From Schizochytrium sp. TIO01 (lineage: Eukaryota; Sar; Bigyra; Thraustochytrida; Thraustochytriidae): 64,000 bases of DNA. The notes under the pieces are model-generated. The model saw only the letters and a program-made list of their open reading frames with translations, made no database searches and had not been told where the DNA came from. The translations under genes and the position numbers were made by a program. Location of the stretch: assembly GCA_004764695.1 (NCBI GenBank), contig SMSO01000034.1:2302501-2366500 (forward strand), read 5' to 3'. Positions 1 to 64,000 of this stretch are shown piece by piece. Each line of letters opens with the position of its first letter. The stretch's first letter is position 1.

Positions 1-393
1 AGTAAGAGCTGCTTGCAGACCAGCAGCATCAACTTCACTTTGCTGATCATCTGCCGTAAGTAAACTCATCTCCAAGACACCATTATCCTTTCTGCCTTCA
101 ATGAGTGAGTGGATTTCCTGCGGCGAAGACTCCGCGAATTTTGACCCTGAAGTATTTGCAGCAGTGATTCCATTTCTGGCATGAGAGCTGCGTGGTGCGT
201 GGTTGGCAATATCTCTGTGAAAATCGGATTGGTTTTCATCAAGGTGCCCAGTTTTGTCTGTTCCTGCAGCACCCACACCCAAGCTGTATGAGACATTTTT
301 CGTCCCAATGGCGATATTGTTATCGCCACTAACTCCTAAGAGGTTTGAATCCTCTTTGTCAGCGGAATCCTGGACAAGCTCGTGGCTGCCCAT
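1..393 (-). CDS. Unrecognised protein, N-terminal part only (runs off left edge)
   Basis: I translated this stretch by hand from the complement. It is open for 131 codons from an ATG at 391-393 to the window edge, with no stop. The ATG context is strong (A at -3, G at +4). The product begins MGSHELVQDSADKED. It is hydrophilic, rich in Asp, Ser, Asn, Gly and Ala, and looks disordered; I see no signal peptide, membrane span or known motif. An in-frame ATG lies 32 codons upstream at 487-489, and a TGA closes the frame a few codons before that. The extra 32 residues are Arg-rich, in unusually GC-rich DNA and in a weak start context, so I prefer the inner ATG. The frame could instead be an exon. 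It is a gene on reading-frame grounds only; no function is assigned. Confidence 0.55.
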   Translation of the reverse strand, partial: MGSHELVQDSADKEDSNLLGVSGDNNIAIGTKNVSYSLGVGAAGTDKTGHLDENQSDFHRDIANHAPRSSHARNGITAANTSGSKFAESSPQEIHSLIEGRKDNGVLEMSLLTADDQQSEVDAAGLQAALT

Positions 394-1336
394 GTTACTG
401 CGTCGCGGGTTCCGACGTTTTGCCTGAGGAGAACGGAGGCCACCAATGAACGCGGTGTCCCGCCGAGTGTTTCCTCGCGCAGAGCGCATCGCGCTGCGAG
501 CCCTAGAGACTCCCAAGGGTCACGCAGCGAGCCTGGAATCGGGGTTTGCCGCCCTTCACGCCAGTAACCAAATAGAACCAATACGGAACCGGTGCAGAAC
601 GCGCGATCAAAATTGGGATGGCGAGATGGAATAGGGCTTTTGCAGCATCTGTACAGCAAGAGAAAGCTCCAAAGCTGGTTTAGGTAGGTTAAGGCGCGCC
701 TTTTGAATCATAATCCCCTGAGAATGCGATGAATGAGACAACGATTTGAGATAGCGAATGTTGAGGAAACTTAGTTTATGCGTTGAGTTTTGATTGGGAG
801 GTGACCTGATGAGGGTATAGATAGCTTCAGGAAAGAAATGTTTCGGATAAGCAAACAAAGATATCAAGCACAAACTAAATCGATATTGAAAAGTGGCCTG
901 CAAACAATTTCTGGAAAGGCACATTTTATATATTTGGCCTCAGTCAACTACGATGGAATTACACAGCAGCAGCACGCGCCAAAAGTTGTATAAATTCATA
1001 AGAGGTAAGCTGACCAATAAGGAAGAGAAATGCATTTGTTCAAGAAAAGTCCACACCAAAGCATTTGAAAATGAAAGATAACAGTAAAAGAAAGTATACA
1101 TTTAGGTGTTTATAGCGACCCTTTGGCGCCTTTTTGTGAAAGTTAGGATGGTATGATAAAAAACGAGGAGGCCAGTTCTCGTGGTGTGGCTTAAATTTCT
1201 TCCCTTGGCTGATGATGATGCGTAGCCCGCTCCCCTCAGCTAGCTAGCAATGACAAACAAGCATGCATTTGCGTGTGGTGCAAAGGAATTGCCTGGATAT
1301 TGCACGCATGCACGTCGTGTGAGCCAGCGAACGGAC
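394..1336. other. Intergenic: upstream of the left-edge gene, downstream of TPPP-WW
   Basis: No supportable gene. Positions 394-600 are GC- and CpG-rich and lie where the left-edge gene's 5' region would be. 690-1200 is AT-richer and featureless. An AGCT/TAGC run at 1238-1248 lies just beyond the 3' end of the TPPP gene. Short frames here are under about 105 codons, start at non-ATG codons or lack any recognisable feature. Confidence 0.5.
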
Positions 1337-2275
1337 TTAGAAGCCTGGGCGGAGCACCTGAGCGATGCTGTGTACCTTCGTGTCGGTACCGGTGTTGGTG
1401 TGACCGTGGAAGTTGTTAATTTTTGCGCCACTACCGTTGCCCTTAAAGGCATTGTCACGACCTGCGAGACCACGGCCCTTGCCAGTGGAGGTGTCAAAAC
1501 GGTGACGATGGGCGCCAGTGTAGAGACGCGGGTCAGTGAGCTTGTCGAAGATGTCACGCTTGCTGTTGTTGCGACGAGGCGGAGTCTCCATATCCTGCTG
1601 CTTGGACTCGCTGTTGATCTCGCGCTCGTAGTGGGAGGACGGAAAGGCCGGAGAGATGGGCTCGCGGTTCTTCTGGCGAGAACGAAAGGATCCACCAGAG
1701 GGAGGCGAGGAAGGAGGAGGAGGCACCGAGAGATCCTTGGTCGGGACAAGGTACGGCACGACCCAGGTCGTTTCCTTAGTAATGCGGTTCACGTAGTAGA
1801 AGCGATCATGCTCGCCAGTGTAGTTAGGGTTCTCAACCTCGTAGTAGTCCGGGTGGAGACGGGCCATCGCACGCGGCTGCTTAGACGGGGTCGGGGAGAC
1901 ATCTTGCTCAGGGGTGTTGGCCTCGCTTCCACTGCTGCTGTGCGAGCGAGCAGATTCCTGAGGCACGAGAGAGTTGATCTTTGGGCCAGAAGACTGGATG
2001 ATCTTAAGGACAATCTCAGCGTGGGACTGACGGAGCTTGGAGGCCCAGTGGCGAGTGCAGTCAACGAACTGGTTGAAGTCAATACGCTGCTTGCCCTTGG
2101 TCTTGCACTGCGCAAAGATGAGGTCAATGTCAGTAGTCGTCAGTACACGGCCCACAAGTCCACAATCCTTTGCGAGCTTCTGGCAGGATCGGCTGTCCAT
2201 AAGGACAGGGCCACCACCGGTGCGGTTGCCAAAGGTGGCAAAGCGAGAGTAAACCTTGCGAAGTTCTGTCTCCAT
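1337..2275 (-). CDS. TPPP/p25-alpha family protein with internal WW-like domain
   Basis: 312 residues from the ATG at 2273-2275 (context ACC-ATG-G). The frame stays open 39 codons further upstream, but the p25-alpha homology starts right after this Met (METELRKVYSRFATFGNR). Residues 1-95 are the p25-alpha helical core. Residues 239-273 carry the C-terminal signature (IFDKLTDPRLYTGAHRHRF, then GKGRGLAGRDN). Between them, at about 140-175, is a WW-like module (RFYYVNRITKETTWVVP) in which Tyr replaces the first Trp, flanked by Ser/Pro-rich linkers (VPPPPSSPPSGG). Family members (tubulin polymerisation-promoting proteins) bind and bundle microtubules and are found mainly in ciliated eukaryotes. 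The WW-like module would be expected to bind proline-rich or phospho-Ser-Pro ligands; that is inference. A 407-codon frame on the opposite strand (1250-2473) looks like a codon-bias shadow. Confidence 0.93.
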   Translation of the reverse strand: METELRKVYSRFATFGNRTGGGPVLMDSRSCQKLAKDCGLVGRVLTTTDIDLIFAQCKTKGKQRIDFNQFVDCTRHWASKLRQSHAEIVLKIIQSSGPKINSLVPQESARSHSSSGSEANTPEQDVSPTPSKQPRAMARLHPDYYEVENPNYTGEHDRFYYVNRITKETTWVVPYLVPTKDLSVPPPPSSPPSGGSFRSRQKNREPISPAFPSSHYEREINSESKQQDMETPPRRNNSKRDIFDKLTDPRLYTGAHRHRFDTSTGKGRGLAGRDNAFKGNGSGAKINNFHGHTNTGTDTKVHSIAQVLRPGF

Positions 2276-4767
2276 GGTTGTTGCCTGGTTTGCTGGTGCT
2301 CTTACTGCTGCTGCAATAAAAAGGGGCTGGTCTTTGAAGCGCTGCAATCTCGCAACGATCGTGGGCTGCCTTTCGTGATTACACGCAAGCACTACACTGC
2401 TGCGATGTTGCTGTGCTCAAGTGGCGAAGGACTACGCTGTCGAAGATGCTTGATTTCTCTACCAAGCAATTAGAGGATTGCTGATTTACTTTGCAGCTCA
2501 TGTTGCCCCACCTGCGACATTAACCTCGGACTTCGGGCTACTTTCGAGCGGATTGAGTATGGAGGCACTATTTCAAGGTCCTCCTCTCCAGAGTACTACG
2601 CAATCCCGTAACCTCCGTCCTAGCTTCCAGGGAGAAACCCTCACCCTCTGTAGCGTTTCTGACCCTTCTCACTATTCTTCTAGGGTTTCTTTCGTTTCCT
2701 CTCCCTCACATACCCTCTGGCCCTGCGTTACTGTTTCATGGTGTTTTCTCAGCTTGCTTGCACTTCCTCTCTCATGCCTCTCTGGAAGTGGAACATCACT
2801 ACCCCTGTCTCCATCTAGTAGTATAACCCGTAAGCACTCACTAGCCTACTTTTATTTATTTCCTTACTCACTTTGATTTCTCTCCTCCTGTGATCACGAA
2901 TCAAGGTCACACTGCTCTTGTTGCTGCCTCGTCCATTAATCTCCGCGCACACACATACATCATGATAAGCGTCGCCGCCAACTTCTGAGTCGAAGATCGA
3001 GGAATCAGCCTAGACACCTGGCGAACGGCGGTCCAACCTCGATCAGCGAATCCAAGCGTGGTTCTCCAGTACCATTGGCCGCCCCACGCTGGAGACACCT
3101 CGAAGATACTTCCTCAATATAGCTTAAACTTACGTGCTTACTTGGAGACCCACTTGAGTGATATAGAGAGCTTGTTTGAGTTGATTTTCAGTCTTCAACA
3201 CATGTAGCCAGTCGCCCCTCCCGCCAACTCGACCGACCGCTGTCTCGCGGCTGGCAAGCACTCCGAAGAAGCGACCAAGGTCCTGTGTGAAAGGCGTCCC
3301 ATCCATCTCGCAACCAGCCAGCACTGTAGTTCCTGACCCCAGCGCCCCTGACCCTGAATCGCTAACTTACAATAAAATCATCTCTCATTCCTTCAGAGAT
3401 GCAATGGCACGGCACAGACAATATACTCCATAACTAATCATAAATAAAACAGTAGCACGTAGGCAGCGGTTTTCTGGGCTTCAGCCTCCATGAAACGCTT
3501 GGCTGTCCCCCGCCCCGGGCGCGCGCAGACCGGCTGGCTGGCCAATCCATTTAGTGCCGCAGTGCACCTTCGTAAGACTAGCACTCCTCCATTGCAAACA
3601 TATGTGGCGCGCCGAGCATAACGTAACCGTAACGTGTGTACCCCTTGGCGTCCGCGCGCGCACCCCCATCACACATGGTCCTCGTTGTCTCACTCTTTAT
3701 CAACTCGTAGGGCTCATATATCTGTATATTTGAGCAACTCCAGGATGTGTTCTCTTCCTCCCCGGTGGAGGTTTCGGCGAGGCACAAGGAAGGCGAGCTT
3801 TTTGGGGTTTCAAGGTTTCGATTGTTTCAATCGTTTATATGAAAGCGCGATGGTTTACATGGAAAAAAAATAAAAATTGGAGGCATGATTGAAGAAAGTT
3901 TTCTTTGGACGTGTATGCTGATAGATTTAGTTGTGTTGTATTGATACGATGAGGGGTCAAGATTGTGCTGAATGGACATGGGTTCTTCAAGCTATGCGCC
4001 TCGGTTACTGTAAGGAGTCGGTATCCCGCTTACATCTTGTGGTGAGAGCTATCTATAGCAGCGGTAACTGATTCGCTCAATATGTTTTTCTCCTGTTTTT
4101 TTCTATCATGGGGGGATAGTAGGGCTTATCCTTTTTGTGTGGTCGATTTTAGTTTCAGGTTGATTGTTGCGCAAATCAGCGATGAACGTGTGAAACAGGC
4201 GCACGGTCTGCGTCGCTAAATCACTTGCTCACTCCAGGAAAAAGACAGCTGATCAGATGTTCAGTAAATTACTAGCGCGATATGACGAGACATGAACGGA
4301 GGAAGGCCAAGGTTGTGATTGTAAGGTCATCTATTTAGTTACGTCGAGCAATTTTTTCATTTTTAATTATGGTGTAGCAGTATTATGAATGTGGGTTGTG
4401 AAATTGATATTGAGGTCGAGATCGAGTGAAGGCGGGATCCACCTTCCTTGTCTGTCGTGTGAATGTTGTGTCTCGTTTATCATCACCACCATCATCATGC
4501 GTGGAGACTAAACGACTGAACGTCTGTCCAGCAAGGTAAACTATTATCATCATCATCACCATCGTAAGCCCATTGCTACTGTGACCAGCAGTAGCAGTAG
4601 CAACAGCAGCAACAACAATCGCAGCAATATTAGTAGCAGAGTTGTCATCTTCACATATCATCATCCAAAATGATACGAACAACAGTACGATAGCTTTGAG
4701 GAAGAAAAGGGAGGTCAAAGCTTGATTGGGTGTGAACGCACTACGCGTTACGCAGGGCCCTTCCTTT
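2276..4767. other. Intergenic 2.5 kb: TPPP-WW upstream region and COQ5 3' flank
   Basis: No recognisable gene. The plus strand is strongly pyrimidine-rich over about 2580-2890, close to the TPPP start. Trinucleotide-rich runs (CAT/ATC then AGC/AAC units) fill about 4475-4640 next to the COQ5 3' end. A 132-codon plus frame at 2478-2876 is Ser/Leu/Pro-rich low complexity and matches nothing I know. Confidence 0.5.
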
Positions 4768-5700
4768 TTAGAGCTTGTATCCAGAGTGCATGGCAACAAT
4801 GCCGCATGTGAAGTTCTCGTGCGTGACATTCGAGAATCCTGCCTCGCGAATCATACGTTCAAACGCCCTCTGCTCTGGGAACTTGCGGATACTTTCCACA
4901 AGATACTGATATGCATCGCGGTCGTTAGCAATGAACTGTCCAATCGCCGGAATGGCATGGAAAGAGTACTGCTCGTAAATGGCCTTCATGACAGGGTTAG
5001 CGACGTGCGAGAACTCAAGGCACATGAAGCGTCCACCAGGTTTGAGAATACGGTGTGCCTCGCGAAGAGCGCGGTCAATGTGCGTGACATTGCGAATACC
5101 AAAGGCAATGGTGTATGCATCAAAGGAGTTATCCTCAAACTGAGGGAGCTTCTCGGCATTGCCCTCAATAAAGTCAAGCTGCTGTTGAGCGGATCCAGGA
5201 GTATAGAGACCCTTCTCGATGGCACGCTCACGACCGACGCCGAGCATGCTGCTGTTGATGTCACAGACAGTCACGTGCACGGGAGGGTCCGAGGGAGACA
5301 TAGCGTTGCTCTCGCGGACGATGCGGAAGGCAATATCACCAGTGCCGCCAGCTACATCAATGGTGCGAGCGCCGTAACCTGCACCGCAGATCGGCAGGAG
5401 CTCCGCAACGAACTGATCTTTCCACACGCGATGAAGAGTACCACTCATGAGATCATTCATGACATCGTACTGCTCAGCAACGCTGTGAAACACGCGGCCT
5501 ACAAGCTGCTCCTTGTCATCAACATCCACGTCGCGGAAACCAAAGTGAGTCTTGCCAGTGCCATCGTCACCACTGCCCTTCGCAGCGCTGCCAGATGCCG
5601 ATGAGGTAGAGGAGGGAGGGATCGTGGAGCTCAGAGAGCGAATAGATTGACCGCGGAGACGACCAGCGGCGGCCCGCAGGCTTCTGGAGGCGACCTGCAT
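4768..5700 (-). CDS. COQ5: Mitochondrial 2-methoxy-6-polyprenyl-1,4-benzoquinol methylase (COQ5/UbiE)
   Basis: 310 residues from the ATG at 5698-5700. I chose this start because the first 25 residues ([20 protein letters not shown]...) form a basic, acid-free presequence suited to mitochondrial import; the frame extends 25 codons upstream without homology. Family hallmarks: [20 protein letters not shown] with [14 protein letters not shown] (52-86), the SAM-binding motif [16 protein letters not shown] (113-127), the acidic motif II residue in VCDINSSML (145-153), the IAFGIRNV signature (198-205) and [13 protein letters not shown] (219-231). The enzyme C-methylates a quinone-ring intermediate in ubiquinone synthesis on the matrix side of the inner membrane. 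The length is normal for the family, and it appears to be a single exon. The neighbouring genes are not ubiquinone genes. Confidence 0.96.
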
Positions 5701-6546
5701 CACGAAGAATCTGAAGTGGCTGTGAAGAACGGCCCAAATTGAGTTTGCTGCGCAGATGACGACCTGATCGATCAATCTCTATCTAACTATAACTAACTTA
5801 GTTTCTCTCTTTTTTGTTCAGGCCTACTTGACTATCCCTGCAGCGATGGAAAGCTCTTCTTTCGCAGCGCTTTACTATGAGCTATACAAAATACTTCACT
5901 TTCTGTTACACAAGAGAATGGAATACTCTACTGTATTGCGTTTTCTATCTTTTCTTCCTCCTCAGGCTTCTCATTAATGCTTTTTTTTTTCTTGAGTAAA
6001 AAGGCCGACTGAATGGCGCGTACGTATACGTATGTATATACGTATGTATAGTCTACTTGTGGGGCAGTATAGTCTATTTACATTCAGTAAAATCCCTATT
6101 ATTGAGTTGTAGAATAGCAGGTTAAAGGGAGGGCAAAGAGATCTTAGGAGTGGTTACGAAGCAACTTCGGGGTAATGTGGAGAAGCTGAGGAGACAAAGA
6201 TGGCAAAGAACCTGCATTGGAGCAAACTGGGTGTGAACAAGGAGATGGACGAGGCAAAATATAAGATGGTAGAGTGAAGGATTGGAGCTTGAACAAGGTC
6301 TGAGCTGCAAAGGTGCAGCTAAACTCAAGATTTGAGGTGCAAAAACCTTGAGGTTTGTGAAATTGGTTTTGGCGTCAAATGACCATGCAAATGCAGATAC
6401 TTGGGCTGCCAGACTTGATGAAGGTCAACGAGTCCGTGTTTGTTTGACCCTATTGGAAAGTATCAGGGCCGAAATGCAGGAAGCCTTGAAATCAGATCAC
6501 TACAGAGAAATAAACAGCAAAAAAAAATGTACTTTAGAATAGACAT
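5701..6546. other. Intergenic: COQ5 upstream region and nuclease 3' flank
   Basis: No gene seen. It contains a T-run (about 5979-5993) and a TACGTA/TATACG run at 6019-6050. The segment next to the nuclease stop (about 6515-6546) is A-rich. Frames of 64-125 codons at 6348-6817 partly overlap the nuclease 3' end in antisense and have no homology I recognise. Confidence 0.5.
6019..6050. repeat. TACGTA/TATACGTATG palindromic microsatellite
   Basis: Alternating TACGTA, TACGTATG and TATATACG units over about 32 bases; nearly every unit is its own reverse complement. It lies in the upstream region of COQ5, about 320 bases from its ATG. It could fold into a cruciform; no function is implied. Confidence 0.7.
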
Positions 6547-9336
6547 TTACACTTGGGATGCAGCAGGCTCTTGGGTCACAACAATCTTGCCATTGGATGA
6601 AGACTTCTTGGAGGCGTTGAGCTTTAACAAACACATAGCAGCTGCAGCAAGCAAAGCAAGACCTCCGACAGATCCCACAACAGCTCCAACAATCGTGCCC
6701 GTATTAGATTTGGACGAAGCATCCTCGTCGCCTGTAGGAGATCTGGGGCCCACTGGGGCGGAAGTGGGTGCAATGGAGCTTACTGCAAAGTTACAAACTC
6801 CAAGCATAGGATCATGATCTGATCCACGGTATGGTGTGGTAATATCGAAGTAAGATGCAGGTTTGCTCTCGCAGGCAGCAGGGTAGCTGTATTGCGTAGA
6901 CTGGTAGTCGATTAACGCGGACTCGGGGGAGTTGATATGCCACTCATATGCATTGCCGCATGAGTTGTTCAAATTAGGAGAGATCAGGAAGTAGTCAAGC
7001 GTGCTAAAGCTACCATCGTAGACATAAGAAAACGGTTCGGCGATGTCGCGATCTGCAAGACTAATGAAGCCGGCAGACTCCGTAAACTCCTTGATGGAAC
7101 GATCATTGCGGTGCGAGTTGAAGTCGCCCAAGAGAATGTACTGATCAGTGTCCTCACCAGTCGGGTTCTCTTCAAGCCATTCCAGTAACTGTTGCACATG
7201 CTTCAGCCGAGTGTACCCACAGTTGCCTTCACCCTCGAGATGATCTGATGTGACAGGGCTGTCTTCATCGCAGGCACTTCCCTTAGATTTAAGGTGTTGC
7301 ACGACGATTGTAAAGAGTTCATCAGAGTTTACTAAGCGAAATGTTTGAGCGAGGGAAGGCCGCGACTTATCTACAGGATCAGTATACACAAGTACAGCAT
7401 GGTCTCCAACTGGAATAACAAGCTCCGGCTGGTAAATGATGGCACATTTGATAACATCGCCACCAATAGTACCAGTAGCAATGTACTCCCACTTGCCTTC
7501 GACGCCAGCTTGTGTGTTAAGGCCGTCCACAAAATTAGCTAGAGTGACGTCTTGGTTGTTCTCAACTTCCTGCAAACCAAAGATAGCAGCGTCAAGTTCG
7601 ACAGCCGAAAGAAAGATCTTGGTACGCTGACGAATAAACTCGGTTTCGTTGTCGGCACCCCGGCAAGAGCTGCAACCATCGTCGACAAAATCGGTGAAGT
7701 AATTCTCCACATTGAGGCCGCCAACACGAATTCGGCCCACGCTGATGTCGTTGCTAGGCACGTAAGGATCAATATCAGCAACACGAGCAACCGGAGAAAC
7801 ATCCCAGGTGGATTTCATGAGCTCGAGGCCAGTCTGAGTAGGGACTAGTGTGTTGTAGTCATACTCAAAGCGAATGATTGCTGTGGCTTGCAAGGCTTCC
7901 TGTGCAATAACAGTTCCAGAACGGATGGAATCATCACCACCTACAGGCCAGGCCTGAGGTACTGGGCAGGAGGTGCTTGAACCATCGTCAAGCTTAAGCA
8001 GCCGGCGAGCATTTAAGTCAGCCTGAGCGACTGCTTCGTCACCAGGATTGACCACCATAGTTTCGGCATAGATGCGTCCACCTTGAGAAATGCCAAGCGT
8101 ACCATACCTAAGTCCATAGGTATCTCCAATGGTCATATCATGCGTAAATGCCACAAGCATGTCTTCAGCACTCGCATAAGCTGTGCTAAGGTCATCGACT
8201 GGCAGTGTAAACTCCGGCACATTCACCTCAGCGGCAAGTGCCGCCCCCAAAACATTGTTCACAGTTACTGTCTTGTCGCTTTCTAGCACAGAAACAGTAC
8301 CCGTAGAGATAACAGATGGGACGAGCTGCGGCCGATCGTTGTACTCTGCAGTGTCTGCCTCCAGCTGAATAAAATCTCCCTCGGTAAACACAGTTCCTGC
8401 ATTACAGTTGTAGCCACAATACACAAAGATGCCCTCGGAGCTCGTAGAACTCGTGTCTGCGTCAGCGTCCTCCTTTGTCATTTGCATAAAGAATCCGCGT
8501 CGCGTACTGCTTCGTAGGTCGTTGGTGACAACTCCTTGAACTAGCACGGTCCCGCCCGTGGTCCCGCCTGTAACAGTATCGCGTACGCTCTTGATTGAGC
8601 TGACAGAGAGGGGCACTGGCGCGGGCGTCGGACTTCCTGTGGATGGCGCAGGAGTTCCGGGATCTTCGGCATCTGTTACAGTGAAGCTACTGGGCGATGT
8701 ACCTGAAATCTCAGTTGAGCTCTGGGTCCAATCCGAAGATGTGCTCAAAGCGGATTGGAGCTCTGCAGTGGTGCCAGAAGTGACTCCCATATAGAGCGCA
8801 TTTTTTACACCATCAGTCAGAGCAAGAGCGCTCGAGCCGTCAGTCAGCCCAGCTGGTAGCGAGCTCGAAGACGTGCCAGTAGTGTAGGTGGAATCCCAGG
8901 TGCTTCCATACATGAAGCCATACACGAAGTTGGGACTTTCTTCGGTGCCCTGATAGAGGAAGATATTGTCTCCTCCATTCGCCAACGCAAGGTTGCCCGA
9001 AACCGAGGCCCATTCGCTGGTAAGGCTAGTGCTCGAGTAGGAGAATACTGTGCCTGCAGGCATGGCGGCAGCTGCAGTGAACTCATAAATACCTTCGTTT
9101 GTGTTGAAACTTCCTGAACTCGTATAGCCGTTGTCTGTCAAGCGGAATGTAGTCCCCGCTTCGAGGTTGGTCAGCGTGACGAATTGCACGGACTCGCCGG
9201 AATTCTGATTTACTTCAACGACTGCGATTTGACCAGCTGTGAGACTTGTCTGGGCGACCGCCGAAGGCACGCTAAGTGCCAGAGCGACTACAGCAAGCCA
9301 TGTCGCGAGCTTTTCTTGTAAACTTGCCATCATCAT
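6547..9336 (-). CDS. Secreted, membrane-anchored ExeM/NucH-like extracellular nuclease
   Basis: 929 residues; three consecutive ATGs open the frame (MMMASLQEK). Residues 1-29 form a signal peptide ending ...PSAVAQ. About 30-220 is a beta-rich region of the kind found in secreted nucleases. A Pro/Thr/Ser/Ala linker follows, then an OB-fold-like segment from about 245 (VLVQGVVTNDL). From about 535 to 850 is the endonuclease/exonuclease/phosphatase domain: metal- and substrate-site motifs GLNVENYF (about 541), LQEVEN (588), VVQHLKSKG, LLGDFNSH (about 737), LDYFL and GSDHDP (about 839). After another linker, about 880-905 is a single membrane span followed by a short Lys/Ser-rich tail. The expected role is hydrolysis of extracellular DNA or RNA at the cell surface. 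The closest architecture I know is bacterial (ExeM/NucH), so horizontal origin is possible but not shown. Divergent from the 5'-nucleotidase gene. Confidence 0.9.
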   Translation of the reverse strand: MMMASLQEKLATWLAVVALALSVPSAVAQTSLTAGQIAVVEVNQNSGESVQFVTLTNLEAGTTFRLTDNGYTSSGSFNTNEGIYEFTAAAAMPAGTVFSYSSTSLTSEWASVSGNLALANGGDNIFLYQGTEESPNFVYGFMYGSTWDSTYTTGTSSSSLPAGLTDGSSALALTDGVKNALYMGVTSGTTAELQSALSTSSDWTQSSTEISGTSPSSFTVTDAEDPGTPAPSTGSPTPAPVPLSVSSIKSVRDTVTGGTTGGTVLVQGVVTNDLRSSTRRGFFMQMTKEDADADTSSTSSEGIFVYCGYNCNAGTVFTEGDFIQLEADTAEYNDRPQLVPSVISTGTVSVLESDKTVTVNNVLGAALAAEVNVPEFTLPVDDLSTAYASAEDMLVAFTHDMTIGDTYGLRYGTLGISQGGRIYAETMVVNPGDEAVAQADLNARRLLKLDDGSSTSCPVPQAWPVGGDDSIRSGTVIAQEALQATAIIRFEYDYNTLVPTQTGLELMKSTWDVSPVARVADIDPYVPSNDISVGRIRVGGLNVENYFTDFVDDGCSSCRGADNETEFIRQRTKIFLSAVELDAAIFGLQEVENNQDVTLANFVDGLNTQAGVEGKWEYIATGTIGGDVIKCAIIYQPELVIPVGDHAVLVYTDPVDKSRPSLAQTFRLVNSDELFTIVVQHLKSKGSACDEDSPVTSDHLEGEGNCGYTRLKHVQQLLEWLEENPTGEDTDQYILLGDFNSHRNDRSIKEFTESAGFISLADRDIAEPFSYVYDGSFSTLDYFLISPNLNNSCGNAYEWHINSPESALIDYQSTQYSYPAACESKPASYFDITTPYRGSDHDPMLGVCNFAVSSIAPTSAPVGPRSPTGDEDASSKSNTGTIVGAVVGSVGGLALLAAAAMCLLKLNASKKSSSNGKIVVTQEPAASQV

Positions 9337-12300
9337 TCTTGTTTTCCGGAATCGACAAGTGCAAATGGCTTGCCTTGGTCCATATGCAAGAGACCCTTCG
9401 TGGTGAAGCCCTGTCGAGTTTCGGATTTACTTGCTGCAAGAACCCAAGAGCTCGAAGAACCGATTCTTGCGACCGTGGTGATAGTATGCAGATAGAGCTT
9501 CAAAAAGCCTGCGAGCGGGTCCTACTAGTAGAGCCGTGAGTATGTGAAAAACGTGCCACAAAGTTCGGTTCGACAGAGCATTGGCACGTGTAAATCATCA
9601 AGGCACGGGGAACTTCAAGCCGTGGGTCCGTTTTCGATAGTCAAATAGGCCATATGCCTGGTGCGGCGCTGCAAGATCTGCAATTCTTTGTTCAATGATG
9701 CTTACATAATTAGAAAATTATTTTTTTTAATAATAATAATATATTTTTATTTCTTTTCTTTTTTATGATAGCTGGATACATGTCACGGTAGACTCTAGAG
9801 GAGGAGCACATAAACATTGAAGCCTGGACTAGCAGATGAATCTTTTTTATTTCAAAGAGACAATTTAGTTATCATGCTGTAGCAAAACACAGGGGTGGGG
9901 AAGAAACAAGCAAGCTGGGATTTCAAGATGCCAATGAGGGCGTCTTCACCTGTAAGGTTTGTGCTAATCTTGTTGACGATAAAAATCGTGAAGTTGAAAA
10001 GCGGACTTTTTGAATCTTTTCTGCACAGGCGGCGCGTGGATATTTTGTCTGAATGTTATATTTTTGCAGATTCCTTAATAAATGCTAGACCTGCATTGTA
10101 ATTATATGGGTCCTCAGGATCAATGCAACCCCACTCGAACTATCACCGCAACCTTGCCTATGTGTTTATGAGATGAGACAGAGTTCAAGTAGTCTATTGT
10201 CATCTTTCCAGCTCCCATCGAAATCGCTCCTCACATTCACGTGCCAGTGAACCGCAGAGTCTACAACGTTGCAATTAAGCTGGCATGGCTTGCATCTTCC
10301 ACCCGTCGCCATCGGAGTTGGGAAACCTCAGAACAAAATACCCCAATCCCTCTTGAATGTGCAGCTCACCATGGTTCTTAGTATCTCAGTGAGTCATCTT
10401 GCCAGGAAATAAGCATCATGCACTCATGCATGCCATGAACCATGCATATGTCATGCCCATGCAAGTGTGCACATCTATTTTCAGCCTGCTAGCTTGCCTT
10501 AGTGCGATCTTGGTCGCCTCCAGCACGGTGCCTGTTGTGTAGATGTTTACACGAAAGCACCGCTCGAGGTCTTGAGCAGCCTGTCAGCGAGTTCCCTTTC
10601 TAAAGGGGTGGAAGATCCCGTCGTGCACACAGACTTCTCGCGACCCGTCATCGCCACCTAGAACCCAGTCCGGCAAATAATTCTCCTCTCCCAGCTCTTC
10701 CAGCCTCGCCCTTGAGCTCCTTTCTGTCAAGCATGCCTATCCTCCTGAATGCATGCATACATTCCTTCATGCATGCATGTTCAATACGATGCATCACGCG
10801 CCTTTGTAGATTTTCCAAAGTACATGCCGAATCTTAGATTTTGCAAGGATGATTCATCATCGTCCACAGGAGAGTCACTCCTGACCGGGACTAGCCGGAT
10901 CAGTCGCACTCGCTTTGGCGCGCCCTCGCCGCGGCGTGTAATTGGAAGCTGCGCGCGGCGCACACTCTTACTCTGTCATAGTACGGATGAAGAAGTAGGT
11001 AAGTAATTCTGATGATGAAGAAACAAATCGAAAGCCAAAGAAAGCCTTGGACAAAGAGGTTTCTTTCGAGTCGCTGGTCGGTTGAAGATCATCGCCTTAA
11101 TCTCCAAGCCATGTGTCATTCCCCACCCCGCTGCGCCGGACGAATAAGAAAACACAGGCTGCGTGCCTCGAGTTCTGCCCCGAATGGATTACTTTTGCAA
11201 GAAGTTCTGGCGTTTAGCTGTGCATTGCTTAATTGTTTGGCAGAATCCATCGCCTCGTGGTGGCCATGTTGAAATCGTTCTGCGAGGGCTCTGGAGGTCG
11301 ACTTGAGTCTGCAGCTCAGCTGCTATGGTTTCTCGCGTTGGAGTTGGATTTCTTGCGCCACTCTCGACGACCTCTTGGAGATGGTCGGTCTGCAGATAGA
11401 TATCCTTTGAAGTGGTTGTCGTAGTTCGTTCAGATGACTGAATGTTGTTGCAAGGCATACATACATACTTCGACCAGCCCGATCATCGTGACCATGATCA
11501 CAATCAAGATCAACATTTCCAGCAGAGCAGCAGCAGGGAGCCACTCGGCCTCGAGGAACTTGGAACGGTCGAATTGCAATCTTGGACTCTACGATTCGCG
11601 AGTGGTTCATTGACCTTCGAGCGACCTGTAAGGTTTCTATTTCACCAATATTGTGGCAGTGACACAGAACCCGACATCAGAGCAAGAGCTTCAGGACGAA
11701 GCGAAAGCAGCAGCATTATGTAGTGGCGGGCACGAGCTACAAATGCATCGCTTCAATTGCAAAGCTCGCAAGATTCATAATCAGCGAAAATCACATCGCT
11801 GTCGCAAAAAGTAGTAGGTAACGGGGTAGACCTCGTTCTTGATCGCCTCGAGCCACCCACTCGGGTTTACAGGTATACTTCCGAGCCACTTTATATCAAC
11901 CAAACGCAAACAACCGAACAGTCAGTCCTCTGCTGCGGTCTCCTGTGCCAAGCAAGGCAACCAACAACCAAAACGTGACCGAGACTAAGCTTGAACTTGA
12001 AGCGCTTCTCTCCAAGTTTATCGACTATCGGCCTTCAGCTCTCCATTCGCTTTTCTTCTCTTTCCTTTCCATCGATAGTTTGCGAGTTATAACTTGAAAC
12101 CAAAACATCATATCAAATATCTAAAATCTACCAACTTTTATGATAAAATATAAAATATGAGACATTATATTGAAACAGGCAAAAATCGCTCACTTTCCTT
12201 CTTTCTTTCTTTCTGCCTTTCTTCCCACTCCAGATAGAAGTTACTTACTTCCTGCTAGAGATACATACCTTCATGAAAGGGCTCTTCACAGCAGATTCGT

Positions 12301-14311
12301 GACGAAACAAATGCAACAGATGAAACACTAGTAAGAATAATATATATATTTTTATTTTTTTATTTTTTTAAAGTTAAAATAAAATTAAACTCAGAATTAG
12401 TTATATAGAAATAGTTATTCTGAGTGGAGCATAGAAATGAAAGAATGCACACATGGACATGAGCAGATAAGGCACGCGCAGGAGGCGTTCGAGCGCGAGC
12501 CGGATGCGGTCTAGACCTCTGCTGAGCTCTGATGCTTGCTGCATCTAGCGAGGTGCTGGAGCTGATTGTGGTTATGTAATCGTCTTTAGACGCGCGGTTT
12601 TCAGGCCGCAGGCTGCTGATTGAGGATGGTTTCTTACTTTGTGATGCGCGTTTCATTGATTGTTGTCGTTTTTTAGTTTTAGGTTTAGATGAATATATAT
12701 ATTTTTTTGTAATTTTTATAATTTATTTTTTTAAAAAAATGTATATTATTCTAAAGGAAAAGATTTTATTTTTGTTTTAATTAAAAAAACAAATATTGTG
12801 CTCTCTTGAATTGTGAATTCTGAATCATCGCAGAATCGACTGCACGAACGAAGGGTTTCGACCACGATGCACTCGAACCACGCGCATTTGCAGATGAACT
12901 CGATGCACGTGAGGGATCGATGGCCCGGGCCTTTCAGCATCTCGTGAATATCGAGCATCTGGAAGCAGGCTGCCAAGTAAGTTGTCAACTTCTTGAGATG
13001 GTGGTGATGACAAGGAATGTGATGAATGAGCGCGTGGACCTTGAAGTCACTGGCTAACTAAGTTGGCACGGATCGAAGGGGGGAAGATGCAGCTTGACGG
13101 GTCGTCGCATCTTGGCCTTGATCGCAGATTCTGCAATCAAACCCAAAGAATTGCTTGGCGTGGACCTCAAGATCGAGCCCAGCTCCTCGAGGTAGTGTCG
13201 ACTCGAGGATGGAATTACAATTTGCAAATCACAGCCGGGAGCCGCCCACCCTACAGAAGGATTGATTTATGTGCTCAGGCCTTTAAAATGTGGGCCATCG
13301 TGCGCAGCTTTCAAGAAGAAGAACTTGAGCTGACGAAGGAAGATCTTGAAGAACCTCGAGGACGAGAACTCAGGACAAGAACCAGCAAGAGCTGGAGATC
13401 AGCAACCCGAACCGATAATTTGGGAAGCCTGCAGGTACGGTTTATATGCGTGCTTGGGGATTGGGTGAGGTTGTGAACAAGGCGAAGAGCTGAGGAACAT
13501 TGCAAATGCATTGTGACTTGTGCTGATTTGGAGAACTTCTGTTGAGGTTAAGAATTGTCATGACATGAAATGCCACGGCTGCTGTAGAAGAGGGTTGTAA
13601 TTGGGATGGCCTCAGGGTAGCAGCGACCGACCCGCTGGCATCAGCGAACCAGAGGCGATCAGTGTGTCTGCATGAAACCAGCGCAAAACGCGGGTGGCAA
13701 TCTGTTTCTAAGATTACATTCTTTCTAGGACTCCTCGCGGTTTTCCACCGGAATTGCAAAGCGGCTCACAATCCATGATAAGTGACAACGAATGCTTCTT
13801 TAGAAAAACTGATCAAAACCTTTTAAACTAATTAATTAATTAATTGATTATAATTAATTTAAAATTGATAAATAACTTGAAGAATCTATTATTTATTTAT
13901 AATAGTAGTTGATTAAAAAAAGGAAACATGAAAACTCTTCCCAAAATAAGTTTGATCGATAAAGCAGATGCGGGAAGAATAGTAAAGGTACTAGGCAGCT
14001 TTACCATGGATTGCATCTTCTTCGACCCGTGGCCATGGCTCAGTGTGGTAAAAGGATCCTCGTAGGCGCGAGATCAGTGACTAAAAAGAAGCATGAAAGA
14101 GACTTGGGCTGTTGGGCACATCATAATGCAAAAGAAGAAGAGGCCTTTAGAATGAGTTTGGATCTGAGGTGAAACTCTTTGCACTGGGGATTGACGAGGA
14201 GCTGCGACACCAGCAAATTCGAAACCTGGGTTCCCACCCAACAAGACAATTGAGCTAGAAACTGAAAGAACAAACTCACCAACTTAGTTGATAACGGGGG
14301 GTATTGTCAAG
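9337..14311. other. Divergent intergenic region (5.0 kb) between nuclease and 5'-nucleotidase
   Basis: No defensible gene. It would hold the promoters of both secreted enzymes. Contents: AT islands at about 9711-9765, 12333-12420, 12690-12795 and 13815-13925; a CATGCA cluster at 10417-10796; a (TTTC) run near 12200-12215; and GC-richer, TCGA-rich stretches at about 10860-11700 and 13060-13480. Frames of 86-137 codons lie in those GC-richer stretches (for example 11012-11272, 11442-11723, 13063-13476). The one I checked (13063) begins at TTG rather than ATG, and none shows a motif. They could be remnants of exons, but nothing supports that. Confidence 0.5.
10417..10796. promoter_or_regulatory. 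Cluster of CATGCA/ATGCAT motifs
   Basis: Two sub-clusters, at 10417-10476 and 10731-10796, hold about nine ATGCA cores, several as overlapping ATGCATGCAT palindromes. They lie in the region shared by two divergent secreted-enzyme genes. The density is well above the surrounding DNA by eye. They could be transcription-factor sites or simply a degenerate tetranucleotide repeat. Confidence 0.3.
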
Positions 14312-16246
14312 ATGCTTCTGCGCACTGCTGTAAGTCTGGCTACCCTAGCCGTCGCAACTGCTCAGACAAGTTTTCGTATTGTCCATATCAATGATTTTCA
14401 TGCAAATGTAGAAGGACTCAATGCATATGCTAGCCCTTGTGGCAGTGACCCTAGTGTCTGTGATGGAACGTGGGCGCGTCTTTTCACGCAAGCTAAAAAG
14501 TTCGTCAGCGAGTCTTCCACAGATGTGCTATTCCTTGACGACGGTGACGAATTTATGGGCACCATCTGGAGCACATATTACAAGGGCGCAGAAGCAGCCA
14601 TTTTTCTTAACGAACTGTGCGACACCAACACATCAAATGTGAACCGTGCAGGCTTCGTAGCATGCGTTGGAACTCTGGGCAACCACGAGTTCGACTATGG
14701 ATACGAAACTGTAGCTGAGTACGTGGATACACTCACTTACCCCATCGTTGTTGCGAACCTTGAGGATGAATGTGCAGAGAATGAGGCCGGCACCCACGCG
14801 GCCCAAGCCCTTGGTAGCAACATCGAAAAGTACGTCGTCCGTACAATTGAAGGCGTTCAAGTTGCAATCACAGGCTACCTCACACCAGAAACTGCCTCTA
14901 TCTCGTCCATGCCTAGCTGTGTGACTCTCATTCAAGAAGAAACTGCTCTGGATGCAGTCATTGCTGATCTCGCAACAAACTACCCCGATATCAATATTAT
15001 CTTGAGCGTAGGCCACAGTGGATATGCTCGTGATCAGCAAATTGCTGCAAACGTGGAGGAACTTGATCTCCTCGTGGGCGGCCACTCCCATACTTTCTTA
15101 TGGGGTGATGCTGCTGGTAGCGAAGGCCCCACGTTGTCAGGAGATGCTACTCAAACGTCGCTGGGTGCTTACCCCACCATGGTTGGTAACACGCCTGTGC
15201 TCCAAGCTTATTATGCTGGCGTGTACCTTGGTGCTGTAGACGTTGATTTTGACGATAGCGGCGTGTTGCTCGAGACAACACCGCTCATTTCGTTATTGGG
15301 ATCCGCAGGTGAGGGCAGCGCTGCAGCGGAGCAGTACCAAGTCGAACCGGACCCTGGTATCCAAGCTCTTGTGGCAGAACTCGCTGGCCCCCTTGATACA
15401 TACAAGAACACTGTCGTAGGACAGACTAACATTCAGCTTGTCGGAGACCGCACGGTCGTTCGCTACAAGGAGACTAACTTGGGCAACTTTGTGTGCGACT
15501 CTATGCTTGACAACATTAACACCTTGTCTGACTTTACGGAGTCCTACGGTAGCGTTCCGCTCTGCGTCATCAATGGCGGTGGTGTTCGCGCTGACATCTC
15601 GGTTGGAAATGTCACCGTAGCGGATGTGCTTGCTGTGTTGCCGTTCGCAAACTCCCTTGCCGTTATTAACATCACCGGAGAAGAGCTTTACTATGCCTTG
15701 GAAAGTGCTGTGGCTCGCGTCGGTGAAGGCCAAGGCGAATTCCCGCAGGTTGGTAGCGGAATGCGTGTCGTTTTCGACAAGCGCATTGAGACTGAATGTG
15801 GTCAGTCTACCTCAAAGCCTGATTGCTACACCACAAGCGGTGTACCTGTGAAGCGTGTCCTTGAAGTTTACTACAACGACACCCTTATTGAGAACTCTCC
15901 TGATGTTTTCAACCTTTTAGTAACCAACAATTACATTGCCGTTGGCAAGGATGGTTATGTTGCTTTTGGGGAGGCCGATTTGCTGCTCGAGTATGGTGAT
16001 ATTCTTGCCAGCGTTCTTCAGGACTACATTGGCCTTGCACCTGTTACGGAAGAGCGTGCCAAGGAGGAATGCCGTCTCTATGATATTGTAGATCCTAGTG
16101 CGGCTTGCCAGGAGCTTCTTGGAGCTACTGCCGCACCTACCGCTGGGGAAACGTTTACACCTACAATGACTCCATCATCAGCTGGAATCCAAAGGGCTGG
16201 CATTGTGTTTTCCGCTATGATGCTTATGGCAGCCATGATGGTCTAA
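14312..16246 (+). CDS. Secreted 5'-nucleotidase, probably GPI-anchored
   Basis: 644 residues from the ATG at 14312; the frame extends 8 codons upstream but only from a TTG. Residues 1-17 are a signal peptide (MLLRTAVSLATLAVATA). The metallophosphatase domain follows: VHINDFHANVEG (24-35, metal ligands Asp and His), FLDDGDEFMGT, LGNHEFDYG and GGHSHTF. The C-terminal 5'-nucleotidase domain carries VINGGGVRADI, VADVLAVLPFANSL and ITGEELYYALESA. The tail (PTMTPSSAGIQRAG then a Met/Ala-rich hydrophobic end) is typical of a GPI-anchor signal, with small residues for cleavage at SSAG. The UshA/CD73 family dephosphorylates extracellular 5'-nucleotides to nucleosides and phosphate. It is divergent from the secreted nuclease and tandem with a transporter, which fits nucleotide or phosphate scavenging. 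Confidence 0.94.
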   Translation: MLLRTAVSLATLAVATAQTSFRIVHINDFHANVEGLNAYASPCGSDPSVCDGTWARLFTQAKKFVSESSTDVLFLDDGDEFMGTIWSTYYKGAEAAIFLNELCDTNTSNVNRAGFVACVGTLGNHEFDYGYETVAEYVDTLTYPIVVANLEDECAENEAGTHAAQALGSNIEKYVVRTIEGVQVAITGYLTPETASISSMPSCVTLIQEETALDAVIADLATNYPDINIILSVGHSGYARDQQIAANVEELDLLVGGHSHTFLWGDAAGSEGPTLSGDATQTSLGAYPTMVGNTPVLQAYYAGVYLGAVDVDFDDSGVLLETTPLISLLGSAGEGSAAAEQYQVEPDPGIQALVAELAGPLDTYKNTVVGQTNIQLVGDRTVVRYKETNLGNFVCDSMLDNINTLSDFTESYGSVPLCVINGGGVRADISVGNVTVADVLAVLPFANSLAVINITGEELYYALESAVARVGEGQGEFPQVGSGMRVVFDKRIETECGQSTSKPDCYTTSGVPVKRVLEVYYNDTLIENSPDVFNLLVTNNYIAVGKDGYVAFGEADLLLEYGDILASVLQDYIGLAPVTEERAKEECRLYDIVDPSAACQELLGATAAPTAGETFTPTMTPSSAGIQRAGIVFSAMMLMAAMMV

Positions 16247-16887
16247 ACAGCTGTCAAAAAATCAAAATCCCTTACTTTAAGTAAATGTGAAGAAATGTTG
16301 TTTTTCTGTTCATTGATTATTTAATCACACCCGACACGTACATAGGGCAGAATCCAAGAGGCAAGTGTTGCTTACTCATTCCACTTTATTGAAGCTTCTC
16401 GGACGCGCAGAGCTTATGGTGCAGGTCCATTATGTTCCTTCTCATCATTCCCGATCATAGATAGATAGATGCGTCACATCAATGTCAAGTTTGACCAGCT
16501 TGGGTAACACCGCGGTCGTATCGCCACGCGCTAGTGCCAACCTGACAAACCCTTATGATAAGCTTAGCTAGAGACTAGTAAGAAGAATGAAAAGAAAAAA
16601 GAAAAGAAAAAAGAAACAACCATACAACAATCAGAAAAAAGTTGGGTCGTCAACTTCAACTCGGTTCACGCCGGTTTCCCCAGGGTCTGCCATAAGACCT
16701 TGGCTTTGGGGGGATATCCTTGAGGTAGGCTAACTTTCAAACTTTGGTGCTAAGCAGTCCACTCGTTTTGCGAGTTGTTTCTGGGACAATTAGCTCTCGA
16801 GCGAGACTGGCTTTGCCGCTCTGGTTCCGGTCTCAAGGAGGCAGGCAACGAGCTTCGCAAAGTTTCACTAGAAAAACTCAAAGAAAT
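16247..16887. other. Intergenic: 5'-nucleotidase 3' flank and transporter upstream region
   Basis: No gene. A small TTACTT-T-AAGTAA hairpin lies about 30 bases after the 5'-nucleotidase stop. A GATA run occurs at about 16458-16470 and an A/G-only tract at about 16583-16617. The transporter frame stays open upstream of its ATG to 16744, but those codons show no homology. Confidence 0.5.
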
Positions 16888-17928
16888 ATGGCAACCCAAC
16901 TTCGTGTGTGGATGGGCCTATACCTGTTTTCAGGAGTTATGCAACCGCTTCTGATGGATCAGGTTAAATATATGGGCGCTACGAGCGAATGGCCTCCAAC
17001 GCTTTTGCCCCTTCTAGCACGTTGTGTCGGTATGTACTTCGTCAAGTTTGTGGCCGAGCTACTTGTGAAGCTTGGCATCACAGAAAAGTCTCTTGGAAGG
17101 CCACAAGTTCAGGATAAGGTCATTTACGCAGAAACTGAGAGTGGGCAATTGTCAAAAAAACTTCTTGCTGTTGCTGTAGCAATCGATATTTCTAGCGGGA
17201 TGCTTACGACAAGTGGCTTGTTGCTCGTCGGCTCAGGAGTTTACACCGTCATTTACTCTTCAACGACTGCCTTCACAGCTGTCATGTCATGGTTCCTTGG
17301 TCAACATCTAGTGAGTGGACAGATCATCAGCATAGCCATGATTACCATGGGTCTTGTCATCAATGGGCTCGCGGTAATCGATGCTGCGGGCTCAGCTTCC
17401 AGCGCAGAGGCGCTTCATGTCGCCCTTGGTATCATTTGTGTTCTGCTGGGTACGGTGTTACATGCTGCTGCATATGTGTTCAACGAAAGGGTAATCAAAA
17501 CTCACAATGTGTCACCCTTTGTGCTTTGTTCTCAAATGGGCGCCGTTGAAGCAAGCTTGCTGGCCATCTACAATCTTGGGCTCATTACTGTATATGGCTC
17601 CGACTTCCTTTACCTTGATTCTATTAGGGCCACTGGAACCTCGTCATCTGATGTCGCAATTGGGTACTTAGCCTTGATGTTTATGGACTCTCTGCATGCG
17701 CTATCATTCTTTGCGATGCTTGGACAGCTGGGCGCTGTGACAACTGGTGTATTGAAATCGTTACTTGCAGTAAGTGTGTTTTCTTTTGCTGCTATATTTT
17801 TTTGTGACAAGGAAGCAACCCAATGTTTTTCTGTAATGAAAGCAGCCTCATTGCTTGTTGTACTTTTTGGTAGTGCTGCGTACCGCATCTCCACTGACCA
17901 AGCCAGGGTCATGGAGCGTGCAAAGTAA
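16888..17928 (+). CDS. Drug/metabolite-transporter superfamily protein (SLC35/nucleotide-sugar-transporter type)
   Basis: 346 residues from the ATG at 16888 (context AAT-ATG-G). An upstream in-frame extension of 48 codons begins only at TTG and is basic. About ten hydrophobic segments are visible, including LLPLLARCVGMYFVKF, LTTSGLLLVGSGVYTVIYSS, IISIAMITMGLVINGLAVI, ALGIICVLLGTVLHAAAYVF and the last at ASLLVVLFGSAAYRIS. The SGVYTVIYSSTTAFTAVMSW stretch resembles the conserved TM3-TM4 region of SLC35/EamA carriers. Substrate cannot be read from the sequence: nucleotide sugars, nucleosides or other metabolites are all possible. It is tandem with the 5'-nucleotidase (641 bases apart) and convergent with the giant gene (262 bases apart). 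Confidence 0.82.
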   Translation: MATQLRVWMGLYLFSGVMQPLLMDQVKYMGATSEWPPTLLPLLARCVGMYFVKFVAELLVKLGITEKSLGRPQVQDKVIYAETESGQLSKKLLAVAVAIDISSGMLTTSGLLLVGSGVYTVIYSSTTAFTAVMSWFLGQHLVSGQIISIAMITMGLVINGLAVIDAAGSASSAEALHVALGIICVLLGTVLHAAAYVFNERVIKTHNVSPFVLCSQMGAVEASLLAIYNLGLITVYGSDFLYLDSIRATGTSSSDVAIGYLALMFMDSLHALSFFAMLGQLGAVTTGVLKSLLAVSVFSFAAIFFCDKEATQCFSVMKAASLLVVLFGSAAYRISTDQARVMERAK

Positions 17929-18190
17929 TGTTAAAGATTTAGAGTTCTGAAACTATCATCATAGCCTTGGACTTTGAAGTCGATGACGACTGGTTTTTAT
18001 GACATTTGTGTAGAACCTAAAATATTATACTATCATCAATCTTAAATTACATGTAGATACTTATTTAGACTCTTTGATTTCCTTCTACATCGGCGTTCAT
18101 TGTTATGCGTGTTTGAAGCAGATTTGAAGTCAAAGTGACAGGGGCTTTGTCAAAATGTCAACTTTCGCATTCACGTCTTTAGCCTTAAAT
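17929..18190. other. Short convergent intergenic spacer
   Basis: 262 bases separate the stop codons of the transporter (plus) and the giant gene (minus). It is AT-rich in the middle (about 18010-18075) and must hold both 3' ends, so overlapping 3' UTRs are likely. No hairpin or clear processing signal stands out. Confidence 0.6.
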
Positions 18191-21100
18191 TCAAAAAGAT
18201 GAGCGTGAGGTCTCTGAGTCGACAGACAAAAAACTACTTGCGCTTGAGCTAGCAGTAGTGGGTGAAGTTGACGCTTTTGATCCTGATGAAAACTTTTCCT
18301 GTAAATATGATTTTGTATTGCGGACAGAACGAGCATTATGAACTCTCTTCCAAAGTGGCTCCCGACCCCACGGCTTCCCACTCCACATATTTCGGCGAAG
18401 TAAAAGAGGATAATCATCGAGCTGCAGAAAACCAATATCCTGTGCCTCAAATTGATTTCCATGTGCCTTTAATTCAATCTGAACAGCATTGTCAAAAGGT
18501 CGATACTTATGAGCTACACCTGGAATCCATGTACCAAGATCTGCTACAAATAGTTCTACGGCCCATCGAATAATTTGTGAGCTTGGTGGACGTGACAACC
18601 GCTTTAAAAGGCTGAGTGGTTGATGTGGTCCCATCATTCGGACAAACTCGTCTAAATTAATGCGTCCATCACCATCTTTATCAATAATACTGATAAAGTC
18701 ACGAATAGCTTCCTTGTTCGGCAGTATCTCCTCTACATCTAATATCTCAAGCGCTCTTTGAAACTCATCGGCGTCAACGAGGCCTGTGCGGTCCTGATCG
18801 AAAACCCTGAAAACCTTCTCCAAATCAAATCCCCCAGGTAGAGCATCAGGATTGGAATATTCAAAAACACGAAACCTGAGCTCTGCAAGGGCACTTCGTC
18901 TGGCTTGATCCCGGAAAAACTCAGCCCCCCAGACGTCCGCTTCGTCTTCGGAGTCCACTAATTCATCTAAAAGGCACGCTCTCTCTTCCTCTGTAATTTC
19001 CTGGTCGTAATCAATATTTTCTGAATCAGAGGGATTCTCCACGCTTTCTTCGTCATTTATAGGTAAAGCTTCATCTCCACTTGCTCCAGAGATTGGAGAT
19101 GTGACATGACGAGACTCCATTACAATCATCGCATCTTCCAAGGCCTTGAAGAATAATTTGCAATCAATCAAATTGTCGTCAGACTTGTCGCCAACCCTGA
19201 ATGCTTGCCAATCCACTTCTTCAAGCATTTCGGGGACCAGGCCCGCGTCCTCAAGATAATCACAAAGAACCTTTTGAACATCTCCATATGGGACAATACA
19301 ACTATCTCCCCCGATTGAACGGAATTTAGCTCGAAGATACATTATGCCCGCAGTTCGGTTTTTATGTAAGGTCTGGCTGAGCCAAGACAGGGCATCTACC
19401 GCAGGTGGATTACATATATTTTCCCATGCATCTAAGGACAGCGGGTCTGGGAACAGATCTAAAAACATATTGAGTAATTCATCCATCTCCTCTGCATCCT
19501 GAATGCCTTCTACTGTGCGCAAGAAAACAAGGCATTCTAAACGACGCTTCAAAAGGTCTAATAATGCACCGTGAGGTATTTGAGAATCAAAGCCATGTCG
19601 AAGAAACACGCGTCTCGCATCACCCATACTTTCGACTCGCTCACGAACGTGAAGTAAAAGACCGGTTAAAATTTTGCTCGTTTCTTCAAACGGTGAAAGC
19701 ATTTTACTCACACGCTCAAAAAGGTCGTTTGTACTTATGCTTACACACAGGTATAGACGGAGGATACTCTTGCATTCTTGAATTGAAAACCAACCCAGGA
19801 CACCCTGCGCAACTGTCAAACGAAGTTGAAGACCACCTGTGCTGTGATCTGTCAATCTCCAGGCATCAACCTCCACAAGTTCTGCGGTATTCGGCGAAGT
19901 GATAAGCTTTCCTATCCACCGTACACGCTGAAATGCTGCCTTTAGAGAGTCAAGGTCTGTGCCACGTTTATCGTTCGAGGACTGCAAATACACTCGTTGA
20001 GCAAAAATCTTGCTCTGAGTAGGTGGCATCCACACTGCTCTTTCTAGAGTTTTACTACCAGACTCTCCTACCTCAACTCCACTAAAGTCAATTTTCATCA
20101 CCCTTGGATCCCGATTAGAATCCCCAGAAGTAGGGGGGAGCACGGCAAGGAGTGAGTAGAGTTCCGCCTGCTTGCAGCGCGCCCGAGCAGGAACATGTTC
20201 ATATCCTTTTCCTGCTGTAACTTTTCTCTTTTTGGAGAAGTTGAGCTTGACGGTTAATTGATATTTTGTACTGTTCCACGCTGCGCTCAGTATCGCTTTA
20301 TCAGTTTCAACCTGCTCTACTGTAACCGGAGAATCGAGAAAAGCTCGTGTAAGTCCATAAACATCAAGTTCAGCACAGGCAAGGGCTAAAGCATGCACAC
20401 GAGAAAGTATCTCATCGTTTTGATTTTGTGGTGCTTCATTTTGAAAAGACTCCAGCTCCAGCGATCGTGTGAATATTCTTTGTGATCTCTTGGCTTTAGT
20501 TTCCACCCATGCATATGACTTGGTGGCGCTTCGTTGAAGATACCGAAATGATTTGAAACGGGCATTATCGATGGCTTGAATAGAATCTTTAGTGGTTTCT
20601 TTGGGCGGATCTGACTGTAATGCACGAAAAAGAGCTAAGCCTACTTGAGATGTGTCGTGAATAGGATGAATATCTGTTATTGCACTTGCCAAATCAAATG
20701 CCATTTTACTGATGAGAGCTTCATCATTCAGAACCAACGTAGCCTGAAGAACTTCCAGCACACTTTTTTGAGCCCGTCTTTCACTGAGACAGTTAAGAGG
20801 AATTTCTTTGGTCATATCTGTAATGCCAAAACTCCGCATTAATTTCTGCAGCTCAGCAATTCGCCCAGGCACATCAATACTGGCCTTTACTTGTTGCTCC
20901 TCAGCTAGTAGACCATAGACCGGCGCTTTTCGTTGAGTCTCGTCCTGTTGCTCTTCGGCATCAAATGGGGCAAGAAAAAGCTTCAGACGTAGAATCTCCT
21001 TAGACAAGCGTGGCGCGTCCAAAGTAAGAGAGGACACCAACCCATGCCGAAAAGGCATTTGTATAGCTTCAACAATGGTAGCGTGCTCTCTTTGTACAAC

Positions 21101-24100
21101 TCTCCCCTCTGCAGAACGCAATAAAAAGCCTCGACTTGCGGCCTGAATTCGAGTTGCTGCTTTCACCTGACGGGTTTCTCTCTGCGCCATCGCATCGCTT
21201 CTCACCAGCCATCCTCGAACACGAGTTTGGATTTTCGTAGCAGCACGCTTTTGAGAGGCAATAAGCTCCACCTGTTTTTGCCGAATGTTGTGCAGGCGAA
21301 CTCGACGCTGTCTTGCTTGTTTTCCTCGAATTACTCTTTGCAAAGCAACCGCACCATTCCTCTGATCAGACATCATTTTGACATACTCCCTTTGCTTAGC
21401 AACGACTCGTCTAGCATCTTTCATAGCAGCATTCCGCCGAAAAAAATGTTGCACTTTCTTAGCACTGCGATCAATAAAGGTGCGGCTTGCTTCTAATTTT
21501 GCGAGTACTTTAACAAGAAGTGGGTCAGGATACCCATCTGCTTGATATTTCTGATAAGAAGAGCAATCATAAATCATCTCAATCGAGTCAACCCCAAGCC
21601 GTAAGGATCGACCATCCTGTAGAATGAGAAGTTCATCAACTTCATCATAACATGAAACCCGTGAGCTTTGCAGACGTTGCAGTTTACTGTTCTCTGAGGA
21701 TGCGTGGTTTACCGGTGCAGAGATTAAAACCCCCCAATTCACCTCGTGTAAAGTTTTGGAACGTTTCTTTCGAAAGAAACCCAGGTCGCCACGTCGTTTA
21801 GTAGCTTCGTGCAGATGTGCTTGCATGGTTTCAAGCTTCTGCTCAAGCAGCTCGCGTCGTGTTAGACCTCTTCTTGTTGAGGTTTCGGTCAAACGGCGTG
21901 ATTGCTCACGAAGGGCGCTCAAGACACTGTCAAGCGCAGCTTGTTTTCGGAATATATACTTTTCAATGTAAAGGACAAACTCCTCAACACTGATTCTACC
22001 ATCTTTATCAACATCGAGACTGCGAAAGAGCTGTTTCACCGAAGACGCGTCCATGACTCCAAGAGATCGCATGCCGCTCGAAAATTCAAACTGATCCAGC
22101 ATTCCACTGTCATTAGCATCTAATTTTTCAAACAATCGCCGTGAAACACTTTTGAAGTCATTCAGTAGCGCACCATGACCACTTTTCTTAATAAGTGACA
22201 ACAGGTGCTGGATTATCCGATCATTGGCGTCACCAATGAGTTCTTCGTCAGCAATACCATTGTTCGTTAAGATCTGCATCACAAGTTGATGTACAATAAT
22301 GTCTTCATTTGCTAGGTGAAAGCGCTGACATAGTCTCTCAACGAATCTGCTGCTCGCGAACTGCTCATCGGGTTCCATGAATGATTGTACGATTTCTGCA
22401 AATGCCTTCAGATTTAGTTTGGTGGGCCATTTACCCTCCTTATAATGTTCCTGCAGATGAGCTACAAACTTTTCCACCGTATTCTCAAAGCTCCGCTCCT
22501 CTGCCGCTAGTGACTTCAGCCATGCTTGCCGCACCACATCTATCGGCAGATTCTCCTGAGCAAACGATTCCAGCTTGCTTTTCACTTCCAAAATAGGGCT
22601 ATTTATGGACAGATCCTGAACTTTCGAGAGTACAGATACAAGGTTGTCAGCGGATTGTGATAGTGTAGACCTTGCACTAGCCATTGGAGAAGAATCTTGT
22701 AAATCAAAGAACTGCATAAAATGCTCACGGGTGCATGATTTGGGTTGACTAGCCATAAGAGCTTTAGAAATTGATCTCACTATATCAAGGCGATCGTCAT
22801 TTGCACTTTGTATCGAAAGTAGAGCACGCATGCTCCCTTCAAATTCATCAATGTCAATTACACCGTCTCCATCCATGTCAAAGAGATCGAAAACCTCATC
22901 TGCGCCCTGTGCTTGGTCTACTATATCGTGCAGTATGGAAAACATACTGAGTTGCTCTGCACGCGTTGCAGACATAACCGGCTTCTCATTTCGAGTGTTC
23001 TCCTCGAAATCTTCATACTCTGATGTCGAGTTGGAACTCTTCTGAGCTGCGTCAAGTTTTGCTCCTTTAGAAAGATGCTCAATAATAGCCTGCGCGCCCT
23101 GCATCTGTGTATTCTTTGTGATCACTGTTGAATTGCTTGACAACATACCCAAAGCTTTGAGCATAGGCACTGTGCTTGCATATTCTGCTGGTGTACGTCC
23201 ATAATTGTCTGCTAGGGATACATCAGCTCCAGCTTTGAGCAATGCTTTCACCAGATCTGTACGATGAATTATGACAGCTTGATGAAGGGCACTCATGCCC
23301 TTTTCATTTCGAGCAGTGAGGAATCGTGGGTTTCCCGACAGCTTGTTTGTCAGCTCTTCTGCTGGCGTTGCCTTCAATTCCTCAAGGAGCAAAAAGTCAC
23401 TAGCCTCCGAAAGCAAAAGCTCTGGATCTTGTTTGCTGTCACGACTCTTTGTCTTAAAGCATAACATGGCGGCCACGCGCTGGGATTGTTGGTGTTCCTT
23501 ACCGGGTTGAAAATCTTTTCTTCGAATCGAAAGTCTTATTTGGCCATGCGGACTTAGGTCATACCACATACACCCCGCCTCTGATACATCTTCAAGAAGC
23601 GGAATCTTTGCATAGCCTAGCAGAGGCTCTTGGTCAATTTGTGAAAGCTCCACACCTAAATATGGTGTTTCCATCTTGTTATTACAACCTGAAAAGTGCA
23701 AGTCCATTGTGTTCTGCTCTGATCGAGTCCAGCGAATGTGTTTGTTATTTCCCCAGCTAAGTGCAGTTTCGGCACAGCCTTGAGGTCGTGTCGGGCCCCA
23801 AGGAAGAACTTCACAACGCACTTTGAGTCTGCGTAGACTTTGATCAGTGCCTTCTGAAAAATTCCGGGCCTCGACAACACGAACTTCAATCATGCAAGGG
23901 GTGTACAAGCTGTCTGCGGGTATTTGGTCCTTTGGAACGTTTTCTGAAGATCCTGTATCAGAGTTTCTTTCTTCCAAATTTATGTCTGAGAGTTTTAGCA
24001 TACCACAACGTTGTTCATTGTCGGAGGTGTCTTGTGTCCAAATCTTGACAAGCAAAGCAACATCGTTGTCCTGAGAACGCATCCAATGTGTAAATTTTGT

Positions 24101-27100
24101 GCGTTCTAGGACCGGGCCAAGTTCTACCTGAAATGCAAAACACGCCCCACCTTCACTAAGCAGCTCAAATTTTACAGAATCTTCTACTCCAAAATATTTT
24201 TCACGAAACGCAAAGCCTTCATTCCAATCAATAACGCCCTGCTGGTTGGCAGAAACAGACGATGTTTCTCGCTTGTTTCCTTGACCACGGGCGTTTGCAT
24301 AAACTCTGACAGAAAACTTTTGGCTGCGAGACCCCACCTTCGCACGAACAACATGGATATGTAGACCTTTGCCTTGACGAGAACGTAAACCTCCTGTCAG
24401 AGATATTTCCTTGCTCTCAGCAAAGCCTGAACTAAGAAGTTGTTCAATCTCTACAACCTGGGTTTGGCCAACAAGCTCAGAATCTTCCCATACCTTGAAA
24501 ACGCATTGGCCAGTTCTAGACTTGAGCACAGGAAACCGCATGGATCCATAAGCAGGCGATTCCCCCATATGCTTTGCGATCATGGAACGTGCTAGCTCAC
24601 GATTGTCTTCGAGATCCTGAATCGTACAATATGTACTCAAAGAAGCTTGTTTACTGCCCATTGCACCAACCACACCAGATGCAGACACCTTCATACTCAA
24701 GTATCCTAAGATCTGTTTTGACCGTCTCGTTAGATAGCCTCGAGCTAACGCAGTCATTTTCACCGCCGCTCTATGTTGGGAAACATCATCGAAAAGATGA
24801 TCATTCGGCTTAAACCTAACTTCAACTCGAACTGTGGGGTGGATAGCTTGAGGTTCGATACTCTGTATATCAAGTTCAGTAATTTCCTGCTCCAAAACAG
24901 GATTTCTCAAATTTCTGTCATGAAAAAGCTGAGCTAGAAACTTGATACCAGCGTCTCGTTGGTCTTCGAGAATTCCGGGAAATAGTATGGCAGCTTCATT
25001 GCAATCTGATGCAAGATCCCAGATATGTACGCAATCCGCTTGTTCGTCTATAAATTTAGGCAGTGGATACTGACCTACTACTTCACATCGTAAATAGAAG
25101 GAGCAGCTGTTTGAACCTATTACAGGTCGCACGTGTAACGTCCCTTGAAGTGCCCTGGGGAGTGGAAGTCTTAATGCGTGATATTGTCCACTTAATTGAA
25201 TACCTGGTCGTCGTATTAGGTCTTGGGTGTGCTGAATTATTCGAAGAAAAGTTGTACTTTTCAGATCATGTGGAAGCAGATCCAAATGCAGAACTCCTTT
25301 GGACGGATCATTAACGCTATCTTGCGGTGGAATGGGAATACGGAATTCCGCTAGAGATGCTGCATCAGGAACGACAGGAAGTTCTTCACCATCAAGTGAG
25401 GCCCTGATATCATGACCACCATACTTTAGTCCAAGCTGAAGGACTCCTCCAGCTCGCATTAACTCTTGGCGTGACAAATATTCGGAATGCACAATTTTAG
25501 CCGCAACCTGTCTGGCTAGCTCAGAAAGGCTATCTGCTGTTTCTCTTGGGACTTCTTCAATAAATGTTTTGGCAATATGGGAACTTAGTAGTAAGGATAA
25601 GATCTCATCTTCATGATCTTGAGGGTCCTCTTTCGATGCATCTTCCAGCGCATCACGATCGTAGAGAGCTTTGACACGCACATCAAGAGCCTCCTGCAAA
25701 TAGACTTTACGCTCATCCCTTGCAAGACGCTGGTTGATTGCCTCAAGTACACTATTTGAGTCTAACCCTTCAACGCCATACTGCACAAACCGGAGAGCTA
25801 AATCTTGAACTGTTAGTTTATTTTGAATAACAGTTGAGTACAAACCAAGAGCTGTAAGCTCCACCTCCGTGACAGGATTACCTAGCTCAACAATATCCAT
25901 ATTTATACTCTTTAAAGCACGGAGGAGCTCTACTGCATGAAACGGACGGTGATTTTGAATAAATGTCTCTATGACATGATGTCTGGACTTTCGATCTTGC
26001 AAGTCACGGGATCGTAAAAGCTCGTCATGCTGCTCGATTATTAGCATCTGCTCTCTTAGCTGCTCTGGTGGATCTGCCCTTTCTCCAACTAGATTCTCAG
26101 CATAAAGAATGTCAGCTCGACTTTGCACTCGAAGATGGTCTCGTCTCGTTCCAAGAGATTTGCCAAGATCACTTTGCTTTGTTTCAATCCAAGCTTTTAG
26201 ACTTAGTGCTTCTTGGTCAACCACAGCACGTTGTTGCAACATTTTCTCAATTGCTCTCGATGTTTCAATGATATCTTCCATCGATGGCAAACCCTCCTGC
26301 CGGAAAAGCTTAGCCTCGACAATTTTGGCAGCTCTAGGATCCTTCATGTTCAAATGAGGAAGATAAAGGCGAAGCTGATCTAAGATAAAAATCTTGCGTT
26401 CCTGCTCAAAAAACACAAGTTCGCGTATAATAGTTTGTGCATCCTTTTGATTCGAGTTTGTTTGGTACAATTTACTTAGTTTGTCATGTATACGACTTTG
26501 ACGCAACATCACATGTATATTGCAGGCCGCCTGGAGGAGGAAGTCATACTGCATCGGGTCGAGCACGGTTTTTCCAGACGCATATGCTGCAGAGTATGCC
26601 TTTGAAAAATTATACATTTGTTCTTGAACTTCAATCTCAAACTCCCAGAGCCTCTCTGGAGGCATACCAGGCGCGAGGCTAATTAGTTTTGCTAATTCAG
26701 TAATGTTTTGAAGGTTCCCTTCCACGTGTTTATGTCCAGTACGTTGTTGCTCTACTCCAACATGCAAAATTTTTGGCATGGCTTGGAGAACTTTATTTGA
26801 CTCTTCGTTGAGACGAGTAGCCTGGTTGATCATTTCAGTGCGTTTCCGAATAGCAAGATCCATGCTGTCGAGAGTGACTTCGGTGGTTATTTCGGAAGAT
26901 AATTCTAATACAGCAGTATCATATTTCACTATAGAAGTACGAAGAGTAAGTGTACCGGTTGCTCCTTTCCCTTGGAGTAACACAATTTCTTCAGCTAGCT
27001 CCTTCGAACAGTTGATAGAAAGATAGCCGAGCCGGTCATCCATAAGGGAAAATGAGTCTTTATCGCGAACCTCAATCTTTATAGGAATATTGTCTTCAGT

Positions 27101-30100
27101 TAGCTCGCCAGGCTTGAAGTTAAACTCAAGAACCTCATTCCAGTCAGGATTACATGTATCCTGGCACACACGGGTTCGTTGTTTTGCGTGAGGGCCAACA
27201 CGAACGATGCAGTACGGGTCGCTGGATGTTGCAGTGCGCGAAAATATGCCCGTTGTATCGGCAGCCCGTAGATTTCGAGCATGCAAGACCTCCACACGGA
27301 TCCTTAGAGGCGAACCCTTCAGGTCGATTCTGTTAGGGATTCGGTCAACCTGAAAGGACTTTGATACCCCAATTTTCCGGCCCGAGTGGTGTTCAATTAG
27401 AGCGAATGTTATTTTTTCTTGAAATGGCAACTCTAGAATCGGAGGGTCCGGCCAGGTCAAGTGCGGACCTTTTGCGTCTGGGGAGGCTTCTTTCGCGCCT
27501 GAGCGTGATTCTGTGACTACCACACGTGCGTTTACCTCTTGTGAATATGTCACAGATTTCAGTTCTAGCCTTAATAACGCATTTTTGGAATATTCCTTAG
27601 CTAGGCTCGGGTTTGAAGAGGTTACAGCGCGCTTCAGTTTAGCCCAGGCGAGATATTCATTTAAAGAGACTTGTCCATCACAGTTAAGGTCCAGATTTGC
27701 AAGTTCAAAAGTCATGTCATAGATACTGCTTGCACTCAATAGAAAGGCAAGTTCCTCATGAACAAGTTGATCTATATGCTGCGCAGATATAAATCCCTTG
27801 CACTCCTTATCGAAACGCCGAAATGCATCAATAAACGGCTGCAGCTCTGGGTCGTTTTCCAGAGCTTTCGCTATCTCTGCGGCGCCTGAGTCATCCAAAG
27901 CCACCGCATACTTTGAATCTGGCTTAATAGTACTTTGCAGTGATTCTTCGAAAGAAAAATCTATTTCTACAGAGTTCTTTAGTTTTGTTGTGAAGAGTTG
28001 GGGGGACTGAATGTCATTAAGTGGTAATGTTTGATAATGTCGAAGGTGAATCTGGTCTTGAGAAAACACGAGGATAGAAACCGATAGGGCTGCTGCGGCA
28101 GAAGATTTAAGGTTAAAATGTTCTCCGAAAAACGCAGCACCGTTTTGGACTTGAACAGTTGACGAAATGCCAATTGCATCGTGCTTTGCCCCCAAAGCCG
28201 AAACTAAATACATGGTCACACGACACTTCACTTGTTCATCTTTAGATACCTGGTTTTTTAGTGCAAGGCCTTTAATTTGGTTCAAACGAAGAAACAGTCC
28301 TTTCGTATCCTTTGTCTCTTCATGGTTTGCCTCGAAAATGGACCAGTAAAGAACTTTGGGCAAACTAACAGAGTATGCGTGAGGCTTATCCTCGACTAAC
28401 TGAAGCTGTTCGTTTCTGACCTCGTATACACCCTCTACAACTTTATCATCTTTTGAGTACGCTAAAAGCTGCAGCGAGTGTAGTGATCTTTGAAGGTGTT
28501 TTTCTCCGTACCCAACGCATGCAAGGCTGACAAAATCGTCACCATCCTGTATAAGAGGCTGCAAAGCTCGACATTCAACCCGAAAGTCGCCGGAGAGGGT
28601 CATGTTTGTGAAAGCATAGCTTCTCAAACTCGATGGAAGCTTAAGAAGAGTCTTATACAGACTTTGCTGTTTCGGCGGCGGGTGCTTCATTCTTTCAGAT
28701 TCTTTGCGGGAGTTGTAGCATTTTACTTCGAAGTAAAGTTTGGCGTGAGCTCCTGGAAAGTTAATCTCAAGATTTTCTTGCTCCAGAACAAGAACAGGCA
28801 AAACTTGGGTCTCTATGGCGATTTCATTGTTGTCCAAATCGCATTCCACGAGTGTAACCTCCAGCGGAAACGATGAAGAGGACCCGTCAATGCGAAAGGG
28901 GCCTAAGGACTCCTCAAAGATAAACAAGGCAGGCTGTTGCGAAATATCACCAGATCTGCTAGAGTCTCTCATTTCAAGAAGATATTCGAGCTCGTCACCT
29001 CGCCCTTCTGTCGTGTTCAAGGTGTTTTGCTGCCAGATTTCCTCTCGAAAATGAGTCATAAACCATGTGTTTATAACCTTGACACGTACTGAGACGCGAT
29101 GGCTTGATTGTAACCCGTTAAGGCGACTTAGGCGAATATTAAGAAATCGATCACCTTGACTATCTGTTGATGCCAAAGACGAGCGGCGCCGCACCCTCAC
29201 TGATGAAGATGACAAGCTCTCCCGGCCCGAACTCTTTGACTCTTCAACACTGTCAGCAAGTGGAGGAAAAGAGTCTAATGGTACATTCTTGTTATCCTGC
29301 CGGCTAGAGGCCAGCTCTAAAAAGCCTGCAAGGCGATTTCTGTACAAAAGTGGGCGGAAAGCAAACTCTACAGGAAGATCCCATTGAGGTAGTTCGAGAA
29401 AAGTTACAGAACCTAATATGTTAGTGTCAGCAAAAACTCGAGCAGTAAGAAGCCATACAGGGCCTGTTGCTGTTGCCTCGATGTGATTTGAAAGTCTTCC
29501 TGCAGCAAGGTCCTCAAGTTGAAAGTTCAACGTCTCTTGTTCCCACTCTGGATTTGCCAAAGACCCTTGTGGGATACTAAGCGATGTTTTAGCATTTGTT
29601 TTACGATGAGTTTCCTCAATTGTGACCTTGATGTTTCCTTTTGCACGACGCAGCTCTCTTGCATTTAGGATGTCAATTATAGCTACATCAGGTACCTTTG
29701 AATCCGCGTATGGAGAACGAACCTTTCCCCACCTTGAGTTAGCCCACGGTCTAAGGCATGCTGAATCTAAAGAATCAATAGTGAGATCAAGAATGAACTT
29801 TCCTACATTACAATGGAAAGGAACGGTCAACCACTCACGTGATTGGCAGCAGACAAGAGAGCCAATGTCTATTATTGTCTCTCCAAGCAGAACGTTTCTG
29901 ATAGACATGACATTAACTTTTAGAAGAATATGCTGATTGTCCACCTGGACATCACACTGAGCAGTTTCAGCCATTTCTTCCTCGATACCAACTGTTTGAG
30001 AGCGGAATCTTTGAACTACTATAAGATCTTCGCCAATTTGATTTCCGGGTCTTAATATTTCGAGCTGCAGAAAGACCTCTGCTGGTCGTAAAGTAGTAGC

Positions 30101-31591
30101 CTCGATAGCTTTCATTAAAATACGATTCATCGTGATCAATAATCTCCTCTTTGGTGCTGTCATAATACTTTGTGCTTCACTAGTGGCCATTATGCTGAAC
30201 GTGTCATCGGGCATACTCTCAGAATTAACTTTGGATATAACATGCGGATGTCCAGGCTCAATATCATCAGTTGAATTTGTATGTAGTAGCGACTCAAACT
30301 CCCAGGTAAGCTGAATTTGGCCATTTCGAGTTGATGTTGATTGCCATCTTCCATTGTCATGTGCTGCAATTACGCAGCTGCCAAGTTCAGAGTTTCCGTC
30401 AGAAAATAATTCAACATGTAAAGTTTCGAATTCATACATAGTGGTCATGAGTATCGAGCCTTCGAGCACCTCCAAAGTTAGGTCACGGTCATCATGGCCA
30501 CGTCGAAAACGGGAAGGTTTAGCAGATGCCCACACTTCTCCATTGAAAAGCCCAAAGCTGATTGTTTCCCTAGACGTGCCGAGAGAAATGCGCATCCCAA
30601 ATGAAACATCTTCAAAACTAGAACCCAAGGCTTCTCTCAAACTGAAACCCCGCAACTTAATCTTTTTGAGACGTAGAAACCCAGGTGTCTGTGTTCGTGA
30701 AGGTTCAATATGCAATTTTTGTGTTTCTTCCTTGCTCTCGAAAGATACATGTGCCTTGACATGGATTCCCCATTTAGACTGGTTTGAGAGGATGTGGTTT
30801 GCACGAAACTTTAAAGATGTCAGGAAATTCTCGTTCCCTTGCAAAGATAGAATATGTGATGCGGTGACTTCCTCCAGATTAAGATCAAGATCCAGGCTCG
30901 AGCCTTTGAAACTCTGCTGCACGAGGGGTTTGACATGAGCTGATAACTGTAGATATTTCTCGTTCCCTGTGCCAGGAAAAGTAAAGGTTTGTTTGATTGT
31001 AAATTCTTTGCCTTGTTCGGTGGGTCGAATTGGTTTTTCCGGGTCGCATTGGTGGGCTCCTAGGGCTCCAGAAAACTGTAGATCATACTGATTCAAATTT
31101 CCGTGAGAGACGCGACCTGAAAGAAGCACTACACGCCATAGACCTTCAGGATAAGCACTACGTGGGAATTCTGTAGGTTCAAGAAATACTTGAAGGGTGA
31201 TTTGACAATTTGTGGAGCCTTCCACATCGAGAAGGTCAACATGTGCTTGCTTCATCTTTGAGGCACGGCTAAAACTTTCTAGTTTTGGCTTCCCCCCAAG
31301 ACGCAACCATTTCAGAGGATGATATGGAAGAATTGATGCTGAAGAGCTCAACAAGCTTTTGTTTGCTCCTTTTGCTAGAAATAGATCCTCCAAATCCAAA
31401 CTCCCTTGGAGGTCAGAGTCGTTTCCCACCTGTCTAATATGAAGCCAAGAATCTCTAAGATCCTCTTCAATGATGACTTCGGAGTTCTGACGCCCGAGGA
31501 TTCTTTCCTGTGGCATGAGCATAATCTCTACATTTTCCTCATCTGTTTCGATGTGCAGTCTATAAGCTTTGCTTCTGTCTTCCACTGCCAT
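18191..31591 (-). CDS. Giant (4466 aa) C2 / EF-hand / IQ / ankyrin protein
   Basis: One uninterrupted frame from an ATG at 31589-31591 (context AAA-ATG-G). Domains, in approximate residues: beta-rich, C2-like segments over 100-1250; EF-hand pair at 1261 (degenerate) and 1301 (DLNCDGQVSLNE); a canonical C2 domain at 1428-1555 with the calcium-site motifs DPYC, NPDWNE and VRDKDSFSLMDD; a long helical region about 1580-2050; an IQ-like motif at 2276; more C2-like segments about 2300-2740; two ankyrin repeats at 2760-2815 (MSALHQAV, GRTPAEYA); EF-hands at 2905 (DMDGDGVIDIDE), 3158 and 3193 (DVDKDGRISVEE); an IQ cluster at 3380-3492; and a final EF pair at 4265 and 4304 (DKDGDGRINLDE). The C-terminus is Ser/Thr-rich. 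No signal peptide or membrane span was seen, so it is not a ferlin. Calcium, calmodulin and phospholipid binding are inferred. A scaffold role, perhaps cytoskeletal or flagellar, is only a guess. I know no family with this exact order. Confidence 0.9.
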   Translation of the reverse strand: MAVEDRSKAYRLHIETDEENVEIMLMPQERILGRQNSEVIIEEDLRDSWLHIRQVGNDSDLQGSLDLEDLFLAKGANKSLLSSSASILPYHPLKWLRLGGKPKLESFSRASKMKQAHVDLLDVEGSTNCQITLQVFLEPTEFPRSAYPEGLWRVVLLSGRVSHGNLNQYDLQFSGALGAHQCDPEKPIRPTEQGKEFTIKQTFTFPGTGNEKYLQLSAHVKPLVQQSFKGSSLDLDLNLEEVTASHILSLQGNENFLTSLKFRANHILSNQSKWGIHVKAHVSFESKEETQKLHIEPSRTQTPGFLRLKKIKLRGFSLREALGSSFEDVSFGMRISLGTSRETISFGLFNGEVWASAKPSRFRRGHDDRDLTLEVLEGSILMTTMYEFETLHVELFSDGNSELGSCVIAAHDNGRWQSTSTRNGQIQLTWEFESLLHTNSTDDIEPGHPHVISKVNSESMPDDTFSIMATSEAQSIMTAPKRRLLITMNRILMKAIEATTLRPAEVFLQLEILRPGNQIGEDLIVVQRFRSQTVGIEEEMAETAQCDVQVDNQHILLKVNVMSIRNVLLGETIIDIGSLVCCQSREWLTVPFHCNVGKFILDLTIDSLDSACLRPWANSRWGKVRSPYADSKVPDVAIIDILNARELRRAKGNIKVTIEETHRKTNAKTSLSIPQGSLANPEWEQETLNFQLEDLAAGRLSNHIEATATGPVWLLTARVFADTNILGSVTFLELPQWDLPVEFAFRPLLYRNRLAGFLELASSRQDNKNVPLDSFPPLADSVEESKSSGRESLSSSSVRVRRRSSLASTDSQGDRFLNIRLSRLNGLQSSHRVSVRVKVINTWFMTHFREEIWQQNTLNTTEGRGDELEYLLEMRDSSRSGDISQQPALFIFEESLGPFRIDGSSSSFPLEVTLVECDLDNNEIAIETQVLPVLVLEQENLEINFPGAHAKLYFEVKCYNSRKESERMKHPPPKQQSLYKTLLKLPSSLRSYAFTNMTLSGDFRVECRALQPLIQDGDDFVSLACVGYGEKHLQRSLHSLQLLAYSKDDKVVEGVYEVRNEQLQLVEDKPHAYSVSLPKVLYWSIFEANHEETKDTKGLFLRLNQIKGLALKNQVSKDEQVKCRVTMYLVSALGAKHDAIGISSTVQVQNGAAFFGEHFNLKSSAAAALSVSILVFSQDQIHLRHYQTLPLNDIQSPQLFTTKLKNSVEIDFSFEESLQSTIKPDSKYAVALDDSGAAEIAKALENDPELQPFIDAFRRFDKECKGFISAQHIDQLVHEELAFLLSASSIYDMTFELANLDLNCDGQVSLNEYLAWAKLKRAVTSSNPSLAKEYSKNALLRLELKSVTYSQEVNARVVVTESRSGAKEASPDAKGPHLTWPDPPILELPFQEKITFALIEHHSGRKIGVSKSFQVDRIPNRIDLKGSPLRIRVEVLHARNLRAADTTGIFSRTATSSDPYCIVRVGPHAKQRTRVCQDTCNPDWNEVLEFNFKPGELTEDNIPIKIEVRDKDSFSLMDDRLGYLSINCSKELAEEIVLLQGKGATGTLTLRTSIVKYDTAVLELSSEITTEVTLDSMDLAIRKRTEMINQATRLNEESNKVLQAMPKILHVGVEQQRTGHKHVEGNLQNITELAKLISLAPGMPPERLWEFEIEVQEQMYNFSKAYSAAYASGKTVLDPMQYDFLLQAACNIHVMLRQSRIHDKLSKLYQTNSNQKDAQTIIRELVFFEQERKIFILDQLRLYLPHLNMKDPRAAKIVEAKLFRQEGLPSMEDIIETSRAIEKMLQQRAVVDQEALSLKAWIETKQSDLGKSLGTRRDHLRVQSRADILYAENLVGERADPPEQLREQMLIIEQHDELLRSRDLQDRKSRHHVIETFIQNHRPFHAVELLRALKSINMDIVELGNPVTEVELTALGLYSTVIQNKLTVQDLALRFVQYGVEGLDSNSVLEAINQRLARDERKVYLQEALDVRVKALYDRDALEDASKEDPQDHEDEILSLLLSSHIAKTFIEEVPRETADSLSELARQVAAKIVHSEYLSRQELMRAGGVLQLGLKYGGHDIRASLDGEELPVVPDAASLAEFRIPIPPQDSVNDPSKGVLHLDLLPHDLKSTTFLRIIQHTQDLIRRPGIQLSGQYHALRLPLPRALQGTLHVRPVIGSNSCSFYLRCEVVGQYPLPKFIDEQADCVHIWDLASDCNEAAILFPGILEDQRDAGIKFLAQLFHDRNLRNPVLEQEITELDIQSIEPQAIHPTVRVEVRFKPNDHLFDDVSQHRAAVKMTALARGYLTRRSKQILGYLSMKVSASGVVGAMGSKQASLSTYCTIQDLEDNRELARSMIAKHMGESPAYGSMRFPVLKSRTGQCVFKVWEDSELVGQTQVVEIEQLLSSGFAESKEISLTGGLRSRQGKGLHIHVVRAKVGSRSQKFSVRVYANARGQGNKRETSSVSANQQGVIDWNEGFAFREKYFGVEDSVKFELLSEGGACFAFQVELGPVLERTKFTHWMRSQDNDVALLVKIWTQDTSDNEQRCGMLKLSDINLEERNSDTGSSENVPKDQIPADSLYTPCMIEVRVVEARNFSEGTDQSLRRLKVRCEVLPWGPTRPQGCAETALSWGNNKHIRWTRSEQNTMDLHFSGCNNKMETPYLGVELSQIDQEPLLGYAKIPLLEDVSEAGCMWYDLSPHGQIRLSIRRKDFQPGKEHQQSQRVAAMLCFKTKSRDSKQDPELLLSEASDFLLLEELKATPAEELTNKLSGNPRFLTARNEKGMSALHQAVIIHRTDLVKALLKAGADVSLADNYGRTPAEYASTVPMLKALGMLSSNSTVITKNTQMQGAQAIIEHLSKGAKLDAAQKSSNSTSEYEDFEENTRNEKPVMSATRAEQLSMFSILHDIVDQAQGADEVFDLFDMDGDGVIDIDEFEGSMRALLSIQSANDDRLDIVRSISKALMASQPKSCTREHFMQFFDLQDSSPMASARSTLSQSADNLVSVLSKVQDLSINSPILEVKSKLESFAQENLPIDVVRQAWLKSLAAEERSFENTVEKFVAHLQEHYKEGKWPTKLNLKAFAEIVQSFMEPDEQFASSRFVERLCQRFHLANEDIIVHQLVMQILTNNGIADEELIGDANDRIIQHLLSLIKKSGHGALLNDFKSVSRRLFEKLDANDSGMLDQFEFSSGMRSLGVMDASSVKQLFRSLDVDKDGRISVEEFVLYIEKYIFRKQAALDSVLSALREQSRRLTETSTRRGLTRRELLEQKLETMQAHLHEATKRRGDLGFFRKKRSKTLHEVNWGVLISAPVNHASSENSKLQRLQSSRVSCYDEVDELLILQDGRSLRLGVDSIEMIYDCSSYQKYQADGYPDPLLVKVLAKLEASRTFIDRSAKKVQHFFRRNAAMKDARRVVAKQREYVKMMSDQRNGAVALQRVIRGKQARQRRVRLHNIRQKQVELIASQKRAATKIQTRVRGWLVRSDAMAQRETRQVKAATRIQAASRGFLLRSAEGRVVQREHATIVEAIQMPFRHGLVSSLTLDAPRLSKEILRLKLFLAPFDAEEQQDETQRKAPVYGLLAEEQQVKASIDVPGRIAELQKLMRSFGITDMTKEIPLNCLSERRAQKSVLEVLQATLVLNDEALISKMAFDLASAITDIHPIHDTSQVGLALFRALQSDPPKETTKDSIQAIDNARFKSFRYLQRSATKSYAWVETKAKRSQRIFTRSLELESFQNEAPQNQNDEILSRVHALALACAELDVYGLTRAFLDSPVTVEQVETDKAILSAAWNSTKYQLTVKLNFSKKRKVTAGKGYEHVPARARCKQAELYSLLAVLPPTSGDSNRDPRVMKIDFSGVEVGESGSKTLERAVWMPPTQSKIFAQRVYLQSSNDKRGTDLDSLKAAFQRVRWIGKLITSPNTAELVEVDAWRLTDHSTGGLQLRLTVAQGVLGWFSIQECKSILRLYLCVSISTNDLFERVSKMLSPFEETSKILTGLLLHVRERVESMGDARRVFLRHGFDSQIPHGALLDLLKRRLECLVFLRTVEGIQDAEEMDELLNMFLDLFPDPLSLDAWENICNPPAVDALSWLSQTLHKNRTAGIMYLRAKFRSIGGDSCIVPYGDVQKVLCDYLEDAGLVPEMLEEVDWQAFRVGDKSDDNLIDCKLFFKALEDAMIVMESRHVTSPISGASGDEALPINDEESVENPSDSENIDYDQEITEEERACLLDELVDSEDEADVWGAEFFRDQARRSALAELRFRVFEYSNPDALPGGFDLEKVFRVFDQDRTGLVDADEFQRALEILDVEEILPNKEAIRDFISIIDKDGDGRINLDEFVRMMGPHQPLSLLKRLSRPPSSQIIRWAVELFVADLGTWIPGVAHKYRPFDNAVQIELKAHGNQFEAQDIGFLQLDDYPLLLRRNMWSGKPWGREPLWKRVHNARSVRNTKSYLQEKFSSGSKASTSPTTASSSASSFLSVDSETSRSSF

Positions 31592-33240
31592 TTTCTCGCC
31601 CCTGAATGAGCTACTTCAGCAAATCCAGTCGCGTGCTCGCCACGGCCTACGGCCCGTCTGCAGCTCCAATATCGTCACAAATATCTCACGTCTCGAATTC
31701 GCCGTGTGCTGCCGCAAGGTCTAATAGCTACAAGCCCCAAGCCGTTGTAATTTAAGCCTCGCGTGCAACTCGCAAAAAATAAATATGAAGCAGTCCGCAA
31801 GCATGCAAGTGCACCACTCCAGGACCATAACTCTGCCTTGCAAGCTTGGAAGTAGTCTTCCACACAAGTCTTGACGACTTTACTTGTAGGCAGCCTCTGA
31901 AGAGCCCATTCATCCCACATTCCCCTTCAAGAGTGCTTATACTATGAAAGCAAAGCGGGCGACGTCCTACTGTGCCTTAGCCAACTCCTACCCCTGCGCT
32001 AGGTGTACGTTGAGCGCGGACTAACTATCTTTTCGTCCCACTTCGTCGGTACCGGTTCCTGGACCATCGGTGAAACCCCGCCTCGCAAGTTTACCCGACG
32101 TGCGACTGGCTAAGACAGCGGGCACTTAGCATGTGTGTATGCCAATACTAATCCTCCTCCTCGTGATATTCGAGCGTGGCACGCCTGCTTCGAAGGCGGA
32201 GCACGGACAGTTCGACGCTCATAAGGCCAGGTTTATATCCATCGAGGCGGTGTCCACGTCTGCCGCCACGACTGCCTTCTTCAGCAGCCTCGGCGGCGAC
32301 CACGGCCAATCAGCCGGAATCAGCATATTAATACCCAGAGTTCCCCTGATTGGGGCCAATATGGCGGCGAATGAGTGGCAAACAAAGCCTCTAAAAGTTG
32401 CTTTGTTTTCCGCCTTTGAGAGGCAAAGAAACGGAGTTATGTATGGTATGATGAATGAATGAATGAATGTATGTATGTATGTATGCAGGAACGATCGATC
32501 GATCGACCGAGGAATTTGCAGTCGTCCTCGGGTCATGCGAAGCTGGCTTGTAGAAATATGGAGGGTCGGGAGCACGCTCAAACCGATCTACGACATGAAG
32601 GAATTGATCGTGAACTGTGAATTTTATGAAGTGAAGAGCACCTCTGTAAAATATGAATGAATGAATGAATGAATGAGTGAATGAATGAGATGATCTATAA
32701 ATGCAGTATCCGCAAGTGGGCTATTCACGGTACAAGTGAAGAATAGGCGAATGTTGGGTAGTAAATAGTGAAATAAATAAGTTAGTAATGGATTATCAAC
32801 TAACAATTCGTGGAGACTCGCGCACTCCAGTCAATTGACCAAGCGAGCGAATCGCTCAGCAGAATCCATCTGCGAAGACCGCCAGCGGCGCTGGCGGAGC
32901 TGATCGCCAGGTCAGCGGCCGACGAAGGCGGCTTGTCGAGGTGCAGAGCGTTTGCCTGCCTCGCGTGCGTGCTCGAACCCTCTCGACTCCGGTCTACTCG
33001 AGCTCGAGTTCGTTCATCATCTTAAATTGCTTCAGCTGGTGGCTTGAAGCTAGAGGCAAAGTTTGCCTTTCTTCATAGCATCGCTTCGCTTCGTTTTCGT
33101 TGCGTTGCGCGTGTTTGACTCAGGGGACTGACCAGATCAACTCACGTGGTTTGCCGCGTGATAGTTCTGGAGCTCGAATCGATTTCTGTGGTTGTCAGAT
33201 CGTTGCTGCAAAGTAGTATATATTTTGAGGCATTGGCACC
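31592..33240. promoter_or_regulatory. Divergent promoter region of the giant gene and RPA2
   Basis: 1.65 kb between two divergent ATGs. It contains GAAT-type runs at about 32448-32470 and 32653-32690, a TATG run at about 32466-32486, a TCGATCGATCGA run at about 32493-32506 and an AT tract TATATATTTT at 33217-33226, only 15 bases from the RPA2 ATG. That tract is too close to be a classical TATA box unless the 5' UTR is extremely short. No gene was found; frames here are under 121 codons and unremarkable. Confidence 0.55.
32653..32690. repeat. (GAAT)n microsatellite
   Basis: About nine GAAT/ATGA units with one GAGT variant, in the divergent promoter between the giant gene and RPA2. A similar GAAT/TATG run lies at about 32448-32486. 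The pair forms a direct repeat of the same motif 200 bases apart. Confidence 0.8.
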
Positions 33241-36200
33241 ATGATGGCCTACAAGACCCCCGAGCGCCCTGGGCGGCACAAGAAGTCGTCAGGATCTTCA
33301 GTGGTTTCCTCTTCTTCTCGGGTGTCTAGTTCTTCGCACAAGAGCAAGAAGAAGTCGCCTTCCTCTGGAATTCCTCGCACAAACCCTTCCTCCACCAACG
33401 AGTCGCTCCCAGACTATGAGAGCGTGGAGCTTCTCCAGGAGCTTGTCGCGCAGCACGTGGACTCCTTTAACTATGCTGTCACCGAGGGCCTTGCCTACGC
33501 CGTAAATGACATTGGTGCTCGCGAGATGATTTACGACGAGGATTTTGGTCGCAAGCTTCGCATATGGCTTGAGGATGTTTCCATTGGCGTGCCAACAAGA
33601 CCTCAAAGCGATACTCGCGATGATACTCGTATCTTTCCTTCCGAAGCTCGCGCGAGACACATCAACTATGGAGCCCCTCTCACAGCCACTGTTTGTTTCG
33701 AACAGGACGGCAGCGTCGTGCGTTTAAACCGAAACCTCGGCAACGTGCCCATCATGGTTGGCTCCAGCCGCTGCCACTTGCGTGGTCTCACTCCTGAGCA
33801 GATGACCCGTCGCCACGAGGACGCTACTGAGATGGGTGGATACTTTATCAGCAACGGTAACGAGCGTTGTGTCCGTCTTCTTCAGATCCCTCGCCGTAAC
33901 CACATCATGGCTCTCGAGCGTCCTTCTTTCAAGAAGCGTGGACCCATCTTCAGCACGAAGGCTGTCTCAATGCGTTGCGTTGGTCCCGATCAGGTCGGTT
34001 GCACACTTACCGTGCACTACCTCTTGGACGGTACTGCTATGGTCCGTCTGGGCATCCGTAAGGCCGAGTACTTCGTGCCTGCTATGCTCATTCTCAAGGC
34101 TCTTAAGCCCCCTATGGCCACCGATCGTGAAATTTACACAAGCATTTTGCGTGGTGCTCATTTGGACGGAGACACCTTCATTAGTGATCGTGTTGAGCTT
34201 TGTCTTCGTCAGGTTGCTGATCTTCGCCTTTTCACATCCCAGCAGTGCAGAGCTTACCTCGGATCTCAGTTCCGATCTGTTTTGTCAGAGACAACCCCGC
34301 TTATGTCCGACGAGGAGGCTGGTGAGGTACTCTTGAGGCGGTACGTCTTTATTCACTTGAACAACTACACGTCTCGGCCTCAGTCTCATGCTAGTGCTGA
34401 AGTCACTCCTGAGAGTGACGTCGAGGGCTTCCTGACCGATGATGAGATCGGCGAGGAGAAGTTCAACCTTCTGATTGAGATGCTCCGCAAACTGTTTGCC
34501 TTCGTCAGCGGTCGTGTCGGCTGCGATAACCCTGATGCACTCAACAACCACGAGCTGCTCCTTAGTGGTCACATGTACGGTATGATGCTCAAGGAGCGTC
34601 TTGAGCAGTACCTGATTGGCATTCGCAGTGCGATCTTTCGCGAGATTAACCTGTCGCAGAACAAGGCTACATTCTTGTCAAGCCTCGGTGAAAACGACCC
34701 CAAGATTCTGCGCCGCATGATGGACCGCCCAGTAGAAATTGGCAACAAGCTCTTCTACTTCATGGCAACCGGTAACCTCGTCACTGAGTCTGGTCTTGAC
34801 CTCATGCAGATTGCTGGTTACACCATCATTGCTGAGAAACTTAACCGCTTCCGTTACATGTCCCACTTCCGCTCTGTGCATCGTGGTCAGTTCTTTACGG
34901 AGATGAAGACCACCGCTGTGCGTAAACTTCTTCCCGAATCCTGGGGTTTTCTTTGCCCCGTCCACACTCCTGATGGTTCGCCCTGTGGTCTCTTGAACCA
35001 CATGTCCTCGCTCTGTGCAGTCGTAACTCACCACCCGCGTGGTGGTGGACCTATGCAGGGCTACAAGGCAGCTTCAAGCCAGCTTGTCCTCGAAAACAGC
35101 GCTCGCAAGAAGGCTAAGCAGCGGAGCCGTTCGTCGGGATCCACAGTCACCTCGTTGACCCCCTCTTTGGTTTCTGAGCAGGCAAACAGCTTGCTTTCGC
35201 CATTGGCAGAGCTCGTTAAGAACCTTGTCGCTTGGGGAGTTTCACCATCGGGTCCGCGTAGCCCTGGACTCGTGGCACCTTACAACTTCTACCCTGTCAT
35301 GGTGGATGGCCGCCTTATTGGATATGCTCCCGATACTCTTTTGGCCAAGTCAATTGTGCCTCGTCTTCGCCGTGCTAAGACTGTTGCGCTTGGAGTCAAC
35401 GCTGTTGAGGTACTTCAAAAGGGCATTCAGTTTTTCCCGACGTCGCAGTACCTTCGCGACTGCATTGAGGATCCCCACCGCCACTATGCTGCTACTCTTG
35501 AGGTCTGCTACATCCCAGAAGGTGCTCGTGGTGGCGCATACCCTGGTCTGTACTTGTTCACTGGTGCTGCTCGTATGCTGCGCCCTGTGGTTCACCTTGA
35601 GAGTGGATTCATTGAATTGATTGGACCTCTTGCGCAGACCTTTATGGAAATCGCCGTTCGCCCTGAGGAAGTGCGTCTTGGCGTTGATACGCACGTGGAG
35701 ATTTGGCCGACTAGTATGCTCAGTATCGTTGCCAGCATGACCCCTTTCTCAGACTTTAACCAGTCCCCACGTAACATGTACCAGTGCCAGATGGCTAAGC
35801 AAACCCTGGGTTCTCCGGCCCACAACTACCGCTGGCGTACGGATAACAAGCTGTACCGCATCAAGACACCTCAGGCACCCCTGACCCAAAACTCGAACCA
35901 TGGTACATTTCAAATGGATGAGTACCCACAAGGTACGAACTCCGTCGTCGCTGTGATTTCCTACACTGGTTACGATATGGAGGATGCCATGATTATCAAC
36001 AAGAGCTCCTATGATCGTGGCTTTGCGCATGCTTGCGTGTACAAAACCAAGATTTTGGACGTTGCCAAGAGGGATCGTCGTGGTCGCTCTGCGCCCATCA
36101 CCCAGTTCTTCTCCAACAGGCACCCCGGTACCGGTCTCTTGGTGACCGATAAACTTGACATTGACGGTTTGCCGTGGATCGGCCAGCGCCTGACCAGTGG

Positions 36201-37164
36201 TGATCCCATTGCCTGCGTTGTGGATAGTGAAAAGAAGACTGCTCGTTTAGAGAAGTTCAAGGATACCGAAGACGCAACTGTTGACCAGATCCGTCTGCTC
36301 GGCATTGACGGCGAGGGCGCTGCGGAGGGTCCTCGTCTGGTAAGTATCACATTGCGCTACGAACGTAACCCTACGGTTGGTGATAAGTTCGCTTCGCGCC
36401 ACGGTCAAAAGGGTGTCTGTAGTGTTCTCTGGCCCCAGGAGGACATGCCCTTCACGGAGTCCGGTATGACTCCCGATACTATTATTAACCCGCACGCTTT
36501 CCCGTCCCGTATGACTATCGGTATGTTGATTGAGTCCATGGCTGGCAAGGCTGGAGCGCTCCACGGCGTCTACCAGGATGCTACTCCTTTCGCTATGCAG
36601 GGTGATGAGGAAGGCAAGACTGCAATTGACCACTTTGGTGCACAGCTTGCCCGCGCGGGTTACAACTACTACGGTTCAGAGCCCTTGTACTCTGGTACCC
36701 AGGGTACTGAGATGCAGGCTGATATTTACATTGGTCTTGTGTACTACCAACGTCTGCGTCACATGGTTTCCGATAAGTCTCAGGTGCGTGCTTTGGGATC
36801 TGTTGACCCTGTGACCCGTCAGCCCGTCAAGGGTCGTAAGCGTGGTGGTGGTGTTCGTTTTGGTGAGATGGAGCGCGATTCCTTGCTTGCCCACGGTACC
36901 TCCTTTATCATGCGCGATCGTCTTCTCATGAGCAGTGATCGTCACTACGCTTACGTCTGCTGTGGCACCATCCTTGGTGTGGCAAACGACAAGTCCAAGT
37001 CTGCTGACTCGAACGGCTTTGGCAACTCCAATGCCCCGGCAACCATGAAGTGCAACAAGTGTGGTCGCACTGACCAGTGGTATACCACAACGATCCCCTT
37101 CGTCTTCCGCTACCTGACCAATGAGTTGGCTGCCATGGGTATCAAGATCGAGATCACCAAATAA
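33241..37164 (+). CDS. RPA2: DNA-directed RNA polymerase I second-largest subunit (RPA2/RPA135)
   Basis: 1307 residues from the first of two adjacent ATGs (context ACC-ATG). Pol I rather than Pol II or III is indicated by VPIMVGSSRCHLRGL, LLQIPRRNHIMALERPSFKK and the HYLLDGTAMVRLGIRKAEYF region. Hallmarks include LLPESWGFLCPVHTPDGSPC, the hybrid-binding motif GYDMEDAMIINKSSYDRG (910-927), GDKFASRHGQKG (about 1047) and a C-terminal zinc site with Cys at about 1240-1241 (CCGTIL) and 1271-1274 (CNKC). It is somewhat longer than usual because of a Ser/Lys-rich N-terminal tail (about 12-55) and an insert around 620-675 (SARKKAKQRSRSSGS...). It forms the catalytic half of Pol I with RPA1 in the nucleolus and transcribes the large rRNA precursor. 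Codon use is strongly biased, as expected for high expression. Divergent from the giant gene. Confidence 0.95.
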   Translation: MMAYKTPERPGRHKKSSGSSVVSSSSRVSSSSHKSKKKSPSSGIPRTNPSSTNESLPDYESVELLQELVAQHVDSFNYAVTEGLAYAVNDIGAREMIYDEDFGRKLRIWLEDVSIGVPTRPQSDTRDDTRIFPSEARARHINYGAPLTATVCFEQDGSVVRLNRNLGNVPIMVGSSRCHLRGLTPEQMTRRHEDATEMGGYFISNGNERCVRLLQIPRRNHIMALERPSFKKRGPIFSTKAVSMRCVGPDQVGCTLTVHYLLDGTAMVRLGIRKAEYFVPAMLILKALKPPMATDREIYTSILRGAHLDGDTFISDRVELCLRQVADLRLFTSQQCRAYLGSQFRSVLSETTPLMSDEEAGEVLLRRYVFIHLNNYTSRPQSHASAEVTPESDVEGFLTDDEIGEEKFNLLIEMLRKLFAFVSGRVGCDNPDALNNHELLLSGHMYGMMLKERLEQYLIGIRSAIFREINLSQNKATFLSSLGENDPKILRRMMDRPVEIGNKLFYFMATGNLVTESGLDLMQIAGYTIIAEKLNRFRYMSHFRSVHRGQFFTEMKTTAVRKLLPESWGFLCPVHTPDGSPCGLLNHMSSLCAVVTHHPRGGGPMQGYKAASSQLVLENSARKKAKQRSRSSGSTVTSLTPSLVSEQANSLLSPLAELVKNLVAWGVSPSGPRSPGLVAPYNFYPVMVDGRLIGYAPDTLLAKSIVPRLRRAKTVALGVNAVEVLQKGIQFFPTSQYLRDCIEDPHRHYAATLEVCYIPEGARGGAYPGLYLFTGAARMLRPVVHLESGFIELIGPLAQTFMEIAVRPEEVRLGVDTHVEIWPTSMLSIVASMTPFSDFNQSPRNMYQCQMAKQTLGSPAHNYRWRTDNKLYRIKTPQAPLTQNSNHGTFQMDEYPQGTNSVVAVISYTGYDMEDAMIINKSSYDRGFAHACVYKTKILDVAKRDRRGRSAPITQFFSNRHPGTGLLVTDKLDIDGLPWIGQRLTSGDPIACVVDSEKKTARLEKFKDTEDATVDQIRLLGIDGEGAAEGPRLVSITLRYERNPTVGDKFASRHGQKGVCSVLWPQEDMPFTESGMTPDTIINPHAFPSRMTIGMLIESMAGKAGALHGVYQDATPFAMQGDEEGKTAIDHFGAQLARAGYNYYGSEPLYSGTQGTEMQADIYIGLVYYQRLRHMVSDKSQVRALGSVDPVTRQPVKGRKRGGGVRFGEMERDSLLAHGTSFIMRDRLLMSSDRHYAYVCCGTILGVANDKSKSADSNGFGNSNAPATMKCNKCGRTDQWYTTTIPFVFRYLTNELAAMGIKIEITK

Positions 37165-37195
37165 TAAGTGAGAAAGCGAAGCAACTCACTTATTA
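37162..37195 (+). terminator. Perfect 11-bp hairpin beginning at the RPA2 stop codon
   Basis: TAATAAGTGAG (37162-37172) pairs perfectly with CTCACTTATTA (37185-37195) across a 12-base loop. The first three bases of the stem are the RPA2 stop codon, and a second in-frame TAA follows within the stem. None of the other gene 3' ends in the window shows a comparable stem. It could act in 3'-end formation, mRNA stability or translation termination. Confidence 0.45.
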
Positions 37196-38395
37196 GATTA
37201 GAAAAAAGAAATCTCGAGCTAAGAAGCCCGTTCCATCTGTGTTGAGATTCTCCATTTACAAACAAATCATGGAGTAGCCAATGCTGATGCAGAGTGGTTA
37301 TCAGCTTCCTTGACTTCGCAACTTCGTGTTGGTCTTGCTTGCTGTAGTCCGGATTATCACGTCCTGTGAGAGTGCTCTCTACATCAACGCTCGACCCTAA
37401 CATTAAAAAAACACTCGGTGTCAATACGAGCATAGTACTCCAACCACTAGTGCTATCCCGTGTAGTACCACTTACGCCTAACTTTGACATGCAAAGCAAA
37501 TGCTTTGAGATTGCCAAACCCTATTTTTCTCAGTTGGCTTTCCCCCAAACGTTTGCTTTACCGTCAATCCCAATGCACAGACTTATAATACGCAAAAATG
37601 AATTCAATTCTTTCAATTTCTCTAGAACATTTTGTATTTCTTAATATCGTGGGGGTTTGAATATCTCGATGTCTTTTCGGGGTAATTTCACTGCTTGACA
37701 ATTCTTTGCAGAGAGTTGCTTTCGATAGAAATAACTAAGGGAATTTCTTGGAGGCCGGTCAGGCATAAGTATCTTCTTAAAATTTTAGATAGGGACAGAC
37801 AAAAATGTTTTCCAGCAAATAGAGATCCGAGTATTTAGTGCCCCCTTGACAAGTCTAGCTTATCCTTTCCTCTGCAACCACTGACACCAGATAAACAAAA
37901 ACAAATACGATATATTTTGGGAAAATGATTTCCAGCATAGCCTTGATGGCGCAGCAGCCCCAAATTGGTGAATTAGTAAGCTTGGATACACTTTTAAAGG
38001 AATACCCCCAAACCATGTGAAAACCAACTTCCTTTGTTGAGACGTAGGTATTCTTGAACGCACCATTTCTGTAGGCTCGTATGGATTAAGTCTCGTTTGC
38101 AAGCGGATTGCTTCACATGCTACGGACAAGATAACCTCAAGTCTAGACCTGCCAGAACTCATTTTCACCAGAGCCACCCTTTAAAAGCGTTGTTTCTAGG
38201 TAGTAGGTAGGTAGGTACACTCGTATTGGGTACTCCAAACACTGCATTTCTGGAAAGCTGGTATTGCCTCATAACCACTCGTTGCGTGAAAGCTTTCCTG
38301 AATACAAATAGAACGCTTTGGCGTCTGAAGAACATCAGCTGGCAAAACTTTTGAAGATACATAGCAATCTTATAACAAACATTTTTATTTATTTA

Positions 38396-38406
38396 TTTAT
38401 TTATTT
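38396..38406. repeat. (TTTA)n core of an AT island
   Basis: TTTA/TTTT units start near 38382 and run to about 38410. The AT island continues to about 38600 with ATAA and TAAT units and a TATATATATTTTAA stretch. It is similar in style to AT islands at 12.3, 12.7, 13.8, 48.3, 54.1 and 58.9 kb. It holds no coding potential. Confidence 0.55.
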
Positions 38407-39426
38407 TTTAAGGCCTACTATAAAAACTTTAAACTTTAAAAAACGTTCTACGTCTTGAGAAAGAACTTTTCTAATCTAATCCCCCCACATATTATGATTT
38501 TGAAAAAAAACTATATATATTTTAATAATTGTTTTAAATAAATATGTAAATAAATAATAATAACAACTTGATCAATAGTAATAATAAACTAAGCAAACGT
38601 TAGAGAACTCGAAAGAAAAGAAAAGAACTTTTTCCCTTTTCACAATTTTTCCAGGGCTCCCAAAATAGTCAACTAACCTCCATTGAATACAATTCATTAA
38701 AAAACAAAAGGCCGCCTGCCACTATTCCAAGAAAGAACGCCTTCAAGCGTCAGCACATGTATCTCGGCCCTTCCTGCAACAAACGCTCCGCATCATGAAT
38801 CGAAAACATAAACGTGAACCCAAACATCATCTTTAATCATCATAACAACAAACAAAAAATGAAATCGCCAGCACACTTGACAAAATTAGGCCCTGGCCAA
38901 GATTCGATTTTCGGTAGTCTCCAGCTACCGCAAACCATAGCACTTGCCTCCGTACGACCGTCTGTCTGTTCAGATTCGTTTCGTTTCTCTTTAGCGCTGT
39001 GAGTCTTTGCGCGTGAACTTCGAAGCAGAGGCGCTTTTGCGCTAAATCATCGTACGCTCCTGCGCCAATCGATCGCCACGCCCTGACTCCGCTTCCGCCG
39101 TCTTCGAGGCTTCGGCGGCCGTCCTTTGGTGTGGCCGAGACCTCTCGCTTCCAGGTCAACACCGGTTTGCCTCGCTTGGGTGGCTGCCGGAAAGCCTCAA
39201 TTAAATCGAGCCTCAATCGACCTCAAATCGAGCCTCAAAGCGCTCGATACCCATCGCTTCGTTCTTTCACGCACGCACTCATTCACTCACTCTCTCACTC
39301 GTTCAACCAAACAATCAACCAACGAACCAACGAACCAATGAAAGAATGAACGAGACGCGACAAGCACCGCTGAGGCGCATCAGAAGCAAGCAAGCTCCCG
39401 GAGTATTTGTGGGCTCTAAAGAATTA

Positions 39427-39452
39427 AGAAGAAGAAGAAGAAGAAGAAGAAA
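39427..39452. repeat. (GAA)n microsatellite
   Basis: About eight uninterrupted AAG/GAA units. An equivalent array lies at 49151-49185. Both are intergenic. Confidence 0.85.
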
Positions 39453-39513
39453 TCGAGCGCCGCATTAAAGAGCAGCCAATAACGCCTCGAGCGATGCAGG
39501 AGCTCTTGCAGTT

Positions 39514-39542
39514 CTTGCTTGCTTGCTTGCTTGCTTGCTTGC
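39514..39542. repeat. (CTTG)n microsatellite
   Basis: About seven uninterrupted CTTG/GCTT units, directly before the minisatellite at 39561. Shorter CTTG runs recur near 41047-41060. Confidence 0.85.
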
Positions 39543-39560
39543 CGAAGGGGCTCTTATCGT

Positions 39561-39838
39561 TCAATGCATTTTAATAGTTGCAGTGATCGCATCGGATTAC
39601 ATTCCAATAGTTGCAGTGATTGCATTTAATTGCATTATATTTCAACAGTTGCAGTGATTGCATTTAATTGCATTCCATTTCAATAGTTGCAGTGATTGCA
39701 TTTCACTGCATTCCATTTCAATAGTTTCATTGCACTTGAATAATTGCAATCAGTGCAATAACTGCATCGCACTTCAATAACTGCATCGCACTTCAATAAT
39801 TGCATTGCACTTCAATAACTGCAACAATTGCAATGACT
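39561..39838. repeat. Degenerate two-tier minisatellite
   Basis: The left part (39561-39725) has about four imperfect copies of a roughly 40-46 base unit built around AATAGTTGCAGTGATTGCAT followed by a TTGCATTCCATTTC-like half. The right part (39727-39830) has four to five copies of a roughly 19-base unit, CTTCAATAACTGCATCGCA. Both share the TTGCA/TGCAA core, so the second may derive from the first. The CAATnnTTGCA words can pair within and between units. Confidence 0.75.
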
Positions 39839-40250
39839 GCACCTCCACCAAACTGCTCAAAGTGCGCGCGCGATAGCTCTACCTTTCGAGCATTGAGCAT
39901 GCCGACTCAGACTGCTCTGCTTAGCATACACAATGCATCTGTCCCGGCGCAGAAAGAAAGAATGAAAGAAGATGCAGTCGGTACACACCCAAGTGCTTCA
40001 TGCGCATCTACTGCCACTGTAACCGATGCAAGTGTGTGCCCAGAGTTGGCGCTGGGTCACGCCCAGTATAGCAGCGTGCACCTTACCGGTAGCAGAGCAG
40101 TGTCCATTAGGCTGACCAATCAGAGCGCGCTTCGGTGTAGAAGGTGACAGCTTTAGAACTGAACACCCACAGCGGGCACGGGAACCGCATCTTGAAGGTG
40201 CCAAAGGTCTCAGGACATGGTCCTACCGCGCGAGCGTAGAGAAGAACTGC

Positions 40251-40427
40251 ATGAGAAATCTCTTGGGGCTGCAGAAAGTACGTTTGCTCAAGGCCTACTT
40301 AGTGGAGGACGCCGCCGCCAAAGCTAAGGAACTGAACATCCTGAACGGGGATTTGGAAATTCACGACTGTGATTGCAACGGAAGAGAATGGGGTTTTACA
40401 ACTTCAGGTCTGAACGCTGTGTTCTGA
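40251..40427 (+). CDS. Possible small protein or terminal exon (58 aa from ATG; open frame from 40116)
   Basis: The frame is open for 103 codons from 40116 to a TGA at 40425-40427. The first ATG is at 40251 and gives 58 residues (MRNLLGLQKVRLLKAYLVED...). The composition looks protein-like, with an Ala/Lys/Glu helix and a CxC motif in IHDCDCNG. The upstream part of the frame has no ATG and could be reached by splicing after a CAG/TAG near 40139. A second frame (ATG at 39833, stop at 40145-40147) precedes it in another phase and carries a CSKC motif. I recognise neither. This is a weak candidate, mentioned because it is the best unassigned frame in the intergenic DNA. Confidence 0.2.
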   Translation: MRNLLGLQKVRLLKAYLVEDAAAKAKELNILNGDLEIHDCDCNGREWGFTTSGLNAVF

Positions 40428-41216
40428 AGATTCGGTCTTGAAAATAACTCAGGTTCGATTGGCTCTTCCTCTGATTGTGCAACTCTCCACATGAACGGTT
40501 CTAGTGTAACGGGAATTTACAACGTTTTCCAAACGGTCATGTGCTTCGACCAGTACGGTGCTGTTCTGAAAAGGATAGAAGCTACAGAGTGAACTTTTGA
40601 ATGCAGGTAATAAATATGCCATGTAAGATTGATGCACTGCTCTCGATCGATAAGTCATGGTGCGTTCTGATGAGGATTAACAGAAAAAGTAATTATATTA
40701 TTCAAATTGTGCAGTCTTGTAATTTCTGATTTGATTTTTTATACTAATTTTGCAGACTTCAAGCCACAGATGTCCCAGAAAGGTGCTGTGGCTATTACTA
40801 CTACTACTACGAAGATTTCTAGAGGAGATATGAATGATGCGCAATAGATACAGGGTATGGTGAACTGGATCAGCTAAAGAGCATATTGAAGCGCAAGGTC
40901 GCGCGACGGGTCACTTGAGACAATGTTCTTATCAAAAGTGTCCGTATAACATGTATGCTTTCGTGCGCAGCAGCAGAGGCAGGTTTTATACATACATACA
41001 TTCATTCGTTCATTCATTCGTTCGTGCGTCTGAATAACACTTCAGCTTGCTTGCTTGCTCACATTTTAACATGCGAGTGCTTGTTTTTTGTTTTCCTTCT
41101 ATAGATAAAGTGCATAAGATGTTTGTTTCCTTGTTGGCTGTTTACTGGCATGCACTTGTATTATTGATTTTTCTTGCTTGCATGCTAACTTCTGTGAAAT
41201 ATCTGGTTTATTTGAT

Positions 41217-43541
41217 TTACGTACAGGGAGGCTGCGAAATAAGCATCCTCGAAAAGATTTTACGAAGGTTTGTGAGTCCAAAGACCATCCCCTCATCGTA
41301 GTCGTCGCCGTGTTTGTGACGTTCGACTTTTGCAAAATCGATGAGACGGACGTTGACGCAAAAATTGCGGTCGTCACGGTTGAAGCCCTTACGACGCTTC
41401 TCGTTGGCCTCAGCATCCGGTGAAGACGGGCTAACTGGAATGAGATCAAACGAACGTGAGCGAGGGTGAATGTAAATATTTTCCGATGTAGAGGTTCCTG
41501 ACGAGAGTACCGGAGAGTTGCTTGGTGTTGTCAGAGAGTCCGATGAAGATGAGGAAAGTCTATCACGACGAGCCTGGGGGTCGCTGCTATCATACACGAT
41601 AAGAACTGAGCAGCCATAGAAACGCCAAGGCGTGGTTTTCACAGCTTGCTCGAGCATGGACAGCTGTACGATGATATCATTGACTACATTGACCCGTACG
41701 TTGCCGGAGCGTTTGTCTACCACAAAGGCAAGTAAAGCGTCGTCGAGGCCATCTTGATCAAGGGAGCGACCCCAGTACTTATCCTTGAGAACAAAAGCGC
41801 GCTTGATATCGTCGTATGTCTGCATACCCCCGATGCGAACACCAACTGATTTGGATGTGGTTGATTCTACACGCTTTTGCTTCTTTGCCTTCTTCTCGGC
41901 ACTCTCCTTAGAGTTGTGTTGTTGAATGCCCATTTTCAGATCCAGAATGTGCGGATGGATCAATCCGTGCGTAAGATCCTCCAGTACCAGGTACACGAGT
42001 TTGCCTGGCTCCACCTCGACCACCTTCTTCTTACGGTAGCCCGCAAAACGAGACCAAAGTGAGGTAATACTCCAAGAGCGCTGAAGGCGCGCCGGAGGGG
42101 GAAGCGACTCACCAGGCTGTTGGTGATGTTGTTGTTGTTGTTGTTGCTGCTGCTGAGCGAGAACATGTTTGTGTTGAAGTGGCTGCTCCTCCAGTTGTGA
42201 CTTTGATGTAAGGTTAGAAGTGTTGGGCAGGTTGTCCTGGTCCTCGAGTTCGGCCATCTCGGTGTGATTGCTATCCTCTTCACTGGCAAGGTTAGACGCA
42301 GCAAGAGGGTCGTCGCCGAGCATGCTTTGAGACATTTGGTGGGGTTCTGGTTGAGGCTGTTGTTGCGCCTGATGCCTCAGTTGCTGGTGACCGTAAAAGT
42401 CCGAATCAACAGCGTCTTTGTTGCCATTCTCAGACAGGTGAAGGTCAAGGCTACGCTCGCTCACAGACAGTTCTTCCGCATCCTCGTCGTCCTCGATGTC
42501 GTCGTCCTCATGGTCCTCATCGCTGTGGATCCGATGGGTAGATAGGTTTGTGGGGTTTGAATCAATGCGTTTCCGTTTGACTTCTCCGCTATCGGCAGAA
42601 GTGGCATCGTCGCTTGTTGATCGCTTAGACTCGTCTACCGTTGTGAGTTCACTGTTTCCGTGCATGCACTGAAGGGGTCTTGTGAGTGCGTGGTCGTTTT
42701 CAAGGATGTTTTGCACATCAATAATGACACGGCCAGAGAACTTTGGTGTGAATCGCGCCACTTGGGGCGCCTCTTTCTGTAAACATTCATAGGTATCAAT
42801 TTCCGCCTGAGTGGCAGGCTTGCACAGTTCCCCAAGATCTCCACGAAGCATGGGGAAACTGCCTGCTACCTGGTGTGGGAATAGATACAATTGGCCTCCG
42901 GAGGGGCTCATGGCCACAACCTCGGGCAGGTGGCTTACGCCGCCCCAGACCTCCTCTTCAAATGTGCCATCGCGATACAAAAGAACAGAAAGTGAGCCGT
43001 ATGGTTTCTTCAAGCCGGTGAGTTGCGAGGGTGGAAGTGAATGTGCGTTGCGAAAGAGGTCATCGATGATGCCTCCGTGGGTGACGACGACGACCTGTTG
43101 GCCTTTGTGGAGGTGTACAACGTCGTTCATGAATTGTTTGACACGGCGAAACCTATCATTGAGCGATTCGCCCTCTGGGACCCTGAAGTCCGGGTTACGC
43201 TCCACAAATCGTTTTCTATACACTTCGGGCATGCGTTCCTTGACTTGGTTCATAGACAAGCCAACAAGCGCACCAGAGTTGTACGGGAGAAGTCGTTTGT
43301 CAAGTTCCACTTTAAGGTTCAATTCCTTGCAGATGTTTTGCGCTGTTTCGTACGATCTTGGGCTACTGTAGACTGCCGATACTTTGCGTCCTTTCAATGT
43401 GTTCGCAATCGCCACCGCCTGCAGCGAGCCCTTTCCCGAGAGGTGTGCCAGCGCCGGTGTCACATGTTCAGCATGTCTCACAATATACAACCGCGTCCAC
43501 CCTGGTCGAAGCCCCTCTGTCGGTGTCGTCATCATCCGCAT
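41217..43541 (-). CDS. Histidine phosphatase - inositol polyphosphate kinase fusion
   Basis: 774 residues from the ATG at 43539-43541; the frame runs 49 codons further upstream but only from TTG. Residues 1-205 are a PGAM-type histidine phosphatase: LYIVRHAEH (catalytic His23, Arg22), SSPRSYETAQN (59-69), VPEGESLNDRF (121-131) and VVTHGGIIDDL (second His155). From about 218 comes an inositol polyphosphate kinase of the IPMK/IP6K family: LFPHQVAG (220-227), a core Lys in CKPATQAEIDTYE, PKFSGRVIID (266-275), LEDLTHGLIHPHILDLKMG (520-538, the PxxxDxKxG site), VGVRIGGMQTYD (567-578), VLIVYD (646-651), RLIDFAK (732-738) and a DEGMVFGLTNL end. The kinase halves are split by a 220-residue acidic, Gln-rich insert (about 283-505). 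One half should phosphorylate an inositol phosphate and the other may remove a phosphate; substrates are inferred. The order and kinase fold differ from PPIP5K. Confidence 0.88.
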   Translation of the reverse strand: MRMMTTPTEGLRPGWTRLYIVRHAEHVTPALAHLSGKGSLQAVAIANTLKGRKVSAVYSSPRSYETAQNICKELNLKVELDKRLLPYNSGALVGLSMNQVKERMPEVYRKRFVERNPDFRVPEGESLNDRFRRVKQFMNDVVHLHKGQQVVVVTHGGIIDDLFRNAHSLPPSQLTGLKKPYGSLSVLLYRDGTFEEEVWGGVSHLPEVVAMSPSGGQLYLFPHQVAGSFPMLRGDLGELCKPATQAEIDTYECLQKEAPQVARFTPKFSGRVIIDVQNILENDHALTRPLQCMHGNSELTTVDESKRSTSDDATSADSGEVKRKRIDSNPTNLSTHRIHSDEDHEDDDIEDDEDAEELSVSERSLDLHLSENGNKDAVDSDFYGHQQLRHQAQQQPQPEPHQMSQSMLGDDPLAASNLASEEDSNHTEMAELEDQDNLPNTSNLTSKSQLEEQPLQHKHVLAQQQQQQQQQHHQQPGESLPPPARLQRSWSITSLWSRFAGYRKKKVVEVEPGKLVYLVLEDLTHGLIHPHILDLKMGIQQHNSKESAEKKAKKQKRVESTTSKSVGVRIGGMQTYDDIKRAFVLKDKYWGRSLDQDGLDDALLAFVVDKRSGNVRVNVVNDIIVQLSMLEQAVKTTPWRFYGCSVLIVYDSSDPQARRDRLSSSSSDSLTTPSNSPVLSSGTSTSENIYIHPRSRSFDLIPVSPSSPDAEANEKRRKGFNRDDRNFCVNVRLIDFAKVERHKHGDDYDEGMVFGLTNLRKIFSRMLISQPPCT

Positions 43542-44060
43542 TGGACGCTGCTGCCTCTGCCTCCACCACTGCACGCTCCCCGCGTCCAGCTGCTCCAGTT
43601 TCACGGACCCCTTGGTCTCCTCCTCGGCAATCGTTCTTCTTCTCGACCAAGAAACAGAGAGAAAAAGAGACTCTCTAATAACAAACAATATTATTATTCT
43701 CCTCTTCTTCTTCGCGCCGTCGGTTTTCGTTCACAAAACCCGTCACTTCGAATCCAGCCTCGCGGCCAGGGTCGCCGCCGCTCGTGCCGCGGAAGAAGAA
43801 GCTGTCTCCGCGCGACCTCCTCCTCCTCCTCCTCCACGCGCCGCCGCTCCTCGCGGTGCCGCTGCTCGCCTTGGACGGGGCTCTGACGCCGGGCCTGAGC
43901 AATAATTAATTAGCGATTTGGTCTCCCGGCTTCTCGCTCTTCTGCTTTTCTATTCTATTCTGTGTACGTATGAATATGTTTCTTTCTCTCTCTCTCTGTG
44001 TATATATATATGTGTATATATATATATTCCTCTTATGGCGTCGATGTAATGATGATGAGC

Positions 44061-44070
44061 TCTTTCTTTC

Positions 44071-44106
<36 letters not shown>

Positions 44107-44107
44107 A
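44061..44107. repeat. (TTTC)n microsatellite
   Basis: About eleven TTTC/CTTT units with one interruption near the left end. It produces spurious Phe/Leu/Ser-rich reading frames. Confidence 0.85.
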
Positions 44108-44315
44108 TTTGTTATGCATACAAAGCAAACACAAAACTTTCAATTACAAACAAACAACAAAACTTTGGGCGAAAGAATGGGAACTACAAACTAAAAACAA
44201 ACAGCCGCAAAAGAACAGAACAGAAAAACAGAGAGAGACTGGAGGGAAGGGAGGAATCAATGTGGCGAGCGAGTCGTCGCTCGCTCTCTCTTCCCGGTCT
44301 CAACGCCTGCAGGGC

Positions 44316-44339
44316 TATAGCTAGCTAGCTAGCTAGCTG
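44316..44339. repeat. (AGCT/TAGC)n palindromic run
   Basis: CTATAGCTAGCTAGCTAGCT: five AGCT units, self-complementary throughout. Shorter versions recur at 1238-1248, about 46588-46600 and about 51612-51622, so the motif is dispersed in intergenic DNA. Confidence 0.75.
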
Positions 44340-44716
44340 CCGCTGCTGCAAAGGCCACCCTCCCCCGCGAAGGCTCACGCGGGCCGCACTCCTCCCTCGA
44401 CCGCACTCGATCTCTTGAGAGAAAGAAACGCGCCACAGCTCTTTGTTGAAGGCCCTCACTGGCTGCAGCGATCTCGAGAGCTATAGCTATAGCGAGCTAG
44501 CACCTCTGATGACAAAACCAAACGAAGACCGCCAAAAGAACCACGCACGCCACCGCACAGATGGATGACAAAGCCTCGAGCCTCTGCGCAGCCTCCTGTA
44601 GCTTCTCTCCACTTGGCTTTTGCTCTTGGTGGACCTCTTCGTCTCTGATTGATGTCTTTCCTCGACTTGCTTTTGCAATATTCGCTCCAGCGCACGCGTG
44701 CGCCGCGTCTAGTTAA

Positions 44717-44842
44717 CAATTCTCTTTTGTTATTATTATTATTATAAAAAATAATAATAATAATAATGACGAAAAGGCTTTACTTTACTACTTTAAATTT
44801 AACTCAAATTAAAAAGTAAAGTAAAGTAAAAGAAGAGAATTG
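44717..44842. repeat. Nested inverted repeat: two hairpins inside an outer stem
   Basis: Outer arms CAATTCTCTTTTG (44717-44729) and AAAAGAAGAGAATTG (44828-44842) are complementary apart from a 2-base bulge. Inside are two further hairpins: (TTA)n/(TAA)n arms at 44729-44745 and 44750-44766 with a tiny loop, and CTTTACTTTACT... (44778-44796) against TTAAAAAGTAAAGTAAAG (about 44809-44826). The whole could fold as a three-way junction. There is no coding potential or recognised family. Confidence 0.7.
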
Positions 44843-46968
44843 AGAAGAAAAGAAAGTGCGGAAACAAAATGGAATTAATCGATCGATGGAACAATCGACT
44901 AATGGATTACTATGGGAGAAAGAAAGAAGAACGAACTCTCAGAGCAATTGACAGAGAAGAAAAGAAAGAAAAGAGAAAAGTAAAAGGAAGTGAAAAGAAA
45001 AAGGGAGAAAGAACTTGAAACAACAGAACGAAAGTCAAAAGAAAGAGGAATGAAAAACAAGAGAAGAAGTAGAAGAAGGGACTCTACTACAGCCGGCTGC
45101 AACTCGACTCTTCGTTTCTCCTCGCGTCGCCCGATCCTTTCCCGCCGTCTTCCCTGCTGCCTTTGCTGCTGCTTGCTTCCACGCTCCGAGTTGCCGCTTT
45201 GGTTTTCAAGGACCAAGCTGACGACGATGCCGGAAAATCGGATTCCGCGAGGGCTCGCTGCCCCTCTTAGAATGACGAATGGATGAAAACCTGGATAGCT
45301 AAGCTGCTCAGTGGCAAGAAGGTTTCTGCCACAAGACCTTCGCACGGGGGTCTGCAGAGCTTTACGGGGGGTTGCTTCACGCCTCCGTAGACCTCTGGAT
45401 ACGCCGCGAGCAGGAGTTGTCACGAGCTAGCTCACTGCAACTCGCGTCAATTGTGTCTTTGCATTACCTTTTGCCGACGTTGCGACCTCCTTCTACAATA
45501 CCCCCCAACCTGTCTACTATCGCCTTTCCCAAGGGGACACTCTGTGAGTTATATTCCCTGACGCTTTCTGCCCATACCTCCGTCTCAGACCCCCTTCAGA
45601 TTTTTGCGCAACCCTTTTCTCCTCTCAAGTTTGAGTAACCGGTGTTTCCCCGGCGGATTCTATATATAGTAATTAACTTTACCTTCGGATTCACGGGCTA
45701 ATGAGGTGTGCTCCATAAAGTGCCGGTGCTTCCGAGACCGAGGATATCATGGGAAAAGCCATGGGGTCAATCTCAGCCAAATTCTTTTTTTTTCTTTCTT
45801 TCTGCACTTATTTATCTCTTGTAAATAGTTTTTTCTTTCTCGAAAGGCCAAAAACAAAGTGAGCTTTTGAAGGAAGAAAGAAGAGGAAAGAGAGAGCTTT
45901 CTTTCTCATGATTAGGTAAAAAAAGAGAGGTAACAAAAACAATTGATTGACTTTTCAAAGGAAGTTCTTCCATTTTCCAAAGTTCATTATGGATGTCATT
46001 CTCTGCTAATAGTTTACGAAGTTTGTTGGCACAATCGGCGACAGCATATCGCAGACCAAACCCTGTGGAACTCGCTGAAAAGCTTGCGAAAGACTGCCAT
46101 TTTGCTGGGACCGCACCTCCTGAGTGCCCTGCATCTATCCCGCATCTTGTCGTCCCGCCACCCGCCTTGGGTCAAGCTCCGCAAGCCCGTTCCTGTCGCG
46201 TTTCTTCGTGAGCATTCCACAGAAAGGAGCAAATCATCACATATATATTATATACCTTATAAGGGAGAACCCTTTTCATCGTCCAATTGAAGTGTTCTTG
46301 TAAGAAAGGCATTCATTCATTGCACCAAATTCCTCCAAAACCCAACTTACTTTCTCACTTCAAGTCATGAACCAACCCATCGATGGTGCTTGGAACCCAA
46401 AGCCAAGACGCCAATCGTGGTTGGTCTTCAGGTTCCACAGAATCTCCGTCCAATCCCGTCCCTTTCCCTTGCATGCTCATTCCTGAGGTTCGAGCTCCCT
46501 TCTCATCAATCACTCAATCAGTGATAGCTCTTCACTCGTTCTGAGCGCGAAAAGAACGACTTTAGAACGACGCGTACGCCGCCTTACTAGCTAGCTAGCA
46601 GTTCCCCTTAGGTGGCGGTATAATAGTGATAACAAGACAAGCAAACAAAGTGCAATAGGACTGCTTAGCACCATCTAAGGTACGTACATTTGTCACCTTC
46701 TTCGTCTAAAAACAATTCGCGCCCACATTAAAACTTTTGTTTGACCAGATTTTCAAATTAATTTACATTAAGTTAACAACTCAAAAAACACCTTTTATGC
46801 CAACCGAAAAGAAAATAAAAGCCTGTCCACTGTCGGCCTACCCCCCGCTTACCGACTGCTAGTGCCTGGGCACCTCTCACTGAAAGCAGAAGCTTCGAAC
46901 ATTGCCCACTGTTTCTAGATTCTTTAGGACAGAAAGAAAAGAAAAGGAAAGGAAATCCCTTTCGTTCG

Positions 46969-47118
46969 CAAACAAACAAACAAACAAACAAACAAACAAA
47001 CAAACAAACAAACAAACAAACAAACAAACAAACAAACAAACAAACAAACAAACAAACAAACAAACAAACAAACAAACAAACAAACAAACAAACAAACAAA
47101 CAAACAAACAAACAAACA
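46969..47118. repeat. (CAAA)37 microsatellite
   Basis: 150 bases of uninterrupted CAAA, about 37.5 units, followed by imperfect CAGA/CAAA to about 47128. It is the longest pure array in the window. Because 4 is not a multiple of 3, all reading frames stay open (Lys-Gln-Thr-Asn repeats on plus, Phe-Val-Cys-Leu on minus). The 67-168 codon frames across it are artefacts. Confidence 0.97.
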
Positions 47119-49115
47119 GACAAACAAAGAAAGGGAAAAAGAACACTATGGCGGGTAAGTATTTTACTAAGCGCACTTCCCCTTTTAACTTGGAAAAAAC
47201 ATACCGTCGTCGTTCTCCTACAAAAAAGGAGCGCTTTATTCTGTTTATACTTTAAAATAAAAAACAGAACAGCACACATACATTACAGTACATAAATAAA
47301 TACATACATACATTCATTCAAACATTTCATATATAATATAAACACATTCATTCATAAATACATTCATACATGTGCAATTCATACACGTAACAAAGAGGGG
47401 CTTCGGCGCCATTGTCCACTGCCGCGAGCGTGTCTAGCTAGATGCGAAACTGCATCTACCACCGCCTCGCGCGTCCGCAGAGCCTCCGCCTCCTCCTCAT
47501 CATCATCATCCTCCCTCCGCCAGCTTCCTCTGCGTCTCCTGCGGCGGCGAAGGCGCTCTGAGTCGCTGAGTTTGATTGATTCTTCAGGTTCACGTTTGTT
47601 CGAAGGTTCATGGCTTTTCATGATTTATCTCATTCTTCGCCGCTAAGTTCTCGACTAGCACCCATCTACCACTTACTGTAGCAGTGCCCACATTCGCTGT
47701 CTCTACCGTGCGTAGCCGTAGATAGGGTTTACTATAGGACCCCAGCGGAACTGGGAGATGGAGTTTAGGACGGTACTAAAATAGTTTAGGACACACGGAG
47801 ATCGAGCGCACGTGAATAGATTTAGATGCGCAGGGATCGAAGAGGGCCTCGCGGGAGATGATAAACCTGGGGGAAAGCTGGCTATCACGGAGTGGAGGGC
47901 TGTTGCGTGCCACGACAGGTCGCGGATATGGTTTAGCTGCTACGAATGGCAAACGCCTTCGCTCGCAAGGAGCAATCTTGGCAAGGACCCGTTCTACCGT
48001 TCCCTCTATCGTTCCCCGCGTTACCTGCATAATTGTCCCTTTCACACCGTTCCACTAACGTTCTAACGTTCTTTTCTCTTGCCTGCCCGCGCATGAACAG
48101 AGAGAGTGCGCAAGAAGGGAACGGAAGAACACCTACCTATACATACGCACTAGAACCCCTCTATGTAGTTCTCCAAATTTTCTGATCTCAAAAGAACATA
48201 CTCAGACACCTCCGTTCTTTACCCAATGGAAAAACTTCTTCTCCTTGATTAATCAATCAATTAAGTAATTTTAATTAAAAAAGTAAATATATATGTATTT
48301 AAAAATAAATAAATTAAAAAGTCGTTTATTTGCTCCTTTCTATTTTGTTTTAGCTAAAATGTTATAATGACTTTAAAAGCCCAAAGCAGGTAGCTACGTA
48401 CCTACTTACTTATAAAGCCACAGACTACGAGTATTGCTCCTGCTCGAAACTGAGCTTTTCTCCCTCGATTCCGCCCCTTCGCTGTAGACCTCGGATTTCA
48501 GGGTCTAAGCCGCCTCTCTCCGCTCCGCACGAGATTTGAGGAGGCTTTGAGAGCGTCTCTTCGACGACACCAATTGGATTCACGGTGTTCGCTGTCTCCG
48601 TTTGCGCTTGATTTCTTATACCTCAATCATTAGACGTGTGAATGAATGAGTGAGTGAGTGAGTTTTTGGAGTAAGTGAGTCATTATGGCAATTTATAGAA
48701 GTAGAGGGGTTCCTACGCGGTACGTGGTAATGTAAACTCGTTCTTTCTTCCTGTTGACTTTTTCTTTTTAGGTTGGAAGAGAAAGACCCTTATGATGAGT
48801 AAATTCGTATTGATAGATAGATAGATTGATTGATTGATTGATTGACGGATTTGTTGTCTTTATTCCAAGTCCAAAGCTGTTATTTATCAATTTAACCAAT
48901 GTTGTTGTCAGACGAGCAGAGAGAGCAAAGCGGTGAATTGAATTGACTTTGCTTTCCGGATTCTGCTGCTTATTTACTCTTCCCAGTACAAGGAGAAAGA
49001 GTGAGCGCTTCGTTGATAAGTCGTTGCGGATTGGCTTTGAAAGTTGGGAATACTACAGAATACAGCTGAGTTTAACTTCTTTTCCTTTCCCTTCCCTTCT
49101 CTATTCATTATAATC

Positions 49116-49143
49116 TGCTTTTAATTTAAACTTTTTAAAAGCA
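49116..49143. repeat. TGCTTTTAA/TTAAAAGCA hairpin
   Basis: A perfect 9-base inverted repeat separated by 10 AT-rich bases. It sits directly before the (GAA)n array and after a pyrimidine tract, so a purine/pyrimidine switch occurs across it. Confidence 0.7.
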
Positions 49144-49150
49144 ATGGAAT

Positions 49151-49185
49151 GAGAAGAAGAAGAAGAAGAAGAAGAAGAAGAAGAG
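49151..49185. repeat. (GAA)n microsatellite
   Basis: About eleven AGA/GAA units, uninterrupted. Intergenic. Confidence 0.85.
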
Positions 49186-50967
49186 AAAGTGCATCGACAC
49201 TTTTTGAGATGACGATGGACTGGAAAAGAATCGATTTATGAGAGAAAGGGCCAAATGAGATGCAGCAACAAGAGACCAAGATTTCCTGCCTGTTTCAAGA
49301 AGACCCAGTCATGTGGCGTTCAGGCCTGAGTGCGATTGGGCTCATGAAGCTTGGGCTCGTTTGCGAGGGTCTGCCAACAGGCGGCTTCCAGCTCCTCGCG
49401 ATCCCGGTTGGACGCTATAGGCCAAGAAAACAGACAAAGATCTCATCGTCTTCGGCGTCATCATCGTCGTAATTTCCAAACCCCTTCTTTCTTTCCATCC
49501 CCTTTCATCCCATTCTCAGTTTTGTTAACTTTAAAATATTTTTATATATTAAAAATAAAACGTTTTTAAACGAATCCTCAAGAAATAAAAGAACGACTCG
49601 AAACAAACAAAGAAAGCCAAAGAAGAAGAGAAAAATTCCAGGAAAAGCACAAAGTACACAATTCAAGAATCCATCAATCTCAGGATTCCAATCCCGCCGA
49701 GACAAACGTATCCCAAAGCGTCACGTTTACCCGTCGATGTGTTCCCCAACAACGGGGTACGTCTTTGCTCCTGCAGCCCTCCTCTTCTGCGACGAGTAAA
49801 CTACATAAGCAGATACATACGTATTCACATTCGTACACATTCCATGCAAACAAATCTATCTGATCATCAATCATCGTAGGTACGGTTTGATAATGTCGGC
49901 AGAATCCCATCTGAACCAGAACGAAAACACCCAAACAAACAATCAATCAATCAAACAATCAATCAAACAATCTACCAAACAACCAAACAAAACAACCTTC
50001 AAGACGTGGCCACGACCACAGACCAGTGCTCGAGCGCCCTGAGAAGGAACACGAACCACCGATTTATCAGTTCATCGATCCATCAATTCACCAAATCATC
50101 GATTCATTCATCAATTCCAAAGTGAAGTGAAGTTCAGGCCAGGCCGACTCCCTAAGCATCACCTACCCAAAAACCTAGCCAGTACCACGTCCAAGGGTGC
50201 CGGCGCAGCTCAGGCGCGCCTCCTGCGCTCAGTGAGCAAGACACAAGTTTGGCCTGAGCTCGCTCTCCAGCCAGCCAGCGAGCGGTCCCGCGGCGGCAGG
50301 GCTGGGCAGGGTGGCTGGATGGATGGCTAGCCGGTGGGGAGGCACGGCGGAGGAGCAGGGCTGGGTCCAAAGGGCTGGGCCTGCACGTCCCCGGGCGTGT
50401 CCGTCTCTGGCTGCGAAGGTTTGTTGTTGCTGTTGCTGCTTTCTTGAGATCTTAAGATTTTGGCTTTTGGGGTCTTTTTTTTTGTTTTTCGTGGGAAGAG
50501 TAAGAGTGCTTTTAATATGTGTGTATGTATTACATATTATTGTTAGAATTAGAATTAAATGATAGTTGAAAAGAATTGATTAGTTTTGTTTACTAAAGAC
50601 TGCGACTTTTCATTTATTGCAACACTGATAATAAAATCTGATGAGTCGTTCATTCCTTATTGATTTGTTTTTTGTTTTGTTTTTTTCCAAATAGAAATAA
50701 GTTAACAAAGTTGGACATGAGAGAAAGAAGCGGTCTCTTGCTTGGCTTTTGTTTCCCTTGTGCCGTTGCTGCTGCTGCTGCTGCTCTAAGCACGTTCAGG
50801 AAAGGCCCTCCTCGCGGGCAGGAGGAGCTGTGGAGAGGCCAGAGCCCCCCTCGCAGAGCAGCACGAACAGCGCCTCAGCGAAGGTCTGGAGCTTTCGGGT
50901 GCTGTGGAAGCTGCTTTTTCCAAGTTTTTACTCCCAACTTGGACAAACGATATTCATTTATTTGCTC

Positions 50968-51002
<35 letters not shown>

Positions 51003-51003
51003 A
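50968..51003. repeat. (AAAG)n microsatellite
   Basis: Nine AAAG/GAAA units, uninterrupted. It creates Lys/Glu/Arg-rich spurious frames on the plus strand. Confidence 0.87.
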
Positions 51004-51840
51004 GAGGAAGAAAGAAAAGCAGAAAGAGACTTTTCAAGTTTCTCGAATTCAGAGTCTCCAAAGTTCAATTTATTCATTTCAAATTTGAATTTCAAAATAA
51101 ATAAATCGCCTTTTTGCGGAGTTTGCGCAACGCATTCGTGCTTTCGAAACTAAATAAATTCAAATATTCAAATCCCGCCAAGTCTCCAACGTTCGCGCCA
51201 AATCAGCATCTCTGGCCGGCGCCGGCACGAGCAGGCGGGACCGCGGCGAGGCAGGCGCCGCGAGGTGCGTCCCGTGGCGCTCGCTACCCAGCCTCCCTCC
51301 GTCCATACTCTTCGTTTCGCCCGGGCGTCGTACCGGGACGAATCTCGCGCGGGTTCTCGTGAACCCGAACTCCGGAATGCTTGCTTCTGCTATCGATCTA
51401 TGTACAGGATTCGCTCTCCTTGGCCATGATCATGATGATGAGGTGATCCCAAAACGACTCCAACCGGCCCGTCGAACTCGGTCGGCACGGACTCTCTCCC
51501 TCTCTCTCTCTCTCTGGCCACGCGGGAGCCGTCATCTTCCCTTCGCCGCGCCCAAGGTGGCGGCCGATGGAGGTATCTCGTGGATTTTCAAATTCGCAAT
51601 GCTCGAAGAAGAGCTAGCTAGCTGCTTGTGCTGCTGGAAAACGACTTGGACAGAGGGACTCTTTCGCTTTCAGGTCTACTAAAAGGCATCATCGGTCTAT
51701 CTGTATCTAGCTGGAGCTGCAGGCAGAAAAGACTGCGCTAATTAAAATACGCGCCACTTCTGAACGGCGTCCGAAAAGGAGTCGCGAGGCGACGTCATCG
51801 CAGGGCTCAGGAGTCCGAAGAAGAGGATGAGGATCGGGCC

Positions 51841-51908
51841 GTGGTGGCGGCGGTGGTGATGGTGGTGATGGTGATGATGGTGATGATGGTGGTGGTGGTG
51901 ATGATGAA
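51841..51908. repeat. (GTG/ATG) imperfect trinucleotide array
   Basis: Mixed GGT, GAT and ATG units over about 68 bases. On the minus strand it reads as a run of about 18 His codons in a 98-codon frame (51742-52038) that otherwise shows no homology. Confidence 0.8.
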
Positions 51909-54120
51909 AGCGATCATTTGTTTCGGGAGATGCGCCCTTGCGGAGCAGACATTGGGGAGCAGAAGCAGTACTCGAGGCCCTGGGAGTTTCTCGTGACGAT
52001 CTTGGAGCCAAAGGCGCCGCCGCGGTCGAATCCTGCACCCCGCCGTGACTGACAAATTGATACAGACCTAGAAGATCATCACCTGGGAGAGAGGGACCAG
52101 AACTTGGGGCCCCTCGAGTTCAAGCGTTTTGACAAGTCTTGGGCCACTTGTGATGCCCTCCTTCAGCACAGGCTATTTTTTTGGTGCTCTTTTGTGGATT
52201 TTTCTGCCTTATTTCTTTTCGATTTCCCCTTCTTGAGAAAGAGAAAAAAAACCTTTCTTTCTCACGTCCTTTTCCGGAGATCATGAGATCTGTTCTGGTT
52301 GCTGGTGGAGTTGAGGGGTGATGAATCGATGAATGAACTAGATAGATACCAAGGTACTGTAACGAGTGCGGTTGCTCGGGAGGCGAGTTTTTTCTCTGGA
52401 GGAATCTGTGCGAGCGTGCGAGCGATTGATGACCCAATCGGGCAAACTGAGTACCTACTGGGTACTAGGTAGGTGTTATACATACCCATATATGAAGGGA
52501 TTGTGTGGGATCGTTTGAATGTGCGGAGGCCGCGAAGAAGCACACGCTGGCCGGGGATCTGCGCTGCACGCTCGATCGCTGCCGCCACACACACAATCAA
52601 GCTGAGGCGTGCGAACCACAGGTCACTTGGATCAAGTGACCGCAACTGCCAGTACCTTTGGTAGAATCAACAGGCTACCTAGAAGAAGGAGGGGAACCTG
52701 CATAATAGTCTTTGCTGAAGACTCCAATTCCGAGGCCTTTCTGCGACGTAATACTATTATCATTTGATGAACGCTTCTAGCTCGTCGCCGCCGCCGTAAC
52801 CCCCAAGAGGGACCATGATTTTGTTGACCATGGTGACGACGACGGCAAGAGCGATCATGGAGATCTCCTATATCTATTCAAGTATGAAAAAATGGACTGT
52901 CATTCTTTTATCATCGGCTAATATTACTAATAGGAACTATAGGAACATCATCAGCAAGGTTCGAATTTGGTGCGGATCTCTTCATCTTGAAGCTCGAAGA
53001 AGAAGTATGCCCCCCGCATTTTCCACATTCAAGTTATATCCTTTTCTTCATCACTGCTACTAGCCGAGATCACAATTATTCATTGCTGCACTGTTCACTT
53101 TCAGAACTTGAATACGCCAGCGTGCATTCAATCTTCTTTTAGGAATGAATCCACCATAAGAAAAGCGCCAGCGGACTTCGCCTCCGCGCGCTGCTAATAT
53201 GGATCACGATACTACTCCCCCTCCCTCCACGTACTAGACTACAATATTACATACAATCTTGCAACCAACCCTCTATTCTCCGCACAGCTTTATCAGAACC
53301 TCGTGAGCAAGATCAGATTACTTGTACAGGTATCATCTTAAGTTGCGGCACGTGTCGCAGGTCCAGTCGCCGCGGCATACAAACTCGAGAGTATGTTCCG
53401 GCACCGCTGCACGCGTGGGATACCTACCCCCTTCGCCAGCTGCACTTAAGATTACAGCCGGCACGTTTGCCCAAATAAAACGAGAACCTCTGGGTCTACT
53501 CCGCCGTCACGTCTATCCCAAACAATCCTCGCAAGTTAAACTCCGGTCCGAACCGAAGCAAACTCGCTCGCTCACTCGCTCGCTTGCTGCGTTTACTTCT
53601 AACACCCAAATCCATTGATCTCCTACTACTACTGCTTCAACCCGAACTTCTGCGGCAGCGAAGGCGGTGCACACCCAGGTCGCTAGTCGTGTGCTATTGT
53701 TTCGCCTACCTGGTGGCAGCCATTTCGTGGCGTCTTTCTTGGTCACGATGATCTTGCTTCAAGACCAGAACTGACTTTGCAGGCTCAATGGCGGCGACTT
53801 CGCTTTTTCGCAGCTGGATGACTGGCTGGCGGGCCGCCCCCGCTGGCAGAAGAGCTGGCTACCTGCCTGGCTGGCTGGCTGGAGGAGTGTGCAGAAAGCA
53901 CAGCTTGAGGAGGAGGCGGGCAGAGCTGGCGCCGCTGCACGTGGGCAGGTGCCGGTTCCGGGAAGAAGAGAGGTCCGCCTTTTAAGCTTTGAAAGCTTTC
54001 TCTCTCTTTCCTTTCTCTTTTTTCTCTCCTTTCTCTCTCTTCCTGAAACTTCTCCTTTTCTCAAGTCCAAGTTCCTTACGCTGTTCTTTTATTTCTTTCT
54101 TTTCTTTTCTTTTCTTTTTT

Positions 54121-54164
54121 CTTTAAAGCTTTAAAGTTAATTTAAAAAAAAAAACACGTGTTTT
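54121..54164. repeat. Two adjacent perfect palindromes (16 bp and 14 bp, the second with CACGTG)
   Basis: CTTTAAAGCTTTAAAG at 54121-54136 and AAAACACGTGTTTT at 54151-54164 are each exactly self-complementary. They are separated by 14 AT bases. The second contains the E-box/G-box core CACGTG. They follow a long pyrimidine tract and precede an AT island. No gene start lies nearby. Confidence 0.75.
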
Positions 54165-57100
54165 AGCCCTTTTCTATGTATTTTATTTTAACTTTTAAAA
54201 ACAACTTTCAAATTTTAAAACTAATTAATCTGTATATGGAAAGAACGTTCTCATATTATCAGAACGTGTACTATTACAGTTCCCTCACTGTTCCGCCGCG
54301 GCGCCTTAAGAGGAAAAGAATGAGAGGGTTCAGCGGCACTTGAAGAACTTCTTATAGTTTAAGATAGCAGGATTCCTACATAACCTCGTTTTAGGAAATT
54401 GCGTTGCGCAGACTCTCCGCTGGAGATAGTACCTAGGTACATTCATAAGAATTGGTTATTCACAGTAGGGGCTCTTCCTTGTTGTTGGGCGTTTTCGAAT
54501 GGAGGGCTCACTTAGGTTGAACTTCAAGTTGGATTTGGAGGACTTGAATCTTTGGGACTACCTTACCTGATAATTGTAGACTGTTTATTTGACTGTTTGG
54601 TTGTTGATTTGCTAGGCATTTCTGTTCATCACAAGTTGGTGGCTCGAATGTACTTTCTCGCCTCTGCCGGGATACTCTGGGTTCTCCAGGTTCTCCAGGT
54701 TCTTCATTCTTATTCATCATGAGGAATATCAGTGAAACCAATGCTACCTTTTAATTTTGAAGTACGAGGTGTCTGCAAAAGGTCTAAGCAGACAATTGAA
54801 TGCTCTCTTTTGTTCTTCTCTTACAAACCCCGCTTGGTGGAGCACGTTGTTCAATTTTTTGTTTAGCTGTCAAAATAACTGCAAAGAGATGCTTATTCTT
54901 CTGCTGGTCGACCTAAGGGAGAAGAAAGAGCCTGTATTAGAGCACCCTCAGGTTTGCAGGATGGTTTTCGATGGTTTTTAGAAAGATAGAAACTAGTCAG
55001 AAATAGCAATCGCTTGGTTCCCATACGCACTAGTCGTTGTAAAGATAAATGCTATCTAAATGCTACAATTCACTATGACGTGTAATATGGTTGATTAATA
55101 GGATCAGGTTACTTGTAGCGAGCTCAGAATTCTTTAGCTCCCGTGTTGTTTGGGGAAACGCATAGCTGCTCTTCTGAACATTGGCTGTAAAATCACATAC
55201 ATCTGTGTAAAGAAGAATGCTCGGAAGGGGTGGATCAAGCTCTATCGGCGAGAGATAGACATGCAACAGCAAAAAAATTAACGAGGAAGTCTGACCTTTC
55301 ATTCTGCCATAGAAAGGTCAGGTTCAAGAAGATGTTCATTATACAATGAGTGCAATTGAAGTTATCAACTCTCATCGATGTGCTTGCTTTCTGACTCAAC
55401 CAATAGCAAGAGCGTTAAACACCGCAAAAGGGACTACCAAAAATAGCCCAAAATGGCATAATAAGAACTGTTTACAAAATGAAAGGTAGAGCAATGCTAC
55501 TGATGAACATTCCAAACCTTCAAGACCACTTGGGGATTTTCTTGATCCTATCGGTTAATGCTATGCAGAAATAAATGACGTGGACTACATTAATCATTTG
55601 CATATGCAAAAATTGCAGTACTCGCAGTGCTGAAAGATGAATTTGGTCAGCTAGAGGTTGACTATGAAGATGAAGGCAAGAGTCTTGACGAAGTTTTAAG
55701 AGGCTGGTTTGAAGAGTTAGCATACTGCTGTCCGTGGGAATTGCATTCCAAGGCAAACTAAATCATGTAGTAATTAGAAGGCTAAGACACTCTCGAACTG
55801 TGTCAGACAAAATTGACGGGGTTAGCTTAATTCATCTCTTCACGCATAAATACAAATTACACCACCACTTGATTCTAGGAAATGTGTAGTCACAACTTTG
55901 GCTTTCGATAATCGCAACCACACAAGCCTGGTTGTCTGGTTCTACTTTATTGCAAGCCCTATATGCATGAGGTCTTTTCAAAGGGATGCTAAGAACTTTA
56001 GCAGTGTCTTATCTACTAGTTCCTCCGATTGGGGTTCGCAACACACACGAGGAATTCGGGCAATAGTTAACTTTTCGAAAGGTATGGGCTTCAACCCGAC
56101 AAAGAGGCTAGCAAACTCACAGCTCTACCCATCTCGTGTTCTCGTGTGTCTATTTGAAAGCCGAACCCAGCACTTGCTGAGGAAATTAATCGGTCTAGAA
56201 TAATAAATGTACTGTTACAAAGTTCACTGTTGCTCGCTATCGACTAATATTTCAACAGAGTAAAATAATTCGACCAGCGGGAATTCTAGGAGAGGTCTTC
56301 TGGATTCTCTACTATTGAGAGTTAGCGTTTAGATGATAAATATTTCCTCGCACATTCTCCTGAGAATCACCAACAACATAACATTGATATATAATTTGAA
56401 TATTTCAACGAAAGCTGATTAGGAATTTTACGATTATAAAATATAAGGGTACAGCATTCTCAATGATATAACACAGGCAACGTTTGCAGCTTCCATTCTA
56501 TCAAACTCACATTTCTGCGCAGCAAGATATTGTTGTTTCATGCTCAGTTCATCCCTACTGCTGCTATCAAGACAGTCCTGTGCAAGACAATGATGTTTCA
56601 CTGAGGACGGTATAGAAAGCGCGCCGTTTTAAACAATCCTACAACGGAGCTCAAGAAATACATGTTCATTCGTCTCCAGTTCCATCGTATGGATGCTTTA
56701 AATGGCGCGCTTTCTTTTATTTCCTTGCAGAATGAATCTCCCTTTTTATATCATGCCCCCTCTTTATTTCATCCTCCAAGATGTGGCCATGAAAATCAAA
56801 TTTATAGATAAGCTTCTGTCCTCAGTCAGCAGTTTCTCTGTATTTTGCCTTCATAAAGCACCCGAAATCTATGGAAACATGGATTCATCTCTCCACTGGT
56901 GTCATTTTGTTCTTTGTTGGGCCCAAACTCAAGACTCATCCCAGCAATCAACCAAACAAGCAAATTACTTCTGCGCAATACAACACACCAAACAAAGCAG
57001 CCAGATCGCCAAACAAGCATGCAATTTTTATGTACAAACAAATTCATGGCCTGCAGTTAAGATAACTTACTCAGATTGTGTCAGCGACCGGTTCTCTTTC

Positions 57101-59997
57101 AGCGCCACAGCCACTACCTTGCGGCCCTCGTTGCCAATCTTGTTGCGATGAAAACTGTTAATTGAATCTTGGTAAACAAAGCATTACAATGGATGCATCC
57201 AGGGAAGTCGTCAATGATATAGGTTGACTTTCAGAATTTCAACTTCGTTTTGTTGTCACTTTGTCTGTTGCTGAACTGATAATCAAGTAGACAATTAATC
57301 AACCAAACCAAGACACGAGAAATCGGGTAAACCTGCACAACAAAACCGAGCAAAACAAAACGCAAGCACGCGAGAACACCATGTCAGATTTCTATATGTT
57401 TGTAGTGCCATGCTGAAGCTTTTCAAGGGCATCAACAGCACGTTCCTGGACAGAGCGATACGGCTGTGTCAATCCAGAGTGTTGCCTTAGCCCAACCAGA
57501 GAATGCACACCTCAGCTAAGCTCGCGGGGGAGTGCCAGTCCTTGCAGAAGGTTTCGAATCTGCTCCAGATGAAGATGCAAGTTTATCGTGGGGTTCCGCA
57601 CGTTTTAACCTACTCAAGCTTTCCCTAAGAAGCAGAAATTAAGGCTTGCTCCTGAAGCAAAAGATATATTTGGGGATCTTTGGTTTCTAGGTACGTTCGA
57701 GAGTTCTCCCAAAATTGAAACGACGCCTGAAATACCGCTGTGAAGTCTGATGATAGATAAGAGCTTTCAAGAAAGCTAAAACGAAGAACAAAAAATGTAA
57801 CTCACTTAATGAGAGCGGCTTAATATATTAAAATAGTAATCGACCCATAGGCAGGTACTTATCGAATAGTCCTGTACACTCTGGTCAAATAATAATAAGA
57901 AGTTCGCCCACAGGTCCTGCAAATGCCCTTCAGAGAATCCCTCTTCGACGCCTAAGGAAGCCATGGCTTCAGACCTTTCCGCGGAGCTTTATGATACAGA
58001 ACCTAATCTCGATCTTGCGAACTCTTCTCTTCTCGAGTGAAGGACCATTTCACTGCTCAGAGGCAACTCCTCCCAATAGTATTTTTATAAAACTCAGATT
58101 CTATAGGATTCAGACCAAAAGAATTCCCCATGCGTTCATTCTCACCTCATGTGCCCGAACGAAATAGGTGAATAGGTGAAATTCACTCATTGATCGTTAC
58201 AATGTGTACCTTCTGTCAGCAACAACGTGAATAAGCAGAAGCAGAAGACGACTGGTTGCAAAGGTGCTAAACCCTCTGTTCTTTTACTGTCTTTAGCTGC
58301 CTTCTCCAGACAGGGTGTCAACGAATCATTGTCGAGCACAGGTACCTCAAAGCGAACTTCCGTCAGAATCTAAGAATGAAGGAGAACTGAGGAAGGCATA
58401 GCAAGGACTTAATAGACCATAGGCATCTCGAGCCTTCTTCATAAATAGGTGTTTCCCGTTCTTTCTTCTGTTCTTTATGTTCATTTCTCCCTTTTCCTTT
58501 CAACTAATAAAAACTTTTCAAATTAAAAATACATTTATTATTACGACTGTTATCTCTTTCTTGTATAATAACAATTATAGTACTAAATAGTTTCACGATT
58601 GAAGTCTCTTCAGATGCGTCTTTTGACACAACTATACTACTCACTGTGTACCTAGATAGAAAGCTACCTTCCTCAAGTTATCTGTCCATTCTTACGTTTC
58701 GACGGTGGGATTTTTTGGTTTTCCGATTCTCCTCGACAGTCAGTCCTGGTGCTAAGAGTTTGTACTCCCTCAATAGCATCCGCTCCTCTCATGAAAAAAC
58801 AAAACTAAACAAAAGAACTCTAACGTTAAGCAGCTGTTCTACTTCTACTTTTTAAAAACATGTTATTTTAATTTTATATATTATATTTTGATCAGCTTTG
58901 AAAAGAAACTAACAGTTTGGACTAAGTAATCCTTAGTATATAACATAGTAGTATTTGTTTATCTATACGATTTTAAAAAAAAATGTTCATGACCATTTAT
59001 TTCTTTTACATTAAAAATAACCCACTTCCAGCGTTAATAACTAAGTAAAACTAGTTAAAACTTCACTTGCGCAAACAGTAAAATGAACGAATCACAACAC
59101 CAAATCACAATACATTTATTTACCCATCCATAACAGTAACATACTGCCTACCTAGAAGCAGCGGGAAGGGAAGCCTCTCGCGCAATCTCGCACCCGCTTC
59201 CCCAGTCGGTCCTCAGCCTTTGCCAATTGAGGGCCTTCTCTTCGGCAGCGCTGCGCCGTCAATCTGCTTTCAGAGCAGAGCTTTCCATGTCCTTTCCCGT
59301 CTTCTCCGCTTTTTTAAGGCCCAATCATAGAACGGGAAAAGGACTTTCAACTGAAGACAGAAGAACGAAGAAAGAAACAAAGAACGAACGAACGCAACAA
59401 CAGAGAAATCAAACGAACAGACTCTCTCTCTCTCTGCACATAGGAACAACGCGGCAAGAACACTAGCTACTGTGGGCTGTGGGAAGAATCATAGTAGTAA
59501 AACTTATTAAGGGACTACTAAGTCGCGCAGCGTATGGGAACCCGCAGAAAACGGAAGGGAACCCGCAAGACTGAAGGCGGCTGTCAAAGACGACTGCCGC
59601 GGAAACGCCGCGACTGAGTTCTCGAGCGAGAGCTTCTCGGACGAACTGAGGTTATGTATATAAAGCTTGGGGAAAGGCGCAGGCATTGCGGATGGAGAGG
59701 ATTGGCTGGTGGGTATTATGAAATTGGTGGAGTTGCCGGTCTAGGCAAGGTCTTGGGCGAAGGAGTGATGTACGCTCAGGAGATTGTCAAGATTTTGGAC
59801 TACTGCAAATTCAATTGATATGAAAACGGGATTTTCATATTGGTGGTCAGTAATGCAACATGTGGGCACCTACCTATACGTGAGCTGTGGCGGCAGTTGG
59901 TTTAACCAAATAACTCGTTGAAGAAGATAATTATCAAGAAGAAAATGGATAGTAAATAAGAAAAATTTAGTGGAGGTCTATATTTGATATGAGTTGT
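54165..59997. other. Gene desert, right block (3' flank of UTP20)
   Basis: It has fewer microsatellites than the rest of the desert, especially 54.7-58.4 kb, which is ordinary mixed-composition DNA. AT islands lie at about 54175-54235, 58500-58590 and 58840-59060. Short coding-looking frames occur at 57395-57515 (minus, ...QERAVDALEKLQ...) and 57540-57750 (plus, two phases, ...LAPEAKDIFGDLWFLGTF...). They are under 50 codons, overlap in several phases and lack starts. They could be remnants of a decayed or spliced gene, but I cannot support one. Confidence 0.45.
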
Positions 59998-62900
59998 TTA
60001 CCTGCCTTCACGGCGCTTGTGCATCGAGATCTTGCGCTTCTTAGCATCACGGTTAGACTTAGTCTTGATCTGCCGCTTGCGCTGGTACTCGACAGGATCA
60101 TTGACACGTTCAGTCATGCGAGCAGTCTTGCGCTCAAGACGAGCCTTGCTGATGCTCTCCTGTACCGTAGTGTAGGCGCGCAAGTAAATCTGGCTACCCA
60201 CGAGCTGCTCAAGCAGCTCGAGGACGTCCTTGGCCAAAGCTGGTGCTTCAAAGTTGGAGCCATGGATCTTGGGCTGATCTTCCACACGAGCCAAAGGCTG
60301 TACCATCGTAACCAAGTACGGCTCCACCTTAGCGCCAAGCTGAGTAGCAGCCAGAGCAAACAAACGGAATGCCACAAGCTGTCGCAAATCAGCAAGCTTG
60401 TGATCATCCTTGCCACCCTTGTAGCGAGCAGTGAAGGAAAGACGACGAATAATCCACTCAAGCTGCTCGGCATATCCTTCTGCATCCGAGGTAAAGATTG
60501 AGATGGCCCACACAAGGTTTTTGGTGAGTTGGTCTGAAGTCTGCTCGTCCAGACTGTCGTCGTTCACCAAACGCACCTGAGCCTGCGCCATTGTAAAAAC
60601 CTCCTGCGCTTCAAAGCTGTCAGGCTTGCTAGCGTCAAGGACCTGACCCAGCATGCGCAATCCAGCAAGCTTGACCCAGCGGTGCGGATGGTTATCGTAG
60701 AAGGCAGAAAGGGTGCCGTCATCATACAATTTACGAGCTGCCTCCACGCCCAAGCCACGGATATTAAAGCACAACTTATGAAGTGACAAAAGCGCATAGT
60801 AAGGAGTAAGCCAGTGCTCGCTATCATCTTCTGCAGCGTCAGCAAATGCCTCTTGCCAGCCCTTAGACTCAGAAGAAGAACGCTCCTGCGATAGAATATC
60901 CACGAGAAGGTCGTAGTAAACACGAGCATCCTTTACCTTCATGCTCTTGCCAACACTGCTCTCAGCAACCAAACCAACCAATTGGATGGCAGCACGTTTG
61001 AGAAGCATCTCACCCTCATCATCAGACTGCTTGAGCCAGGTCAAAACAAGGTCAAGCAGAGTCGAAACGGATTTTGCAGAGATCTCAGTAAACAAACGTT
61101 TGATCACATCCGCAACAAGGGCGCGGCACTCGCCAGAATCTTCGTTGACAAGGCGCTGAACAAGAGAGAAGAACAAAAAGGAAGCAACCTCGTCCAGCAC
61201 TTCCGTGGGAAATTTGTCCAGGATCGCACGCAACATCATCAGGCCAGACTGACGACCTGACTCTACCTCAAAATCAAGGTTTGCAACCAGAAGATCCAGA
61301 TGCTGGCGCAGGCGCTTTGTTGTAAGAGGGTAGTGGACAAAGAATGTTACCAGAATACGCGTACAAAGCGTACGAACCTGGGTGTTGCCTGCCACAAAGA
61401 CCATCTCAGACAAAGTTTTCATCAAATCGTATACTTCAGGAACAACCAACTCACGGTCCACAATCGTGCGCAGCAATGCAAGTGTAGTATGTTGGCGTGG
61501 GAGAATGCTCATGTTGTGTTGTGCAAGCAGAACCAAGAGCTTGAGATGGTCCTTTGACAACTCGTAATAGTCACACTGACGCAGCACCAAGGTCATCATG
61601 CGGATACTCTCAAGAGTCGCATCAGAGGCTGTAGAGCTTGCATGGCCACCAACTGACTGTGCACTACCACCACCTTGGGCGTTGGTGGAGAAGCCAATAC
61701 GTTGCAAGAGAGTCAGAACGTTCTCCGTGATTTCCCCAATATGTTCGCGCATACTTGGCAACTCCCATGGCAAACACTGCGAAAGCACACGCAAGGATAG
61801 AACCGTCGTACGGGAAGCAGCTGCAGCAGTACTAAGTTCTGTTAGCTGGTCAACGAAAGGATCCAACATGCTCTGGTGCTCCGCGTTGTCCTGTTCGAGG
61901 CGCTTCACACGGAATGCACCGAGGAGCAAATCCAGAGCATGGTCAACAACAATATGACGATTGGCCTTCTTGGTTGCAGTCATCTTGCGGCTACGAACAA
62001 CATCAAAACGATCGCGACCTGTCAACTTCGGTGCTTCCTCCACAATATGAATGCCCTCGTAAGCCTTTGTGCGCAAAAGAGACTTTCGTTGCGCACTTCG
62101 GCTTTCATTCACCAACCAGGACGAAAGGTTTACCTTGCGCTTGATGTTATCATCCTCTTCCTCCATGTCCTCCGAAGTGTTTGCCTTCTCTCCAAGAGTC
62201 CGCAATGACTTTTTGCCTTGAAGAGATAACAAGTGATGCACATAAACCAACAACTGGTTCACCTGAACACTCTCGTTACGGGAAATGCCCACTTGCACAC
62301 GACGTAGACCTTCCTCGACTGCACGGAGTTCTTTAAGGTCTGTACTTATATCAATGCGTTGCAGGAATGGACGCAACAAGATATGAATAGATTCAGCAGG
62401 AAGAAACTCAATGTATCGTGCAGTGAGTTCCACAGTATCAAACGACTTGTTGGTACGAGATTCCATGAGCTTCTTCACACGAGACTTGTACTCAGTATCA
62501 GAACGTTTCTGAAGAGACAGAGATCCAAACATTTCCTCCTCAATGACTGAGACAATTTTGGGCAAAAGCTCATCGATATTTCCGCGGAGCATGGACTCAA
62601 CACCAGTAAGAAGTGCATTAAGGCTGTAGCCACGAATATGCAGCTTGTATCCTTCATTGAGCGTGTCGGTCATCGTTGTGATGATGTTTGACAAGTGGCT
62701 TGGGCCAAGCTCCAGAGCAACAGCAACGAGGGTGTTGCGCGATTCGTTACGGGCATCCAAGTTGATACTACGCATAACTTCGCAGATCTTGCGGAGCAGG
62801 CGCGGAAGATTCAAGGCCATGGCCTCTTCCGGCAAACGATGCAAGACCTTTACAATGGCAATAGCAACGTAGATTCGCACATTGTTGTCATTGCCAAGAT

Positions 62901-64000
62901 GACGCTCCAACGAACGAAGTACCTGAGACTGCATGACACTACGAACTGCAACGTCATTCAACGCGTCAAAATGGAAGACATCAATAATTGAGCACGAAGC
63001 GCGAAGCAAGCGCTTTTCGTTTGCTTGGTTCATGCGAATGAGGCCAAGCAAGTTGCGGAGAAGTGCACTGTAGTAAGTCCATGACAAGTGCCGAGCCATC
63101 TCCTGCAACATCTCAACATCCTCACCATGCATGGTATCGTACTTCGTCTGAGAACTTTCCAATACAATGTGCATGGTCAGTGGAAGGATGATATCGATCA
63201 TACTCTCATCGGAAAGCTTAATCTCTCCTGCTGACATCTTCAACCGAAGGGATTTCAAGGCTTCACCCTGACGGTGTGTCTGCACGTGTACAATGCTGTG
63301 AAAAAAGTCATTCTCGAGATCGTCCGGATTCATCAGCGCTCGCATCTCTTCATAGCGATCGAGGTTTTCAACATTACGAATAGCGTAACCGAGAACTTGC
63401 ATCACAGATTTGCGAGCAAGAGCATTGGTAAGCTTCAAACTTGCCCGGAGCGAAGGGAAGACGATAGATTTGAGAATGTGTTGATTTTGGCTGTGAACCA
63501 CAACCTTGGTCAGGTAGTTTGCAGCAGCACTACGCAGAGGATATTCGTCCTCAATGAGATCAAACAACGCATGGTGAACCACTGCAGGGTGAATAATATA
63601 ATTCTTCTCAAGACTTTCATATGCAGTCAAACGCTGGTCAAAATCTTGCAAGCCTACGCGCCTGCGATCAAAGGCGTTGAGACCCAGCAACTCTTCAGGT
63701 ACTTCCAAGCTTGAGTAAACATTGACAAGCTCACGGCGGGTTTCAATATCGTAAAGGGGGTCGATACGAAGCACACCAAAGAGCGGTGCAAGCTTTTCGG
63801 CATGAGTTTTAGATGGAACCACCTTCATAAGACTAGCAATCGTAGCAAGCAGCGAAGCACGCCTGTCCTGGCCTACCTCTTCGCGAGGACGCACACGGCC
63901 AATTAGCATGGAAACATTTAGCTCACCCTGCTCGGAGTTAAAATCGGCATAAGACATGCTAGTACGCGACGCATTCGCAAAGAACAAAAAGTTGGACAAT
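59998..64000 (-). CDS. UTP20: U3 snoRNA-associated protein UTP20, C-terminal part (5' end beyond window)
   Basis: The frame is open from the TAA at 59998-60000 to the right edge, 1334 codons, with no upstream ATG required inside the window. UTP20 (DRIM) proteins are usually about 2500-2800 residues, so roughly the C-terminal half is visible. Family signs: the start of the conserved DRIM block with FDRRRVGLQDFDQRLTAYE (visible residues 110-128); HEAT-like helical repeats throughout (SAAANYLTKVV, PRLLRKICEVM, GRQSGLMMLRAILDKFP); and a very basic tail (RQIKTKSNRDAKKRK) typical of nucleolar proteins. UTP20 is a component of the 90S small-subunit processome needed for 18S rRNA maturation. It appears to be a single exon in this part. 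The nearest upstream neighbour in the window is the 16 kb gene desert. Confidence 0.93.
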   Translation of the reverse strand, partial: LSNFLFFANASRTSMSYADFNSEQGELNVSMLIGRVRPREEVGQDRRASLLATIASLMKVVPSKTHAEKLAPLFGVLRIDPLYDIETRRELVNVYSSLEVPEELLGLNAFDRRRVGLQDFDQRLTAYESLEKNYIIHPAVVHHALFDLIEDEYPLRSAAANYLTKVVVHSQNQHILKSIVFPSLRASLKLTNALARKSVMQVLGYAIRNVENLDRYEEMRALMNPDDLENDFFHSIVHVQTHRQGEALKSLRLKMSAGEIKLSDESMIDIILPLTMHIVLESSQTKYDTMHGEDVEMLQEMARHLSWTYYSALLRNLLGLIRMNQANEKRLLRASCSIIDVFHFDALNDVAVRSVMQSQVLRSLERHLGNDNNVRIYVAIAIVKVLHRLPEEAMALNLPRLLRKICEVMRSINLDARNESRNTLVAVALELGPSHLSNIITTMTDTLNEGYKLHIRGYSLNALLTGVESMLRGNIDELLPKIVSVIEEEMFGSLSLQKRSDTEYKSRVKKLMESRTNKSFDTVELTARYIEFLPAESIHILLRPFLQRIDISTDLKELRAVEEGLRRVQVGISRNESVQVNQLLVYVHHLLSLQGKKSLRTLGEKANTSEDMEEEDDNIKRKVNLSSWLVNESRSAQRKSLLRTKAYEGIHIVEEAPKLTGRDRFDVVRSRKMTATKKANRHIVVDHALDLLLGAFRVKRLEQDNAEHQSMLDPFVDQLTELSTAAAASRTTVLSLRVLSQCLPWELPSMREHIGEITENVLTLLQRIGFSTNAQGGGSAQSVGGHASSTASDATLESIRMMTLVLRQCDYYELSKDHLKLLVLLAQHNMSILPRQHTTLALLRTIVDRELVVPEVYDLMKTLSEMVFVAGNTQVRTLCTRILVTFFVHYPLTTKRLRQHLDLLVANLDFEVESGRQSGLMMLRAILDKFPTEVLDEVASFLFFSLVQRLVNEDSGECRALVADVIKRLFTEISAKSVSTLLDLVLTWLKQSDDEGEMLLKRAAIQLVGLVAESSVGKSMKVKDARVYYDLLVDILSQERSSSESKGWQEAFADAAEDDSEHWLTPYYALLSLHKLCFNIRGLGVEAARKLYDDGTLSAFYDNHPHRWVKLAGLRMLGQVLDASKPDSFEAQEVFTMAQAQVRLVNDDSLDEQTSDQLTKNLVWAISIFTSDAEGYAEQLEWIIRRLSFTARYKGGKDDHKLADLRQLVAFRLFALAATQLGAKVEPYLVTMVQPLARVEDQPKIHGSNFEAPALAKDVLELLEQLVGSQIYLRAYTTVQESISKARLERKTARMTERVNDPVEYQRKRQIKTKSNRDAKKRKISMHKRREGR

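Follow-up and report, generated by a model that had tools for sequence, protein, structure and literature searches.

The locus analysed here raises the question of whether a histidine phosphatase and an inositol phosphate kinase are joined in one gene and, if so, what the joined protein might do. The window, a stretch of 64,000 nucleotides from Schizochytrium sp. TIO01, carries on its minus strand a reading frame in which phosphatase motifs had been predicted to lead directly into the motifs of an IPK-family kinase. We addressed this question by analyzing the frame and its junction, the two halves of the encoded protein, their relatives in this and other genomes, and the resemblance of the whole to known enzymes.

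A single reading frame spanning two domains

The fusion gene and its junction comprise the following features.

41217..43541, minus strand: fusion ORF, 774 aa, counted from the first ATG at 43541
42876..42917, minus strand: 14-residue linker, delimited on one side by the PhoE (1h2e) alignment and the ends of bacterial homologues and on the other by HQVAG
42909..42911, minus strand: in-frame ATG (Met211) within the linker, in the context GCCATGA

The same minus-strand frame encodes 823 aa when counted from a TTG (41217..43688), and it is open upstream as far as 43730. Residues are numbered here from the Met, which equals the ORF number minus 49, unless they are marked ORF. This numbering and the end at 43541 agree with the His23 and the coordinates of the original prediction. 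All five motifs named in the original prediction were located in the fusion frame, starting at residues 22 (RHAE), 154 (THGG), 223 (HQVAG), 530 (PHILDLKMG) and 732 (RLIDF), so the predicted passage from phosphatase to kinase within one frame was borne out. Against Pfam-A at E <= 0.1, the fusion ORF matched only two families, PF00300 and PF03770.

The alignment with PhoE of Bacillus (Geobacillus) stearothermophilus (1h2e) ended at ORF 257, which corresponds to residue 204 of the 207 of PhoE, and HQVAG started at ORF 272. In seven Geobacillus-type rows, the protein ended at most about ten residues from a (V/A)(S/A)H motif that is also present in the fusion. End-to-start joining of two complete genes would be the simplest reading, and it is possible that Met211 in the linker represents an ancestral or alternative start of the kinase. 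The two ATGs were weighed by the start-codon context rule; the first ATG of the fusion gene, at 43541, has C at -3.

Coding potential was scored by codon bias, with six further ORFs from the same genome as the training set, in windows of 60 codons with all six frames compared. Over the junction (ORF 187-246, 207-266, 227-286, 247-306 and 267-326), the ORF frame was positive and the best of six, and it remained the best of six in every window from ORF 187-246 through 767-826; beyond the stop of the fusion ORF, the score dropped below zero. Further upstream, the reverse frame lay slightly above the ORF frame in windows 147-206 (0.130 vs 0.128) and 167-226 (0.126 vs 0.081), and in window 67-126 the ORF frame was the best yet negative. 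Windows that begin ahead of ORF 67 show no preference for the ORF frame, which makes the N-terminal start the least certain part of the predicted fusion protein. Judged by codon bias, the junction is coding, and the gene is a genuine single-frame fusion in the DNA. At the other end, the stop codon sits inside CCTGTACGTAA (41217-41227). This sequence looks similar to a 5' splice donor (GTACGT), so the gene might conceivably continue into another exon on its 3' side.

The two halves and their relatives

The phosphatase half contains the following features.

42918..43490, minus strand: histidine phosphatase domain, branch 1, ORF 67-257 (Met 18-208), from PF00300, the PhoE alignment and the model
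43467..43478, minus strand: RHAE, with R22 and the predicted phospho-acceptor H23; R and H in 31/31 rows
43341..43367, minus strand: SSPRSYETA, with the putative second active-site Arg, R62; the preceding loop is 2 residues shorter than in relatives
43284..43286, minus strand: Pro86 at the general-acid position, which is Glu in 27/31 and Asp in 4/31 of the aligned rows
43071..43082, minus strand: THGG, with the putative second active-site His, H155; His in 31/31 rows

The Pfam-A profile His_Phos_1 (PF00300) matched ORF 67-248 with 112 bits against a cut-off of 21.7 (E 3.8e-32). An AlphaFold2 model of the domain, built from nine aligned sequences, reached a mean pLDDT of 76 and a pTM of 0.76, and its best PDB matches were the phosphoserine phosphatase PspA (4ij6) and PhoE (1h2e), at E 1.4e-13; residues 26-35, in the shortened region after RHAE, were modelled with low confidence. 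The best-matching family models were those of phosphoserine phosphatase PspA, acid phosphatase and alpha-ribazole phosphatase, all well under their curated cut-offs.

The active site was compared with 31 bacterial rows (loci L047-L077) picked as matching the window phosphatase or PhoE, of which 29 are distinct (L055 = L047 and L056 = L054) and seven are close Geobacillus, Parageobacillus or Anoxybacillus sequences. The general-acid role of the Glu/Asp column and the roles of R22, H23, R62 and H155 are those that we assume from the superfamily. These four residues, invariant in all of the bacterial rows, are kept in the fusion, and R62 is predicted to be the pocket Arg despite the shorter loop before it. 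The loop following RHAE is about 8 residues shorter than in the bacterial rows, and the region of the QG motif is among the missing residues. As judged from the alignment, the phosphate-holding and nucleophilic residues are retained and the proton donor is lost. The phosphatase motifs had been described as intact; this held for the R-H pair, the second Arg and the second His, but the acid is replaced by Pro86 and two loops are shortened.

We then considered where this domain might come from. Within its own genome, where seven candidates were scored, the window phosphatase matched only PFKFB-type domains at E <= 0.01 (26.2 and 21.5 bits); by blastp against 19 of the 26 PF00300 matches of the genome, the window's own match and six more being omitted, a PFKFB domain ranked first with 42.0 bits and two others followed with 38.9 each. 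Bacterial histidine phosphatases reached up to 73.7 bits, and 108 of 296 bacterial genomes, evenly drawn from a single phylum, matched at E <= 1e-8. E-values in these searches are per genome and not comparable between them, but the bits are, and descent of the fusion phosphatase from PFKFB was not supported, since bacterial domains outscored PFKFB domains by 73.7 to 26.2 bits. Searches of viral contigs with the whole ORF, the phosphatase part, the kinase part and one phosphatase paralogue from the same genome confirmed no relatives. A close-relative search of genome contigs with the phosphatase part likewise confirmed none, although the more sensitive whole-genome searches do find the bacterial phosphatases. 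No description of an IPK-histidine phosphatase fusion was found in the open-licence PMC literature, as judged mostly from titles and the beginnings of abstracts, and the words 'fusion' and 'fused' do not occur in the available text of a eukaryote-wide survey (PMC8024741). The layout may already exist, unremarked, in eukaryotic protein databases.

The kinase half contains the following features.

42669..42875, minus strand: proposed kinase N-lobe (HQVAG ... CKP ... FTPKFSG), boundary approximate
41997..42668, minus strand: low-complexity insertion, acidic and with poly-Q, that separates the N-lobe from the kinase core, with approximate boundaries; over its whole length the ORF frame scores best as coding
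41253..41993, minus strand: IPK kinase core, ORF 566-812, from PF03770, with a Ser-rich insertion ahead of RLIDF
41928..41954, minus strand: PHILDLKMG, matching the PxxxDxKxG catalytic motif
41334..41348, minus strand: RLIDF, matching the IDF motif

The Pfam-A profile of the IPK family (PF03770) matched the fusion with 157.7 bits against a cut-off of 22.2 (E 4.3e-46) over profile positions 1-189 of 190, and the PxxxDxKxG and IDF motifs are intact. Under the motif definitions that we used (PxxxDxKxG, SLL and IDF, as given in the available part of PMC12694804), the SLL motif reads S-V-L (CSVLIVYD), one conservative change. The proposed N-lobe gave no match in the PDB at E <= 1. In pairwise comparisons, 7 of 1000 shuffles scored as well as the N-lobe against the IPMK-like domain of the gene on contig C3, described below, and 205 of 1000 did so against the IPMK fragment of 6m88, which is not significant; QVAG is also present in 6m88. 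The assignment of the N-lobe, made mainly from motif order, is weakly supported by sequence. A full-length single-sequence model of the fusion was uninformative (pTM 0.23).

Among solved structures searched with phmmer, the fusion kinase scored highest with the IP6K 4o4d, presumably from Entamoeba (44.6 bits), and the best IPMK was 6e7f (38.5 bits). The kinase is likely of the IP6K subtype, by a narrow margin of about 6 bits over IPMK. The rest of the genome (64 Mb, 37 contigs) bears on this assignment. A genome-wide IPK search gave three domain matches, which belong to the fusion and to only one other gene, on C3 (L001:619-2940:+; C3:2173861-2175270), where two IPK domains stand in tandem behind a hydrophobic stretch. 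The first of these domains (residues 223-469) matched IPMK 6m88 with 142 bits (E 2.2e-40) vs 82.7 for IP6K. IP3 3-kinase A (1w2c) matched the protein as a whole at E 3.4e-18 in two stretches, the better of them at residues 630-745; in the available text of PMC8024741, IP3-3K is given a late origin, in metazoans. On the assumption of a division of labour, the fusion kinase is the better IP6K candidate, because the other IPK gene is plainly IPMK-like in its first domain.

The genome also carries a PPIP5K gene on C24, with PF18086 and PF00328 in one 1210-aa frame and the stretch RHGDRTPKQ, and pathway matches to one IPPK and nine SPX. The ITPK profile found no match, but it was also silent in the control genomes, so absence is not established. 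Six matches to PF03162, which we take to be the PFA-DSP type, were found; they may reflect an expansion of inositol pyrophosphate phosphatases of this type. The 26 PF00300 matches include some that are pieces of one gene, and three 6PF2K (PF01591) matches each share a frame with a PF00300 match, as in PFKFB. In one of these PFKFB-type genes (L010, C24:2967242-2967742), the general-acid column of the phosphatase domain is likewise occupied by Pro (LNPLNKGELGG), unlike in L008 and L012, which have Glu. Thus, the fusion is an addition and not a replacement, given the co-occurring PPIP5K, the three PFKFB-type genes, the IPMK-like kinase and the six PF03162 matches. Hondaea fermentalgiana is a labyrinthulomycete. 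Its counts of 2 IPK, 1 IPPK, 0 ITPK and 1 PPIP5K, as given in the part of PMC8024741 available to us, equal those found in this genome, in keeping with the labyrinthulomycete origin presumed in the original prediction. Elsewhere in the window, a 4466-codon open frame (18191-31591, minus strand) contains stretches that look C2-like, ankyrin-like, EF-hand-like and IQ-like by eye only.

Proposed function and rival explanations

We propose, with slightly less than even confidence, that the gene encodes a protein in which a complete branch-1 histidine phosphatase is joined to an IP6K-type kinase, and that the kinase makes 5-InsP7 and the phosphatase removes the beta-phosphate of an inositol pyrophosphate. 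The kinase half would convert InsP6 to 5-InsP7. In the phosphatase half, His23 would attack the beta-phosphate gripped by Arg22, Arg62 and His155, and a protein acid would be unnecessary, since a phosphoanhydride bond offers a good leaving group; this would fit the replacement of the acid by Pro. The relative strength of the two halves would determine the local level of 5-InsP7, upstream of the separate PPIP5K. We infer, in this proposal, that the gene is expressed as one protein, that its kinase has IP6K specificity, that its phosphatase acts on pyrophosphates and that the two are coupled. The substrate of the phosphatase cannot be read from its sequence, and its closest relatives among solved phosphatases take their names from other substrates.

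The missing acid has precedents in other folds and branches. AtPFA-DSP1, an inositol pyrophosphate hydrolase of the tyrosine-phosphatase fold, lacks the general-acid motif, as does Siw14, and its authors proposed that the proton comes from the substrate itself (PMC9038691, available text). In the branch-2 enzyme ScVip1, the change E991A at the proton-donor position raised pyrophosphate activity, and InsP6 was still not hydrolysed; MINPP enzymes have Ala at this position, yet they act broadly on InsP6 (both from the accessible portion of PMC11836120). By analogy, the acid loss fits a phosphatase of pyrophosphate bonds and alone need not mean a dead enzyme, because AtPFA-DSP1 and ScVip1 E991A act on pyrophosphates without an acid; nor does it prove pyrophosphate specificity, because the acid-less MINPPs use InsP6. 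This analogy reaches across folds and branches, and decay of the domain is possible; the lost acid and the two short loops may equally signal a decayed phosphatase.

The main rival to a pyrophosphate-directed phosphatase is accordingly a phosphatase half that is dead or nearly so and serves the kinase as a phosphate- or inositol-phosphate-binding regulatory domain, a built-in sensor. Pro86 where 31/31 rows have Glu or Asp, the loss of about 8 residues after RHAE and 2 before R62, and the low model confidence in that same region (residues 26-35) would all suit such a domain. We nevertheless consider it somewhat unlikely, since R22, H23, R62 and H155 are all retained, which a decaying domain need not do, and published enzymes of other folds or branches hydrolyse pyrophosphates without the acid. 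Less probable still is a phosphatase active on some other substrate, such as protein phosphohistidine, inositol phosphate esters or small phosphate esters, with the fusion serving localisation or co-regulation. The best family matches, PspA, acid phosphatase and alpha-ribazole phosphatase, would accord with this explanation, although all fall well below curated cut-offs, as would SixA, a member of the same superfamily that acts on phosphohistidine (PMC7948535, PMC6282199, available parts), and the use of InsP6 by acid-less MINPPs (available text of PMC11836120); the attached kinase belongs to the inositol pathway, however, which makes a common substrate likelier.

The remaining explanations concern the join itself, and we give them little weight. 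The halves might yield two products, either the full fusion plus a kinase-only form from Met211 or separately transcribed parts: the linker ATG at 42911 stands in the context GCCATGA and a C occupies position -3 of the first ATG (43541), but frame and coding bias are unbroken and a linker of 14 residues leaves little space for a terminator and a promoter, which makes this explanation improbable. An assembly or annotation artefact joining two genes is very improbable indeed. The sequence comes from one assembly, and no sign in favour of an artefact was found; the frame is one continuous stretch within a 4.85-Mb contig, and an erroneous in-frame join that kept both complete domains and the coding bias would be most unlikely.

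Returning to the proposal of a kinase and a pyrophosphate-directed phosphatase on one chain, the six PF03162 matches and PPIP5K could supply the dephosphorylation, which counts against the proposed role of the phosphatase half. More tentatively, the fusion may be a second, independently assembled kinase/phosphatase for inositol pyrophosphates, in a cell that also has a canonical PPIP5K. Its IP6K would turn InsP6 into 5-InsP7, and an acid-free branch-1 histidine phosphatase on the same chain, specialised to the pyrophosphate bond, would reverse the step. That a kinase/phosphatase switch for these pyrophosphates evolved independently, as the original prediction suggested, is a good hypothesis. 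Should the fusion function in this way, one principle of control would have arisen twice, from unrelated parts; its acid-less histidine phosphatase would be a direct test of the idea of acid-free inositol pyrophosphate hydrolysis, and branch-1 histidine phosphatases would join the enzymes that remove inositol pyrophosphates. To our knowledge, no branch-1 histidine phosphatase has been assigned such an activity.

Comparison with known enzymes

PPIP5K ties an InsP8-making kinase to a phosphatase that breaks down inositol pyrophosphates. Like PPIP5K/Vip1, the fusion combines in a single chain a kinase and a histidine phosphatase proposed to act in inositol pyrophosphate metabolism; however, in PPIP5K/Vip1 an ATP-grasp kinase is followed by a branch-2 acid phosphatase (PF00328), whereas in the fusion a branch-1 domain (PF00300) precedes a kinase of the IPK fold. 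Neither PF18086 nor PF00328 was found in the fusion protein at E <= 0.1. The claim that the fusion differs from PPIP5K by an IPK-fold kinase and reversed order agrees with the Pfam domains; the genome also has a separate PPIP5K gene. This contrast with PPIP5K, which the original prediction named as the known enzyme joining a kinase with a histidine phosphatase, stands, but PFKFB was left out, although the genome has it. PFKFB is a known small-molecule kinase joined to a branch-1 histidine phosphatase; its 6PF2K kinase (PF01591) is N-terminal, its phosphatase is C-terminal and its substrate is another, whereas the fusion has the opposite order and an IPK kinase, with PF01591 absent at E <= 0.1.

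Each half also has its own nearest relatives. The kinase resembles IP6Ks in its PxxxDLKxG and IDF motifs, in 4o4d as the nearest solved kinase, and in a large variable insertion in the N-terminal half, which is also a trait of animal IP6Ks. We know of no IP6K with a phosphatase domain, and the 5-InsP7-making kinase is known to us only as a lone kinase. The phosphatase shares its fold, the RH pair, the second Arg, the second His and the C-terminal boundary with branch-1 enzymes of the PhoE, PspA and CobC type, but these have an acid Glu and full loops and stand alone, whereas the fusion has Pro, shortened loops and an attached kinase. In a different protist, the Plasmodium HDAC2-IPMK fusion PF3D7_1008000 joins an IPK kinase to another enzyme (PMC12694804, available text); its partner is a deacetylase, whereas the partner here is a phosphatase. 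Taken by its predicted domains, the fusion is set apart from PPIP5K by the fold of its kinase, the branch of its phosphatase and the order of the two; what sets it apart from PFKFB is the kinase and, again, the order.
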